Part shown: one piece after another, positions 1 through 51,441 of the stretch
Layout: each line of letters opens with the position of its first letter
Numbering within the stretch: position 1 is the stretch's first letter
Virus record (IMG/VR): IMGVR_UViG_3300003323_000779
Span: 1-51,441 of that record
Reading direction: 5' to 3' (one strand)
Length of the DNA: 51,441 bases
DNA from: a virus
The notes under the pieces: generated by a model
Database searches by the model: none
What the model was told of the DNA's origin: nothing
Seen by the model: the letters and a program-made list of their open reading frames with translations, nothing else
Translations under genes and position numbers: made by a program

Positions 1-244
1 ACTAAAGTCCGATGAATCCGGCTTTTTCACAATGCAGGTTTCGCCGGTGGTCGTATTTATTAGTGTCAACGGGCCGGAGCCGCCCGCGTTGATCGTGATC
101 GTCCAGGTCGGCAGCGCCATCGCTCCGGCGTCCCCTGGTGCGGTGAATGTTCCGCCAGTGGACGACAGAGCGGGAGTATCCGCCGTCGTCCCGAATGCTT
201 CAGGATACTCGCTCGCCTTGAAAGTGAGCGAGAGGACCGCATAG
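1..244. repeat. Terminal redundancy, copy 1 (circular overlap)
   Basis: These 244 bases are identical to the last 244 bases of the window. They lie wholly inside one gene (the Dit-like tail protein), and that gene's reading frame is continuous when the left end is joined to the base before the second copy. This is what overlapping ends of a circular assembly look like; a packaging-related terminal repeat would normally lie between operons. Unit length is then 51,197 bp. Confidence 0.95.
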
Positions 245-579
245 ACACCAAAGGTAGTTCCCTCCTCGGGATAGGACACCGAGACAGAGGCGAGCTGCAC
301 GTTTTTATAGTAACGATCGTCGCGGCCAAACCAGAAATCTTGCTTGCTCGGCCCGCACGCTGCCACGATCGCGTCCCTGGCCGTGAGGAAGCTGGACAGA
401 TCCGAGTAGGCGATCTCCCCGGCGACCGGCAGCGCGGTCTCTGTGTGGCGTGCGTCGCGTGTGACAGATCCCGACTCCCGAAGGCGAGGAACTGCACCAT
501 CGTTATAGGTGCGATCCTCGCCGCCAGGGCGCAGCGTGGTGGGGAGATCATAGGAGCCGAAGCGTAGGCGGTAGTTCAT
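1..579 (-). CDS. Distal tail (Dit-like) protein, N-terminal part, continues across the circular join
   Basis: This is the first 193 codons of a gene that continues at 51197 and stops at 51009, giving about 255 residues in all. It starts at an ATG at 579 with a strong AGGAGG ribosome site 5 bases upstream, one base after the tape-measure stop. Position between tape measure and the large tail-hub gene is the usual place of the distal tail protein, which forms the ring joining the tail tube to the adhesion apparatus. The N-terminal two thirds resemble a beta-rich Dit core; the C-terminal part is a small beta domain beginning near MALPTW. The assignment rests mainly on gene order and size; a related phage tail-family protein is the alternative. 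Confidence 0.75.
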   Translation of the reverse strand, partial: MNYRLRFGSYDLPTTLRPGGEDRTYNDGAVPRLRESGSVTRDARHTETALPVAGEIAYSDLSSFLTARDAIVAACGPSKQDFWFGRDDRYYKNVQLASVSVSYPEEGTTFGVYAVLSLTFKASEYPEAFGTTADTPALSSTGGTFTAPGDAGAMALPTWTITINAGGSGPLTLINTTTGETCIVKKPDSSDFS

Positions 580-580
580 G

Positions 581-3500
581 TTATCCTCCTGCAGGCATCC
601 GGCGCGCGACCTGGATCTGTCGGTTGACGTGCTTTCCGACCTCCCGCCCGATCTCCGGGATACTCATGCCCTGGCCGTTGACGCCGGAGATATGTACCTG
701 GATGTTTGTGGTGCCGCTGCGCCCCTGGGTGATCGCCCGGGTCAATTCTGCTGGTAGAGCCATCGAGCCGGGCCGGGGCTGCACGAGCATCTCGCCACGG
801 TGGACCATCGCCACATCGGGGAGCAGGCCGCCCTTATCGAATCCGAAGATTTTCGTGATACCGCCCAGGAATCCACCGGCCTTGCCAGCGCCGCCGAGGA
901 GAGCCGCCAATGCTCCCCCACCAGGCAACATGGAGATCAGGGGACCGAGACCGCTCAGGCCGTTGAGAATTCCGGCTGCCTGCGCCGCCGCGCTCCCTGG
1001 TGCCGGGTGCATCAATGAGGACGCGGTGCCCAGGGCGTTGATCGCGGTGGTGGCTGTCGTCGCCGGGCTGGAGGTGTCGGTCGGAGCGGTACCGGCAGCG
1101 GTATCCGTCGGCTTGTTATCCGGGTTATCCGTGGACTGCTTCAGGCGTCCCGCCGCTTTGTCGATCGCCTCTGCTGCTTTGGTAAGAGCGTCAGCAGCGC
1201 CCTTGATAGAGAGCGCGCCCGCGTCCATGTGTTGCTGTGCGAGACGTGCCGATTTCTCCTGCTCGCTCTCGGGATCGGTGGGGCGTTTGAAGAGCCGGTT
1301 TGCGATACCCGCTGCGAGTCGCATCGTGGCGAGCCTGGTCACCAATTGGGTGAGCTGCTGACCGATCGATTGGAAGAGCGATCTGATCCCGCCCTGCAGA
1401 TCGCCCTTGAAAATGCGATCGATCGCCGGAGAGAGCGTGTTCTGAAGGATGGCGCTCGCCTGCGCTACGTTGTTCTGCCAGTACTGGAGGTCGATCTCGT
1501 ATTTGATCCGCTTGTTGAAGGTGCTCTGAGCATCCGCCAGAATGCCCTGGGTGTCACGTCCACCCAGAGCTGCTTTCGCTCCCGCCTTCAGATCATCTTT
1601 CGCATCCTGCTCGTGCTGGAAGACGGCGTGCGCTGCCTCGGCAGCATCCTGCTCTTCTATGAGAGCTGTGCGCTTTTTGCGTCCCTCGATAATGGTCGCG
1701 TCAAGTGCCTTCTGGACCTCTTCCTGCTCTTTGCTGCCCGCGACCTGGGAAGCGAGCAAGAAACGAAGCTGCTGCTGGTAATCCGCGACTGAGAGACGGT
1801 TCGCCTTGCGCTCCTCTTCCAAACGGTCCAGGTTGAGCTTCAGGGCTTCGGATGCGCTCCGCTCCGCTTCCTTGTCGGCATCTTTTCGGGCCTTGGCGAG
1901 TTCCTGATATTGATCCTTCTTCGCCTGATCGATCTGGTCCGTCCGGCTCTTTGCGTCGCGTCCGATCGATCCGCTCAGTGGATCTCCCGTAAACAATCCC
2001 CCGATCTCCCCCGCCGCGTCCGTTTTCGCCTTGATCAGCGCCACCTTAGCGGAGGCGATATCGTCGGCGTTCTTGGTAGCCTGTGCCCGCTTCAGATCCG
2101 CTTCCGCCGCGCTGACGGTGTTACTGGCGATCTCCGCCTGCTTCTTGGTGATCAGGATAGAGAGGCGACGCATCTCCTTGACCGTGGCATCAAGCTGCGC
2201 CGGATCACTGATATCCTTCAGCGTGTCCTTGAGTCGATCGAATGCGCCCTGGATTGTGCCAATCGTCTGGGTGATCTTGGTGTTGGCTGCCTCTCGCAAG
2301 GCATCGGCGATCGCGTCTGCGTTCTTATCCGCTGGGGCTGGTGTCTTCGGGTTGGTGGTCTTCTTTCCCGGTGCGCCAAAGTCACCGCCGCCGAAATCAG
2401 AGATCGGCTTGCCGGTGTGCTCATCGTAGTTCGTTCCGAAATCGAAACCGCCCTCTCCGGCAGCCGTTGTCGCATGGGGCCCACTGGGTTGCGGGAGAAA
2501 TCCCTTGATCTGGTTGCGGAGGCCCTGGAGGAAGTCGCGGAATTGTGGGAGCATGCCCTGCAGCCCGGCGAGAATGCCGTCGGCGATCTGCGCACCAATA
2601 TCCAGGCCGGTCAATCGCGCGGTCGCCTGCAGGAGGTGCTTGTCGGCATCGAACATGCTCTGAAACAGGAGCGCGATCGTGTTGCCGAGTCCCTCGAAAA
2701 CATGCTTGACCGCATCCACCAGCTTCTCAGACAGGTTTCCGGCTGTGTCGATGAGCGTTTTCCATGCTCCCTCCCAGTCGCCGTTGATCACCTGCATGGT
2801 GAGCTTTAGAACGCCGAGGATCGCGTCCAGCGCCCCACCGATAATGTCCTTGACGATCTCCCACGCATGGGAAATGATCGCCATGATGCGCTCGCCATGG
2901 TCATGCCAGAACTGCTGGATTGCGGTGACGACGGTATGGACCGTCTCCGCCATAATGGGCAGGTTGTCCTTCCACCAGGCCACTACCTTTGCCCACTGCT
3001 CGCGGATGAAAGTCGCTACCGGGCCGAGCACCTTCTTCGCGGTGTCCTGGATGCCGCCCGCATTCATCGTGAACGCCGCGCCCAGGGCAGCCACCGCGGC
3101 GATCGCCGCAGCCACCGGCACGCCGATCGCTCCGATCGCGCCCACCACGGCGGCGACGGCGGGAAGCACTACTCCCAGGCCCGCGACCAGGCCGATGGCG
3201 ACGACGATCACGCCCTGGATGCTCTTGGGTAGCGCTTCAAACTTTGCGATCAGGTTCTCGATAACACCGACCAGTTTGAGCTTCATCGGAAGTAAGATGC
3301 CGCCGATCGTCGCCGATAGGTCGGTCATCTTGCTATCCAGGATGCGCTGCTGGTTGGCGAGTCCTCCCGAGGTTCGCGCGAAGTCGCCCTGGGCGTTGCC
3401 CGTTTTGGCGAGGATCAAAGCATAGGCCGCCTGCATTTTCACGGAGTCGGGAAGTGTGCCCTTGGTGGTGGTGATCAGGCCGAGATCCAGCGCCTTCTGC

Positions 3501-4336
3501 TTCAGCGCCGCTTCGGAGAGGTTGATACCGTACTTCCGCAGCGGTTCGACCTGGCCGGTCAGTCCGGACTGCAGATCCTGAAGTACCGTCTTTGTGTCGA
3601 CATTGTTAAACGAGGCGAGGTCAGATCCCAGTTGGACCATCGTCCGTGACATCGCCGCAGCCTTATCCCGGCTCGCTCCAATGCCCTCGAATAGGTTGCC
3701 GAACGTTGCGGCGGTCTCGATCGCCTGTTGCCGAGAGAAACCCATCTTATCGGCAGCCGTCTTTGCCCATGCCTGGATGGCCGCGTCGTTCTTTCCGAAA
3801 ACAACGCTGGATTTTCCCATGCTTTCGTTGAGATCGCTCGCGGCCTCGATCGACTTGTTCAGCGCCTCGACAACCTTGGCCGAGAAGATCGCCGACACCG
3901 CACCGCCGATGCTGTTGAGTTTGTCGACGAATCCCTTGAGGCTGACCTGCAACCGCTGGGTAGTGCCCTCGGTCTTCTTGAGGTTATCCTCCAGATCCTT
4001 GGTAGCATCGGATGCTTTCTTAGAAGAGGAGACAAATCGACCATGTTCGTCGCGCAACCGGCCCTGAGCATCGGTGTGCTTCTTCGTCGCTTCAGCGGCG
4101 TCTATGGTGGCCTCGGCTGCCTCTTTTGTGGCAGCCGTGACCTTCTCGGTGCTCGCCGCCTGCTCATTCATCGCACCGCTGGCGGAGCTGCTCCCTGCCT
4201 TCACTTTGTCCAGGACTGTGTTGAGTTGGCCGAGTAGTGCGTTAGCGGTCTGCAGAGCGCTCTGGAGGTTCGATGTGTCGAGCTTCAGAGGGACTGTGAT
4301 CGTGGGGAGTGTGATCGGTGCAGCAGCGGTTGCCAT
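581..4336 (-). CDS. Tail tape measure protein
   Basis: At 1251 residues this is the longest gene in the window and sets tail length (about 1.5 angstrom per residue, so roughly 190 nm). It runs through the growing tail tube and is ejected with the DNA. Residues 1-130 are coiled-coil like; about 130-300 match the TP901-type tape-measure core (a stretch containing KMGFSRQQAIETAA and LRKYGINLSEAALK); about 365-425 are strongly hydrophobic, typical of the membrane-penetrating part; the middle is alanine-rich with coiled coil; the end holds GGLLPDVAMVHRGEM and SGVNGQGMSIPEIGREV. It follows the tail chaperone genes, as in lambda, and overlaps nothing. The extreme C-terminal motif reappears on a small membrane protein at 23745-24047. 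Confidence 0.95.
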   Translation of the reverse strand: MATAAAPITLPTITVPLKLDTSNLQSALQTANALLGQLNTVLDKVKAGSSSASGAMNEQAASTEKVTAATKEAAEATIDAAEATKKHTDAQGRLRDEHGRFVSSSKKASDATKDLEDNLKKTEGTTQRLQVSLKGFVDKLNSIGGAVSAIFSAKVVEALNKSIEAASDLNESMGKSSVVFGKNDAAIQAWAKTAADKMGFSRQQAIETAATFGNLFEGIGASRDKAAAMSRTMVQLGSDLASFNNVDTKTVLQDLQSGLTGQVEPLRKYGINLSEAALKQKALDLGLITTTKGTLPDSVKMQAAYALILAKTGNAQGDFARTSGGLANQQRILDSKMTDLSATIGGILLPMKLKLVGVIENLIAKFEALPKSIQGVIVVAIGLVAGLGVVLPAVAAVVGAIGAIGVPVAAAIAAVAALGAAFTMNAGGIQDTAKKVLGPVATFIREQWAKVVAWWKDNLPIMAETVHTVVTAIQQFWHDHGERIMAIISHAWEIVKDIIGGALDAILGVLKLTMQVINGDWEGAWKTLIDTAGNLSEKLVDAVKHVFEGLGNTIALLFQSMFDADKHLLQATARLTGLDIGAQIADGILAGLQGMLPQFRDFLQGLRNQIKGFLPQPSGPHATTAAGEGGFDFGTNYDEHTGKPISDFGGGDFGAPGKKTTNPKTPAPADKNADAIADALREAANTKITQTIGTIQGAFDRLKDTLKDISDPAQLDATVKEMRRLSILITKKQAEIASNTVSAAEADLKRAQATKNADDIASAKVALIKAKTDAAGEIGGLFTGDPLSGSIGRDAKSRTDQIDQAKKDQYQELAKARKDADKEAERSASEALKLNLDRLEEERKANRLSVADYQQQLRFLLASQVAGSKEQEEVQKALDATIIEGRKKRTALIEEQDAAEAAHAVFQHEQDAKDDLKAGAKAALGGRDTQGILADAQSTFNKRIKYEIDLQYWQNNVAQASAILQNTLSPAIDRIFKGDLQGGIRSLFQSIGQQLTQLVTRLATMRLAAGIANRLFKRPTDPESEQEKSARLAQQHMDAGALSIKGAADALTKAAEAIDKAAGRLKQSTDNPDNKPTDTAAGTAPTDTSSPATTATTAINALGTASSLMHPAPGSAAAQAAGILNGLSGLGPLISMLPGGGALAALLGGAGKAGGFLGGITKIFGFDKGGLLPDVAMVHRGEMLVQPRPGSMALPAELTRAITQGRSGTTNIQVHISGVNGQGMSIPEIGREVGKHVNRQIQVARRMPAGG

Positions 4337-4341
4337 AGGGG

Positions 4342-5012
4342 TTAAGCGAGGGGAATGTGGAGGGTGCCATCGTCGGGGGAACGATCGGATTTAGAAGTGG
4401 GCTTGCCGGAGGTAGGCTTCTCCTCCTCCGGCTCGCCTATCATGGGGTGGACCTTTGGCAGATCCCGTACCATGCCTTTGAGTTCGCGCAGTGTATACCG
4501 CTCGATAGGCCTATCGAGATGGTAGTTGCAGCGGACCATGTTGAGTATCTGGCGCAAGCAGAGCGTTTTTCCGCCCGCGCCGTTTACACGTTTTTTGCCG
4601 ACTCCGCCTGCTCTTCCGCTGTCTCTTTCAGGCCAGATCCGATGAGGATGTAATTTAGGAAGTCCTGCGTCTCGGGATCGGAGAGGGTTTTCATGCGCAG
4701 TAGTCGACCGACCTCGGTCATTGTAATCTTCCAATTCTCATCCAGGACATCCTGATTAGAGAGGCGCGGATCTGACTTGCGTAGGATCAGATAGAACATA
4801 TAGTGGACCTGATCCAGGTCGTCCGGGTTGACCGTGAGGCCCTCGCCACCTGAGAAATGCTTCCGATACTCCTTGAGGTCGAGCACATCCAGGAAGCGGA
4901 TGTTCCACTTGAGTTTGCGGAACTCTTTGATTTCACCTTCGCCGAGGACATTGGCGAAATCGTTATCGAAGTCAGCGGCGATCTGGGAGAGGGAAAGGGT
5001 TGTAGCGGACAT
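4342..5012 (-). CDS. Tail assembly chaperone gpGT, made by -1 ribosomal frameshift
   Basis: This is the extended form of the gpG protein. Ribosomes start at 5012, read to the slippery heptamer A AAA AAC at 4596-4590, slip back one base and continue in the -1 frame to the stop at 4342, giving about 223 residues. The added part begins KKRVNGAGGKTLCLRQ and carries the charged tail EEEKPTSGKPTSKSDR. Lambda-like phages make gpG and gpGT in this way; the T part contacts the tail tube protein and the G part binds the tape measure, both being removed from the finished tail. The extension lies directly before the tape-measure gene, exactly as expected. No separate start codon with a ribosome site serves the second frame, which supports frameshifting. 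Confidence 0.85.
4584..5012 (-). CDS. Tail assembly chaperone gpG
   Basis: This 142-residue protein is the short, abundant tail chaperone. The start ATG at 5012 (MSATTLSLSQ) has AGGAG 8 bases upstream; the in-frame upstream extension is rejected because it reads through a palindromic repeat. The protein is acidic and helical, with KLKWNIRFLDVLDL and a region ending GSGLKETAEEQAESAKN just before its stop. Size, place between tail tube and tape measure, and the slippery sequence six codons from the end all fit the gpG family; sequence similarity to lambda gpG itself is not evident by eye. It is assumed to coat the tape measure before tube polymerisation. Confidence 0.85.
   Translation of the reverse strand: MSATTLSLSQIAADFDNDFANVLGEGEIKEFRKLKWNIRFLDVLDLKEYRKHFSGGEGLTVNPDDLDQVHYMFYLILRKSDPRLSNQDVLDENWKITMTEVGRLLRMKTLSDPETQDFLNYILIGSGLKETAEEQAESAKNV
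4590..4596 (-). other. Slippery heptamer A AAA AAC for -1 frameshift
   Basis: On the minus strand the zero-frame codons are GCA AAA AAC GTG TAA, which places a canonical X XXY YYZ heptamer two codons before the gpG stop. The -1 frame continues open to 4342. A GC-rich stretch follows within about 15 bases and could form the stimulatory structure, though I did not model it. Confidence 0.88.
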
Positions 5013-5055
5013 GGAGAGGCTCCTGAGCAGTGGTATTGGGGGAGGGAAAGAGGCT

Positions 5056-5096
5056 GAATATACGGATATCCGAAAAGCGTATATTCGGATATCCGG
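5056..5096. repeat. CG-phased palindromic repeat, locus 1
   Basis: In the gap between the tail-tube-2 stop and the gpG start lie 8-base units of the form CG-N-A-T-A-T-N. GAATATACG and CGTATATTC form inverted arms, and GGATATCC occurs twice. Its sequence is unlike the surrounding genes in base content and belongs to the same family as eight other loci in the window. Confidence 0.85.
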
Positions 5097-5100
5097 TTGA

Positions 5101-6495
5101 TTATTGTTCGGCGATAATGCGCCATACACGTCCAACGTTCGCGCTGGTGGCATCGGGCAGACGGCAGACGGCGGTTAGCTTCTTGGAGCCGAACTCTTCT
5201 ATCTTGAGGCTCCACGCGAATCCGGGGGCGATGGTGTGATAGGTGATGATCCGCACCTTCCGGTCGTCGGTATCATAGGCGATCAGCTCACCAACGAATG
5301 GCAGCGGTCTGGTGACGCTGCCCGGCTGCAGGATCTTATTCGTCATCACAACGTCCACCATCGCTCCGGTGAAGAGTCGGATGCCATCCTCATTGAGATC
5401 GGCGGACTCAGGCTCTACCTGCACGCTTCCGCCATAAACAGCGTCGGCCACGGGGTAGAGGGAAACGGCTGCCGCTTCGTGGAGTGTCTTGATCTGGAAC
5501 GGCAACGCGATGTTAATATTTTGCATCGCCGCCAGGGTGAACTCGGTGCTTCGGACGTCGACATCGCCGATCGTCGCCGCGCTGGCCGAGTGGGGGACGA
5601 TGTAGAGATACCGCTTTGTCACGGTGCCGGACACCGGCGCGAATTCCCAGTCATTGTCTGGGGCTGTCGGCGTGTGTGTGGCCGGTACTGCCGTCGCTGC
5701 CGAGAAATCCCCGTTGGTGATCAAGCCCGTGTGGACATAGCACTGCAGCGATGCGCCAGCACCGGTGAGAGCAACGTTATATACGCTGATCCGGCCCAGA
5801 TCCACCGCCGCACCATAATCCAGACAGAGATATTGGAACGTCGTGTTGGTATTGTCGGCGGCCACCAGGTCAACCAGCGTTTCCACGCTCTCGTCCGTCA
5901 GGTTGGAAAGCGGCTGCACGGCTGCCGACGGTGTACCCTTCGCCCGGCGTGTGATCGTGGGGAGCGGCAGCGGCAGACTGGCTTTGAAGATGCCTGTGGA
6001 GAAGAGATATCGGCTCATAGTGGCGTTGCTTTCGGGGGCGACGAGGGTGGTGGTGATGGACCAGGAGCCGGTGTTGTCTTCGGGTCCGGCATCATTGGGG
6101 CGAAACCAGATCACCCAGGGACCGGTATTGTGCGGATCGCACGCCGTCAGAAGATCCTCATAGGTAAATGAGGCTGTGACCGGATCGGTGGAGTTGGTCG
6201 GGCTGGTGGTTGGGAAGCCGATCACATTCGATGTGTACTGGATCGAATCGTCCGGTGTAGCTCCGACCGGCAACAGCAGGATCGAGCACCCGTAATAATT
6301 GGTAAGGAGCGGATTGGTAGGATAGTCGCTATTGTCGCCGAGACCGGTCTGCTGGCCTCCGGCGTTGGCATCGGTCGGGGTTACCGGGTCCCAGCGCACT
6401 ATCCCGGTGGAGGAAAAATGTACTCCACTACGTATCGGCACGACGACGGCGGAAGAGATCCATACCGCCGACGTGCCGGGAACGTTTGTCGGCAT
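5101..6495 (-). CDS. Second tail-tube-like protein with extra domains
   Basis: This 464-residue protein starts at 6495 with an AGAGGAGG ribosome site. Its residues from about 160 on are related to the major tail tube protein encoded just upstream: both share an (F/Y)STG start-like motif (MSRYLFSTGIF against MDNFIFSTGKL), a KT-(V/L)-x-EAA motif followed by (M/L)YPVADA, and an APG segment near the end. The match is interrupted by about 120 residues that look like a galactose-binding/discoidin-type fold (LDYGAAVDLGRISVYN and KRYLYIVPHS). The first 160 residues are a separate beta-rich domain. I infer a decorated minor tube or tail-surface protein. The sequence is open throughout, but an internal start at MSRYLF cannot be excluded. 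Confidence 0.7.
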   Translation of the reverse strand: MPTNVPGTSAVWISSAVVVPIRSGVHFSSTGIVRWDPVTPTDANAGGQQTGLGDNSDYPTNPLLTNYYGCSILLLPVGATPDDSIQYTSNVIGFPTTSPTNSTDPVTASFTYEDLLTACDPHNTGPWVIWFRPNDAGPEDNTGSWSITTTLVAPESNATMSRYLFSTGIFKASLPLPLPTITRRAKGTPSAAVQPLSNLTDESVETLVDLVAADNTNTTFQYLCLDYGAAVDLGRISVYNVALTGAGASLQCYVHTGLITNGDFSAATAVPATHTPTAPDNDWEFAPVSGTVTKRYLYIVPHSASAATIGDVDVRSTEFTLAAMQNINIALPFQIKTLHEAAAVSLYPVADAVYGGSVQVEPESADLNEDGIRLFTGAMVDVVMTNKILQPGSVTRPLPFVGELIAYDTDDRKVRIITYHTIAPGFAWSLKIEEFGSKKLTAVCRLPDATSANVGRVWRIIAEQ

Positions 6496-6507
6496 AGCTG
6501 CCTCCTC

Positions 6508-7008
6508 TTACGACTGAGCGATGGTGAGCGCCCAGGCATCGCTGCCAGGAACCGGCAAGCAGGTGAACTCAAGGCTGGGCATAACGAAGTCGTCGATTTT
6601 GAAGTTCATCGGGAGGCCCGGTGCCTTGGCACGGAAGATCTCCAGGGTCGCAGCGCGCCCGTCGGACAACTCGCCCTCGATTTTGATCTTCACGTATTTC
6701 GGTTTCTTAACCCCACCGTGCGTATAGATGTTGTTGCTTCCGGACGTGCTCTTTGTGGCACCAGTGCAGTAGGGGATGAGAGCCTCGGCGAACCCGGCGA
6801 AGTTCACCTTGAGAGGCGCTTGCCAGTTGTGCTGTGCATCGGCAACGGGATACATGTTGATACTGGCCGCTTCGCGAACCGTCTTGATGTCGCATTTGGG
6901 TTCGAAGTCGGCGCTCTGCAGAGCGGGCACAACATCGGTATCCTCGTAGTCCGGGGCGTCAAAGTCGGCGATGGAGAGTTTGCCGGTGGAGAAGATGAAG
7001 TTATCCAT
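6508..7008 (-). CDS. Major tail tube protein
   Basis: This 166-residue protein forms stacked hexameric rings of the tail tube. The evidence is position (after the tail terminator, before chaperones and tape measure), size typical for siphovirus tube proteins, and a beta-rich sequence with KTVREAASINMYPVADA and FRAKAPGLPMNFKIDD. The ribosome site AAAGGAAA precedes the ATG. Its relative is the C-terminal region of the next gene, so the pair probably arose by duplication. The simple form is the likelier bulk tube subunit. Confidence 0.75.
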   Translation of the reverse strand: MDNFIFSTGKLSIADFDAPDYEDTDVVPALQSADFEPKCDIKTVREAASINMYPVADAQHNWQAPLKVNFAGFAEALIPYCTGATKSTSGSNNIYTHGGVKKPKYVKIKIEGELSDGRAATLEIFRAKAPGLPMNFKIDDFVMPSLEFTCLPVPGSDAWALTIAQS

Positions 7009-7019
7009 ATGGGTTTCCT

Positions 7020-7493
7020 TTAGGAGTGGATGCGGAGGAAGACACTGATAAAAAGCACGTGTGCTTCTATCTTGTTGTCCCAGATCGGAGCGGATCGGAC
7101 CTGGAGGATGGAGCGGTAGATGCGCCCGCCGCCATCCGCGTCCGGGAGAGAGAGCGATTTGCCGTCAAACACTGCTTCGATGCGATCGGCGATCTGCTCG
7201 ATGCGATCGTTATCGTCGGGGCGATCGTCCCACAATTCCATCTCCATGATCATGGAGCGGATAGGGGACGGACCACCTCCAGCAGCGGCGACCGGCTGGA
7301 AACGTGCGTCCGGGCGGTTTGTGTTGAGCCGGAACGTTGCCGACGGGTAGACTTGCGGGGAGTTGTTGAAGTTGCCTTCAAAGATCGCGGGAGCCGTATT
7401 GTCGGCGGGGTCCTTGGCGAGAAGATCGACCAGGGGATTGTCCGCCTCCAGTGCGCTGACGATCGCGGTTTTGGTGCCGAGGGTTACAGACAT
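7020..7493 (-). CDS. Tail terminator-like protein
   Basis: This 157-residue protein probably caps the tail tube and joins it to the head. I place the start at the ATG at 7493 (MSVTLGTKTAIVSAL), preceded by CAAGG, rather than at the longer upstream frame, which covers the previous gene's end. The layout resembles the DUF3168/minor tail U group: N-terminal helix, a central APAIFEGNF region, a WDDRPDDNDRIEQIADRI helix often seen in these proteins, and a beta-rich end. Assignment is by order and general resemblance, not by a diagnostic motif. Confidence 0.6.
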   Translation of the reverse strand: MSVTLGTKTAIVSALEADNPLVDLLAKDPADNTAPAIFEGNFNNSPQVYPSATFRLNTNRPDARFQPVAAAGGGPSPIRSMIMEMELWDDRPDDNDRIEQIADRIEAVFDGKSLSLPDADGGGRIYRSILQVRSAPIWDNKIEAHVLFISVFLRIHS

Positions 7494-7516
7494 TGCGAAA
7501 CCTTGATTCGGCAAGA

Positions 7517-7858
7517 TTAGCTTGCCATTACCTGCTCGATGAGGGTGATGATATCGGCTTCGTGGTTGGTGATAACCGGCATGAGGAATGCCCACTTGCC
7601 CTTGCGTGCGGTCTCCAGAAATTCTGAATAGGGCATACCGGCAGAGAGGAGAACGGTGATCGCGTCGGCGGATACTTCATCCACGAAACCTTTTATCGTT
7701 CCGGAGTTGTCGCCCGATCGGTCTTTGTACCTGTGCTCGGTTTTGGCCCAACCCTCCAGTGCCTCAGCAACCGCCGTCATAGCCATATGCGCTTTGGCGT
7801 AGAGCCGGTTGATCTCTGCCTCCAGCGCCGCTTTCACAGCATCGACTTCAGAGGCCAT
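7517..7858 (-). CDS. Neck / HK97 gp10-like tail completion protein
   Basis: This 113-residue protein starts at 7858 (MASEVDAVKAALEAE) with GGGAGG upstream. It has an N-terminal helix, then WAKTEHRYKDRSGDNSGTIKG, which resembles the gp10-type pattern with conserved G-S-L-x-x-S-like positions, and a C-terminal helical part. Proteins of this kind sit between head-tail joining protein and tail terminator and help complete the tail. The role is inferred from order. Confidence 0.55.
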   Translation of the reverse strand: MASEVDAVKAALEAEINRLYAKAHMAMTAVAEALEGWAKTEHRYKDRSGDNSGTIKGFVDEVSADAITVLLSAGMPYSEFLETARKGKWAFLMPVITNHEADIITLIEQVMAS

Positions 7859-7860
7859 GA

Positions 7861-8259
7861 TTAGGTGCCTCCCACGTGGTTGCTCTTTGCATCGCCGGTC
7901 TGAAGATCCGCCTGGATGGATCGGGAATAGAGGCGCAGGTGGAGTACAGTCGCACGCATCTCCTGTCCACCGGTGGCCTCGCACGCGGGGACGATAGCGA
8001 TATCGCCTTCCTGGACGGCTCTGGCCGCGATCGCATCCATAAAGCGAAGTACTCGCCGCTTCTCGATCGTCACGTCGCCCGGCTTGCCCTCCTCGCGCAT
8101 CCATCCTCCGCCGCTATCACCAGCACGGAAGAGGCGCGCATAAAAGGGGGAGCCGTCGATAGGTGTCTCGGTGGGCGCTTCCGTATGGCCGCCACGCCCG
8201 TTTCGTATTTTCCCTATGCCGGGCCGGATTACCACAACCTGGACGATCTCTCGTGGCAT
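7861..8259 (-). CDS. Head-tail joining (head closure) protein
   Basis: This 132-residue protein starts at 8259 just after the stop of the connector gene. It is predicted beta-rich (REIVQVVVIRPGIGKIRNG, RATVLHLRLYSRSIQ) and sits in the place of head-closure proteins, which seal the portal-connector channel and bind the tail. There is no signature motif visible, so this is a positional call. Confidence 0.5.
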   Translation of the reverse strand: MPREIVQVVVIRPGIGKIRNGRGGHTEAPTETPIDGSPFYARLFRAGDSGGGWMREEGKPGDVTIEKRRVLRFMDAIAARAVQEGDIAIVPACEATGGQEMRATVLHLRLYSRSIQADLQTGDAKSNHVGGT

Positions 8260-8261
8260 AC

Positions 8262-8726
8262 CTATGGCCTCCAGGTCCGCCCACGGAGCGGATCTCCGGC
8301 GTAGCGCCGATCATTGGGGTTCGGATGGCAGGGGTGCATCACCGTATGGGTTGTTGCGAGCTGTCCGACGAGAGCGGTTTGGCCGCCCCCCGTGATGCCG
8401 GTGGAGATCTCCTCCTCCAGCTCCTCTATCTCCTCCATGACTGACTTTTTCATGGCGATCAGCGCCTTGAGTTTGTCGGAGTCGTTGTCCTGCTCGTCAC
8501 CCTCTTTCCAGGTCACCAATTCCCAGGTCCCGCCCATGAGACCATCGATCACATCCACGCGAACGTAGAGGTAAAGCAGCCGGGTGGAGACGCAGGAGAG
8601 TGGGTTGCTCTCCTGACGCTCCTGGATGAAGCTGGGGATATCCGCCTGGATATCGGAATCATCTGGCCGTCCAACGCTCCGCAATAGGCGCTGGATCTGG
8701 GATTGTGAGAGGGTGACGTTTGCCAT
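8262..8726 (-). CDS. Head-tail connector protein
   Basis: This 154-residue protein follows the major capsid gene. It has helical N-terminal segments (LSQSQIQRLLRSVGRP and an aromatic stretch LLYLYVRVDVID), then an acidic coiled-coil segment (KKSVMEEIEELEEEIS), matching the general pattern of gp6-like head-tail connectors that bind under the portal. The C-terminal tail is basic and proline-rich. The role is inferred from gene order and helical layout. Confidence 0.5.
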   Translation of the reverse strand: MANVTLSQSQIQRLLRSVGRPDDSDIQADIPSFIQERQESNPLSCVSTRLLYLYVRVDVIDGLMGGTWELVTWKEGDEQDNDSDKLKALIAMKKSVMEEIEELEEEISTGITGGGQTALVGQLATTHTVMHPCHPNPNDRRYAGDPLRGRTWRP

Positions 8727-8739
8727 GGGACTGTCCGCC

Positions 8740-9774
8740 TTAGTTGCTGGTGATCAGCTCGATGAGGGACGCCGGACGGGTGCAGAGGGAGATCGGGTTG
8801 CTCTGGGTCTCAACGGCCACATAGCGGTTCCACTCCGGATCGAAGGCCATCTTCATGTAGCGCGGCAGCCCTTCGGTGTTCGCGGTCTCCATGTAGTCAG
8901 CAGGCGAGTACCGGGTGATGAACAGCTCCGGGATGTTGGTCGCGAAAGCATACGCCTTGTCGGCAGGAACGAAGGTCACCAGTCCGCTCGGTCCTTTGAC
9001 CACACCACGGTAGACCACGAAGGTCAGGCCGCCGAAGGTGAAGCCCTTGTATCGCAGGTCCTGCTGCAGTGGGTTCAGTTGCGATTGGACGGTCTGGTAA
9101 TATTTATACGCTTCCTTGACCGCCGTGTGGGCGATGAACTTGTCGTACCAGTCCTTGCCGCAGAAGACGGTGACGGTGATATCATCCGTGCCCTGAGCGC
9201 CGAGCGCATCCTGGATATTCTCCCGGACCTCGCGGCATTTGGTGAGGATATCCGTGGTGGTGGTGCCGAGCACGAAGTCCACCTGCGTCTGCGAGATCCC
9301 GAACTCATTGAACAGGTTCCACATTACCGTGGTGCCGTCGGCATCGTAGACAACGCCCCTTATCGCGCCGATCCGCCCATATTCCACGGTCGCATCGTGG
9401 CTCTTGAGCATCTTCACCGCGCGCTTATTGACCTCGCTCTGCGCGGTGACCAACTGGTTCTCGGTGCCGAACTGGCGCTTGTTCTGGATCTCTTTCGCAT
9501 AGATCTTGTCAGCCAGGGCGCGGCGTGCCGTGTAGAAGGTGCGGACCTGGCGCGGATCGCGGACGATATAGGTAGGGGAGCTACCGCTCGGTGTGGAGGG
9601 GATCAGGACGAGAGAGCCTTGCTCGTTCTCGATCATGAGCGAGTCGGTATAGATACCGCCCTCGTCAAAGATGCCCAGCGCTCCGGCCTGCCCAGGAGTG
9701 AACGGCATCTCATTGATAGAAGCCGTAAGCGATGTCAGGCTAAACGCATCGTTTTTGAAGATATTGAGTGTCAT
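8740..9774 (-). CDS. Major capsid protein, lambda gpE family
   Basis: At 344 residues it is close to lambda gpE (341) and forms the T-number shell with an HK97 fold. Family-like stretches include MPFTPGQAGALGIFDEGG near the start, RDPRQVRTF, a long helix around residues 110-140, FCGKDWYDKFIAH, FVPADKAYAFATN and a TETQSNPI-like end (VAVETQSNPISLCTRPASLIEL). It lies next to a gpD-type decoration gene, the same pair as in lambda. A GAGG sequence lies nine bases before the start ATG. A palindromic repeat separates it from the decoration gene upstream. Confidence 0.92.
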   Translation of the reverse strand: MTLNIFKNDAFSLTSLTASINEMPFTPGQAGALGIFDEGGIYTDSLMIENEQGSLVLIPSTPSGSSPTYIVRDPRQVRTFYTARRALADKIYAKEIQNKRQFGTENQLVTAQSEVNKRAVKMLKSHDATVEYGRIGAIRGVVYDADGTTVMWNLFNEFGISQTQVDFVLGTTTTDILTKCREVRENIQDALGAQGTDDITVTVFCGKDWYDKFIAHTAVKEAYKYYQTVQSQLNPLQQDLRYKGFTFGGLTFVVYRGVVKGPSGLVTFVPADKAYAFATNIPELFITRYSPADYMETANTEGLPRYMKMAFDPEWNRYVAVETQSNPISLCTRPASLIELITSN

Positions 9775-9825
9775 GGAGGAGCCTCAGAGGTGGCAGTGGA
9801 TGCCGGTTTTTGGGGAAAGTGGAGA

Positions 9826-9871
9826 CCGAATATTCGGATGTTCGGATGTACGGATATCCGTACATTCGAAC
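9826..9871. repeat. CG-phased palindromic repeat, locus 2
   Basis: Located between the capsid start and the decoration-protein stop. It contains a perfect 12-base palindrome at 9826-9837 and a perfect 20-base palindrome at 9846-9865 (centre GGATATCC), with CG dinucleotides spaced eight bases apart. Confidence 0.85.
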
Positions 9872-9884
9872 AAGAAGAGGGCGA

Positions 9885-10550
9885 TTAAAGAGTGGTGCGG
9901 ACGAAGATGCCGAGTGCAGCAAGAGCCACGACGATCGCGGCCTTCTGGTTGTCGGTGGCACCGTCCGGATAGATGATGTTGGTCGACTTGACCTCTGCGC
10001 CGCGCATGATTGCGACCGCCGCGATATCGCCATTGCTGGCATCGGTGGTCGCCCAGAGGATTCCAGCCGGGTTCTGGGAGCCGTCGGTGGCAGAGAGGTT
10101 TAGAGCGACGTATTTGCCCGATCCGGCTGCCACGGTGACCGTGAACGCATCACCGGAGACAAAATCCGTGGCACCGTCCGCGATGGTGAAGGAGAGACCG
10201 CCGCCAGTGAACGCGACAGCAACAGTGCCAACGCCCACCTCGATACCGTCCGGATCTTCCACGACGAACCGGCCCGCATTGGTGCCCGGTTCGATAAAGT
10301 AGACCTTATAGACACCGACCTTGACGCCAGCGCTGGTAGTGACAGCACCGAACGCACCGTTGCCGGTGTTGCCAGCGACCGCCGCCGCAGTCGCCGCTGC
10401 ACTCACGATCTTACCGAGGATGGTGGTGGCCAGGACTGCCGGGGTATCGTCGCCCGTGTCCTTGAGGGTGATGGTTTCACGGGATTGCCAACCCGGCAAT
10501 TCGGAGAGTAGAAACTCGGCATCATATGGGCCGTCGTTGTAGGTAGCCAT
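9885..10550 (-). CDS. Head decoration protein, lambda gpD-like with an inserted domain
   Basis: This protein of 221 residues stabilises the expanded capsid by binding at three-fold sites. The last 45 residues (AIMRGAEVKSTNIIYPDG, then a helix ending LGIFVRTTL) and the first 50 (YDAEFLLSELPGWQSRETI) match the gpD family. Lambda gpD is only about 110 residues; here about 105 residues (roughly 50-155) are inserted and read as a beta-rich repeat-type module (VGVYKVYFIEPG, GLSFTIADGATDFVSGDAF), a type I recognise from other phage decoration proteins. The insertion probably projects from the capsid surface. Ribosome site AAAGG lies nine bases before ATG. Confidence 0.88.
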   Translation of the reverse strand: MATYNDGPYDAEFLLSELPGWQSRETITLKDTGDDTPAVLATTILGKIVSAAATAAAVAGNTGNGAFGAVTTSAGVKVGVYKVYFIEPGTNAGRFVVEDPDGIEVGVGTVAVAFTGGGLSFTIADGATDFVSGDAFTVTVAAGSGKYVALNLSATDGSQNPAGILWATTDASNGDIAAVAIMRGAEVKSTNIIYPDGATDNQKAAIVVALAALGIFVRTTL

Positions 10551-10624
10551 GGAGGGAGCCTTTCAAAAGGGGAGAAAAGGAAAGAAGGAAAGAGGGTGGA
10601 TAGAGGCAGCGCTTAGGAGGTGGT

Positions 10625-11146
10625 TTAGCGCTGGGACTGTGCGATCGCTTTCGCGCGGCGACCGTAGATCGTTGTCGGATCAAGCACCGGCTTCTTGGAA
10701 CGGCCATTGCTCGCAGCGAACTCTGCAGGCTCTTCGCCGAGAACGTGGGCATCTTCGGGGATATCGGCCATCATCTCGTGCGTATAATCGATCGCATGGC
10801 GTCCGGACTGGCGAGCGATCAGGGCCTCGACGCGAGTGCCCTTCTTCTGCTCGCCAGCAACGCTAAACGAGACCTGCGAGGGGAGTAGGGCATCGTCGGT
10901 CGCGGCCTGGACATATTCGCCGATGAGACCGGGCTTCTGGGCAGGGGTGCAGCGACCGGCAGTAAACTCGGCCTCGGCGAACGTCGCTGCGTCCTGCTCG
11001 ATCACGCGCTGGCGGAGCTTCTTCAGCTCCTCGTTCTCGGCAGGTCGCTCCTGCGATCGATCTTGATTGGCGGGTGCGGCCTCGCCGGGGATGACGACGC
11101 CATTCTTGGTGAAGAGGGCTTTGAGATCATCAAAGAAGTTTGCCAT
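10625..11146 (-). CDS. Nested scaffold protein from internal start
   Basis: An internal ATG at 11146 (MANFFDDLKALFTKNG) is preceded on the minus strand by AAGGAAAAA at a good distance. Translation from here gives a 173-residue protein identical to the C-terminal half of the protease-scaffold fusion. Lambda makes its scaffold Nu3 by the same in-frame internal start inside gene C. It is an inference, supported by the ribosome site, the domain border and gene order. Confidence 0.55.
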   Translation of the reverse strand: MANFFDDLKALFTKNGVVIPGEAAPANQDRSQERPAENEELKKLRQRVIEQDAATFAEAEFTAGRCTPAQKPGLIGEYVQAATDDALLPSQVSFSVAGEQKKGTRVEALIARQSGRHAIDYTHEMMADIPEDAHVLGEEPAEFAASNGRSKKPVLDPTTIYGRRAKAIAQSQR

Positions 11147-11632
11147 GGGGGATTTTTCCTTGGGGTTTACTGCGGACATAAGGGCCGCGTCGGGGATGCG
11201 GGGATTGGTGCAGAGAGCGAACCCTTCGGCGAACTTGCCCGCCCGGTTCCACTCCAAAGAGATGTGCTTATCTTCTTTGCGGAGAAGCTCATCCAGACCG
11301 AGCGGCACGCGCACCATCCCGCGCAGCACGGTCGTATCGTCGGATTCCTGCTCGGTCCAGGTGCGATCGATGAACGCGGCCTCTCCCTTGAGGAAATCGG
11401 TATGCTGGATATTGCCGCCAAGGCGAACCCAGTTTTCTGCAGCAGCGTTCAGCTCCTCCGGCGTCATGGAGAACTTCTTGTCTGCGTACTCTCCCGATCG
11501 GAACAGGAGGGAGTTCGGGTAGACAGCGAAATTGCCATCGACGTAGCGGCCCGCGCCAGGGGAGACGGAGAAGCGAGCACGTAAAGTATCGTCGCCCTCT
11601 TTGGTCTGAATGGAGAAATCGATAGTCGGCAT
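10625..11632 (-). CDS. Putative prohead protease with C-terminal scaffold domain
   Basis: This 335-residue protein starts at 11632 (MPTIDFSIQTK). Residues 1-155 look like a phage prohead protease-type domain, with conserved-looking WVRLGGNIQHTDFLKGEA, VLRGMVRVPLGLDELL and HISLEWNR followed by a serine-rich strand. The rest is scaffold-like: charged, helical, with a coiled segment around EELKKLRQRVIEQDAATF. Placement between the MuF gene and gpD/gpE matches lambda C/Nu3. The protease would cleave scaffold and itself during maturation. I cannot identify catalytic residues with certainty. Confidence 0.6.
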   Translation of the reverse strand: MPTIDFSIQTKEGDDTLRARFSVSPGAGRYVDGNFAVYPNSLLFRSGEYADKKFSMTPEELNAAAENWVRLGGNIQHTDFLKGEAAFIDRTWTEQESDDTTVLRGMVRVPLGLDELLRKEDKHISLEWNRAGKFAEGFALCTNPRIPDAALMSAVNPKEKSPMANFFDDLKALFTKNGVVIPGEAAPANQDRSQERPAENEELKKLRQRVIEQDAATFAEAEFTAGRCTPAQKPGLIGEYVQAATDDALLPSQVSFSVAGEQKKGTRVEALIARQSGRHAIDYTHEMMADIPEDAHVLGEEPAEFAASNGRSKKPVLDPTTIYGRRAKAIAQSQR

Positions 11633-11634
11633 GG

Positions 11635-12621
11635 TTATTTTCCCGTTTGTCGGTTCGCGGCGTTGATGGCCGCCTGGGCGATGGAAGCAGCGTTGCGGGT
11701 GGTTCCCCACTTTGGATCGCTCGTCTCATGGACCATGTCCGAGAGGTCGAGATCGCCGTCGGCGTATTGCTTATAGAGGGTTGGTCCCAGGATCTCCCGC
11801 TGCTCCGCTTCGGTGAGCGCCGCGAACTTATCCGCGCCGGTCGCCGGTACTGGTCGCACATCCGGCTGATCCGGCGAGGTGCGGAAATCTTTCAGCGCAG
11901 GGCTGGCATAGCAACGACAGGAGGGATGGCTCCCAAACTCCTCGTCGTTCGGGTGAAGGGTGCCCTGCATCGCCCAACACGCCGCGCAGGTCCTACGATC
12001 GCAAGCTGCTACCCAATACCAACCCTCGACGACGCCGGAGGCGCGGTAGGAATCGATCGTCGCCACTCTGGCCGCACGGTGCAGTTCCGTCCGGGCGATC
12101 GTTGCTGCCCTGGCGCGGGAGATATCGGCAACGGTCTGCAGATCCTTTGCGATTTGTGTGCTGCTCGATCCGGACCCGATCCCGGCCAGAAGTGTCTGCC
12201 TGACCTGGTCGGCTCTGTCTCCTGCGAGATCCTGGAACAGCGTGGAGAGCGGCGATCCGTCAGCGGTGGTTCCTACGGCGGCGAGGAGCTGCTCTTGCGG
12301 CAATCGGTTGAAAACGATGCCTGCTGCTCTGGCGACGCTCTCCCCACCGGCAGCAATATAGGTAAGCCGCTCGGCGGTAGCGGCACCGAAGAGGACCGCG
12401 CCCTCCTGAGCAGTGGTGAGGCTTGAGGATGCGCCGGAGAGATCTGCAGCGGCCTTGTGGATCTGATCCAGAAGATCGCTATACCGCTTCTGCTCTACCA
12501 GCCATGAGGGAGAGATCGTCTCCCCCTGGCTCTCGGCCTCCTGGATCTGATCGAGTAGCTCTTGCTGGTTCTCGGCGATCGCTTTCTCTACCGAGTCGTA
12601 AGCCTTCAGGACATCCCGCAC
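11635..12621 (-). CDS. Minor head protein, SPP1 gp7 / Mu gpF (MuF) family
   Basis: The protein helps head morphogenesis and is usually packaged in a few copies near the portal. The diagnostic C-terminal part is clear: ARTELHRAARVATIDSYRASG, then WVAACDRRTCAACWAMQG and SHPSCRC, the Cys/His set of the MuF domain. A GTG at 12621 gives 328 residues, but the same frame is open upstream to 12750 and those 43 codons read like normal helical protein (DIAEVRQSAIERAVQQF) although they contain no ATG, GTG or TTG. The gene may therefore be expressed by a frameshift from the portal gene at an A9 run, or the run may contain an assembly error. Confidence 0.85.
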   Translation of the reverse strand: MRDVLKAYDSVEKAIAENQQELLDQIQEAESQGETISPSWLVEQKRYSDLLDQIHKAAADLSGASSSLTTAQEGAVLFGAATAERLTYIAAGGESVARAAGIVFNRLPQEQLLAAVGTTADGSPLSTLFQDLAGDRADQVRQTLLAGIGSGSSSTQIAKDLQTVADISRARAATIARTELHRAARVATIDSYRASGVVEGWYWVAACDRRTCAACWAMQGTLHPNDEEFGSHPSCRCYASPALKDFRTSPDQPDVRPVPATGADKFAALTEAEQREILGPTLYKQYADGDLDLSDMVHETSDPKWGTTRNAASIAQAAINAANRQTGK

Positions 12622-12713
12622 CGCTCCATCTTCACGCTTCCGGAACTGAGTGCGGAACTGCTGGACGGCGCGCTCAATGGCGCTCTGTCGAACCTCTGCG
12701 ATATCAAGCTGCT

Positions 12714-14291
12714 CTATGTCGAAGAAGATAGAGCTAAAGAGCGTTTTTTTTTACTCGCGTCCATCGGCTCGGTCTGGTTCGTGTTGGCCGGTTGTTGCGA
12801 GCCGGTCTGGACCGTCGGCGTGGGCTGCATCGATTCGTCGTCTTCGCTTCTCGGGGCAAAGCCGAGTTTGATATCGGCCTGGGGAAGCTGCGACTTCGCC
12901 ATTGTGTAGCCAATCAGCGAGAACGCCGTCGCCAGTTTCTCGACATCTGCCTCCTCGGCAGCGGAGAGAGAAACATAGGGGGTGAACGGAACATAGGACG
13001 GCCCGAAGTTGATCTCTATGAGCAGCTTCAGCACGCGCCGGAGGACTGCGGAAAGTCGCTCCTCGCCATACTGGATGAGCACATCCATGACATCCTTCTG
13101 TCCGCTCGATGCCGCGCGCGCCTGGTGCTGTCCTTCGTTGGTCGCGAGGCTCTGGCCGAGGATCGCCTTGGAGATCTCCTTATCACAGCGCTCTAATTGT
13201 TCGAAGAAGGGTGTGCCCGCGCCTGTGGTGACAATGTTGCCATACTCGCTGCCAAAGGGAAGGATCAGCACTGATCCGTTTTTATAGTCCCGAGCGGCGG
13301 AAAGGGTTGTCTCCGACGGGTGATCCAGGATGTTGTCGCCGTTGGCATCTTTAGCCACGGTGCCATCGGGGTTGCGACGGATCACCGGTTTCGCGTTCTC
13401 TGGTAGGGTGATTACCAGGCCAGATCCTGCGAACTGAGCGATGTATTTTGCCAACTCGACTTCGGTCTGCCGTTTCTGCCACCACGGGTTATATGCGGGC
13501 CGCAGGACGCTCGTGCCGCGCGGATCGCCTCCGACGGGTCGCCAGCTCATCCGGAGGAACTTGCTCATAGGCAGCAGGTTCGGTGTTTTGGCCGGATCGA
13601 CAACGATCTCCGGGCGGATCACCTGGGTCTGCGCCTGACCGGCCAGCGCTCCCAGCACACCGATCGTGCGACCGCGAGAGTCGGAGACATAGGCATAGGA
13701 GCGGCGGTGCTTGATGGCAAGCCGGTCAAGCATCAGATAGTCGCCGTCGCGGCGATAGACGATCTCTCCCAGACGGTTGCCTAAATACATGCAGGAGAGG
13801 GTATCGTCGAGCACCTCATCAATCGGTGTCTCCAGCTCATCGAGCGCAGTCTGACAGAACTGCAGAATGGCCTGGGAGATCTTATGCTTGCGCTGCTGCT
13901 CCACGTCGTCGCGGCTATCTTCGAAGGCGGGCAAGAGGCGCACGCCACCGGCTAATACCGCGAGTTTGTAGTTGTTCAACTCCCCACGGATATGGGGATC
14001 GAGCGCCATCCGCTCATAGAGGTCCGGCCCGAAATCCTGCGTTGCGTCGTCGATATAGTCCGGCAGCGATCGTGCGTATTGCAGGGCGGAGGAGTAGTCT
14101 CCACCGGCCATTGCGATCGGTGAGGTCAGATACTCCTCGGTAGCTCCTGCGTGCAGCTCGATGTTACCGTTGGCTTCCCGATCGGGGGGTGGGGGCATCG
14201 GCGCGGCCAGCAACGAACCGTCGGTAACCTCCTCAGTGAGAATCGGTGAGACGTTGGCTTTCGGCAGCGGCTGAAGATCGTCGGTAGTCAT
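12714..14291 (-). CDS. Portal protein, Mu gp29-like (DUF935 type)
   Basis: The dodecameric portal forms the DNA entry vertex. The 525-residue protein starts at 14291 (MTTDDLQPLPKANVS) one base pair cluster after the terminase stop, suggesting translational coupling since no ribosome site is visible. Typical stretches are LARMALDPHIRGELNNY-like text (ERMALDPHIRGELNN), GNRLGEIVYRRDGDYLMLD, FLRMSWRPVGGDPRG, AKYIAQFAGSG and DKEISKAILGQSLATNEG, all characteristic of DUF935 portals. It ends with KKKRSLALSSST after an A9 run where a -1 shift would lead into the MuF frame. A longer start at 14375 would overlap the terminase and is less likely. Confidence 0.92.
   Translation of the reverse strand: MTTDDLQPLPKANVSPILTEEVTDGSLLAAPMPPPPDREANGNIELHAGATEEYLTSPIAMAGGDYSSALQYARSLPDYIDDATQDFGPDLYERMALDPHIRGELNNYKLAVLAGGVRLLPAFEDSRDDVEQQRKHKISQAILQFCQTALDELETPIDEVLDDTLSCMYLGNRLGEIVYRRDGDYLMLDRLAIKHRRSYAYVSDSRGRTIGVLGALAGQAQTQVIRPEIVVDPAKTPNLLPMSKFLRMSWRPVGGDPRGTSVLRPAYNPWWQKRQTEVELAKYIAQFAGSGLVITLPENAKPVIRRNPDGTVAKDANGDNILDHPSETTLSAARDYKNGSVLILPFGSEYGNIVTTGAGTPFFEQLERCDKEISKAILGQSLATNEGQHQARAASSGQKDVMDVLIQYGEERLSAVLRRVLKLLIEINFGPSYVPFTPYVSLSAAEEADVEKLATAFSLIGYTMAKSQLPQADIKLGFAPRSEDDESMQPTPTVQTGSQQPANTNQTEPMDASKKKRSLALSSST
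12744..12752 (-). other. A9 run at portal/MuF overlap, candidate -1 frameshift site
   Basis: On the minus strand the portal frame reads AGT AAA AAA AAA CGC. The MuF frame is -1 relative to the portal, its nearest upstream stop (TAA, 12753-12751) falls exactly at the start of this run, and it is open from there on. Slippage on the run would fuse portal to MuF (about 885 residues). A homopolymer length error would look similar. Confidence 0.55.
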
Positions 14292-14295
14292 GGAG

Positions 14296-15681
14296 TTAGC
14301 GCGGCTTGTAGGAGGCGATGCCACCAGGGGCGGAAGGAACGGCTGCGGAGCCAGAGGGAAAAACGATCGAGACATCGTTCATGGCCCATGCAGCGAGGCA
14401 GAGAGCGATCACGATATCGTCATGCTTGCCCTCGGGAGCGGAGTAGGTCATCGTCCCCGCGATAGGGGAGCGTTTCCCTGCGAAGGAGAGCAGCTCGTTC
14501 TTGATGTTCGGATCGTCCAGCAGGGCAAAGTTGCCTCTCTCCAGGGCGAGAACCAGTTCATTAACGATCGTGCGCTTGGTGGTATTGGTCGTCCAGAACG
14601 GGATAACCGGCAGACCTTCGTCCTGCAGCGCTTCGATGTTCGGGCCGCCGATGCTGTTCGCCTCGACAACTATATTGATCGGGAGGAACCGCTCGAATAG
14701 AGCGATCAGGCGCGCACGTTGGATGCGCCAGGAGATCTCGTTAAAGCGCTCCAGGTGGACGAGTTCCCTGCTCCCGAGATCCACGACGGCGATAACGGTG
14801 AAGTCATTCGACTGTCCCCAATCCACCGTAAAGAGGTACTGGTGACCCCGGATCGCACGCTCTTGCGCCCTGGCTCTCCCGAGTGCTTCATGCACCTTGC
14901 GGAAGATCGTTCCCTCACCAGAGCGGAACGCGGCTTCGTATTCCTGGAGATAGGCGGCTTCCGGTTTGACCAGCTTCTCTCTTGCGAGATAGTCCTCCGG
15001 GATGTATGGGTTGCTGCTGGTCGGAAACTGGAACGATTCGTAGTCGGGATATTGATCGTCCTGGCCACGCTGGAAATCGTCGTAAAAATGGTTGAGGCCG
15101 TCCGGGCTGCTCACTTCCACACGCTGACCGTCATAGTCCGCAAGGAGCGGAGTGATGACGTTCATCATAATCTTCTCAGAGATGAACGCCGCCTCGTCGA
15201 CAACGACCCGGTGTGCCTTGCGACCACGGAGGCCGCGCCCACTGGTACCCGCTGTTCGCGCCATGATCTGCGTGGGCAGAGTCAGGTTCTGTGCGTTGGC
15301 TGCGCCCGATAAACCATCCTTAAACGTGATCTCATTGTAGGGAGATCTCCGATGGTCAAAGTCAACCCCGACCTCGAATCCAGGAATAGAGTAGAACCTG
15401 CGCTCTACCTCATCCATCATGATCGTCGTCTGGTCCGCCGTCGGCGCAACTATGATCTGGCTGGTGTTGGGATGTTCCAGCGCATAGAGAACGATGTCGA
15501 GAGCAGTGCTCTCCGACTTACCCCAACGGCGACCACAGGCAGCGATCTTGACCTTGGCCTCGGAGCGCATCCACTGGTATTGCCCTTCGGAATGCGGTTG
15601 CCATTTCCAGATCCTGCGCGCCAACTCCAGGGCGCGATCACTCGCCACTGCCGGACTCCGCAGGTTTCGGGTCCTGGACAC
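14296..15681 (-). CDS. Terminase large subunit
   Basis: The packaging motor ATPase and nuclease, 461 residues. Walker A is CGRRWGKS at 49-56, Walker B VVVDEA around 159-164, and the C-terminal RNase H-like nuclease has FTVDWGQSND with D287 and a final HDDIVIALCLAAWA near 425. This is a complete two-domain terminase. Its start overlaps the end of the small-subunit gene by 44 bases in another frame, a common arrangement. The next gene is the portal. Confidence 0.96.
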   Translation of the reverse strand: MSRTRNLRSPAVASDRALELARRIWKWQPHSEGQYQWMRSEAKVKIAACGRRWGKSESTALDIVLYALEHPNTSQIIVAPTADQTTIMMDEVERRFYSIPGFEVGVDFDHRRSPYNEITFKDGLSGAANAQNLTLPTQIMARTAGTSGRGLRGRKAHRVVVDEAAFISEKIMMNVITPLLADYDGQRVEVSSPDGLNHFYDDFQRGQDDQYPDYESFQFPTSSNPYIPEDYLAREKLVKPEAAYLQEYEAAFRSGEGTIFRKVHEALGRARAQERAIRGHQYLFTVDWGQSNDFTVIAVVDLGSRELVHLERFNEISWRIQRARLIALFERFLPINIVVEANSIGGPNIEALQDEGLPVIPFWTTNTTKRTIVNELVLALERGNFALLDDPNIKNELLSFAGKRSPIAGTMTYSAPEGKHDDIVIALCLAAWAMNDVSIVFPSGSAAVPSAPGGIASYKPR

Positions 15682-16102
15682 CGAGGAAGTGCCGGAGGGT
15701 TTTCAACCCCTCTGCAATGCCGCCTTCCTCTTTCTTGCGGTTGTAGACGCCGCCCTTGATCTCCTCATAGAGTTTGATCGTTTTCAGGACGATCTCTGGA
15801 TTCTTGGCCTGCTTAGAATCCAGGATGCGCTGGAGTTTCGCCAGGCGATACGTCTCATGAGTGATGAGGATCGCCGATCTATCGGAGAGAAAGCGTTCCC
15901 TGGTCTCCCAGTAGTACTGCTTGTGCTCCTCTGACATCCGGTTTCCCGCCATCGTGCCGGGCTTATAAGAGCTGATCTGCTGGGGGGTGAGCTTCTGCTG
16001 CGGATAGATATCCGCGAAGGCATCCATCGTCTCAGCCGATGAATGTCCTGTTGCTAATAGCTCAATAATTAAGAGCTTGTGCTCCTCCTGCAGATCAGCC
16101 AT
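15638..16102 (-). CDS. Terminase small subunit (DUF2280-like)
   Basis: This 154-residue protein should recognise phage DNA for packaging. It has an N-terminal helix-turn-helix-like region (LIIELLATGHSSAETMDAF, then QQKLTPQQISSYKPG) and a helical C-terminal oligomerisation part ending in LRHFLGVQDPKP. The sequence style matches the DUF2280 phage proteins that act as small terminases, and it directly precedes the large subunit. No clear ribosome site is seen before the ATG; the leader is A/T-rich. Confidence 0.8.
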   Translation of the reverse strand: MADLQEEHKLLIIELLATGHSSAETMDAFADIYPQQKLTPQQISSYKPGTMAGNRMSEEHKQYYWETRERFLSDRSAILITHETYRLAKLQRILDSKQAKNPEIVLKTIKLYEEIKGGVYNRKKEEGGIAEGLKTLRHFLGVQDPKPAESGSGE

Positions 16103-16135
16103 TGCATAAAACTAAATAAAACTAAACGGAAGCGA

Positions 16136-16981
16136 CTAATCGTTCCAGGGATTGAGTTTTCCGGTTCCGCACGCCTCGGCGATCTGCTCGTCGGTGACCT
16201 CCGGGCGCTGCTTGGAAGCGGCGATAATCTCTGCAGATCCTCCTGCAGCAAGGTGAGATCCGTACCGGCCCACGACACGATCAAACTCCTCGGAGGTGTG
16301 TGGCCGCTGTGACCAGATGAAGTTGTTCTCCCGGTCGTAACGGGGTAATTCGAAGTCATCCAGTTTTATGGCGCAGTGGTATAGCTCGTGGTCCACCACC
16401 GCACAGAAGTCTCGATCGGAGTACTCGGCCAGAACGGGAGCATCGAAGCGCAGGACGAAATCAGGGAGATCGCCGAACCATCCCATGAGCTGAAACCAGT
16501 ACTGCTTCGTCTGCCACTGGTTGCCGACTTTCCCACCGACGAGTTCCGCCTGGGCAACAGTCTGCTTGTCCTTGCCTCTGTACGATTCCGCGTTGGTCCA
16601 GAGGTATCCGATCTTGGCATCGCGAAGATACCAGTGATCCGGGTTGTAGAGCGGTCCACTGGGGAGCAGGTACACATCCCGCACCCACTCCGAAAAATGA
16701 TGATCCGGTGCCCAGAGCATCGGAGTGCGATGCAGCAAGGCCAACGGCTGTGCGGGGTAGGGGCGCTCGTATCCTTCCGCTTCCCATCCCTCCTCCAGCA
16801 CGCCGCGCTGGATGACCTCATCGGTGATCTGTGTCTCGTTGCCACCGGCTGCCCAATAGCGCAGTGCACGCTCCTCGACGCCCGCGAGTTTTGCAGCCTT
16901 AACGAAATCTCCACCGGCTTTCTCAAGGTGGATCAGCGCGAAGTCATGCTCAAACTGGCTATATGTCCTGGGCTTTGGCAT
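16136..16981 (-). CDS. Putative phage metallopeptidase with N-terminal HTH
   Basis: The 281-residue protein has residues 1-60 resembling a helix-turn-helix (GGDFVKAAKLAGVEERALRYW) and a middle/C-terminal zincin-like domain with the HExxH motif HELYH at 198-202, within FCAVVDHELYHC. It fits the putative phage metallopeptidase family found near terminases. Substrate unknown; a role in head maturation or packaging control is only an inference from the location. Its start overlaps the end of the zinc-ribbon gene. Confidence 0.7.
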   Translation of the reverse strand: MPKPRTYSQFEHDFALIHLEKAGGDFVKAAKLAGVEERALRYWAAGGNETQITDEVIQRGVLEEGWEAEGYERPYPAQPLALLHRTPMLWAPDHHFSEWVRDVYLLPSGPLYNPDHWYLRDAKIGYLWTNAESYRGKDKQTVAQAELVGGKVGNQWQTKQYWFQLMGWFGDLPDFVLRFDAPVLAEYSDRDFCAVVDHELYHCAIKLDDFELPRYDRENNFIWSQRPHTSEEFDRVVGRYGSHLAAGGSAEIIAASKQRPEVTDEQIAEACGTGKLNPWND

Positions 16982-17246
16982 CTCTCTCGCGCTCTATGAT
17001 TTCGTTGAGTTCACTGAGTTCACTCTCAGTAAGCGGTGTGAGTACGGAGTCCTTGCCGTTTTTCCAACCACAGATCGGGCGCGGGCAGATCGGGCGAGTC
17101 TCCAAGATGGCATCTCCAGCGGTGTTGTAAGGAGGCTCATATCCGCAATAGGTACAAAGGCGGCGCTTGCTCTCGGAGTGATCAGGACCGCCCTCGATCG
17201 AGCTGACGAGGCCGGATACGAAGGAGACATCTTTCAGGTCCGTCAC
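16959..17246 (-). CDS. Small zinc-ribbon protein
   Basis: A 95-residue protein begun at GTG 17246, whose GTGA overlaps the stop of the small membrane protein before it (translational coupling). It has two cysteine pairs, CTYCGYEP and CPRPICGW, forming a probable zinc ribbon, followed by an acidic helix (ESELSELNEIIERERDAK). Function unknown. A longer frame runs upstream but would read through a palindromic repeat and the overlapping small gene, so I reject it. Confidence 0.6.
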   Translation of the reverse strand: MTDLKDVSFVSGLVSSIEGGPDHSESKRRLCTYCGYEPPYNTAGDAILETRPICPRPICGWKNGKDSVLTPLTESELSELNEIIERERDAKAQDI

Positions 17247-17344
17247 TTTCCGGGACCGAACACCGCCAGAGCAAGAAGCATCAGGCCGACGACGGCGCAA
17301 TAGGCGACGAAAGCGATACGTTCTAATGTTCTCTGCTCGGACAT
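17243..17344 (-). CDS. Very small membrane protein (33 residues)
   Basis: An ATG at 17344 with AGAAGG nine bases upstream opens a 33-codon frame: a charged start (MSEQRTLERI) followed by one hydrophobic segment (YCAVVGLMLLALAVFG) and a stop whose TGA overlaps the next gene's GTG. The ribosome site and the coupled stop/start argue that it is real. One-pass inner-membrane protein of unknown function. Confidence 0.55.
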   Translation of the reverse strand: MSEQRTLERIAFVAYCAVVGLMLLALAVFGPGK

Positions 17345-17365
17345 GATGGCATCCTTCTAACGAGG

Positions 17366-17403
17366 CGTATATTCGTATATCCGACTGTTCGAATATCCGT
17401 ACA
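17366..17403. repeat. CG-phased palindromic repeat, locus 3
   Basis: Lies in the 153-base gap between the two small membrane-protein genes. Units CGTATATT, CGTATATC and CGAATATC are present. The rest of this gap (17404-17497) shows no gene or clear signal. Confidence 0.8.
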
Positions 17404-17497
17404 AATCGATCAAACCGGTGTGGCGCTGGCACCGGTGGCGGCGAGGTTGCCGTTATCCCCTGGGAGCGAAGACATTGACAGGGAATGTCCGATGAGG

Positions 17498-17749
17498 CTA
17501 TCGGGGGTGCGCCGGAAGCTGTTGAAGCAAAAATAAAACGATCGCCATCTTCATCATGGCGAGGGCAAGATATATCGCGGCCTTGCGTTCTCTTCGGTGA
17601 AGATCGGCCTGGGTACCGAGTTCACGGAGACGGCACCACAAGCCGATAGCACGGCCCAGATTCTCCCCGGCGGATGCACAATGGATCGCCATTAAGAGGA
17701 AAATCAGCCAGGGCGGCAGATGCAGCAGGAAGTGAATGAGCAGAGGCAT
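17498..17749 (-). CDS. Small two-segment membrane protein
   Basis: An 83-residue protein starting at 17749 (MPLLIHFLLHL), with GGAGG overlapping the end of the sigma gene. Two hydrophobic stretches (LPPWLIFLLMAIHCA and LALAMMKMAIVLFLLQQL) flank a basic, arginine-rich loop. Size and topology are holin-like, but a better holin candidate lies beside the endolysin, so I leave it unnamed; a second holin, antiholin or membrane anchor is possible. Confidence 0.6.
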   Translation of the reverse strand: MPLLIHFLLHLPPWLIFLLMAIHCASAGENLGRAIGLWCRLRELGTQADLHRRERKAAIYLALAMMKMAIVLFLLQQLPAHPR

Positions 17750-17753
17750 CCTT

Positions 17754-18551
17754 TTAGTCCTCCAGCGTTTCCTGCTCCCCGATGAGAGAGCGTAGACGGC
17801 GAAGCGCTCCGAGTTGGATCTGGCGGATGCCTTCCTCCGAGTACCCCAGATCGGAGGCGATCTCCTGCAGCGTTTCCTGTTCGAAGAAACGGCGGGTGAT
17901 AACCGTCCGCTGAATCTCGGAGAGATGAGGCATGGCTTGATCGAGCATGATCCGCGCATCGGCGGCATCTATCCAATCGACGGCAAAAGCCGGGTTGCGC
18001 TCCGGATCGACCATGCCATGCGCTACATCATTGCCATTGCCGAAACGAACCGTCGGCAATACCGATCGCTCTGTCGCGAGCACCCGCTGCACGGCGGCGA
18101 CCGTCATTCCGGTCTGCTCGGCCAATTCCTCCACTGTTGCATCCGGCGATGTTTCCAGTGCCTTTTTCAGATGGCGGCGCTGCTCTTTGGAATTGGCAGG
18201 CTCCGTGATATTCGAGCTGCCATGATCGCGGGCGTAGTTCATCATCTGGTTACGGAGGGCATTGTAGACGAACGTTTTGAAGGTTGTTCCCTGGCGAGGA
18301 TCGAAGCGCCGGAGCGCTGTGAATACCATCACGCGCCCGGCCTGGATCACCTCATCGCGAGAAAGCCCCGGACGGTGAGGATTGATGTAACGCCTGCCGG
18401 TCCTGCCGATCATGGGCAGAAGCTGGTCGATGATCCTCTCGGCAATGTTGTTGTCGCGAGAGCGATAGAAGCGCTGGGCCTGTTCCTCCAGCAACAGACT
18501 AAGCTGTACCGGGGTAGGCGATGCGGAATTTTGAGGAGACACATCTCCCAT
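17754..18551 (-). CDS. Phage-encoded sigma-70 family RNA polymerase sigma factor
   Basis: This 265-residue protein has the regions of a group 3/4-type sigma factor in order: region 2 (GLSRDEVIQAGRVMVFTAL, then FDPRQGTTFKTFVYNALRN) near 60-110, a region 3-like HTH (TVEELAEQTGMTVAAVQRVL) near 140-160, and region 4 (LSEIQRTVITRRFFEQ, then EIASDLGYSEEGIRQIQ) near 210-255. It would redirect host RNA polymerase, most plausibly to late or own promoters. It lies third in the late operon. No anti-sigma gene is recognised nearby. An alternative downstream start (GTG four codons in) exists. Confidence 0.9.
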   Translation of the reverse strand: MGDVSPQNSASPTPVQLSLLLEEQAQRFYRSRDNNIAERIIDQLLPMIGRTGRRYINPHRPGLSRDEVIQAGRVMVFTALRRFDPRQGTTFKTFVYNALRNQMMNYARDHGSSNITEPANSKEQRRHLKKALETSPDATVEELAEQTGMTVAAVQRVLATERSVLPTVRFGNGNDVAHGMVDPERNPAFAVDWIDAADARIMLDQAMPHLSEIQRTVITRRFFEQETLQEIASDLGYSEEGIRQIQLGALRRLRSLIGEQETLED

Positions 18552-18555
18552 TGGA

Positions 18556-18927
18556 TTACACCAACTTTCCGGCGTTTTGTCCGGTCGTTTTGCGGCGGAA
18601 CGGTGGATCGACCTTCACCGGATGGCCGAAGCGCATCTGCCGGATCTGTGGCGGAGTGCTCTGCTTCGTGGTGAGGCGATATCCACGCTGGAACGCAAAC
18701 CAGGTGAGGACCTTCGCGGTGGCCGTGAATCCGGAGAGCCGACGCAGGTTGGCCAGCGCGGCGCGGGTGAACATCGGAGCGAAACGACGGCGACGAGCGC
18801 CCTTCTTCTTTTCGCCGAGGAGGTTAGGAAACTGCTTTTGGATGAAGTCGTCCAGAGTGATCGGAATGAGCTTGCTCGCGATGGTGGCAACGGGAGCGGG
18901 AGTGGTGGTTATTTCGGGATCTGCCAT
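18556..18927 (-). CDS. Hypothetical basic protein
   Basis: A 123-residue protein with a Pro/Thr-rich start, a helix (LDDFIQKQFPNLLGEKKKG), a strongly basic patch (ARRRRFAP) and a basic C-terminus. I do not recognise the family. The charge suggests nucleic-acid binding. It lies four bases before the sigma-factor gene in the same operon, so a link with transcription is possible but unproven. Confidence 0.6.
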   Translation of the reverse strand: MADPEITTTPAPVATIASKLIPITLDDFIQKQFPNLLGEKKKGARRRRFAPMFTRAALANLRRLSGFTATAKVLTWFAFQRGYRLTTKQSTPPQIRQMRFGHPVKVDPPFRRKTTGQNAGKLV

Positions 18928-19010
18928 AGGAGGGTTTTGAGGGGAGGAAGGGGCCGGTGGGTGGTATAACCACTGTCCACCGGCCAGAGGAAGATGGAGG
19001 AAGCAGGGGA

Positions 19011-19601
19011 TTAGTGGGGAATGCCGGGAAACATAACACGCCTGGCGTATATCTGTCCCTTATAGCTATCGAACATTTTGGCCACCTCATAGGCCACTTC
19101 GTCAGGGGACATACGGACGGCAGCAGAGCCATTGATTCGCACCATGAAATCATGGCAGCCTCTCGGGTCCTCTTCCATCAGGAAAGACATATCGCGGGAC
19201 CGGCTCTTTTTCGCTTCATCCCGTTCACGCTCTGCCTGCTCCTTGGCGCGCTTCAGAGAATTGATCTCGGTTATCTTATGTGCCACCTCGGCGCGAGCAT
19301 CCTTGAGGGCGTGCTTGGTGAGCGGTATAGGACAGTCCAGACACGCATTGAGTGCCCCGGCCACATGGGCTGCGGTATTGCTGTCGGGTAGCTCGATGTA
19401 GAGCACGAACTGCTTCGAAAGCAGATCGTAGGTATAGATCTGCTTGGCGGCCTTGTTCAAAGGATCTTTGCGGATAACCTTCGCGGCGGTGAACAGATCA
19501 AAGTTGGAGCCAATGACCTCACCATGAGCAAGCTTTTCGAGATCGGCACCGGTGAAGTAATGAGGAAGAGCAGCGGACGCTGCCGGAGTGGATTCGGGCA
19601 T
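19011..19601 (-). CDS. Hypothetical coiled-coil protein, first gene of late operon
   Basis: A 196-residue protein started at 19601 (MPESTPAASAALP), with AGGAAA upstream. It has an N-terminal domain (HYFTGADLEKLAHGEV, TYDLLSKQFVLYIELPDS), a long charged coiled coil around residues 120-160 (LKRAKEQAERERDEAKK) and a C-terminal segment ending RVMFPGIPH. Family unknown. It follows the promoter at 19747-19776 and a terminator, so it opens the late operon. Confidence 0.6.
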   Translation of the reverse strand: MPESTPAASAALPHYFTGADLEKLAHGEVIGSNFDLFTAAKVIRKDPLNKAAKQIYTYDLLSKQFVLYIELPDSNTAAHVAGALNACLDCPIPLTKHALKDARAEVAHKITEINSLKRAKEQAERERDEAKKSRSRDMSFLMEEDPRGCHDFMVRINGSAAVRMSPDEVAYEVAKMFDSYKGQIYARRVMFPGIPH

Positions 19602-19746
19602 ATTTGGTTTCCTGAAGGGGACCGGTGAGGTCCGTGGTGGGAGAGGAGAAGGGAGTGGCAGCGCGGACTCCCCCGGATCAGCGCTGCACAACGATCAGAT
19701 GGAAGAAACACCATCGACTATCAATCAACCATCAACTGACAGAAAA

Positions 19747-19776
19747 ATTATAGGCCGGGTTATACCCGCATAGCAA
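19747..19776 (-). promoter_or_regulatory. Candidate late-operon promoter
   Basis: On the minus strand TTGCTA (19776-19771) and TATAAT (19752-19747) are separated by 18 bases, an excellent housekeeping-sigma pattern. The spacer holds a near-palindrome GGGTATAACCC. It lies just downstream of a terminator and about 140 bases before the first late gene. The leader also repeats GTTGATGG/GTCGATGG. Confidence 0.6.
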
Positions 19777-19791
19777 TGAAGTGAAAAGAGC

Positions 19792-19826
19792 TTCGGCCAC
19801 GGTTTTCCCCTCAAACCGTGGCCGAA
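19792..19826 (-). terminator. Rho-independent terminator with perfect 14-bp stem
   Basis: TTCGGCCACGGTTT pairs with AAACCGTGGCCGAA across a 7-base loop; on the minus strand it is followed by GCTCTTTT. It would end transcription of the HTH gene at 19840-20127 and insulate the late promoter. Confidence 0.75.
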
Positions 19827-19839
19827 ATAATGAAAATAG

Positions 19840-20127
19840 TCAGTTATTGGGGGCGTTTTGGATCTGCGAGAGGGATGCGTTGATCACATCGCAGACAAAG
19901 TTCGTGCTGCATCCGAGTCGGTCGGCGATCTTAGCCGCGCTCGCGCCGGTCTCCAGGCGGAGGTAAAGAATCCGTACCTTGATATCGGCACCATAACGAT
20001 TGGCCGCGCGGCTCGACGTGTCGAATCTCACGCGCACGACGCGGCGCTGGGGAACGGTGTGTACACCAGGACGACACGGCACCTTTGCCCGGATCTCTTT
20101 TTCGGGGAGCGATACTACCACACTCAC
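19840..20127 (-). CDS. Small HTH DNA-binding protein
   Basis: About 95 residues from a GTG at 20127 with AGG a few bases upstream; a TTG start at 20178 is possible. The second half contains a homeodomain-like helix-turn-helix (ILYLRLETGASAAKIADRLG, then STNFVCDVINAS). It probably regulates the neighbouring late promoter or integrase, but this is inferred only from proximity. It is followed by a strong terminator. Confidence 0.6.
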   Translation of the reverse strand: MSVVVSLPEKEIRAKVPCRPGVHTVPQRRVVRVRFDTSSRAANRYGADIKVRILYLRLETGASAAKIADRLGCSTNFVCDVINASLSQIQNAPNN

Positions 20128-20220
20128 TACTGACCTCGATTTCTGGGGGAGACAGAAAAACAGCCGTTCTATCCTCAATTATCGTGCCATATTTGGGTGG
20201 TGGCCAGGTAGAAAATTTTG

Positions 20221-20276
20221 TACGGATATACGTATATCCGAATATTCGTACAACCGAACATCGTACAATCGTATAT
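20221..20276. repeat. CG-phased palindromic repeat, locus 4
   Basis: The longest locus, about 56 bases. It contains the perfect 18-base palindrome CGGATATACGTATATCCG at 20223-20240, followed by CGAATATTCG, and partial units out to CGTATATT. Confidence 0.85.
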
Positions 20277-20345
20277 TTTGGCCATATGGCAGCGCTGGCA
20301 CATTGATGGCTCATTGGATGGCCGATCTGGCACGCTCCCAGGGGG

Positions 20346-20378
20346 CGAATATACGTATATACGGCTGTTCGGATATCG
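20346..20378. repeat. CG-phased palindromic repeat, locus 5
   Basis: Contains ATATACGTATAT, a 12-base palindrome at 20349-20360, and a partial second unit ending TTCGGATATCG. Separated from locus 4 by about 70 ordinary bases. Confidence 0.8.
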
Positions 20379-20612
20379 CAAACCATAAGAGCCATTTCCC
20401 TCTCGGATTTGGTAATCTTAATTCGTATTATCCGTACCTAATAATACCGCAATAGCTTTCTTTCTTAAAGTCACTGCCGGCAGCGGGTGACCACTCCAAC
20501 GGGATGCTGTTGCAATGCCACTTACGCGGTCCTGATCGCGGCGCGGAAAGATATCGCCGATGGTCGAGCAGCGCATTATCCCGGCGTTATTATCCGTACC
20601 AAATTTCCACCT

Positions 20613-20632
20613 TCACGAAATGGATTTCGTGA
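20613..20632. promoter_or_regulatory. Inverted repeat upstream of integrase, possible operator
   Basis: TCACGAAAT and ATTTCGTGA are perfect 9-base arms around GG. It lies about 40 bases before the integrase start. The half-site ATTTCGTGA also occurs near 23646, upstream of the replication gene. A regulator or arm-type integrase site are both possible. Confidence 0.45.
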
Positions 20633-20670
20633 GATTTGCCAGCGCTCCCGGTGCCATGCAATAATGGTCC

Positions 20671-21753
20671 ATGCCTGGAAACTCGCCGATGCAGCGGCGT
20701 GGTTCTGGTGGAGATTTGACTGGCCGGACTGTCAACCCGGATCGCGTCAATCACTTACGCCTGGTCACGGTGGAAGATCCTCTTGTCGATGTAGAGGATG
20801 ATGTTACCGAGACGCCTGGCGAAACTCCCCCGGATGTCGTTGCCCTCGTTCTCGACAATTCACGTAGCGCCGACACGCGCGCTGCCTATGCTCTCGACTA
20901 TCGCAAATATTTTGGCGAGGACTATACGCCTGCAGATGTGATCAAATGGGCGGCCCAGCCGGTACCGAAACTCGCAGCGGACCTGCAGAAGTTCAAGGCG
21001 GACCAGATCAAGAAGGGGATGAGCGAAGCAACGGTCAACCGTCGCCTGGCGAGTCTCCGATCGCTTCTGTCGCGCTGCCACGCGCTCGGGTACTCGCTCA
21101 CCGACGGGCGCGGCCTGGTGACCTCGGAACACGTCACGCCCTACAGAGACACTCGTGGCGTTTCCCTCAAGGTCATGCGCCGTCTCATCGCTCTCCCGGA
21201 TGTGTCGACGGAGAAGGGGAAACGGGACCTCGTGATATTGCGCCTCGGCCTGGAGAACGCCCTCCGCTGCATGGAGATCGTCGCCATCAATCTTGCGGAT
21301 CTATCTATGGTCGATCGTCGGCTCCGGATCAGGGGCAAGGGCCGGGGCACACGCACCGAATGGGTAGATATCTCCGCCAAGGCGCTCGATGCGATCGAGC
21401 AATATCTGATCGAGACGAAGCGATGGAAGCAGACGGGGAAGGGGAAGGGTCCGATCGGGACGGGGCCGCTGCTGCTCTCCTGTGACCACCGGAAGGAATA
21501 CGCGGGTACCCGGCTCACCAGGGATGGTTTATATTCCGTGGTGATGTCGTTCGGCGAGGCGATCGGCGTCCGGGTGACACCGCACAAGCTCCGGCACTCG
21601 GCGATCACCGAGGTCCTGCGATTGAATGGCGGGAACCTGGTGGAGGCCCAGGACTTTTCCCGGCACTCCGATCCGCGCACGCTGATGATCTACAACGACA
21701 ACGCGAATAAGGCGCAGGGCAAGATGACCCGGAAGCTCTCACGGGAGTTGTGA
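20671..21753 (+). CDS. int: Tyrosine recombinase (phage integrase)
   Basis: Site-specific integrase for insertion into and excision from the host chromosome; 360 residues. Residues 52-150 are the SAM-like core-binding domain; the catalytic domain has the full set: R199 in NALRCMEIV, K223 in RGKGRG, H305 and R308 in HKLRHS, H332 in FSRHSD and nucleophile Y341 in LMIYND. It therefore looks active. It stands alone on the plus strand and a 36-base palindrome follows its stop. The true start may be ATG 7 codons in, which has a GGAAA upstream. No lambda-type excisionase is obvious; the HTH protein encoded next door is a candidate. Confidence 0.95.
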   Translation: MPGNSPMQRRGSGGDLTGRTVNPDRVNHLRLVTVEDPLVDVEDDVTETPGETPPDVVALVLDNSRSADTRAAYALDYRKYFGEDYTPADVIKWAAQPVPKLAADLQKFKADQIKKGMSEATVNRRLASLRSLLSRCHALGYSLTDGRGLVTSEHVTPYRDTRGVSLKVMRRLIALPDVSTEKGKRDLVILRLGLENALRCMEIVAINLADLSMVDRRLRIRGKGRGTRTEWVDISAKALDAIEQYLIETKRWKQTGKGKGPIGTGPLLLSCDHRKEYAGTRLTRDGLYSVVMSFGEAIGVRVTPHKLRHSAITEVLRLNGGNLVEAQDFSRHSDPRTLMIYNDNANKAQGKMTRKLSREL

Positions 21754-21778
21754 CCTGGCTCAGAAACGAAGTTGCGAG

Positions 21779-21814
21779 CCGGATGTTCGTATATACGTAT
21801 ATACGAACATCCGG
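21779..21814. repeat. CG-phased palindromic repeat, locus 6: perfect 36-base palindrome
   Basis: A perfect 36-base palindrome with no central spacer lies between the convergent integrase and HTH genes. Each half reads CCGGATGTTCGTATATAC. CGs sit at 8-base spacing. It could form a cruciform or act as a bidirectional terminator, though it lacks a T-run. Confidence 0.9.
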
Positions 21815-21824
21815 TCATCTCCTC

Positions 21825-22523
21825 TCAATCCCTGTATTGGGGGCCGTGTTTCTTTTGCCGCTTTGCTGCCTTGGCTTGCGCTTTCTCCTGTGCTTTGGAA
21901 ACGAGATCCGCGATGTGCTGCAGCACCATGTTCCGGCTCCACTGGCCGCGTAACACGGGCGGGACCCGGCGACCAACGAGGTGGGGTTTATCCGTCAGGC
22001 CCAGGAGCTGCGCGGCCTCCGTTTGATCTATCAGGCGATCCTCTACCGGTGGCAAGATGCCAGAGGTTTTGAAGCGCTGGATGGCGATCTCGGCGAAGGT
22101 ATCGGCGAACGTCCTCCCGATCTGCTCGACCTGGCCCGCAACGATGGGGGAGAGAGCCACCGCGCCCGATCCGGCAGCCGGACCAGTTCCATTGTCCGTG
22201 TTGGGCGTATATTCGGATATACGGGTATCTGGGTGTTCCTCAAAGATCCCGTCGATCGCAGGACCTGCAGCGATTCTCTGGCGGAGGAATGGTTCTGCCG
22301 TTTTGGGCGAGATCTCTCCCCGCCCGTGCGCCTTGGCGAGATCCCGGAAGAGCCAGAGCCGATCAGCAGGGTATTTCGTTCCGCGTCCGTTGCCGGTCGC
22401 ACCGAGCAGCTCGTCGATGATAGGAATGGACAGATAGCGGTTCATCGCCGAGCGGTCCTTGTTCTCAGTCCACCCCAACTCCTTCAGCACGTCAGCGAGG
22501 CTCAGAAGCGCTTCATCAGCCAT
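21825..22523 (-). CDS. HTH-containing protein, last gene of the early operon
   Basis: A 232-residue protein starting at 22523 (MADEALLSLADVLKEL) with AAGGAG upstream, overlapping the initiator gene end by eight bases. It has an N-terminal MerR/excisionase-like part (ATGNGRGTKYPADRLWLFRD) and a second HTH-like part (IDQTEAAQLLGLTDKPHLVG). The linker between them is encoded by a palindromic repeat (HPDTRISEYTPNTD). Adjacent to the integrase, so an excision or replication accessory role is plausible; function is not established. The C-terminal tail is lysine-rich. Confidence 0.65.
   Translation of the reverse strand: MADEALLSLADVLKELGWTENKDRSAMNRYLSIPIIDELLGATGNGRGTKYPADRLWLFRDLAKAHGRGEISPKTAEPFLRQRIAAGPAIDGIFEEHPDTRISEYTPNTDNGTGPAAGSGAVALSPIVAGQVEQIGRTFADTFAEIAIQRFKTSGILPPVEDRLIDQTEAAQLLGLTDKPHLVGRRVPPVLRGQWSRNMVLQHIADLVSKAQEKAQAKAAKRQKKHGPQYRD
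22206..22238. repeat. CG-phased palindromic repeat, locus 7, inside a gene
   Basis: The near-palindrome CGTATATTCGGATATACG and a degenerate second unit lie inside the coding frame of the HTH protein, adding residues in an otherwise Pro/Gly/Ala-rich linker. It is the only copy of the family within a gene body. Confidence 0.75.
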
Positions 22524-23583
22524 TTGCAACGGCTCCTTCCTGGAGTGTCATTAGCTGGACCGCGACCGTCTCACAGGCGAACTGCGCAGCAATCTCCTCG
22601 ATCAGTGGGCGATGGCGCTGCTCTATCCAGCCGCGCGTGAAAGAAGTCTTTGCACCAAGCGTTAGTTTTCCATCGGCGTAGCGGATAGGGGTAAGCGATC
22701 TAAAGTGAGTTTCCATAGTCGGTACATTGACGCGGTTTGCCAGCTCGCCCAGCGTAGCGGTCCAGAGCATCAAAGCAGTCTCCTGCTCGGCCTGCGCTCT
22801 GTTCCCTTGATTCACCATAGGAGTATCCGGTGCCTGCATCTCTGGGAATAGGGAGAGCGTCTCATCGTCCGGGTCTCTATCCCCTTGGGGATCGCATTTA
22901 TGCGAGGGGTCCGTCTCCTCTGGGAGAGGAGATGATAGAGATATGGGAGAGGACATGGAAGGAGACATCTCAGTAATATCCTTGGTGATTACCTCAGTCA
23001 ATCCTTGGGTTTTCCCGCGAGCAATCTTTCGGAGTTGCCCAAACCTATCTTTGGGCATTCCCGAAACATAGGGTTCGGGATTCCCATCTATTGGGTTTCC
23101 CGTATCCTCAGCATTGGGGATTCCCGAATGTTCAGCATTGGGCTTTGCCCAAAGTTTGGTTTTGACTTCTACGTACTCCCGCAAGATCTGGATGAGTTCG
23201 GGCAGCTTGACGCGATACCAGAGCTTCATCGGGTTGCCCTTCTTCTGCTCCTCCAGGACACCTATCTTGACCAGTCGCTTTCGCGCGGTCATCTGCTCCT
23301 CGTAGGATAGGCCGGTCTGTTCGCTGATCTGCTCGATCGTCATCCAGAACCAACCGTTGCGTTTCTGCGCGGTGGGTGTACGGGTCCAGAACCAGAATTG
23401 AGAGAGTAGGAGGCCCGCCGTCGTGCTGCCTACTGCGAGAGCGAGATCCACGCGGTGGGCGACGATTCGGCCAGAGCCGAGGAGATCCATTACCGGATCG
23501 ATCTCATTGTCTGCTTGGGCAGACGTGCCTTTAGAAGAGGGATCGGCATTGACAGTGGCCGTCCCGGTTGGGTATACTGACAT
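22516..23583 (-). CDS. Replication initiator with C-terminal DnaA domain-I-like module
   Basis: A 355-residue protein starting at the ATG at 23583 with AGGAG six bases upstream. Residues about 25-130 form a winged-helix domain like phage replisome organisers (VDLALAVGSTTAGLLLSQFW, MTIEQISEQTGLSYEEQM, KRLVKIGVLEEQ). Residues about 143-193 are a low-complexity linker whose DNA carries iterons. Residues about 270-345 match the DnaA N-terminal domain (LWTATLGELANRV, THFRSLTPIRY, DGKLTLGAKTSFTRGWIEQR), which in DnaA binds the DnaB helicase. I infer that it opens the origin and recruits the host helicase; no phage helicase is seen. Confidence 0.75.
   Translation of the reverse strand: MSVYPTGTATVNADPSSKGTSAQADNEIDPVMDLLGSGRIVAHRVDLALAVGSTTAGLLLSQFWFWTRTPTAQKRNGWFWMTIEQISEQTGLSYEEQMTARKRLVKIGVLEEQKKGNPMKLWYRVKLPELIQILREYVEVKTKLWAKPNAEHSGIPNAEDTGNPIDGNPEPYVSGMPKDRFGQLRKIARGKTQGLTEVITKDITEMSPSMSSPISLSSPLPEETDPSHKCDPQGDRDPDDETLSLFPEMQAPDTPMVNQGNRAQAEQETALMLWTATLGELANRVNVPTMETHFRSLTPIRYADGKLTLGAKTSFTRGWIEQRHRPLIEEIAAQFACETVAVQLMTLQEGAVANG
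23005..23152. repeat. Iterons inside the initiator gene, probable replication origin
   Basis: A 13-base motif TTGGGNNTTCCCG recurs at 23005, 23051, 23074, 23091, 23114 and 23138, with a degenerate copy near 23027, so the spacing is close to 23 bases or two helical turns. The motif is itself an imperfect inverted repeat. Since 23 is not a multiple of 3, protein selection cannot explain the spacing. Lambda-like phages also carry origin iterons inside the initiator gene. Confidence 0.7.
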
Positions 23584-23586
23584 CAC

Positions 23587-23744
23587 ACACTCCTATGGGC
23601 CGATGGTTCGCGCTGGTTGGCCCGGATGATATGCCTCACGCCTGCATTTCGTGAAGCATTTTGAAGACGCCGCTCTGTTGACAGCAGGGTGGCGTTTTCA
23701 TTTATTGGATAATCATAGCAATGAAATGGCTATGTTGTCAACGT
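23587..23744. other. Leader region of the initiator gene
   Basis: Besides the promoter, this 158-base gap contains a hairpin with GACGCC and GGCGTT arms around a CTGTTGACAG tip (about 23665-23697) and the ATTTCGTGA half-site near 23646. The hairpin would lie in the 5' leader of the initiator mRNA and might control its translation. Confidence 0.4.
23712..23741 (-). promoter_or_regulatory. Candidate promoter for the initiator gene, with inverted repeat
   Basis: On the minus strand TTGACA (23741-23736) and TATGAT (23717-23712) are 18 bases apart, close to consensus. CATAGC (23714-23719) and GCTATG (23729-23734) form an inverted repeat across the spacer and -10, a possible operator. The promoter overlaps the space just after the preceding gene's stop and would allow the initiator to be expressed separately. 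Confidence 0.65.
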
Positions 23745-24047
23745 TTAGGCGCTAAACTTGTTATCGCCACTACGGGTTGATGATTGCCGATCGATCATCC
23801 TTGCCACTTCCCGCCCGATCTGCTCCGCTGTAAGTCCCTGGCCGTTGACGCCAGAGAAGGAAACATTGGTGACCCCGCGCCCTTTTGAGGCTCTTGCTTT
23901 CAAGATCTCCTTGACGAGGTAGTAGATGATGAGGGTGTGGATGACGAGCGCCCAGCGCAACAAACTATCGCCACTGGCAGGCACACGCAACCACACCGCG
24001 CAACAAAATAGGGTGAGCGCCGCACGCTCCCAATCAGGCCGTCTCAT
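23745..24047 (-). CDS. Small membrane protein ending in a tape-measure tail motif
   Basis: A 100-residue protein with two hydrophobic segments (LTLFCCAVWLRVPA, LLRWALVIHTLIIYYLVKEI) followed by a basic linker and the sequence SGVNGQGLTAEQIGREVARM. This last part matches the C-terminal motif of the tape measure protein (SGVNGQGMSIPEIGREV) and the DNA is similar as well, so it is probably a duplication or shared module. It sits in the early operon before the initiator. A role as membrane tether, superinfection exclusion factor or decoy for tail ejection is speculation. Confidence 0.65.
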   Translation of the reverse strand: MRRPDWERAALTLFCCAVWLRVPASGDSLLRWALVIHTLIIYYLVKEILKARASKGRGVTNVSFSGVNGQGLTAEQIGREVARMIDRQSSTRSGDNKFSA

Positions 24048-24427
24048 TGCTTACCTATGCTTTCTATCAGCGGTACGAGCTGATCTCTCCATCCATGCTC
24101 CCAGTCGAGATTAATGGTTAACGCATCAACCGTTTTTTCATGGCCAATTGGCTGACGCCCGAGCAGCTCCGCGACAACAAGATAGGCAACTATCATGAGG
24201 TGCGGATCTTCAAACGGGAAGCGCTCCTGTACCTTCTCCCAGGAGAGGAAGTGATGCACCTCCGGATCGGCTTCGAAGATAGCACTCATCAGCTTGTGCT
24301 GATACCCGATCGTGACCAGGACCGCATGGCGTGTGCCGCCGACCTGGCGAGCATCGTCGCGCTCGATCCGGGCGATGGCCGCGATGTACCGATCGATCCG
24401 GTTTGGAAAGAACTCTATAAGTCTCAT
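24044..24427 (-). CDS. Hypothetical early protein
   Basis: A 127-residue protein overlapping both neighbours by four bases. It has a helical mix with EVHHFLSWEKVQERFPFED and a partly hydrophobic stretch (LMIVAYLVVAELLG). No family recognised. Its coupling to the membrane protein that follows suggests they are made together. Confidence 0.55.
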   Translation of the reverse strand: MRLIEFFPNRIDRYIAAIARIERDDARQVGGTRHAVLVTIGYQHKLMSAIFEADPEVHHFLSWEKVQERFPFEDPHLMIVAYLVVAELLGRQPIGHEKTVDALTINLDWEHGWRDQLVPLIESIGKQ

Positions 24428-24753
24428 TGCTTACTCCCAAATTCAGTATTATCCAAGTTCGCATTAGGTATAGGAAGCATGACTGTTAGCGCGCGCCTGG
24501 TCACAGTGAACGGAAACAAAGTCCTTGCCTCCGATTCGGTATAGATGCTCTGATCGCTCTTCGGGATCAGCGCTATCGGCTGCTCAAATATCGTTGTGTT
24601 TCCCTCGCGGATCTGACGCGCGGGATAGTAGCAGAGATTATGAGTGGTGGCTTTGTCCAGGTGCTCGGATAGAAACAGCTCTTGCTGCTCCATATGCGCT
24701 CTGTATAAGGAGTTAGATATCTCCAATATTGTCATATTTATGTCTATTTGCAT
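24424..24753 (-). CDS. Hypothetical early protein
   Basis: I choose the ATG at 24753 (MQIDINMTILEISNSL), giving 109 residues; MTILEI at 24735 is an alternative. The region just upstream is unusually AT-rich for this genome (24720-24800), with no obvious ribosome site. The protein has helical start and beta-rich middle (NTTIFEQPIALIPKSDQS). Family unknown. Confidence 0.5.
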   Translation of the reverse strand: MQIDINMTILEISNSLYRAHMEQQELFLSEHLDKATTHNLCYYPARQIREGNTTIFEQPIALIPKSDQSIYTESEARTLFPFTVTRRALTVMLPIPNANLDNTEFGSKQ

Positions 24754-24797
24754 CGTCCGATAATTATTATTATGTGCTCGTTTGTTAAGTCGTTTTA

Positions 24798-25286
24798 TTA
24801 TTGACGGGAACGATTCCCTTTGTCGTTGGCCTTTCGAATCCGTTCCGTCTCCTTCAACTGCCAGATCTCGACACACGCTTCCTGATAGAAGCGCTTCCAA
24901 CGATGCACCTGAAGGGCCAGATCCGTCATGACCGTCACGATCTCAGACGGCTCGGTGGGTAGATCGACGATGCCACCAAGCAGATCCTCCGATCGTGCCG
25001 CTGGATACCCGAGCGCGACCGCCAGGCGCAGCCGTGCGTTGATCATGGCTGCTCGATATGGCGTATGGTCCGCATAGTTCTCCGGTGACTGCTCCTGGAG
25101 AACCACATGGCGTAGCAGCTCGTCGGCAGGCCCACGGACATCCTCATGGAAGCGGTGGCAATAGCCGCAGTACCGGTGTTTCACATCGTCTGGGTGGTGG
25201 CTGGTGCGACCGCAGATCAGGCACTGGATCGACTGGCCGGATATCGCGCGGGGATCATCGCGGATTATGTAGGTTCGCTCGGCCAC
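24798..25286 (-). CDS. Zinc-finger-containing hypothetical protein
   Basis: A 162-residue protein from a GTG at 25286. Residues 20-48 form a probable zinc ribbon, CLICGRTSHH then HRYCGYCHRFH, a type common in phage early proteins, followed by helices including a MINARLRLAVALGYP segment. Function unknown; nucleic-acid binding is likely. It overlaps the end of the preceding gene by 22 bases. Confidence 0.6.
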   Translation of the reverse strand: MAERTYIIRDDPRAISGQSIQCLICGRTSHHPDDVKHRYCGYCHRFHEDVRGPADELLRHVVLQEQSPENYADHTPYRAAMINARLRLAVALGYPAARSEDLLGGIVDLPTEPSEIVTVMTDLALQVHRWKRFYQEACVEIWQLKETERIRKANDKGNRSRQ

Positions 25287-25819
25287 TCGATCTGTCCCCC
25301 TAACTGCTTCTCGATTTCCCCAAGCGCATAGTCCAGGCCGGGCCGCTCTTTCCGTAGCTTATGCAATGCCATCAGGATGATCTGCCGCTGCCCCTCATCA
25401 TAGGCGCAGTTGTATGTGCTGGTGTCGCTGATCGCGGCCAGCGCGGTTTCGAGATCCTGGAACGCCTCTCCGGAGAGGGGCCGTTTGATCTGGGCCGGTG
25501 TAACGGAGGAAACCATCTCGCGAGCCAGGTGCTCTCCTTTCTTAGTGAGCTTAAAGGCGACCTGACCATCATCCAGAACTGGCATCATGCTGCCGCTCAG
25601 AACGTTGTCAAGCATTCCGTTGTCGATCCGCGTCATTTCAGCCCATCTCACAACGGTCTCTACATCCTCATGTGAGGCGCTGTGGTCCGGCTGGCCATAC
25701 AGAAACATCGCCACAAGGACATCTCGCTCCTTGTCCTGTAGGATGCCAACTCCGAGGCCATCCCGTGATTCCAATTCCGGCGCTTTATCTGCCGGGACGA
25801 CTACTCGTTTCTTTGCCAT
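25265..25819 (-). CDS. Hypothetical early protein
   Basis: Started at 25819 (MAKKRVVVPADKAPEL) with AAAGGA upstream; 184 residues. The middle part (DVLVAMFLYGQPDHSASHED, LTKKGEHLAREMVSSV) has the look of a winged-helix domain ending in a wing, and the C-terminus is a helix followed by an acidic tail. Family not recognised. Part of a tightly packed early operon. Confidence 0.55.
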   Translation of the reverse strand: MAKKRVVVPADKAPELESRDGLGVGILQDKERDVLVAMFLYGQPDHSASHEDVETVVRWAEMTRIDNGMLDNVLSGSMMPVLDDGQVAFKLTKKGEHLAREMVSSVTPAQIKRPLSGEAFQDLETALAAISDTSTYNCAYDEGQRQIILMALHKLRKERPGLDYALGEIEKQLGGQIEWPSEPT

Positions 25820-25823
25820 TGTT

Positions 25824-26354
25824 TTATTCCTTTCCAGAAATCTGCCGTTCAATGATGCGGATGCCCGGCAGCAACGGCGGGATCTGACCGGTCGCGTAGG
25901 CTTGCTTTATCGGCTCGTGGGTAGCCTCGTAGACGGTGGTGCCCATCGGAGAGCCATCCGGCACGACAACGTTCGCATAAAACGCCTGCTCTATGCTCTC
26001 AATATCCGACTCCACAAGAATGAGCTTGCCCTCAATCCCGCGCACCAATGCTCGCCAGCGGCGGTCTGTCTCTTTGTCCACGAGGATGGCGATCTGCTGC
26101 GCGGTGCGCTGCTTGTACTGGTTGGAACGTACAGGACCTTCGAACTCTTCCGGTTGGGGGAGAGGCATGTTGTAGCGGATGCGCCAGACTTCTCCCTCCT
26201 TATTCCGGACATTGAACATCAGGATCGCGAACTGTGGCGTGTTGGCGCTCAGAAACTCAGTGGTCCCAAAGCGCCGCATTATCTTCTCGATCTGTTCCTT
26301 GGATCGTGCTGCTGTCACTGCGGTACCGTCCGCATATAGTCTTGTTGTTGCCAT
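25824..26354 (-). CDS. Conserved phage protein of unknown function
   Basis: A 176-residue protein starting at 26354 (MATTRLYADGTAVT) with AAAGG upstream. Its layout matches a family I recognise as widespread in phages and prophages: a KEQIEKIMRRFG start, a strand-rich middle (VWRIRYNMPLP), then RRWRALVRGIEGKLILVESD and YANVVVPDGSPMG. No function has been assigned to that family as far as I know. It stays in the early operon next to replication genes in many phages. Confidence 0.65.
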   Translation of the reverse strand: MATTRLYADGTAVTAARSKEQIEKIMRRFGTTEFLSANTPQFAILMFNVRNKEGEVWRIRYNMPLPQPEEFEGPVRSNQYKQRTAQQIAILVDKETDRRWRALVRGIEGKLILVESDIESIEQAFYANVVVPDGSPMGTTVYEATHEPIKQAYATGQIPPLLPGIRIIERQISGKE

Positions 26355-26355
26355 A

Positions 26356-27360
26356 TCAACCTTTCTTATAGATACTCGCCGATCGGATGCAGATCCGGCA
26401 AGGGATGGACTGCTTGGGGAACTCATTCCAGTATCGCTGGATCTTGCGGTACCGGTGAGCAGCTCGATACCAATCCGACGGGTAGAACTCCAGTGCCTTG
26501 CCATAGAGCACCTCTCGTCGCCCCTTGCGGTTTCTCGCGGGCGAGTGAAGTTCTGGCCGGGCCAGTGGGTGAAATCGGGGAAGCTGTTGCATGATCTGCC
26601 CGACCTCTTTGATCAACGGAGTGGCCGCTCTGGCCAATACGGCAAGGGCTGCCCCAACTGCGTCGCGGAAACCCAATGCAGCCAGATGGACGCGCAACAT
26701 TCCCCGCAGTGGCGACGGTCCCCAACGATCAAACTTAGAACAGTCCGGGGCGTGCTCGCCAGATCTCACCGGGAAACCGCATTCGCTGCAGTGGATCTCA
26801 TTCCAGCGCTGGCGCTTCCATGCGTTTGTTAGTTTCCGTTGCAGCAGGAACCGGTCTCTCTCCGTTTTCCATTCCCATTCCTGGTGGCCAGGAGAGACGG
26901 ACAGAAGGAACTCCATCCGATCCTGCACGGCGTCCAGTTGACGGCGGATATCCTTCCAACTGATCCCGAGGGGAAGCGCTTGCCGCATGATCTGCTCACG
27001 GACCTCCCACGCGTTCTTCTCGATCCATCTGCCTTCATCGGAAGTGGCCGGTATCGCTATACCGTTGCGCCGACCGGAACAGATCTGCTGATCAAACGCC
27101 TCGGTAGACGTCGCATACTCTTCAGCCAGGCGGTAGGCTTCCCTGTCCTTCGCCTGGTCCTCCGGCGATGGCTCCTGGAGATACTGAGAGGCGAATGCTT
27201 GCTTTGCTCGGTGCCAGCTTACATCTAGGACCGTGCCTATCTCGACCCAGCGTTCTCCGTCCTGGACGAAGAGCGTTGATCTCGTCTCATCCTGACCGGT
27301 GGCCTCATCCCAGTCGAGCGGGCTGACTGTCCATTCCTCCTGGTGCTCTTCTGGTGTCAT
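26356..27360 (-). CDS. Hypothetical early protein with cysteine cluster
   Basis: A GGAGG site directly precedes the ATG at 27360 (MTPEEHQEEWTVSPLD), giving 334 residues. The middle holds CSECGFPVRSGEHAPDC, a possible zinc site; the last hundred residues are basic and aromatic (LEFYPSDWYRAAHRYRKIQR) with CRIC near the end. The N-terminal part contains an HTH-like stretch (IGTVLDVSWHRAKQAF). No family recognised. Confidence 0.55.
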   Translation of the reverse strand: MTPEEHQEEWTVSPLDWDEATGQDETRSTLFVQDGERWVEIGTVLDVSWHRAKQAFASQYLQEPSPEDQAKDREAYRLAEEYATSTEAFDQQICSGRRNGIAIPATSDEGRWIEKNAWEVREQIMRQALPLGISWKDIRRQLDAVQDRMEFLLSVSPGHQEWEWKTERDRFLLQRKLTNAWKRQRWNEIHCSECGFPVRSGEHAPDCSKFDRWGPSPLRGMLRVHLAALGFRDAVGAALAVLARAATPLIKEVGQIMQQLPRFHPLARPELHSPARNRKGRREVLYGKALEFYPSDWYRAAHRYRKIQRYWNEFPKQSIPCRICIRSASIYKKG

Positions 27361-27391
27361 TGCTCCTCCATCATTGCTTTCACTTTCACTT

Positions 27392-27700
27392 TCACGCATG
27401 GCCAGGCATCCAATATTCGTACTCGATCGTGACCTTGCCACGTAGGATCTCCTCGCCATAGGTCAGCAGGACGATATCGCATAGGAGATCCTGTGCAGCA
27501 CTCGACAGGTCCCTTTGCAGATGTGCCGGAAAGTCCAGACCGTGTTCGTTCGCGTATCGCTTTGCCCTTATCAGGATGTCGTAGCGTGTTGAGCTGGAAG
27601 TGCCGCGTGTGTATTTGGCCAGAATCGCCTTGAGTTCGCGCCGCGCCGCCGCTTTGGAGATCGGCTTTGGCTTTACCTTCTCATAAGAGAGGAACTGCAT
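27392..27700 (-). CDS. Hypothetical early protein
   Basis: A 102-residue protein started at 27700 (MQFLSYEKVKPKPIS), whose ATG overlaps the previous stop (TGATG). It is basic and helical (AAARRELKAILAKYTRG) with a C-terminal LTYGEEILRGKVTIEYEYW. Family unknown. Confidence 0.5.
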   Translation of the reverse strand: MQFLSYEKVKPKPISKAAARRELKAILAKYTRGTSSSTRYDILIRAKRYANEHGLDFPAHLQRDLSSAAQDLLCDIVLLTYGEEILRGKVTIEYEYWMPGHA

Positions 27701-28020
27701 CAGTCGCTGTCCCCCACTCTCGCGATGACGGCGGCGATCTCTGCCAGTGTCCGGAATGCAGCAAGGCGCAGCGTCTCCGGGACCTGATCGGATTCGCACC
27801 GGATCACCGTGGATGCACCTCTTACGGCAACGTTGAGATCTCGCCAGGCCGGGAACTTATGACCACCGAGGCACCCCTCCGGGAGAAGGATCTCCAGGTG
27901 CGGCAACCGATCGCGGCCCGCCAGTCCGACCAGATAGCCGAACTGTTGCCGTGCAGCCGCTCTCAGGGCATCCTGCGCGTCCGTGGAGGCATCCGCAGAG
28001 GCTTCCGCAACGGTGCTCAT
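27700..28020 (-). CDS. Hypothetical early protein
   Basis: A 106-residue alanine-rich protein from the ATG at 28020 (MSTVAEASADASTDAQ), overlapping the end of the gene before it by four bases. It has a middle segment HLEILLPEGCLGGHKFPAW and a C-terminal helix (LRLAAFRTLAEIAAVIARVG). Function unknown. Confidence 0.5.
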   Translation of the reverse strand: MSTVAEASADASTDAQDALRAAARQQFGYLVGLAGRDRLPHLEILLPEGCLGGHKFPAWRDLNVAVRGASTVIRCESDQVPETLRLAAFRTLAEIAAVIARVGDSD

Positions 28021-29351
28021 CCCTTCTGCTTCTCCTGCCAGATCCTGGCTGCAGCTCTCCGAACTGCTGGATGGTTCCATCCCTCACGGATGATGGTTTG
28101 ACGGCGCTTTTCGGTACCAGGGCCTTTGAACGTCCGATCTTCCAGGACTGCCTCTGTGGCATTTATCAAAAGCTCCTCCTGCTCCGATACAGGCACGATG
28201 GAGAGATCAAGCGGCGGCGTTACCGTCGGCGCTGGAGTTGCTGCTACTCGCTTCGCTTGGGGACGATCTGGTGGACGTGGAGCGCGTTTCTTGGCAGCAG
28301 ACCTGGCACGGGCGCGGTGGCTACGCTCTGTCTCGAATGCGGGCGGCCATTCAAAATCGCGGTTGAGGTAGTTGAGCCACATACCGACCAGATATTTCGG
28401 CTCGACCGGCTCATTTCGGCGCTGTCGCCAGTAGAAAAACTCGGCTAAATCCAGTGCCCATTCGGTCGTCGTCGTCTCAACGATCTTAAACGGAACATTG
28501 CCATGTACCCTGTTGTAACGCAGCCCTGTCGTTTTTAGAGCATCGATCGCTTCCATCTCTTCCATAGTCCATTTCCCTCGTCGTGTGGAGGGGATAGCAG
28601 GCAGGCTTTCCGGTTTTACGCCGTACTGACTACTTATGTAGCTATCCCAATTTTTACTGTTAGGAACCGGGTTCCCGGGAGGTTTACGCTCGTTCGTTTG
28701 GTGGTCTGGTTTAGTTCGCCCTTTCCCGGTTACTGGGTTCTGTGTGCCGTTGCCTATACCTAAGCCGACAACAGACACAGACGGCGGAGGCGAACCGCTC
28801 GAATGTAAAGTGGTTGAATCGAAATTATCGCTTGTCGGTGGAGATATAGACCTGCCCGCTTGCCTAAGCTCCTCCTTATTCCTGACCTTTTTCCAAGCGG
28901 ATAGGAACCTAAAGCGATCGGCTGGAGCCAGATACTCGAACAAACCGGCGATGGAATGCGTGTTGACCGGATGACGACCTTTCTTCTTCACGCCGCGTTC
29001 GGGCGCGCGCGACGGGTTATCATCCTCATCCAGCTCCGCGCCGGTGATCAGCCGGATCGCGCCCAGGGAGCGCAGTAGTGCCATGCCGGTCTCCACCGTC
29101 GTTTGAGAGGCTATGAGTATGGTTGTGGGGGTGTTTGCGGAGTCGCGAAGGCATGCCAGCGAAGCGAACACACGATTGTTGTTTCTGTTGGCGTGCGCAA
29201 AGATGGCTCGCAAAACGAACTCAATCGAGCGAGTGATGGTCTTTCCATATCTCAGAGAAAGGCCGATGAAAATCATACCGGCCACTTCGTTAGCCTTGTA
29301 ACCAAGAAACTCCCCTGCTCCCCAAATCGAACCGGGAACCTCGTCCGCCAT
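28017..29351 (-). CDS. Putative replication-associated protein
   Basis: I start it at the ATG at 29351 (MADEVPGSIWGAGEFLG), giving 444 residues; a GTG at 29456 overlapping the previous stop would add 35. Residues 1-110 look like a winged-helix domain of the replication-initiator kind (TTVETGMALLRSLGAIRLI), a long disordered Ser/Pro/Asn-rich linker follows (about 160-250), then a helical domain (ALDLAEFFYWRQRRNEP, YLVGMWLNYLNRDFEW) and a basic tail. It resembles the general design of phage replisome organisers but has no diagnostic motif. Confidence 0.5.
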   Translation of the reverse strand: MADEVPGSIWGAGEFLGYKANEVAGMIFIGLSLRYGKTITRSIEFVLRAIFAHANRNNNRVFASLACLRDSANTPTTILIASQTTVETGMALLRSLGAIRLITGAELDEDDNPSRAPERGVKKKGRHPVNTHSIAGLFEYLAPADRFRFLSAWKKVRNKEELRQAGRSISPPTSDNFDSTTLHSSGSPPPSVSVVGLGIGNGTQNPVTGKGRTKPDHQTNERKPPGNPVPNSKNWDSYISSQYGVKPESLPAIPSTRRGKWTMEEMEAIDALKTTGLRYNRVHGNVPFKIVETTTTEWALDLAEFFYWRQRRNEPVEPKYLVGMWLNYLNRDFEWPPAFETERSHRARARSAAKKRAPRPPDRPQAKRVAATPAPTVTPPLDLSIVPVSEQEELLINATEAVLEDRTFKGPGTEKRRQTIIREGWNHPAVRRAAARIWQEKQKG

Positions 29352-29452
29352 TAGACGCCTGGCTCCCCTGCTTTTCGCACTGTCCGCACCCTCTGCACTG
29401 TCCAATGTTCTCCGCTGTTTACCGATAACCGCCCAAAAAAAGAGGAGACCGC

Positions 29453-29722
29453 TCACGACTTGCCGATGGGAACGATTTGCAATGTCGCTCCCAGGCGATC
29501 GGCAGCGTAATAGATCCGCTCAACATCGCGCGTGGCCAGCCGTCGCCTGGTGGCCTTCGCCTTCGCACTATCTCCCGCGCAACTCGGCACAGGAGGGTGC
29601 TCTTCCATCTCCAGAATCACCGCTTCGATGAGCTGCTCACGGGTGAGCGCACGCATGGCAGGCTCATCGTCGAACAGGCTCCCCTGTAGCTCCGCACCCT
29701 TACTCGCGGTGCGTTTCGCCAT
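29453..29722 (-). CDS. Hypothetical early protein
   Basis: An 89-residue protein beginning MAKRTASKGAELQGSL at 29722 with AGGAG upstream. It is basic at the start, then has a helix (TREQLIEAVILEMEEH) and a second basic region (AKAKATRRRLATRDVER). The end shares a style with phage accessory DNA-binding proteins, but the family is not recognised. Confidence 0.5.
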   Translation of the reverse strand: MAKRTASKGAELQGSLFDDEPAMRALTREQLIEAVILEMEEHPPVPSCAGDSAKAKATRRRLATRDVERIYYAADRLGATLQIVPIGKS

Positions 29723-30074
29723 CTGCCGACTCCTGAGCATCCAGCGCGGCGTTGTACTCCTCCCAGTCCTGGCTGCACCAGGGCCGGAGGTTCGTCTCGG
29801 AAACCACGCAGTTGAGATGATGCGCGGCCATGAAAGCGGCGAGGCCATGCCGACCGTAGTAGCCGGGGTTGTCCTCGACCGCCTGGAGAAACTCATCCAC
29901 GTTGGTGGTCTCCAGGAGCACTCCCCCACGCGGATCGCAGGGGAGACCGTCGTCGCGGCGGCGGGAGAGGTGTCGCGGGTCGTGTGTCCACCAACAGGTA
30001 GTCACGCCGTAATAGAGCTTCTCTGGCCGGGCCTTACGGACGGCAGTGATCGTGCAACGATGCAAAATGAACAT
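29700..30074 (-). CDS. Hypothetical early protein
   Basis: A 124-residue protein. I choose the ATG at 30074 (MFILHRCTITAVRK), which overlaps the previous stop (TGATG) and sits ten bases after GGAGG; the ATG at 30083 is too near that site. It contains TCWWTHDPRHLSRRRDDG and NPGYYGRHGLAAFMAAHH. Family unknown. Confidence 0.5.
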   Translation of the reverse strand: MFILHRCTITAVRKARPEKLYYGVTTCWWTHDPRHLSRRRDDGLPCDPRGGVLLETTNVDEFLQAVEDNPGYYGRHGLAAFMAAHHLNCVVSETNLRPWCSQDWEEYNAALDAQESADGETHRE

Positions 30075-30340
30075 CAGAGCCATACCTCCCGCACGGTCCT
30101 GTCATCCGCCGATCGGAAGGACGGGAGCTTTGCTTTGCCTTCCGGTATGCATTGGCGGGCAGCGTCCAGCGTGTCACAGGCTCCAAATGGAGCGCCGAGG
30201 TCCCCCACCACCCAGTAGGAGAGGAGTGTCTTGATCCAGCGCCGAACGACGTACTTGCCCTCAAATCCCTTCGGACTTTCCTGAATCACAAACAGGAGAT
30301 CGGCGACCGGCAGCGTGTCCGGATCAGGCGTTTTTGCCAT
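30074..30340 (-). CDS. Hypothetical early protein
   Basis: An 88-residue protein with GAGGAGG before the ATG at 30340. It looks like a small alpha/beta fold (VIQESPKGFEGKYVVRRWI, LGAPFGACDTLDAARQCI). Unknown function; it overlaps both neighbours. Confidence 0.5.
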   Translation of the reverse strand: MAKTPDPDTLPVADLLFVIQESPKGFEGKYVVRRWIKTLLSYWVVGDLGAPFGACDTLDAARQCIPEGKAKLPSFRSADDRTVREVWL

Positions 30341-30818
30341 CGGTTGCCTCCTCTGCTGGTCGCGATCCTGGTGTGTCCGCAGCCTCCAAGCCGGTCACCT
30401 CGATCACCAGGCGACGCATATCGAGCACGGTCGCGAATGGGCTTCCTCCCTGTTCCAATTTCGTGGGGGCAAGCAGCATGTCGATAAGCAGATCCAGAAC
30501 GAGCTGGGCCGCGCGCCGTGTCTGTTCGAGATCCGGAGCGATCGGGTTGCCACTGGCGTCCTCCGTGGCAGGGGATATCTCGGCGAGAATCGCCCCGCTA
30601 TCCTTGATGCTGCCAACGGCGACAATAGCGAAGCGTGCAGATGTAGCCTTATCCTGATCCTCGCTAATGCTATAAATCCCCCAGGTGAACACCTGAGCAG
30701 GGTTGACATACTCGCCGCTGGCGCAGCGGATCAGGTAGCGAACGAAAGGAGATGGAGCCGGTGCAGATATCTGCATCGGCGGCGCGAGAAGGGTGACATC
30801 ACCCATTGGTTGGCTCAT
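30324..30818 (-). CDS. Hypothetical early protein
   Basis: A 164-residue protein with GGAGG upstream of the ATG at 30818. It has a beta-rich first half (FVRYLIRCASGEYVNPAQVF, ARFAIVAVGSIKDSG) and a helical second half (TRRAAQLVLDLLIDMLLAP). No family recognised. Confidence 0.5.
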   Translation of the reverse strand: MSQPMGDVTLLAPPMQISAPAPSPFVRYLIRCASGEYVNPAQVFTWGIYSISEDQDKATSARFAIVAVGSIKDSGAILAEISPATEDASGNPIAPDLEQTRRAAQLVLDLLIDMLLAPTKLEQGGSPFATVLDMRRLVIEVTGLEAADTPGSRPAEEATDGKNA

Positions 30819-31074
30819 TGACGGGTACCTCCGGAGGTGTGGTGGTCAGAGAGCGCTCGAAACGCTCCCTGAACTTTCGGACAGCAACGAGCTGCTCGAC
30901 ACTCAAGCCGAAACAGGCGTTGACAGCAGCGACCAGGAACTCTTCCGCGTCAGGGCTATCCGTCTGCATCGCTCCGATCTTCTCGCCATCGCAGTTGAGA
31001 ATCATCGGATCGAATTCTGATCGTCTGCGGAGACTCCAGGGGAGGCGCAGCGGATTCGGGTCCTGGTCTGACAT
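30799..31074 (-). CDS. Hypothetical early protein
   Basis: A 91-residue protein with GAGGAGG before the ATG at 31074. The pattern WSLRRRSEFDPMILNCDGE, DAEEFLVAAVNACFGL then a charged helix is of a kind seen in many small phage proteins, but no function is known. Overlaps the next gene by 20 bases. Confidence 0.5.
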   Translation of the reverse strand: MSDQDPNPLRLPWSLRRRSEFDPMILNCDGEKIGAMQTDSPDAEEFLVAAVNACFGLSVEQLVAVRKFRERFERSLTTTPPEVPVNEPTNG

Positions 31075-31463
31075 CAGTTGCCTCCTCGGGATAGATCGCT
31101 TACGTGCTGGAGGGCGCGGTGGCGATCGAGATAGGAGAACTCACGGGGATGTTTCTCGTCATCGAGCATCGCGTAGATCTCCGGCGTGAGGTTGACGATC
31201 GCATACCGCTTATCCACCCACGCCAGGGAGTAGATCACCGTCAGGAGCGGCACATCGCAGATATGCTTGCCCAGGTAGGAGTACAACTCATCGAACTGAT
31301 CCGGGCGGATGGTGATCCGCAGCGTGCGCCGATCAGAGGTATCGAGCAGTAGATAAGAGACGGGCGCTTCGGGCTTCAGGTCCCAGCCGAGTTCCCACGT
31401 TCGAATCCGTGGTGGAGTGGAGATGCGGACACGCCCCCCCTTTGCAACGTGCATCAATGGCAT
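31074..31463 (-). CDS. Hypothetical early protein
   Basis: A 129-residue protein with AGGAGG ten bases before the ATG at 31463. The central part is strand-rich (APVSYLLLDTSDRRTLRI, FDELYSYLGKHICDVPLL, YAIVNLTPEIYAML). Family unknown. The stop overlaps the next gene's start. Confidence 0.5.
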   Translation of the reverse strand: MPLMHVAKGGRVRISTPPRIRTWELGWDLKPEAPVSYLLLDTSDRRTLRITIRPDQFDELYSYLGKHICDVPLLTVIYSLAWVDKRYAIVNLTPEIYAMLDDEKHPREFSYLDRHRALQHVSDLSRGGN

Positions 31464-31781
31464 CTATGATGTCCCTCCTGTCACCAGCGCGGTCTTTGCA
31501 TGGGGCATCCACCCGGCTCCGGTGGGGCCGATCGGCTCGGCGTTCTTTGCAGCCTCCTTCGCACAGATCTCGGCGATGGCCTCGTCCCGGCACCGGCGCT
31601 GATCCGCACCAGTACTGCAGGCCCACGCGATCGTTATCGCGTCCTTCTTCTCCTGGGAGAGGTCGTCCCAATGCCAGGTACAAAATGGCTGCCCGTGAAA
31701 CGGTTTGTGCTGGCAGCCGGGAATCGGGCACGGGAAACGCGAAAAACGAGCGCTACCATAGTCGCGGTTTTTCAGGTCCAT
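31464..31781 (-). CDS. Small cysteine/histidine-rich protein
   Basis: A 105-residue protein with GGAGG before the ATG at 31781. A possible zinc site is CPIPGCQHKPFHGQPFC followed by THWH-like residues (CTWHW). The rest is helical and acidic to neutral. Likely a small nucleic-acid or protein-binding factor; function unknown. Confidence 0.5.
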   Translation of the reverse strand: MDLKNRDYGSARFSRFPCPIPGCQHKPFHGQPFCTWHWDDLSQEKKDAITIAWACSTGADQRRCRDEAIAEICAKEAAKNAEPIGPTGAGWMPHAKTALVTGGTS

Positions 31782-31783
31782 CT

Positions 31784-32083
31784 CTATCCTCCTTTCGCTT
31801 CCGTAGCGAATTTATCCGCAAACGCGGCGCGGATCGCGGCGATGGTCTGCCGCATGGCGGTGGCACGGCGAGCGCTGGCACCGCTTCCATCGACGAGCTG
31901 CTCGGCGCGCTCTGCCCAGGTCTCCAGGCAGGCAACGGTAGCCACGGGATCGACCTCCTCATGGCTGCCCCACCGATCGACCATGAGCCGACCGTCGAAC
32001 AGGGTGTAGGTCTCCACGGTCTCATCGGAGGCCAGGCCGTCGCGGCCCAGGACACGATTTGTAGGGATTAGGGGACTGGGCAT
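31784..32083 (-). CDS. Hypothetical early protein
   Basis: A 99-residue protein starting at 32083 (MPSPLIPTNRVLGRDG) with GGGGAGG upstream. It has a strand-rich start (ETYTLFDGRLMVDRWG) and long C-terminal helices (ACLETWAERAEQLVDG, IAAIRAAFADKFATEA). Unknown family. Confidence 0.5.
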   Translation of the reverse strand: MPSPLIPTNRVLGRDGLASDETVETYTLFDGRLMVDRWGSHEEVDPVATVACLETWAERAEQLVDGSGASARRATAMRQTIAAIRAAFADKFATEAKGG

Positions 32084-32085
32084 CG

Positions 32086-32433
32086 CTACCACCTCCCCGA
32101 TCTGGCCCAGACACGGCACAGGAAGGTTCTGCCACTGCCACCGGCCATTGTCACCTTGACCTCCGTATGGCTGCCATCGAGCGCGATCCCTGCTTTATCG
32201 GCGGCGTCCACGGCTGCTCGATACACATCCGAGCCTTCACGGACTGGACTGCCCTGGCCGTTCTCAATACGACGGACCTCATAGGCCGTCTTTGGCTTGC
32301 GCGCTGTTTCAGTGGCGATGTAAGGAGTGTTGCGGTTGCCGGTCGCGATGATGACGCGCCCAGCGCCGGGAGCAGATGGCCGGTCGGAGTTTCGTATGGC
32401 GGCTATTACCGCATCTTGGGTAGAATAGGGCAC
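32086..32433 (-). CDS. First gene of the early operon, hypothetical
   Basis: A 115-residue protein from a GTG at 32433 with GGGGA upstream. It contains a small alpha/beta pattern (RVIIATGNRNTPYIATE, VYRAAVDAADKAGIALDG, TEVKVTMAGGSGRTFLC). Family unknown. It is about 80 bases downstream of the operator/promoter at 32501-32530 and so should be among the first genes made on induction. Confidence 0.5.
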   Translation of the reverse strand: MPYSTQDAVIAAIRNSDRPSAPGAGRVIIATGNRNTPYIATETARKPKTAYEVRRIENGQGSPVREGSDVYRAAVDAADKAGIALDGSHTEVKVTMAGGSGRTFLCRVWARSGRW

Positions 32434-32500
32434 GGAATTATCCCCTTGGCCCTCTCCCGATGCTTACCAGGCTACTGCGGGAGGGGGTCTTGTCTTTAAG

Positions 32501-32530
32501 TTATAAATATTTTTACATGAATCTTGTAAA
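32501..32530 (-). promoter_or_regulatory. Candidate early promoter with operator
   Basis: The operator core TTTACATGAATCTTGTAAA at 32512-32530 is the third copy of the motif found between the switch genes. On the minus strand its TTTACA end can act as a -35, followed 17 bases later by TTTATA (32507-32502). Repressor binding would block this early promoter, by analogy with lambda pL/OL. Confidence 0.6.
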
Positions 32531-32566
32531 AATTCAACCAGGTAATTGTAAAACGGAAAGCAAGTT

Positions 32567-32821
32567 TTACGCCTGGGCGGCAGGTTCTCCTTGTGGGGGC
32601 TGTGGTTGGAACTGAGGAAAATGCGTCAGTATCCTCTGGTATTTTTCCATCGGTGGGGCGTGAGGTCCCCTTCGCCATTCCGCTACCGTGCGTGGCGCTT
32701 CGCCTGTGCGAGAAGCGAATGCCTCATCAGTGAGGCCCGTCCATCGGATTAGCTGGCTGATCATGCTTGATCCGAACTTGCGCCCCCTGCCGCGTTTGCT
32801 CTGCCGTTCCAAAGTGCTCAT
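32567..32821 (-). CDS. Cro-like HTH regulator
   Basis: An 84-residue protein from the ATG at 32821 (MSTLERQSKRGRGRKFG). Residues about 20-60 form a helix-turn-helix (SQLIRWTGLTDEAFASRTG, APRTVAEWRRGPHAP) of the XRE/Cro type; the C-terminus is Pro/Gln-rich. It is divergent from the repressor gene with shared operators between them, the usual arrangement for a Cro-like lytic switch protein. After the stop lies a 7-base inverted repeat (GTAAAAC/GTTTTAC). Confidence 0.7.
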   Translation of the reverse strand: MSTLERQSKRGRGRKFGSSMISQLIRWTGLTDEAFASRTGEAPRTVAEWRRGPHAPPMEKYQRILTHFPQFQPQPPQGEPAAQA

Positions 32822-32833
32822 AGTTTCTAAATT

Positions 32834-32852
32834 ATTACACGAATCTTGTAAA
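32834..32852. promoter_or_regulatory. Switch operator, copy 2
   Basis: ATTACACGAATCTTGTAAA, an imperfect palindrome with TTACA/TGTAA arms. It covers the predicted start of the Cro-like transcript, just downstream of its -10. Confidence 0.75.
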
Positions 32853-32858
32853 AAATCG

Positions 32859-32888
32859 AACATACCAGTTTTTACAACAATCTTGTAA
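32859..32888 (-). promoter_or_regulatory. Candidate promoter of the Cro-like gene
   Basis: On the minus strand TTACAA (32888-32883) and TATGTT (32864-32859) lie 18 bases apart. The -35 falls inside the operator at 32871-32889 and the start region inside the one at 32834-32852, so a repressor on these two sites would shut the promoter. Confidence 0.5.
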
Positions 32889-32889
32889 C
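32871..32889. promoter_or_regulatory. Switch operator, copy 1
   Basis: TTTACAACAATCTTGTAAC, the same AATCT core with TTTACA and TGTAA arms as the other two copies. It lies nearest to the repressor gene and overlaps the -35 of the divergent promoter. Confidence 0.75.
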
Positions 32890-32980
32890 ATTGCACTGGT
32901 CTACGTGTCCCGCTGATATGCGATTTGGCCCACATACTCCCTTGCCTCCTCTCATGGGAGGAAAATTACAGTTATTCACT

Positions 32981-33451
32981 ATGGATTACGCGCAGGAGCG
33001 AGCAGAGCGCGGGCGGCGCTTCTCGCAATGGTTACGAGACAAATTAGTTGATGCTAATACTGGAAAGGTCATGCGCCCTTCTGTTGCAGCCAGGAAGCTC
33101 GGTATTTCAAATACACGAGTAATATCTCTGCTCAATGACTGCTTTGATAAGTATGCGGGGACGTTGAGCCTTCCCTCAGAAGAGACGATCGATAAGATCG
33201 CCGCGCGGTTGGGGAAAGGTGAAGAGGGAATAAAGGCACTGGCCAGCGAAGCGAAGGTCATTATCGGCCTGGTCCCGGATGGATCTGCTCCAGGAGTGTT
33301 TATACCGGAACCAGGGGCAAGACAGGCGACATTAGTCACCGGTGAAACGATTTTCCTTGCTCCCGATGACGAGGAGCCGGACAAGACGATAAAGGCCCTA
33401 AACGCTTTCCTTTCCGCCTGGCATTCCAAGCCTACCGATGCGGGCAACTAA
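32981..33451 (+). CDS. Putative lysogeny repressor (HTH protein)
   Basis: A 156-residue protein, start chosen at the ATG at 32981 (MDYAQERAERGRRFSQW). Residues about 25-80 form an HTH (SVAARKLGISNTRVISLLND, LPSEETIDKIAARLGKG) of XRE type; the rest is a small domain with EPGARQATLVTGETIFLAPD. It lacks an obvious LexA-like Ser/Lys self-cleavage domain, so induction may depend on an antirepressor or other signal rather than RecA-driven cleavage. It lies opposite the Cro-like gene across three operator copies (two in the gap). Confidence 0.7.
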   Translation: MDYAQERAERGRRFSQWLRDKLVDANTGKVMRPSVAARKLGISNTRVISLLNDCFDKYAGTLSLPSEETIDKIAARLGKGEEGIKALASEAKVIIGLVPDGSAPGVFIPEPGARQATLVTGETIFLAPDDEEPDKTIKALNAFLSAWHSKPTDAGN

Positions 33452-33655
33452 CTCCTGAAGATCGGCTTCGTGATGAGCCGGTCGAACCAATAGGTAGTAC
33501 GCGCCATCCGTAACGCGACGCGCGTATGTAGGGCGATCTCTCTCCGGATCGGGGATCATGAAGACGGGAAACCCATCTGCTGTGCTCGTCAGTAGACCCG
33601 CCACTATTACCGCTGATGCCGTGATTACCTGAATCTCTGCTGCTGTTTTCTTCAT
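33398..33655 (-). CDS. Possible small exported or membrane protein
   Basis: An 85-residue frame from the ATG at 33655, with AGGAAA upstream. It begins with a signal-like segment (MKKTAAEIQVITASAVIVAG) and has an ordinary C-terminal part (ARRVTDGAYYLLVRPAHHEA). Its 3' end overlaps the repressor end by 54 bases on the opposite strand, so the call is tentative. No promoter of its own is obvious. Function unknown. Confidence 0.4.
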   Translation of the reverse strand: MKKTAAEIQVITASAVIVAGLLTSTADGFPVFMIPDPERDRPTYARRVTDGAYYLLVRPAHHEADLQELVARIGRLGMPGGKESV

Positions 33656-33851
33656 TTTCCTATTTCTGAATGCCCCTCGGCATCCCAGTTACTATCGTTA
33701 TCGTTTTTGAGCGCATCCGATTTAACGACCCTCAAAAAAACAACGATGTTGCTATTCCTCACTGAATCACCGGTAAGTTTCCTGTTTCATGAGAAACGAA
33801 AAAGGGACCGGCTTAGTAGCGCGGTCCCTCTCAGACTGTCGCATATCTGCG
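33656..33851. other. Intergenic region with an imperfect inverted repeat
   Basis: Apart from the terminator at 33797-33828, this stretch contains ATCGTTTTTGAG around 33702 and its imperfect complement CTCAAAAAAACAACGAT around 33731. It could form a hairpin in the transcript running out of the repressor gene. No gene is seen. Confidence 0.35.
33797..33828 (-). terminator. Rho-independent terminator
   Basis: GGGACCG and CGGTCCC (33804-33810 and 33822-33828) form a 7-bp stem with an 11-base loop; on the minus strand it is followed by CTTTTTCG. It ends the operon of the ParB-like gene. Confidence 0.75.
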
Positions 33852-34244
33852 TTATCGTGCCGGGTAGTACTCCATGAGCACGGCGGCTGCCTCTTCCTCC
33901 GTGAGTGTGTAGGCCATCAGATCCGTAACTCCCTCGGCAACGGCTCGATACAACCGGTGCCAGCCATCCACCAGAAGATGCCTCCCCTCAAACGGAATGA
34001 AGAGCAGCGGCTTCGCCACGTCGGTGGTCATGGCATACGCGGCGTCCAGCTCGGGCGCTCGCTCCCGGATGTGCGGGATGGTAACCCCCTGCTCTTGCGG
34101 TGCGAACCAATCCGGCTCCCGTGGGCTGCGCTCGATCAGTCGCAGCGCCTCGGTAATGTTCCAGCGGTAGCGATCGCCATTGATCGCTGTGTAGCTGTAT
34201 GTCTCGATGCGAAAACTGGTTAGGGAAGAGTGCCGGATCTGCAT
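33852..34244 (-). CDS. ParB-like (DGxHR) protein
   Basis: A 130-residue protein from the ATG at 34244 (MQIRHSSLTSFRIETYS), with GGAGG upstream. The stretch PFEGRHLLVDGWHRLYRAV carries the DGxHR motif of the ParB/sulfiredoxin-like nuclease fold (ParB N-terminal domain), preceded by a typical strand. Only this single domain is present, without an HTH, so plasmid-like partition is unlikely; stand-alone ParB-like proteins often act in phages as nucleases or with unknown roles. It is followed by a strong terminator. Confidence 0.6.
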   Translation of the reverse strand: MQIRHSSLTSFRIETYSYTAINGDRYRWNITEALRLIERSPREPDWFAPQEQGVTIPHIRERAPELDAAYAMTTDVAKPLLFIPFEGRHLLVDGWHRLYRAVAEGVTDLMAYTLTEEEAAAVLMEYYPAR

Positions 34245-34245
34245 C

Positions 34246-34593
34246 TTAATATTCCTCCGGCAATAGGATCGTTGTACGGCTGCGGTCGGCCTCGGTGATG
34301 ATCCAGATCCGCTGCGCCTCCTGCCCGATCTCCTTCTCGCTTTCGAACGCGGCAAGAGGGAACGAGGAGAGCACGCGCGCGCCCTGCTGTGCGGCGATCT
34401 GGTTTACCTGCTGGTCGTGTTCGGAAAGGTTCTGCCAGTCCCCTCCCAGGTGCCGGATCAGGAACCCCCTCGATACATCGGTGGCATCCTCATCGTAGCG
34501 CGCCATGATCTCTGCGCACGCTCTCGGCGTGATCACTACCCGGCCAGCGGAAAATAACGGTCGATTCGAAATGATTGGTGTGCTTGTCTGCAT
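34246..34593 (-). CDS. Conserved phage/plasmid protein of unknown function
   Basis: A 115-residue protein from the ATG at 34593 with GGAGA upstream. It matches a pattern I know from phages and plasmids: GRVVITPRACAEIMARYDED, LIRHLGGDWQNLSEHDQQVN, a GxRxLSxF strand and a C-terminal IWIITEADRSRTTILLPEEY. No biochemical role is established to my knowledge. The gene is one base apart from the ParB-like gene and is probably cotranscribed with it. Confidence 0.65.
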   Translation of the reverse strand: MQTSTPIISNRPLFSAGRVVITPRACAEIMARYDEDATDVSRGFLIRHLGGDWQNLSEHDQQVNQIAAQQGARVLSSFPLAAFESEKEIGQEAQRIWIITEADRSRTTILLPEEY

Positions 34594-34708
34594 GATTTTC
34601 TCCAGGTGGGGGCGGAGAATGCGCCGGTATTTCCCATGTCGATCTCCGAAGTGATCCTCTTATCAAACCCGGTCCCGCTGCGCGTCCGCTTTCTCTCCGC
34701 CCTACACA

Positions 34709-34742
34709 TATAAACTATATGCTTGTATGTTAAAACGGAAAG
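34709..34742 (-). promoter_or_regulatory. Candidate promoter with CATATAGTTTATA element (copy 2)
   Basis: On the minus strand CTTTCCG is followed 14 bases later by CATATAGTTTATA. The same two blocks with nearly the same spacing occur at 35041-35073. The sequence differs from the TTGACA/TATAAT promoters elsewhere and is a candidate for a special promoter class. It precedes the 34246-34593 gene by a leader of about 110 bases. Confidence 0.5.
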
Positions 34743-34761
34743 AATCAGAGAGAAAAACACC

Positions 34762-34799
34762 AAAATAAAAAGAAAAAGCGGGGATTTTTCACCCCGCTT
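34762..34799 (-). terminator. Rho-independent terminator
   Basis: AAGCGGGG and CCCCGCTT (34776-34783, 34792-34799) form an 8-bp stem with an 8-base loop; on the minus strand it is followed by TTTCTTTTTATTTT. It ends the single gene at 34804-35037. Confidence 0.85.
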
Positions 34800-34803
34800 C
34801 TCC

Positions 34804-35037
34804 TCAATCCTCCCCTCCTTCCATGTCGGCCATGCTGTACCGTCCGTCGTCGTCGGCCTCCAGATCCGGCAGTTCGGCAAAGATATCCTCTTCGTCTTGC
34901 AGCAGCGCGAGCGCCTCGGCGATATCGCCCTCCTCGCGACCGGCAACAACCTCCAGCGCCATCAGTTTGGCATACATCCGATCTTCCTGGGCAGCCTCAT
35001 TGGCGATCGCAAACGCATCCAGTAGAGTGTTTTCCAT
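34804..35037 (-). CDS. Small acidic hypothetical protein
   Basis: A 77-residue acidic, mostly helical protein (LDAFAIANEAAQEDRMYAKL, then an Asp/Glu-rich end). It has no ribosome site: the CATATAG element ends only about eight bases before its ATG, so the mRNA may be leaderless. It is a single-gene unit framed by terminators on both sides. Such acidic small proteins may mimic DNA or bind basic host proteins, but this is speculation. Confidence 0.55.
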   Translation of the reverse strand: MENTLLDAFAIANEAAQEDRMYAKLMALEVVAGREEGDIAEALALLQDEEDIFAELPDLEADDDGRYSMADMEGGED

Positions 35038-35040
35038 GGC

Positions 35041-35073
35041 TATAAACTATATGAAAGATTGCTAATCGGAAAA
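35041..35073 (-). promoter_or_regulatory. Candidate promoter with CATATAGTTTATA element (copy 1)
   Basis: On the minus strand TTTTCCG, 13 bases, then CATATAGTTTATA. The TATAGT hexamer ends about eight bases before the ATG at 35037. The same layout is found at 34709-34742. Confidence 0.5.
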
Positions 35074-35081
35074 GAATTGAC

Positions 35082-35173
35082 AAAAAAGAGCGGGAGATCT
35101 CTCCCCCGCTTTCAATTAAAGGAACTCATTCGCGGGAGATCTCTCCCCCGCTTTCAATTAAAGGAACTCATTC
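35082..35173 (-). terminator. Tandemly duplicated 42-base terminator unit
   Basis: Two identical 42-base units, 35090-35131 and 35132-35173, each contain a hairpin (GCGGG...CCCGC with AGATCT in it). On the minus strand the second hairpin reached is followed by TCTTTTTTG, a good terminator for the Gam-like gene; the first lacks a T-run. A perfect tandem copy suggests a recent duplication. Confidence 0.75.
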
Positions 35174-35184
35174 GATGGAACTGT

Positions 35185-35703
35185 TTAATCGTCCGTCTTC
35201 GCCCCTGGCAACTTCACGGAGAATGCTTCGCTGCTCTCGGTCTGCTTCACCCCTGCGATTATCTCGCCCGTCTCCTCCCGGATCTGCGCGGCCCGTTTGA
35301 GGAAAGCGTCACGGTCGAGCCGGGTCACCTCCTCGGTGGTCACCGTCTCCGGAGCGACGGCGCGGGCGGTGATGATCGCCGTTTCCATCTCCTCGATCAC
35401 CAGACGGGAAGGAGTGGCACGGAAAGCCAGCGTACCCTGCATCAGTGTTACAGTCCTGCGCTTGCGGCGGTTGGCCTCGCCACGGGCGAAGGTCTCCAGA
35501 TCGGCACCAAAGCGCCCCATAAGGCCGTTGAAATCGGCCTCAAGCTCGGCATTGCGCTTCGCTGCCTGGGCGTTGATCCGGGCTTGCTCTGCCCGGATAT
35601 TGGCGAGCTTCCCAAGTAGCCAGTTGGCTTTCTCCTCGCTATCGATCGTGAAGCGCTCGGTCTCGGCGCTGGTCGTCTCGGTCGGCACTGCATCGGTAAA
35701 CAT
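35185..35703 (-). CDS. Mu Gam-like host-nuclease inhibitor
   Basis: A 172-residue protein from the ATG at 35703 (MFTDAVPTETTSAETE), with AAAGGAAA upstream. The long helical part (EEKANWLLGKLANIRAEQAR, EADFNGLMGRFGADLETF) followed by RRTVTLMQGTLAFRATPSRL matches the phage Mu Gam family, Ku-like proteins that bind double-strand ends and protect them from exonucleases such as RecBCD. It would protect linear phage DNA before circularisation. It follows the GIY-YIG-like gene in the same operon. Confidence 0.85.
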   Translation of the reverse strand: MFTDAVPTETTSAETERFTIDSEEKANWLLGKLANIRAEQARINAQAAKRNAELEADFNGLMGRFGADLETFARGEANRRKRRTVTLMQGTLAFRATPSRLVIEEMETAIITARAVAPETVTTEEVTRLDRDAFLKRAAQIREETGEIIAGVKQTESSEAFSVKLPGAKTDD

Positions 35704-35707
35704 GATT

Positions 35708-36151
35708 CTAATTTCCTTTTCCTTTGATTTTCGGTTTGCGCTCACCGCCCGGTTGGGGCTTTGCGGAGCAGATCGGGCATAGGTCGGCATGGTTGTGGCG
35801 GCGTTTCAGTCGGCGCTCCATGCGTTCGGTGACACCGGGAAGGGTCTCCACCAGGAGCGGCACGGCAACGGCTGACAGTCCGGACACGTCGAGCGATGGT
35901 TCGGAAGTCCAAGCCCGGACGACGCGCCATTCGATTTTTCGTGCGTTGAAGGCGTGGACAATGGCAGGAGTGACGATTTCCGCGTCCGATCGGTGCGAGA
36001 GAATCCGGTCCCGTAGGCGCACCGCAAACCCCATGTAGTGACGGGCGGAATGCCTGTCGTTGCCGAGCGGGGTCTCCGCGTGAATCAGGTAGACGGTGCC
36101 GGGGATCGTTCCCGGTCGGTGATATCGTCGTGTCCTTCTTGTTGCTGCCAT
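35708..36151 (-). CDS. GIY-YIG-like endonuclease
   Basis: A 147-residue protein with AAGGAG before the ATG at 36151. The stretch GTVYLIHAETPL, then ARHYMGFAVRLRDRILSH, corresponds to the GIY and YIG strands in a divergent group of this nuclease superfamily I know from phages (VYLIH and HYxGxA). A C-terminal CPIC and a basic tail (KPKIKGKG) may hold DNA. Its cellular role is not known; next to Gam, an action in recombination or DNA processing is plausible. Confidence 0.6.
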   Translation of the reverse strand: MAATRRTRRYHRPGTIPGTVYLIHAETPLGNDRHSARHYMGFAVRLRDRILSHRSDAEIVTPAIVHAFNARKIEWRVVRAWTSEPSLDVSGLSAVAVPLLVETLPGVTERMERRLKRRHNHADLCPICSAKPQPGGERKPKIKGKGN

Positions 36152-36198
36152 TGTCCTTTTCTCCTTATTATCTTGCGATGGTTGCGATTAGTTTGCCG

Positions 36199-36218
36199 GG
36201 GGAGGGTTTCCCCTCCCC
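36199..36218. other. Stem-loop between two genes
   Basis: GGGGAGGG and CCCTCCCC form an 8-bp stem with a four-base loop, TTTC. On the plus strand it is followed by TCTTTTC. On the minus strand, where the genes lie, no T-run follows, so it may stabilise mRNA or partly attenuate transcription. Confidence 0.5.
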
Positions 36219-36225
36219 TCTTTTC

Positions 36226-36573
36226 TCACCGGAGACCGATCAGGTAGTCGATGTAATCCGGGTCGTTGTATTTCTCCGCCTCCGCTTCGATGTTGGCGAG
36301 GTGGGCCTCCTCGTCGCGCACAAATTCAATGTGCTTGCAGGTCGGGTTTGAGAAATGCCGGTGGTTCGCGTGGAACGGGCAATCGCAGTCCGAGTGAGTT
36401 TCGGAATAGATCGCCACGTTGTAGTTCACCGGGAGACCGTCCGCTTTGGGCGGGGTCGTTACCGTGAACCATCCGTCGATCTCGCTGCGGGTGTAGGTGT
36501 AGCCCTGAGCAGCCATCTTGCGCGCGCCTGCATGTGCGATGCGGGTCATTGTTGTTTCGTTCTCTGCAACCAT
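36226..36573 (-). CDS. SWIM-type zinc-finger protein
   Basis: A 115-residue protein with AAAGGA before the ATG at 36573. Its core CDCPFHANHRHFSNPTCKH fits the SWIM pattern C-x-C-x(n)-C-x-H, a zinc motif in proteins that bind DNA or partner proteins. It is the first gene of the minus-strand operon from the divergent operator region at 36624-36712 and might be the regulator of that region, which is not proven. Confidence 0.65.
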   Translation of the reverse strand: MVAENETTMTRIAHAGARKMAAQGYTYTRSEIDGWFTVTTPPKADGLPVNYNVAIYSETHSDCDCPFHANHRHFSNPTCKHIEFVRDEEAHLANIEAEAEKYNDPDYIDYLIGLR

Positions 36574-36623
36574 CGTTTTGAGTTCCTTTCGATCGGGGCG
36601 GCGTCTCCGCTCTCCATGATTAT

Positions 36624-36652
36624 AGTATACCCAACGTTGGGTATATCGTCAA
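36624..36652 (-). promoter_or_regulatory. Promoter of SWIM operon with 20-base palindromic operator in its spacer
   Basis: On the minus strand TTGACG (36652-36647) and TATACT (36629-36624) are 17 bases apart. A perfect 20-base palindrome, TATACCCAACGTTGGGTATA at 36626-36645, fills the spacer. A protein bound there would directly block polymerase. Confidence 0.75.
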
Positions 36653-36666
36653 GCGTTTTGACGAAA

Positions 36667-36709
36667 AAACGTTGGGTATTTCATTGACAGATTTACCTAA
36701 CGGTGGGAT
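36667..36709 (+). promoter_or_regulatory. Two further operator copies near the plus promoter
   Basis: AACGTTGGGTATT at 36669-36681 and the imperfect TACCTAACGGTGGGATA around 36694-36710 are copies of the ACCCAACGTTGGGT motif. One is just upstream of the plus -35, the other in its spacer. Confidence 0.65.
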
Positions 36710-36712
36710 AAT
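36684..36712 (+). promoter_or_regulatory. Strong plus-strand promoter, apparently leaderless
   Basis: TTGACA (36684-36689), 17 bases, GATAAT (36707-36712). Transcription should start at 36719-36720 and the first ATG is at 36720, with no ribosome site between. The mRNA is therefore predicted leaderless. Confidence 0.75.
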
Positions 36713-36719
36713 CACAGGC

Positions 36720-36971
36720 ATGGAAAGTACAGACGAATCGAAACCGGCTGCCCTGCTCAAAGCGGGAGACAGCGATCCTGTGGAGCGCAGTGAGGCCGCG
36801 CGGCTCCTGGGAAAGGTTAGTACCGACCGCAAGGCAGAGGCCGCGCGAGAGAACGGGAAGTTAGGCGGCAAGCCCAAAAACGCCACGGACAGCGAGGAAA
36901 CGCGCCGTCTCAAGAGCGACAAGGCGAAAGCAGCGTGGGCATTGCGGAAGCAGAAAGCAGGTAATCTGTGA
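36720..36971 (+). CDS. Small basic protein, first gene of the plus accessory operon
   Basis: An 83-residue lysine/alanine-rich protein (SEAARLLGKVSTDRKAEAAR, ENGKLGGKPKN). The ENGKxGGxPK pattern is common in small phage and plasmid proteins without assigned function. Its ATG coincides with the predicted transcript start. It could be the regulator of the palindromic operators, or a short nucleic-acid binding protein. The stop overlaps the GTG of the next gene. Confidence 0.6.
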   Translation: MESTDESKPAALLKAGDSDPVERSEAARLLGKVSTDRKAEAARENGKLGGKPKNATDSEETRRLKSDKAKAAWALRKQKAGNL

Positions 36972-37465
36972 ACTCGACAACGGAACCGGTAACACCGAAG
37001 GCGCTCAACCAGTGGGCGCTGGATGCGGCAGCAGTGCGCCAGGGGATCGGCAAAGCGCGACTCTGGTTAATGAAGGCGATCCGCGCGGCAGAAGGCGACA
37101 ACGCCCTGGTGGCCGACCTGGAGAGCGCAAACTCGGAACTGTTCACGGCACAGGAGACCTCCCAGCGCCTCGTCTCCGGCGTCGGTGTTGCTGCTTTCGC
37201 CCATGCACTTCCCCCCGGACTCGGGACACAAGCATCGATCCCCCTGGAGCAGCTCGACACACCAGACACCCGCGAACTGCTTGCGCTCCTGGAGCACGCC
37301 CAGGCCGTCGCCGAGCGCATCGATCGCGCCCGTGGCCGAACCGTCGGCGAGAAGCTCCCGCTGTATCCTGGCGAGAGCGCTGGCACGGACCTGGCCGAGT
37401 CTGTTTCTCTGCTTGCGCTACGGGTCCGGGGAGAGGTTCATGGGGCGCGCTCGCCGCACGAGTGA
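36968..37465 (+). CDS. Hypothetical protein of plus operon
   Basis: A 165-residue protein from a GTG at 36968 that overlaps the previous stop (GTGA). It is helical and alanine-rich (GKARLWLMKAIRAAEGD, ELLALLEHAQAVAERIDRAR), with a Gly/Pro-rich linker between two helical pairs. No family recognised. Translationally coupled to the first gene. Confidence 0.55.
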   Translation: MNSTTEPVTPKALNQWALDAAAVRQGIGKARLWLMKAIRAAEGDNALVADLESANSELFTAQETSQRLVSGVGVAAFAHALPPGLGTQASIPLEQLDTPDTRELLALLEHAQAVAERIDRARGRTVGEKLPLYPGESAGTDLAESVSLLALRVRGEVHGARSPHE

Positions 37466-37477
37466 AAGGAATAGACG

Positions 37478-37969
37478 ATGTTGATTAGTGATCACGATCT
37501 CGAATACATCGACTGGAAACGCGCGCACGGGATCTGCAACGTCCGCATATACCGCCGTCCGAAGGCCATTGTGCTCTCCGATCCAGGGATCGCTCCCCTT
37601 ATCCCAGTTGGCCCTGGTCCGGATCTCTATATCATCGTGCTCTCCGAGTTGGCTTCCAACGTTGGGCCGAGCGTAACCAACACGCTCGAACAGATCGCAA
37701 CTACGGTTGCCTATCGCCGTGATCTGCTCGATCTGCCGGAGGATCTCGACCCGTTGCATTATCCGCACTTCGATACTGTTTTCGTGGAGAAGTCTGCCTA
37801 TGAGGAAGAGGAGCCGGACGCGGTATTCAGCCGCGTCACATTCGGTCAACTCGCGTGGGTAAACGATCGCCACGAATGGAGAGATCCACGTTGGGAACGG
37901 TTGCCGCGTTCAACATTCCTTGCTCTGATCGATCAAGAGGATTTCTACATTGAGGATGCCTTCAAATGA
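37478..37969 (+). CDS. Hypothetical protein of plus operon
   Basis: A 163-residue protein with AAAGGA before the ATG at 37478. It is an acidic alpha/beta protein with the hydrophobic strand PGPDLYIIVLSELASNVG and an end rich in Asp/Glu/Phe. No family recognised. Confidence 0.55.
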   Translation: MLISDHDLEYIDWKRAHGICNVRIYRRPKAIVLSDPGIAPLIPVGPGPDLYIIVLSELASNVGPSVTNTLEQIATTVAYRRDLLDLPEDLDPLHYPHFDTVFVEKSAYEEEEPDAVFSRVTFGQLAWVNDRHEWRDPRWERLPRSTFLALIDQEDFYIEDAFK

Positions 37970-38021
37970 TGATTTCCGCTTCTTTGTCATGGAACTTAGT
38001 GTTTACCTGTAAGGAGTAACT

Positions 38022-38912
38022 ATGCCAACGACACTCGATAGAACATCGACCGGCGACGTGAAGAATATCTCGGTGATCCTGCCGAATGATCCCTATCGCT
38101 ATCTCAAAGGTGCAGCGGAGCAGGTCGCCGCCTGGAACACCGTCGCTCAGAGCGCTGGTGAAGCTATGGGGCAAATCATCCCACTTCACTTCCCCTCTTT
38201 CGTGCTGGTCGAATGGCAGCGCGGCGGAGGAGTTGGCGAACAGGAATGGGACGCAAACAGCGCCTGGTCAATCCTGGGATATTTCCCCGATCGTTCCTCG
38301 GCTGGTATCCATGCGGGAGCGCGGCGAGCAGTGGCAAGACAGAAGGGGCGACCTCCCTATCTTGCTGTGTGGCTCCTGCATAGCTCTCACCATTCGCACC
38401 TGAATAACTCATGGGGCGGTCAGCTTATGGACGTATGGCCGGATAGGTTGGTGGAATTTGGACCCGATGGAAAAGCGATCGATCCGAAGCATTTCTACAC
38501 GCTACAACCGATCGAGAACCGCCGCCCGATGATGGCAGAGGAGTTTGTTCCTGCGGAGTGGGCGGCAAAGTGGCTGCCGGATGCGCTCCTGCCTGAGAAC
38601 TGGGAGGATCATCTCCGGCGCTGGCACGATGGCGCGGCTCCCTCTGACAAAGAGATCGAGCGTGCCCTCATAACCACAACTTCGGCACTCTTCAGCGCGG
38701 CAAACGTCGTGGCGATGGATCTATCTCTGAACCATCCGAGTATCGCGGAAGCACGCGAGGAGCAGATCGCCTCCTATGTAAAGACGATCGACGAAGCCCG
38801 GACTGTATGTAATCGTCTTAGCCCGGTTGCACCGCTCGGCATGGCAGACGGAGTACCGGCGGTGATCGCTCGGAAAGTGGCGGAGCGTCGCAAGCAGGGA
38901 GGAGATAGCTGA
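38022..38912 (+). CDS. Hypothetical protein of plus operon
   Basis: A 296-residue protein with AAGGAG before the ATG at 38022. It has a His-rich stretch (AVWLLHSSHHSHLNNSWG), many Trp residues and a helical C-terminus (AREEQIASYVKTIDEART). The His/Trp pattern could mark a metal or nucleotide site, but I see no known catalytic motif. One-base overlap with the next gene indicates coupled expression. Confidence 0.55.
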   Translation: MPTTLDRTSTGDVKNISVILPNDPYRYLKGAAEQVAAWNTVAQSAGEAMGQIIPLHFPSFVLVEWQRGGGVGEQEWDANSAWSILGYFPDRSSAGIHAGARRAVARQKGRPPYLAVWLLHSSHHSHLNNSWGGQLMDVWPDRLVEFGPDGKAIDPKHFYTLQPIENRRPMMAEEFVPAEWAAKWLPDALLPENWEDHLRRWHDGAAPSDKEIERALITTTSALFSAANVVAMDLSLNHPSIAEAREEQIASYVKTIDEARTVCNRLSPVAPLGMADGVPAVIARKVAERRKQGGDS

Positions 38913-39742
38913 TGTTTGGAACATTAGCCGCTGCTATCACCAACGGCATGGAAGACGGTATAGCGAAAGGCCATCGGTTTGAGCGAGATGTCACCACCTG
39001 GACAAAGCGCCCTGGTGGCTCCGTCTTGATCCCATGCACAAATCCCGGCTGCCAGTGTTCGCTGGTCGCCTATTCCGATGGCGGGTATCTCGCACGATCG
39101 GTCGTTGATGCTTGCCCCGCCGAGCATCCGCTAACCGAATCCGATCTCATGGCGTCAGATCAGCCGATCCTCTGGCAAGAGCTGCAGAAACCCGACTGGG
39201 AGTTCTGGATGCTCGAAGGCAAATCGGCGATCGGATCGTACTATATCACCGAGGGTGGATCTTCCCCGTATATCGTGATTTTCTATGAGACCGGATCATA
39301 TCCCTATCCAAAGCCCGATGGATTAGAAAGCGATGATGGATTTCTGGGACGTGCGGAAAGTATAGAGTACGCCAAAGGGCTTTGCAACGATCATCTGGCT
39401 AAAGGAAGGCCACGCCCCAAAGGCCCGCGCTATATGCACCCTGCAAACGGCGGTGAGGCGATCGATCTCTACACTGCCAGCAGTGAAGTTCTGATTGCCG
39501 CGCTCGCTGGCGTAGAAAAGAACATGGAGGGGCTGGTTGAGCATCTATCTTCGCTGGAGGAACATCTGGCGAAACAGGAGTGCGATCCAGACAGTGGAGA
39601 CCTGCTCTATGACGAGGGGCTGGATGCTCAGGATGACGTAACCGAGATGGAGCAGATAATGGAGCAACAGGAAAAAGGTGTGCAGTATATGCGCGATCTA
39701 ATTGCCTGGCGAAAAGAGCGAGAGGCTGCAGGATTGCCATAG
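38912..39742 (+). CDS. Hypothetical protein of plus operon
   Basis: A 276-residue protein starting at the last base of its predecessor. It has a cysteine pair in IPCTNPGCQCSLVAY, a Tyr-rich central part (YITEGGSSPYIVIFYETG) and a C-terminal acidic coiled coil (EKNMEGLVEHLSSLEEHLAK, EMEQIMEQQEKGVQY). No family recognised. The coiled coil suggests it forms oligomers. Confidence 0.55.
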   Translation: MFGTLAAAITNGMEDGIAKGHRFERDVTTWTKRPGGSVLIPCTNPGCQCSLVAYSDGGYLARSVVDACPAEHPLTESDLMASDQPILWQELQKPDWEFWMLEGKSAIGSYYITEGGSSPYIVIFYETGSYPYPKPDGLESDDGFLGRAESIEYAKGLCNDHLAKGRPRPKGPRYMHPANGGEAIDLYTASSEVLIAALAGVEKNMEGLVEHLSSLEEHLAKQECDPDSGDLLYDEGLDAQDDVTEMEQIMEQQEKGVQYMRDLIAWRKEREAAGLP

Positions 39743-39766
39743 GTCGGACCTAAATGGGGAGGGATT

Positions 39767-40099
39767 ATGTACCAGCATGAATTGACCGCCGATGAGAAAT
39801 CCCGCCTAACTGGCGACGAGGTAGTATTTAGCCTCCGCTGCCCAAATTGCGGCTGCGTTTACGATGCTGACTTCGAAGAGATGGAAGGGGCGGAAATGTT
39901 GTGGGATTGTACCTGCCCTGGTTGCGGGGACGTCACCAACTATGCACTGGACGCAGACGGAGATGTGATCTGGCCGCCTCTAGAGGATGGCGCGGCAGAG
40001 CATCCTGACATGGAAGTTCCAGCTATTGCGCATCGCGCCTGGCTCGTCGAGGTTGAACTCGATCGGGAGTACAGGGAGGCGGTGCAGAAAACGCCATAG
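39767..40099 (+). CDS. Zinc-ribbon protein, last gene of plus operon
   Basis: A 110-residue protein with GGGAGG before the ATG at 39767. The two pairs CPNCGCVY and CTCPGCGDV make a clear zinc ribbon; the rest is acidic. Function unknown; likely binds nucleic acid or a partner protein. It is followed after 40 bases by a large palindrome. Confidence 0.6.
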   Translation: MYQHELTADEKSRLTGDEVVFSLRCPNCGCVYDADFEEMEGAEMLWDCTCPGCGDVTNYALDADGDVIWPPLEDGAAEHPDMEVPAIAHRAWLVEVELDREYREAVQKTP

Positions 40100-40139
40100 G
40101 CCACACCTATACCTCACCCGGTCGGGACCCGGCGAAAAA

Positions 40140-40175
40140 TTGGATCCCCATTGGAGATCTCCAATGGGGATCCAA
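40140..40175. terminator. 36-base perfect palindrome between converging operons
   Basis: TTGGATCCCCATTGGAGA is followed directly by its exact complement. It lies 40 bases after the plus operon and 230 bases beyond the late operon. On the minus strand it is followed by TTTTTCG, so it can serve as a terminator there; it may work both ways. Confidence 0.7.
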
Positions 40176-40288
40176 CCTTCAGGTGCCGATCCGGAACTGG
40201 CCGGGCCTCCTCGATGGCGATATCGCACACTAAATCGGCAAAATAAGGGTTCTGCAGGTGTCCAATTAGTAGGCAGAGCCTATGCCAT

Positions 40289-40327
40289 AAAAAAGAAAAG
40301 GGCGACCGGCACACGCAGTCCGGTCGC
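40289..40327 (-). terminator. Strong terminator of the late operon
   Basis: GCGACCGG (40302-40309) and CCGGTCGC (40320-40327) form the stem; on the minus strand CCCTTTTCTTTTTTATGG follows. It lies 80 bases beyond the endolysin stop. Confidence 0.88.
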
Positions 40328-40407
40328 TCCCACTACAGCACGTGGAGATAAAAAGGAGATCACGAGCGACTGTTCGCCACCTGACCTCCTTTTTCCTCTA
40401 TTCAGCT

Positions 40408-40992
40408 TTAAGATATCGCCTTTTTGAGATCCGCGACACGCGCCAGCCATCCGGCGAGGAACTTGTGATTCGTCTTCCCCACCGCGCCGATCTCATTGTA
40501 GAAAGCCGTCCGGCGAGTGATCACAGCAGCCGCCAGCGCTGGCGCTCCGTGTGCCTTGATATAGGCATTTACGGCCGTAAGTGTCCCGGACCCGAATGCG
40601 CCGTCCTGATGCACTCCCAGGGCGGCCTGGAGCCACTGCACAGCTCTCCCCTTGCCCACGTTGACCGCTGCATCGAACAGCGCCAGCGCGAGGCCATGCG
40701 GCAGATCGTCCCCATGGACACCGGTCCAGTAATGATCGGTATAGACGCGCACGATCTCGTTCGCTGTCATCAGCCGCAGATCGTGGATAAGCAGCCCATG
40801 CTCTTTTCTCCAGGCGTTATAGTCCTGCCACGTGATGCCCGCTTCCGTTGCCCCTCCGGCGTCGCCATTGATGACCTCGTAATAGATCCCCTCATGCTGA
40901 AGCACGAAAGTAAGGCTATCCTTAAAACTCTTCGAAGCGGTGGGAGCCGTCGCCTCGATCGATGCGATCGTCATGTTAATGTGCTCGATCAT
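40408..40992 (-). CDS. Endolysin, GH108 (TtsA-like) muramidase with peptidoglycan-binding domain
   Basis: A 194-residue protein from the ATG at 40992, preceded by GGAGGTGATC. The N-terminal domain has the GH108-type catalytic motif: FVLQHEGIYYEVINGDAGG with E34, then ATEAGITWQDYNAW. The C-terminal half (ALALFDAAVNVGKGRAVQWL, HQDGAFGSGTLTAVN) is a peptidoglycan-binding type 3 domain. It would cut the glycan strands of the cell wall at lysis. There is no signal peptide, so it depends on the holin. It overlaps the upstream nuclease gene by 17 bases. Confidence 0.88.
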   Translation of the reverse strand: MIEHINMTIASIEATAPTASKSFKDSLTFVLQHEGIYYEVINGDAGGATEAGITWQDYNAWRKEHGLLIHDLRLMTANEIVRVYTDHYWTGVHGDDLPHGLALALFDAAVNVGKGRAVQWLQAALGVHQDGAFGSGTLTAVNAYIKAHGAPALAAAVITRRTAFYNEIGAVGKTNHKFLAGWLARVADLKKAIS

Positions 40993-41779
40993 GGTGATCA
41001 CCTCCGTCCTCAAGTGCATCCGGATCAGCGCCCAGCACGGCGGCGATCGCTGGATCTAGCCCGGTGAAGAAGTTGAGGCCGGTCACCTTCTCGATGTCGG
41101 CCACCGAGCAGGAGTACTTCTCCCACTTGTCGCGCAGGGTAACGCTCGAATCGTTGGGCATGAGGACTACGATCACGCGCGAGATGGCCGAGATCCGGCT
41201 CTCCGGCGTCCCCAACCCCGGCTCGGCAACGACAACGATTTTCCAGCAGGCATCGGGTACCACCACGCCATCCTTGCCGATCCGTCGCGCGGTAGCCGCT
41301 GCGCCTGTCGGTGCGACCGGGCCGCAAACGATGAATAGATCGCTCCCGGCGCTGGCGAGATCTCTGCAATAGCTCTCCAGCTTCTCCCAGGGACCGGCGT
41401 TAAGGCTGTGCCTCTGCGGAATGATATTGACCGTCTCGAACACGGCAACGTTGTCTGCCACCGTTGCGGTGCGATCTGCCGAGGGGCACATGTGGCCGCG
41501 ATCGTAGCCGGATCTGTCATAGTCCGAGGCGAGCACCTCGACATATCCCGGAGGGAGATCGCGGTCTGGTTCGAAGTAGGGATCACGGGGCGCGTCGCCC
41601 ATATCGCCAGCGCCCAGGTGCCACGCGGTCCAGTTGCAGATCCGCAGATCGTTGTCATAGGAGATCGCGCATTCCGGCCAGGTGATGAGGTAGTGGTTTC
41701 GGTTGGACGGGTCGTTCGTGGCGTTGTCCGGGTTGCCAAGCGCCATCTGTCGAGCGAGTCCGGACGGGGATTTGTCCAT
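40976..41779 (-). CDS. DNA/RNA non-specific endonuclease (DRGH type)
   Basis: A 267-residue His-Me finger nuclease of the Serratia type. DRGH at 93-96 (GYDRGHMCPSADRT) supplies the catalytic His; N118 in ETVNIIPQ and N127/E132 in LNAGPWEKLE complete the metal site. AAAGGAG precedes the ATG at 41779. It has no signal peptide and is encoded between holin and endolysin genes, so it probably destroys host DNA/RNA late in infection or on lysis, lowering viscosity. It would also be harmful to the phage DNA unless packaged first. Confidence 0.88.
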   Translation of the reverse strand: MDKSPSGLARQMALGNPDNATNDPSNRNHYLITWPECAISYDNDLRICNWTAWHLGAGDMGDAPRDPYFEPDRDLPPGYVEVLASDYDRSGYDRGHMCPSADRTATVADNVAVFETVNIIPQRHSLNAGPWEKLESYCRDLASAGSDLFIVCGPVAPTGAAATARRIGKDGVVVPDACWKIVVVAEPGLGTPESRISAISRVIVVLMPNDSSVTLRDKWEKYSCSVADIEKVTGLNFFTGLDPAIAAVLGADPDALEDGGDHHDRAH

Positions 41780-41824
41780 GGGAGGCTCCTTTGTGGAAAA
41801 GGGGAAACTACAAAAAAGAGGTTT

Positions 41825-42325
41825 TTAGTGTTTTTGCTTTTTGCGCTGCCAGAAAGGCGAAGCGGGATAAGCAGCCACGATCTCGGTTGTCGTGTGTCGT
41901 GCGGGCAGCAGGAGGTCCTCACGGCCTAAGTACCAGAGCAGCTCCTCCCACGCGGCGAGCCAGCCCCAGCACACGATCGCGCGATATCCATTCTTCGCCA
42001 GGCGCGTGAGGCGCTTTTCCTGCTCCTCCTCGATCCGCCCGGTCCTGTACCGCTTTAGCTCGATCGCGAGTCCGTGATATCCGCGCCGTGCGATTGGGAG
42101 GATCGTGTCCGGCACTCCGGATCTCACTCCCTGGCGCTGCATGGCAACCGCCGTCGCCTTATGCCTCCAGCCGCCGTTGGGTACCGCGAAGTAATCCTGT
42201 AGCTCGGGAAGCTGCGCCATGAACAGGTCAACCTGGTTGAAAAGGGTTTCCTGATGCCATGCCTCCAGCGGATCGATCTCCACCGGTGGCCGGAGCCTAA
42301 GAAGGGCTGTTCGTGCCGGTTGCAT
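41825..42325 (-). CDS. VRR-NUC domain nuclease
   Basis: A 166-residue protein from the ATG at 42325 (MQPARTALLRLRPPVE). It shows the VRR-NUC pattern: QRQGVRSGVPDTILPI at about 64-78 and LAIELKRYR at about 87-94 (catalytic D73, E89 and K91 of the PD-(D/E)xK type). Such stand-alone nucleases are common in phages and are thought to resolve branched DNA. The overlap with the holin gene (29 bases) is unusual since they are mostly found near replication or packaging genes. Confidence 0.8.
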   Translation of the reverse strand: MQPARTALLRLRPPVEIDPLEAWHQETLFNQVDLFMAQLPELQDYFAVPNGGWRHKATAVAMQRQGVRSGVPDTILPIARRGYHGLAIELKRYRTGRIEEEQEKRLTRLAKNGYRAIVCWGWLAAWEELLWYLGREDLLLPARHTTTEIVAAYPASPFWQRKKQKH

Positions 42326-42806
42326 CGTTGCTCTCCTGGTCCGGTGCGGTGGGAGATGTGGCTGATGGAGCCGCTGCTTCGGTTCGTGCCTGGAGATCGC
42401 CCAGGAACCGCGCCAGAAGCTTCGCAACGGGTGCCATGGCCGCGCCGCCCTTCTCCAGGAGAGGCCGCATATTCTCCCCGATCGATATAGCCTCCGCCGC
42501 ACAGATCGCCAGCCATCCCGCGACGATGAACTGCCACGATTGGCCGAGTACCGCCATACCCGCCGCGATACCGAGGATGCCCAGGTAGACCGTGAACTTG
42601 CTATGGAGCTTGTTGCGGAAATCGCTGCTGGTGATCCCGCCCTTGACGATCCGCGCGGTCAGCGTGCCGGTGGCCGTGTCGATCAGGAAAAACCAGATAG
42701 CGACGCCGGAGGCCGAGTGGACCGACATGGGAATGTGAGCGAGCAGGGTGATCACAGCGGTAAACATCGCTGCCATGAATTTGAGGATAGGGGAAGAGGC
42801 TTGCAT
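42297..42806 (-). CDS. Holin (phage_holin_4 / toxin-secretion type)
   Basis: A 169-residue protein with several hydrophobic segments: FMAAMFTAVITLLAHIPM, GVAIWFFLIDTATGTLTA, FTVYLGILGIAAGMAVLG and FIVAGWLAICAAEAIS. The signature ARIVKGGITSSDFRNKLHSK between the second and third is typical of this holin family. The C-terminus is a hydrophilic, Ser/Thr/Ala-rich tail. It would form the membrane lesion that releases the endolysin. It lies two genes upstream of the endolysin. Confidence 0.85.
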   Translation of the reverse strand: MQASSPILKFMAAMFTAVITLLAHIPMSVHSASGVAIWFFLIDTATGTLTARIVKGGITSSDFRNKLHSKFTVYLGILGIAAGMAVLGQSWQFIVAGWLAICAAEAISIGENMRPLLEKGGAAMAPVAKLLARFLGDLQARTEAAAPSATSPTAPDQESNDATGTNSPS

Positions 42807-42832
42807 GGGGGAGATCCGATCGGGGAGGATTA

Positions 42833-42868
42833 GACTAACCGGCTAATGTGGATCCAATTCGGTTAGTC
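42833..42868. other. Inverted repeat before the holin gene
   Basis: GACTAACCG (42833-42841) and CGGTTAGTC (42860-42868) are perfect 9-base arms with an 18-base loop. Without a T-run it is more likely a regulatory structure or operator than a terminator. It lies about 27 bases before the holin ATG and could time lysis. Confidence 0.5.
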
Positions 42869-42880
42869 ATAGGGGATTGT

Positions 42881-42922
42881 CCGGATATCCGTACAAACGA
42901 ATATACGAATATCCGAACATCG
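42881..42922. repeat. CG-phased palindromic repeat, locus 8
   Basis: Located between the 42930-43217 gene and the holin. Units CGGATATC, CGTACAAA, CGAATATA, CGAATATC and CGAACATC follow one another. Confidence 0.85.
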
Positions 42923-42929
42923 CGGGGAG

Positions 42930-43217
42930 CTAAGAGAGCGCGTCTGCCGGGTAGGCGTTCGGAACGACCGATTTGATCAGGTTCGCCTCGACACTGCCAG
43001 CCACCGGGAGCGCTGGCACAACGCTAGATGCTTTTGCGATCGCTGTGGCAACCTCGCTGTTGATATGGGCCTGCATCTGCTGCTGAAGCGGCTCCGGGAG
43101 CTTTGCCACAAAACCGGCGATATCGCCGCCCAGCAACGCTTTGATAGCATCGCGGATCTGGCTGCCAGCGAGCGCGCCGATGAGTGCATAAACCCAGCTA
43201 GGGAGCTTGATAACCAT
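42930..43217 (-). CDS. Small hypothetical protein in lysis region
   Basis: A 95-residue protein with AAAGGAAA before the ATG at 43217. It starts with a hydrophobic segment (LPSWVYALIGALAGSQIRDA), then a helical part (LLGGDIAGFVAKLPEPLQQQ) and alanine-rich end. Small membrane-anchored protein of unknown function; an antiholin or spanin-like role is possible from its place only. Confidence 0.5.
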   Translation of the reverse strand: MVIKLPSWVYALIGALAGSQIRDAIKALLGGDIAGFVAKLPEPLQQQMQAHINSEVATAIAKASSVVPALPVAGSVEANLIKSVVPNAYPADALS

Positions 43218-43229
43218 GAGAGTTTCCTT

Positions 43230-46058
43230 TCAGGATTGAGGTTGAAGGATGGCCAGATAGGCCGAGGAGGGCACCGGGTAATCGTTGTCGATGCTTCCAT
43301 CGCTGCAGATCACGTGGACATAGGTGCCATAGGGAACCGTATCCGGGAACACGAACCGCTTATTGGTGCCATCCCACGTGGCTTGTTGCTTGTGCTTTAG
43401 CACCTGGCCGGAACTCACGACCTGCGGGAGATTGATCTGCCACATGAAGACCTTCTCCTGCCCGGTTGCGTTGGCGGCCTGGATATAGACGCGGCACTGG
43501 CCGGGATTGGTGGGCGCATCCGGGAGCGCTGCAGCGCTGGCGGCGATCGTGATAGTTTGCGGGCCTGGCGCTGTGACCGTCGCGGCGGTATCCGGGATGA
43601 TCAATCCCTCGGCATCCACCTTGATCGTATAGCTGCCTGGATCGAGCGAGGCAACTGCGTTGCCACTGGCATCGGTCACCCGTCGCCCCCTGCCCTTGAT
43701 GCTTACGATCGCGCCCACAAGAGCGGTACCGCTGCTGTCCTGGACGTGAATAGTCACCTGGACAGATCCAGCGGTGATATACACATCATTGAGCTGGTCG
43801 GCGATCTGGGTTATCGTTGCATCCGATGTGGTGGCCACGGCGAAGCCGAACGCCGTCAGCGTCCGGGAGCCAGCGGCCCAAACTGCGGTGGCGATATCGC
43901 TCACCAGGGTTCCAAAGGTCGTCAGGCTTCGGGTCCCGCTCGACCATACCGCCGCCGCGACGCCGGATATCGTTGCATCCAGGTTCGCCAGCTTGGTGCT
44001 GTTGCTGTCCATCTCCTGCCGGATCTGGATTGCCGTGGGCGGCGTCGTGGTGAGGCTGTAACCGCTCTTATCGTTGTTGGTGGTCACCGTCACGCCGAAG
44101 CCGAAGGCGGAGAGCGTCCGGGTGGCATTTGCCCATATGTCAGATACCAGAGTCCCGAACGTTGTCAGCGACCTGGTGCCGTTTGCCCACACCGCCGTCG
44201 CAATGTCTGCCGGAGTGTTGACGGCTGCCGTCAAAGTCCTCGTCGCATTGGCCCAGATCGCCGATATAGTGGCTGCTGTCAGAGTCACCGCGCCATTCGC
44301 ATCGCTGATATCGGCGATCCGGCGAGCGTCAAGCGATGCGGCCCAGATCGGCCTGGTGTCCGTGACTCCTCCCACAACAGCGGTCACGAGAAGCTGCAGG
44401 ATATCGCCTGCTGCATAGGTGCCGGGGACGGTCCAGGCCGCGCTGTATTGCCCGGTGCTGATCCGGGTCACGGTCATGGCTACGGCGTTGTCAGCCGTTC
44501 CATTGCGAACAAGGGAAGCCGCTGGCAAGGAGTCTGCATCGATCAGACCTCCGAAGTAGCTGATGGTGGAGAAGCGCCAGGTGATGGAATCTCCCGGTTT
44601 CACTGGCATGGTGTTTTGTCCTCCTAAGATTGGCGCGGCAAGAGGAGAGATCGCCACCGGGCGCGACTGGACCGCTCCCAGATCTGAATAGGAGATCGTC
44701 AAAGTGCCTGGATAGGAATAAGCGATAGCACGAGCCGCAGAGCCTGCCCCGGCTGTCGTATTGAGGGCATAGTTGCGGCTGGCCACCGTTGCATTGGCTG
44801 CGTCGACAAAGGGGTTGCCGGACAGCGCGATGATATTGCTGTATTGGCTGGCGGGTATCGACGGGTTGATATTGCCGGACGAGTTTCCCCCCATCGCAGT
44901 GTCTTCAACGAGCAACCACGGGATGTTGGTGGCCATCGTCGAGTCGATCCCATAGGTCGCTCCACCATACTGCACGCACCTCTTAATAACCGCTGCAGGC
45001 GCGATCGTGGAGGAGGTCAGGAGCCAGTAGGCACCGTTCGCGAGGGTGCAGTAGATATAGCTGAGAGAATCGTCGGTTCCTCCGCTTACTCCACCGGTGA
45101 TCTCGCAGATGCCTCCGTCAAAGATGCACCGTGTAATCGTAACGTGGAGCTGTGTGGTGGCACCGGCCATACGCACAGAGGTGACGCATCCCCGCGTATA
45201 ACATTCGACTATCTCCGAAGAACCGGAAGGCCGTAGCCCGAGGTTGCAGTTTGTGACCCGGCAGCGCCGCAATGTCCCGACGATCGATACCCCCTGCTTT
45301 CCAGAGGTCGAGAAGCCATCAAAGCTACAGTCCAGGACCTCGCAGTTGGCAACGGCCATGGAGACACCGTTTGCCGATAGCGCCTGTGGGTTCGAGAAAT
45401 CGACATAGGCAAGGCGCATATAGCGCGCGCCGTTTAATATCGCGTTAACCCAGGTACCGGCAGAGGAATCAGGATAGAGGTTGGGGCGGCTGCCCTGCAC
45501 CGGTGCATCGCCACGGGTCGTATTGTACCCATAGACGACTGTGGGCGAGTTGGCATTTGTCGCGGTGGGAGCATTGAATACACCGCCGCTCACATTAGCT
45601 GTCAGGCTCGTTATCGGATAGTTGCCCGCTTTGATCCAGACGGTATTACCGCCGACAACCACACCGGCTCCTGCGAGTCCAGGAGAGGCCAACGGTCCAC
45701 CGACCTTGCCAGATCCGCTGGATAGTGTTGCTGCGGTTCCTACGGCCCTATCCAGGGTCGCGGCTCCTCCACTTACGGAAACGATCTCATAGAGTCCCAC
45801 GGTCCAGCTCGTACCGGCGCTGATCCGGATGTGGTTGCCGATATCGGCGGCGACAAAGGAACGCGAGACGCTGGTGATAGTCGGGGTGCTGGTATTGCCG
45901 TTTGTACTCGCCAGGTCGGTGTAGGTGAACACAACGCGAGAAGCGCCATACGTATAGTCCGTGGATGCCCCGGATCTCGATCCGTTGTACGCTCCGGCGT
46001 TGGTGTCGCTGCCCACCGAGACATTGACCTCAAAGACGGCTGTTGCTGCTATCGCCAT
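43230..46058 (-). CDS. Tail spike / fibre with beta-helix and carboxypeptidase-regulatory-like domain
   Basis: A 942-residue receptor-binding protein. The first 480 residues have the irregular repeated strands of a right-handed beta-helix (VTNCNLGLRPSGSSEIVECY, CIFDGGICEITGG). Residues about 490-580 look like an Ig-type domain. About 600-740 contain repeats of a WANxTRxLT motif (SDIWANATRTLSAFGFGV, ATAVWANGTRSLTTFG). About 770-850 match a carboxypeptidase regulatory-like fold (VTIHVQDSSGTALVGAIVSI). A beta-helix of this sort often binds or digests surface sugars; I cannot see catalytic residues. It starts three bases after the preceding gene's stop. Confidence 0.75.
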   Translation of the reverse strand: MAIAATAVFEVNVSVGSDTNAGAYNGSRSGASTDYTYGASRVVFTYTDLASTNGNTSTPTITSVSRSFVAADIGNHIRISAGTSWTVGLYEIVSVSGGAATLDRAVGTAATLSSGSGKVGGPLASPGLAGAGVVVGGNTVWIKAGNYPITSLTANVSGGVFNAPTATNANSPTVVYGYNTTRGDAPVQGSRPNLYPDSSAGTWVNAILNGARYMRLAYVDFSNPQALSANGVSMAVANCEVLDCSFDGFSTSGKQGVSIVGTLRRCRVTNCNLGLRPSGSSEIVECYTRGCVTSVRMAGATTQLHVTITRCIFDGGICEITGGVSGGTDDSLSYIYCTLANGAYWLLTSSTIAPAAVIKRCVQYGGATYGIDSTMATNIPWLLVEDTAMGGNSSGNINPSIPASQYSNIIALSGNPFVDAANATVASRNYALNTTAGAGSAARAIAYSYPGTLTISYSDLGAVQSRPVAISPLAAPILGGQNTMPVKPGDSITWRFSTISYFGGLIDADSLPAASLVRNGTADNAVAMTVTRISTGQYSAAWTVPGTYAAGDILQLLVTAVVGGVTDTRPIWAASLDARRIADISDANGAVTLTAATISAIWANATRTLTAAVNTPADIATAVWANGTRSLTTFGTLVSDIWANATRTLSAFGFGVTVTTNNDKSGYSLTTTPPTAIQIRQEMDSNSTKLANLDATISGVAAAVWSSGTRSLTTFGTLVSDIATAVWAAGSRTLTAFGFAVATTSDATITQIADQLNDVYITAGSVQVTIHVQDSSGTALVGAIVSIKGRGRRVTDASGNAVASLDPGSYTIKVDAEGLIIPDTAATVTAPGPQTITIAASAAALPDAPTNPGQCRVYIQAANATGQEKVFMWQINLPQVVSSGQVLKHKQQATWDGTNKRFVFPDTVPYGTYVHVICSDGSIDNDYPVPSSAYLAILQPQS

Positions 46059-46060
46059 GA

Positions 46061-46402
46061 TTAGCCGCCTATGAGGTTATTGCCGTTGACCTGAGTGACC
46101 ATGATCGATGTCAGAGGCACCAAGCCATCGAAGCGCTCGGCATCAACCGTCTCGCAGAACTCCACAATTATCTGGCAGATGCGAACTATATGTTGAACAT
46201 TCTGCGCTGTGATCTGCCTGCGCCCGTCCTCTCCGGCTCCATCGTCGATGATCGTGTTCGGATCATCCGGGATCATAGTGTCATAGCCACCGGCTGACCA
46301 TTCCGCGAGGAATAGCTTTGCTTGCCAGTAGGAGCGCGCCCATTGGTCCGCTGCCGGGCGTACACGCGAGTTGCAGATGTTAGCGATGACTGTATTTGGC
46401 AT
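46061..46402 (-). CDS. Small hypothetical tail-associated protein
   Basis: A 113-residue protein from the ATG at 46402 (MPNTVIANICNSRVRP), with AAAGG upstream. Helical N-terminus (ADQWARSYWQAKLFLAEW) and a beta-rich end. It directly precedes the tail spike; small structural or chaperone proteins occur in this position. Family unknown. Confidence 0.55.
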   Translation of the reverse strand: MPNTVIANICNSRVRPAADQWARSYWQAKLFLAEWSAGGYDTMIPDDPNTIIDDGAGEDGRRQITAQNVQHIVRICQIIVEFCETVDAERFDGLVPLTSIMVTQVNGNNLIGG

Positions 46403-46552
46403 GATGGGAGCCTTTCGCCGATATCGGCGGTGGAGGAAATCGAAGAAAAAAGAAGAAACCCGGTATTTGCAACGGCAGGACAGGTGCAACCGAACTCCGA
46501 ACTCTATACTCTACATAGAATAGTAAGCTTGTTTGTATGGGAGGTCGGTTAA
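46403..46552. promoter_or_regulatory. Leader and promoter region of the acyltransferase
   Basis: This gap contains TATACT near 46507 and TAGAAT near 46517 as possible -10 elements, followed by a good ribosome site GGAGG eight bases before the ATG at 46553. It is richer in A/T than the flanks, as expected for a separately expressed lysogenic gene. Confidence 0.4.
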
Positions 46553-47662
46553 ATGGGAGAAGGAAAGATCTCGAACCGCATTGATGCGATCGATGCTCTA
46601 CGCGGGCTGGCGTGTGTCTGGGTACTTTTGCTCCACGCCTCGATTGAACTCAAGGGCTTCGGTGATAGAAGCATCCTGGATGCGATCGCATCCGTCGCGG
46701 TGCTGCCGGGCTACCTGGGAGTCAATCTGTTCCTGGTGCTGAGTGGCTTTTGCCTGTACTACCCGCTGGCCCGGACAGGAGAGATGACCGTCAACTATGG
46801 CGCTTTCATGGCACGCCGGTTTCGTCGGATCAATCCCCCCCACTATCTCGTTCTGGCGATATGCCTTTTGCTCTGTTGGGTCCCCGGATTCGCGCGTCTC
46901 AACCGGCCAGAGCACTGGTACGATCCCCTTCTCCATCTCCTACTGCTGAACAATCTCACGCCGTCGACAATCTCCTCGATCAATCCTGCGTTCTGGTCGC
47001 TGGCACTGGAGTGGCAGCTTTACCTCGTGTTCCCCGTGTTCCTGTGGCTGCTCCGGCGTGGCGGCGTGCGCTACCTGCTCATCGCTACGCTCCTGGTCTC
47101 GCTGCTGGCCCAGGTCTCGGCATTTGCCTATCTGGTGCAGCATCGATCGTCGGATGCTCTCGCGTCGGTACTGCTGCTGTCATTACCATCCCGCTGCTTT
47201 GAGTTCGCGGCGGGAATGGTGGCCGCGGATTGTGTCGCACGGGGAAAGATGCCACGCTTTGCCGGTGTGGCCGCCGCGCTGGCCGCCGTGACGATGTTCT
47301 CCATCATCCCAGCATCGCGCCCAGCCGATCGGCAATTTGAGGTGGACGTATATCCCTTCTCTGCCGTAGTCTTTGCCTGGCTCGTCGCCTGGGCCGCAAT
47401 GCTTCCACGAGAGATCTGCAAGTCAGGACCGGGCCGCGTCGCTGCCGTGGTGGGCGAGCGCTCGTATAGCATCTATCTGGTCCATTACCCGGTGATCCTG
47501 GCGATCCTCCCGGTCCTGCACCTGTTGCATCTCCCGTCGCCGTTTCCGCTGGCCATAGTGCTCGCTGCGAGTATCGGCGTGGGCGCACTGATATATCTCC
47601 TGGTCGAGCGCCCTTTCCTGAAGCATCGGATCAGAACGGAGCTGGCGGTACCGGGTAGGTAA
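46553..47662 (+). CDS. Acyltransferase 3 family membrane protein (surface sugar O-acetylation)
   Basis: A 369-residue polytopic membrane protein of the OafA/NodX group that moves acetyl groups across the membrane to cell-surface sugars. It has about ten hydrophobic segments and the family's motifs: RIDAIDALRGLACVWVLLLH at the start (catalytic-site R and H), GVNLFLVLSGFCL, MARRFRRINPPHYLVL and a C-terminal LVERPF. It is on the plus strand, opposite to all tail genes around it, and its end overlaps the tail-hub gene's end by 32 bases. This position is typical of a moron that alters the host receptor in the lysogen. Confidence 0.92.
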   Translation: MGEGKISNRIDAIDALRGLACVWVLLLHASIELKGFGDRSILDAIASVAVLPGYLGVNLFLVLSGFCLYYPLARTGEMTVNYGAFMARRFRRINPPHYLVLAICLLLCWVPGFARLNRPEHWYDPLLHLLLLNNLTPSTISSINPAFWSLALEWQLYLVFPVFLWLLRRGGVRYLLIATLLVSLLAQVSAFAYLVQHRSSDALASVLLLSLPSRCFEFAAGMVAADCVARGKMPRFAGVAAALAAVTMFSIIPASRPADRQFEVDVYPFSAVVFAWLVAWAAMLPREICKSGPGRVAAVVGERSYSIYLVHYPVILAILPVLHLLHLPSPFPLAIVLAASIGVGALIYLLVERPFLKHRIRTELAVPGR

Positions 47663-50600
47663 AGGAGTTGTGTACTACGGCCAGCCCGCGCACGATGCAG
47701 CTATCGTGAACCGAGGAGTGGTTATCGTTGCCTGTGCTGATCAGCGCATTGGTTGGCATCGCTCCATTGAAAATGGTGAACAGGGAGCCGAGTTCCCCGG
47801 CAGTTGCTCCGGAGCCGCCCAATGGTATCCAGCTATAGCCGTCCGTGCTGGCGTAGACCCACACTCCGGCATCGCTCGATATTGCCATACGGAGCCAAAT
47901 GGTGGTGTGGAAATAGGTGGCCGCAAACAATCCGCCTACGGAGTTGATGGTGGCCACGCTGGTCCAGTCCCCCTGGTAGGTGATTCCGAAAAAATCCCCG
48001 TTCAGGTTTAGCGGGATCAGGCACGCATGATCGATCGCACCTCCGGTCATCGTGCAGCATCCGAACGAAAATCGCTCGTACCAGTTGCCCGTTGTTCCCC
48101 ACGATGGCCAATCGACTTTGTAAATGAACTCACGGGAGTGGATTCCTATGCTGCTCATCGTCGGCCCGACATAGGAGCTGTCGCTGGATTGGGCGCTGGA
48201 GGAGTCCGGAGCCACCGTGATCGTGCCATCCATGTTGTCTGTGATCGTGCTCCCATGTGCGTACAGGTTCGTCCATCCGGCTGTCGGTGTGACCGGTCTG
48301 GTGATCCCGTAGACCTTGCCACCGAGGGTTATATAGCCGTCGTTGCCATTGCTGGTGATCCCGGTCCCGACGATAAGGCGACCGTTGATTCCATCATCCG
48401 AAACGTAGAAAGGACCGTCGCCCATCGCTCCAGGAGCCAGTGCTGCCATCTGCGCGCTAGTCTTTGCCGTGAGTGCAGATCCGGTACCGCCGCCGCCCGT
48501 TGGTGCAGCCGGTTTCCACTTCCCTGCGGTGGCATCGTAAGTGAGCACGTCGCCATCACTGGGCGCGGTGGTATCGATCGGCGTCCCGAGTAAGCCGGTG
48601 ACCTGGGGAGCATCCGCAGTACCACCGAGATCCTCGGCGAGTTGAATGATACCCTCGGCGGTTGTGGAAGCTGGAGGCGTCGGCGTGGAGGTCCCGACGC
48701 CAGCCGCGAGCGATACCCCTCCCCCACCGGTCGATATTCCGGTACCGGAAACTTTCTGAGCATTCGCCAACCGCGCGGCCAGCGTTGGCTCTGGTTCGCC
48801 CAGCGTCACCGAGAGCGAGATCCCGCCCCCGGACGCGGTGAAGACGACCTCGGCAATGTAATCCGCGATCGACTCATCCAGATCTGTCACCTGGAACCGG
48901 CCAACAACGAGCGGGGAAACATTGCTGCAGGTGGCGCTCTCTTCGGAGATCTCGACAGATGGCTTGTCCTGGCCAACTGCGTACACATCGAAGAAGGCTT
49001 TCATAAACGCTTCGGCGATCGGGTCCCACACCAGAATATCTGTGTTCGTGACTACATCCTCGAAAACCCCGCGATCGGTCTGCGAAGTGTAGGCCGGGCT
49101 TCCCACGTCGCAGACATCCTGCGCGTCAACGATCCTCTCAAAGACATCCGCTTCTGCCCAGTTGTCGAAAACAGCCGGATCTCCCGCTGCCTCACTCCTC
49201 ACACCCGCTGCATCCAGCAGGAGTGCGCCATCGCCCAGCAGACAGAAACGATAGTCCATGAATACCGCGCCGGTTGGGGCTTGGACGATGCCACCGGCGA
49301 ACTCCCACGAAATTGGAGATGCGATCGCGTCCTGGACGATGTAATCCTCCGAGGCGAAATGATACCAGCGGTTATTGTCACCAACGACGTTGCCCTGCTG
49401 GTCGTACCAACCATACCTTATGGCCGTCTTTGGTGTGGTCGTCTCTCCTGGTGCCGAGCAGCGCCAGATCCCGACCGCGTAGCGCCCTCCAGCGACGACG
49501 GGAACCTTGTTCTGGTTCTCGATCCGCAGCTCGATACCGTTGCTGCTGAAAGGATCGGTACCGCTCGCTGTGCCACGAAGGAGCACGCAATAGCGCCCCT
49601 GAAGACCCGGCGAGTAGATCCAATTCAGCTCCTCGATATGGGAGGAACCGTTTGCCTTGAACACCCAGCCCGGCTGTACGACGTTCTCCGTATCGTAGAG
49701 ATAGGCATCATCCAGGTAAACGTTCGAAACGTATGTGGTGCAGGTGTAGCTCACCGAGTAGCCCGTCGCGCCGGTCGGAGCCGTGGTGGTCGTCTCGAAA
49801 AACTGCCAGTCTGCAGAGGCGGGGGTGAGTGTCCAGGTGATAGCAGATCCGATATGAGTACCGTCTGCCTGCGTCCACTGCAGTGATCCGGTGATGACCG
49901 TGCCAGCGCTCCCGGATGCGATCCGCACCCATGCTCCGACCTTGTAGAGATGCCCTACGTTGACCGGCAATAACGTATCGAACCAATCCTGCGAAAGGAC
50001 ATCGCCGGAGTGGGAGAAGAACACCGAGTATTGCCCTGATCGGCTCGCGGCATCGGTGATCATATCCACGAAGCCAATAGCCGGGGTGCGAACCCAGTCC
50101 GGCGACGGGAAGCTCGTTTCGAAGTCGGGATCGCTGAAGTAGTTGGCCGAGGGAGACAGATCGTTGCTCACCACATCGGCAGGAACCTGTGGCCATTCAA
50201 AACCCGTGTTCGCCTTGTCGCCGGATTGTACGACCTGAGCGAGAAGATTGGGATAACGCAACTTCCCTCCCCGTAATGGCCGCGCGCGATTGATGATCTT
50301 CGAAGAGTCACGGGTGTGCTTTAGGACCTTGACCGTATCGCCGACCGGCACCGAATAGGAGACGCTCTCCGTCCGTGCTCGGAATCGGTATATCAGTAGG
50401 CCAGTCCCCTCCTCGATCTCCCAACCATGGGTGATCAAGCCCGTGGCCTTGTCGGCCAGATTATCCAGCGACTCGCGCGGAGTGCCGTCCACCAGGTCGA
50501 GCACCTCCAACTCCACGCCGGTGTCCTCGATCCGCGTCTCATACGTTTTCCCGGTGCGATCCGCGTAGATCTCCAGGATGCGGGTAGCGAAAACCGAAAG

Positions 50601-50960
50601 ATCCGCCCCTCCGGAGTGGATGATCCGCTCCGTGATGCGGTAGTGGTTCATGCGCTCGATCTCTCCGTAGCAGTTGATCGACCACGTTTCCGTCTGGTCA
50701 AGTGTGCGATCCGGGATGGAAATATATCCTACCCACCGGGGATTGTCCTCGCCGAAGACATAGATCTCTATAGTGTCTCCATCCACAATTGGAAGCGAGG
50801 ATTGCTCGAACGGCGCTGCGAGCGGAATGGTAGCCGAAAGCATCCCGCCACGGTCTGAATCAGTCCAGGAGACGCCATCCGAAATGAGATCAGGATCGAC
50901 GTTTCGGGGCGTGCCATCCGGAGCGTAAACGAGGATTTCCAGGAGATCAGGGGTTGCCAT
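47631..50960 (-). CDS. Tail hub / tip protein with carbohydrate-binding modules
   Basis: An 1109-residue protein following the Dit-like gene, the place of the tail-associated lysin/hub (Tal) protein. Residues 1-250 look like the hub domain (LLEILVYAPDGTPRNVDPD, TETWSINCYGEIERMNHYRI). About 270-440 and 440-610 read as two beta-sandwich sugar-binding modules (SPSANYFSDPDFETSFPSPD; SHIEELNWIYSPGLQG). About 760-800 contains a fibre hinge motif (GIIQLAEDLGGTADAPQVTG), and the last 250 residues a C-terminal head ending YPVPPAPF. It probably binds the host surface. A long tail-fibre label is the alternative. Confidence 0.75.
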   Translation of the reverse strand: MATPDLLEILVYAPDGTPRNVDPDLISDGVSWTDSDRGGMLSATIPLAAPFEQSSLPIVDGDTIEIYVFGEDNPRWVGYISIPDRTLDQTETWSINCYGEIERMNHYRITERIIHSGGADLSVFATRILEIYADRTGKTYETRIEDTGVELEVLDLVDGTPRESLDNLADKATGLITHGWEIEEGTGLLIYRFRARTESVSYSVPVGDTVKVLKHTRDSSKIINRARPLRGGKLRYPNLLAQVVQSGDKANTGFEWPQVPADVVSNDLSPSANYFSDPDFETSFPSPDWVRTPAIGFVDMITDAASRSGQYSVFFSHSGDVLSQDWFDTLLPVNVGHLYKVGAWVRIASGSAGTVITGSLQWTQADGTHIGSAITWTLTPASADWQFFETTTTAPTGATGYSVSYTCTTYVSNVYLDDAYLYDTENVVQPGWVFKANGSSHIEELNWIYSPGLQGRYCVLLRGTASGTDPFSSNGIELRIENQNKVPVVAGGRYAVGIWRCSAPGETTTPKTAIRYGWYDQQGNVVGDNNRWYHFASEDYIVQDAIASPISWEFAGGIVQAPTGAVFMDYRFCLLGDGALLLDAAGVRSEAAGDPAVFDNWAEADVFERIVDAQDVCDVGSPAYTSQTDRGVFEDVVTNTDILVWDPIAEAFMKAFFDVYAVGQDKPSVEISEESATCSNVSPLVVGRFQVTDLDESIADYIAEVVFTASGGGISLSVTLGEPEPTLAARLANAQKVSGTGISTGGGGVSLAAGVGTSTPTPPASTTAEGIIQLAEDLGGTADAPQVTGLLGTPIDTTAPSDGDVLTYDATAGKWKPAAPTGGGGTGSALTAKTSAQMAALAPGAMGDGPFYVSDDGINGRLIVGTGITSNGNDGYITLGGKVYGITRPVTPTAGWTNLYAHGSTITDNMDGTITVAPDSSSAQSSDSSYVGPTMSSIGIHSREFIYKVDWPSWGTTGNWYERFSFGCCTMTGGAIDHACLIPLNLNGDFFGITYQGDWTSVATINSVGGLFAATYFHTTIWLRMAISSDAGVWVYASTDGYSWIPLGGSGATAGELGSLFTIFNGAMPTNALISTGNDNHSSVHDSCIVRGLAVVHNSFTYPVPPAPF

Positions 50961-50970
50961 GGGAAGGAAT

Positions 50971-51014
50971 GTACGACTGTTCGAACATCCGTATATTCGG
51001 ATATACGATCATCG
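50971..51014. repeat. CG-phased palindromic repeat, locus 9
   Basis: Lies between the hub gene start and the end of the Dit-like gene, and supplies that gene's stop codon (TGA at 51011-51009). It contains GTTCGAAC and CGTATATTCGGATATACG. Confidence 0.85.
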
Positions 51015-51441
51015 GAATCGGGGCAGATAGGAGACGGCCAGAGATGCGATGGTGGCTGTGCCGCCCCTCGTGAGAGTGATAGTGTTGGAGACGCCGCACT
51101 GCACCTTTGGGATGCGACGATCAAAGAGCCCGGGGACGATGGTGCCGTTCAGTTTCGCGGTAAAAGTGTCGCGGTCCAGAACAATTACATCTCCCCCACT
51201 AAAGTCCGATGAATCCGGCTTTTTCACAATGCAGGTTTCGCCGGTGGTCGTATTTATTAGTGTCAACGGGCCGGAGCCGCCCGCGTTGATCGTGATCGTC
51301 CAGGTCGGCAGCGCCATCGCTCCGGCGTCCCCTGGTGCGGTGAATGTTCCGCCAGTGGACGACAGAGCGGGAGTATCCGCCGTCGTCCCGAATGCTTCAG
51401 GATACTCGCTCGCCTTGAAAGTGAGCGAGAGGACCGCATAG
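51009..51441 (-). CDS. Distal tail (Dit-like) protein, C-terminal part (with redundant overlap)
   Basis: Continues the gene that starts at 579. Positions 51198-51441 repeat its codons already present at 1-244; the unique part is 51009-51197 (62 codons plus stop). The C-terminal domain is beta-rich (GDVIVLDRDTFTAKLNG, NTITLTRGGTATIASL) as in Dit proteins. An ATG at 51317 (MALPTW) is internal and not the true start. Confidence 0.75.
   Translation of the reverse strand, partial: YAVLSLTFKASEYPEAFGTTADTPALSSTGGTFTAPGDAGAMALPTWTITINAGGSGPLTLINTTTGETCIVKKPDSSDFSGGDVIVLDRDTFTAKLNGTIVPGLFDRRIPKVQCGVSNTITLTRGGTATIASLAVSYLPRFR
51198..51441. repeat. Terminal redundancy, copy 2 (circular overlap)
   Basis: Identical to positions 1-244. 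Together the two copies show that the window is one circle plus a 244-base overlap. Confidence 0.95.

Follow-up and report, generated by a model that had tools for sequence, protein, structure and literature searches.

A working definition of phage accessory loci and their independent transcription have been described (PMC7067206, PMC6469090), and the bstA gene, which lies next to the repressor gene, is read from the cI promoter (PMC7067206). We analysed an operon of six plus-strand genes (36720-40099) in the IMG/VR virus record IMGVR_UViG_3300003323_000779, the whole stretch of which (51,441 nucleotides) is termed the window below. Like bstA, the operon is a small gene group that lies apart from the structural and replication blocks, in the early/immunity part of the genome, and is predicted to be transcribed independently of the lytic operons. 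It differs from bstA in being situated 3 kb from the repressor-like gene, in possessing its own operator-like repeats and in having no recognised sequence family in common with it.

Regions of the lambda OR/OL type combine two divergent promoters, three related operators and one leaderless message, the cI protein being made from the leaderless PRM message. The region in front of the operon is similarly equipped with a divergent promoter pair, three operator-like sites and an apparently leaderless message. However, no HTH repressor was found in the six-gene transcript and the three sites, named here O1 to O3, are unrelated in sequence to the phage's own repressor-type sites. Our tentative reading, to which we assign a probability of roughly 0.45, is that a temperate phage here carries an accessory ('moron'-like) operon under operator control; the operon is plausible as an accessory unit, rather than a demonstrated new system.

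Genomic setting of the operon

The virus record was taken as a complete genome because identical stretches of 244 bases, forming a perfect terminal repeat, are found at both ends. It encodes portal, head, tape-measure and terminase proteins, a sigma factor, an O-like replication protein, a Mu Gam-like protein, a holin, an endolysin and a tyrosine integrase (20671-21753, plus strand). On the basis of the integrase and of a separate repressor-like/Cro-like pair, the phage is considered temperate. Its terminase is 40-41% identical to those of two IMG/VR contigs and up to 39% identical to loci in assemblies of Anaerolineae and other Chloroflexi, which makes a member of the Chloroflexota a plausible host. 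A DNA-level search with the 34.5-42.5 kb region retrieved no similar phage record. Besides the operon, the recognised plus-strand genes are those of the integrase, of a repressor-like protein (32981-33451) and of an O-acetyltransferase (46553-47662; Pfam E 1.2e-32), nearly all others being on the minus strand. The O-acetyltransferase gene, wedged between large minus-strand genes, is likely a second accessory gene and possibly surface-modifying.

The operon lies between the lysis operon, which is convergent with it, and a divergent operon containing the Gam-like gene. Gene 1 (36720..36971) encodes P1, a basic protein of 83 aa (pI 9.7) with a KAEAARENGKLGGKPK stretch. Gene 2 (36968..37465) begins with a GTG codon, overlaps gene 1 by 4 nt and encodes P2 (165 aa). 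It is followed by gene 3 (37478..37969), encoding P3 (163 aa, net charge -13), by gene 4 (38022..38912), encoding the soluble P4 (296 aa), and by two genes for very acidic proteins, gene 5 (38912..39742; P5, 276 aa, net charge -24) and gene 6 (39767..40099; P6, 110 aa, pI 4.1, net charge -19). Successive genes are separated by -4, 12, 52, -1 and 24 nt, and genes 3 to 6 are preceded by GGA/GGAG-type ribosome sites. Of 2000 random sequences matched in dinucleotide composition, 0.35% contained one ORF of at least 276 aa and none contained four ORFs of at least 163 aa. This computed layout confirmed every ORF of the preliminary description with its length and ends, and bore out both the tight coupling of the genes, with gaps of only -4 to 52 nt, and their orientation opposite to almost all genes of the phage. 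GC3 is 0.57-0.73 in the operon, 0.70-0.80 in the sampled late genes, 0.55-0.77 in other early/regulatory genes and 0.62 in the replication gene; owing to this overlap with early genes such as the replication gene, composition gives no demonstration of a foreign origin.

Promoters, operator-like repeats and terminator-like hairpins

A plus-strand promoter is predicted in front of gene 1 (36684..36712; TTGACA-17-GATAAT with a TG before the -10, 11/12 match). The genome holds three sites as good as this one, against 0.1 expected per genome from shuffles. Where the replication gene begins, two other near-consensus promoter-like sites (11/12) were observed, one on each strand (23712-23741 and 23549-23578). 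Since the -10 of the operon promoter ends at 36712 and the gene 1 ATG begins at 36720, 7 nt after it, the gene 1 message is probably leaderless. A divergent promoter (36624..36652, minus strand; TTGACG-17-TATACT) is predicted for the leftward operon, whose genes beyond it encode a 115-aa protein (36226-36573) carrying, in our reading, a SWIM-type CDC...CKH motif, a 147-aa protein and the Mu Gam-like protein. The 147-aa gene (35708-36151) adjoins the Gam-like gene, and its product resembles by eye a GIY-YIG-like nuclease, with no match in the libraries.

Three operator-like sites were computed around this promoter pair. O1 (36626..36645) is the perfect 20-bp palindrome TATACCCAACGTTGGGTATA, which overlaps the minus-strand -10 and spacer; it is among only four perfect palindromes of at least 20 bp in the genome and has a single occurrence there, allowing up to three mismatches. 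O2 (36668..36682), which has a single conserved half-site, lies immediately before the plus-strand -35, and O3 (36695..36713), with the degenerate sequence TACCTAACGGTGGGATAA, overlaps the plus-strand -10. The strong regulated promoter proposed earlier is therefore retained as a near-consensus predicted promoter, its regulation being a prediction from the operator-like repeats.

By its appearance, the region 32513-33451 is the phage's own lysis-lysogeny switch. It comprises a minus-strand gene for a Cro-like HTH_3 protein (32567-32821) and the plus-strand gene for the 156-aa repressor-like protein, whose HTH nature is our reading of the sequence, the only Pfam match being weak. Two TTACANNAATCTTGTAA sites lie between these genes and a third at 32513, against 0.01 such sites expected, and the O1 palindrome differs in sequence from these repressor-type sites. 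Given this HTH pair with its own three operators at 32.5-33.5 kb, we rejected the operon as the immunity region. Another family of palindromic sites, composed of overlapping CGNATATNCG units with an 8-bp period, yielded 34 pattern matches genome-wide against 0.05 expected. These sites (5055-5095, 9827-9868, 17366-17399, 20223-20248, 20346-20371, 21779-21814, 22206-22223, 42882-42915 and 50982-51007) are almost all located in gaps upstream of minus-strand genes, including late genes, and that at 21779-21814 is a 36-bp perfect palindrome. They may be late promoters used by the phage sigma factor or, alternatively, stoperator-like repressor sites.

At the other end of the operon, a computed terminator-like bidirectional hairpin (40345..40402; z -4.5 on the plus and -6.4 on the minus strand) separates it from the endolysin gene and faces the lysis operon. 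The terminator attributed earlier to the operon is thus present as a prediction, but is common to both operons. Two more hairpins downstream of the operon have their T-runs on the minus strand. A 36-bp perfect palindrome (40140..40175) is terminator-like for the minus strand; it was rejected as the operon terminator because of its minus-strand T-run and, as an intrinsic terminator, would serve the lysis operon.

The regulatory logic that we infer for the operon follows the manner of lambda OR. A dimeric regulator would bind O1 to O3 and, because O1 at the minus-strand promoter is perfect and O3 at the plus-strand promoter degenerate, would shut the Gam side first and the six-gene operon only when abundant. 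At low levels of the regulator, the better O1 would favour a state in which the operon is on and the Gam side off. Shared operators would also permit joint repression of both promoters. The six genes could accordingly be viewed as an early lytic operon instead of a lysogeny-fitness unit, repressed together with the Gam operon by one regulator and activated upon infection so as to take over the host or protect DNA. The same operator family is present at both promoters, which could be silenced together, and among the products of the partner operon is a Mu Gam-like end-protection protein. However, operators of unequal quality do not require joint repression and the operon is directed away from the early block, so that we hold this explanation to be unlikely, albeit worth keeping in mind.

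Proteins encoded by the operon

No transmembrane stretch and no HTH or other DNA-binding family were detected in the six proteins. As previously noted, none of them matches a replication or virion family; the defence or anti-defence system suggested at the same time found no counterpart, no such family being matched in PADLOC. For P1, P2, P4 and P5, none of the searches detected a relative, P1 being without a match in Pfam, PHROG, NCBIfam and PADLOC. Relatives of P4 and P5 were sought, with none found, in IMG/VR, INPHARED phages, plasmids, 23 + 400 whole genomes and 29 more genomes, nor for P4 alone in GTDB genome contigs. A lone match spanning the P2-P3 join of a concatenated query was discarded, as was a P5 match at one locus (L094) lying within an aldo/keto-reductase-like frame. 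The single-sequence model of P4 was unusable (pLDDT 35). P5 contains a possible metal site, CTNPGCQC...CPAEH, and a C-terminal coiled-coil-like stretch; the coiled coil described earlier agrees with this reading of the sequence, the corresponding PDB match being only weak. P6 carries the zinc-ribbon-like motif CPNCGC...CTCPGC, as reported before, but zinc-ribbon matches were only sub-threshold and a PADLOC match to PDC-M14A (E 7e-4) covered the zinc ribbon only.

P3 could be assigned computationally to a rare unnamed family with the motif TELxxNxGxS[VI]TN ... VEHY ... PRW. A profile of six family members, from which P3 had been left out, recovered P3 at E = 2.2e-14 against a background of 2939 window ORFs and 2000 shuffled P3 copies, the best of which scored E 0.075; the match covers the core and the C-terminus. 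P3 has in common with the proteins of Rubrobacter marinus (WP_166398777.1) and Methylibium petroleiphilum (WP_011831715.1) a CxVRIY N-terminus, the SEL/TELxxNxGxSxTN core and the C-terminal PRW, and differs from most relatives in having VEKSAY at the position of VEHY. Searches of Pfam, PHROG, NCBIfam and PADLOC with P3 returned nothing above chance, a PADLOC match to SduA (E 0.022) extending over 29 residues only. By tblastn, P3 alone weakly matched a Methylibium plasmid and also hit one genome from the phylum sampled; the shared motif was seen on reading out these two loci. The relatives themselves, and a DNA pattern of the motif, then served as queries that brought up further members. One of the six loci obtained with this pattern (L121) was rejected as chance, and matches to P3 at three others (L104, L100 and L098) look like chance as well. 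Two alignments were unproductive: viral relatives were not found with A3, and A5 did not provide a pattern that could be used.

Relatives of gene 3 are carried by plasmids of Methylibium, Caballeronia, Burkholderia and Sulfuricystis (four Burkholderiales/Nitrosomonadales) and of Rubrobacter, and by five IMG/VR virus contigs, the proteins of two of these (L122 and L123) being identical. The family is rare: members turned up in 3 of the 400 genomes sampled from one phylum, and two other samples of 149 genomes each contained none. Its neighbours vary from locus to locus. The plasmid relatives lie near SSB, RdgC, LigA or RuvC genes and one viral relative (L120) near a DNA methylase. At 2030-3021 of a 293-kb virus contig (L119), the relative directly adjoins two paralogues. 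One of them matches DUF3293 and, with a score of 27.7, falls just short of the S-adenosylmethionine lyase cut-off of 28. None of the relatives' loci that were read has relatives of P1, P2, P4, P5 or P6 alongside, and P2, P4, P5 and P6 were not found in the virus records carrying gene 3 relatives. Neighbourhood comparison consequently shows gene 3 recurring on plasmids and phages, but the other operon genes do not travel with it in the loci examined. The gene 3 relative of L119, modelled in place of P3, gave a pLDDT of 88.8 and a pTM of 0.83, and Foldseek found nothing at E <= 0.001 for this model in PDB or BFVD. Several weak matches, mostly of 80-100 columns, were to the endonuclease/exonuclease/phosphatase fold, with TM-scores below 0.45 among the matches listed and no catalytic set identified in the family. 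A PDB sequence match to k-cTRP5 (alignment A10, E 1e-7) was rejected, as no stretch passed alone and the match was not repeated with the larger alignment A11.

It is to be noted that the absence of relatives is weak evidence of novelty, since most of the phage's early genes lack relatives as well: six Pfam families in all were recognised among 46 ORFs scanned in the early region, some of these ORFs being doubtful. No functional family was found for any of the six proteins, in line with the preliminary description, but orphan status is normal here. It is therefore the layout of the operon, and not the lack of matches, that underlies its ranking as the best candidate for an undescribed system. 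The genes might thus be nothing more than rapidly evolving phage genes that serve no joint purpose and are orphan simply because collections lack close relatives of the phage. Consistent with this, when six other proteins of the phage were searched as a concatenate against 22 genomes or records, most of them with related terminases, no relative was retrieved, and the closest terminases are just 39-41% identical. Nevertheless, the tight organisation, the dedicated promoter with operator-like repeats and the opposite orientation suggest a functional unit, and the gene 3 family has been kept on unrelated mobile elements. We consider the reading as genes without a joint purpose improbable.

Discussion

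The reading of the locus as an operator-controlled accessory operon retains part of the earlier proposal, an isolated unit in a temperate phage with its own predicted operator-controlled promoter, and adds a third gene from a family that occurs on plasmids and other phages. The defence or anti-defence role suggested before found no matching family, and the unit lies apart from the immunity module. The idea of a second lambda-like switch, in which gene 1 or gene 2 would be the regulator of O1 to O3, made from a leaderless message, and genes 3 to 6 its cargo, appeals to the three-operator divergent layout, to the start codon 7 nt past the -10 and to the basic P1, but is very unlikely with no DNA-binding family detected among the six products and a recognised phage switch with different operators elsewhere. 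In its boldest form, the switch would be independent, with a small DNA-binding regulator of a new type (gene 1 or 2) and, as cargo, an undescribed set for anti-restriction or defence to which the gene 3 family belongs; this seems to us more improbable still.

As to the function of the accessory operon, its soluble products, with P3, P5 and P6 acidic and P6 bearing a metal-site motif, may benefit the phage by acting on host factors or on DNA transactions. The company kept by gene 3 relatives (SSB, RdgC, LigA, RuvC, the SAM-lyase-like protein and the methylase), together with the three acidic products, makes it reasonable to guess at a role in DNA protection or anti-restriction. The likeliest single function that we can name, and a doubtful one, is protection from restriction or from other attack by the host.

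The phage group is poorly sampled, its best terminase relatives in genomes being mostly in Chloroflexota assemblies. The gene 3 family offers a compact, testable domain that occurs in different phyla, on plasmids as well as phages, and to which none of the libraries searched gives a name or function. Should the operon prove to protect the phage or the lysogen, an undescribed set would be added to the accessory functions of phages.
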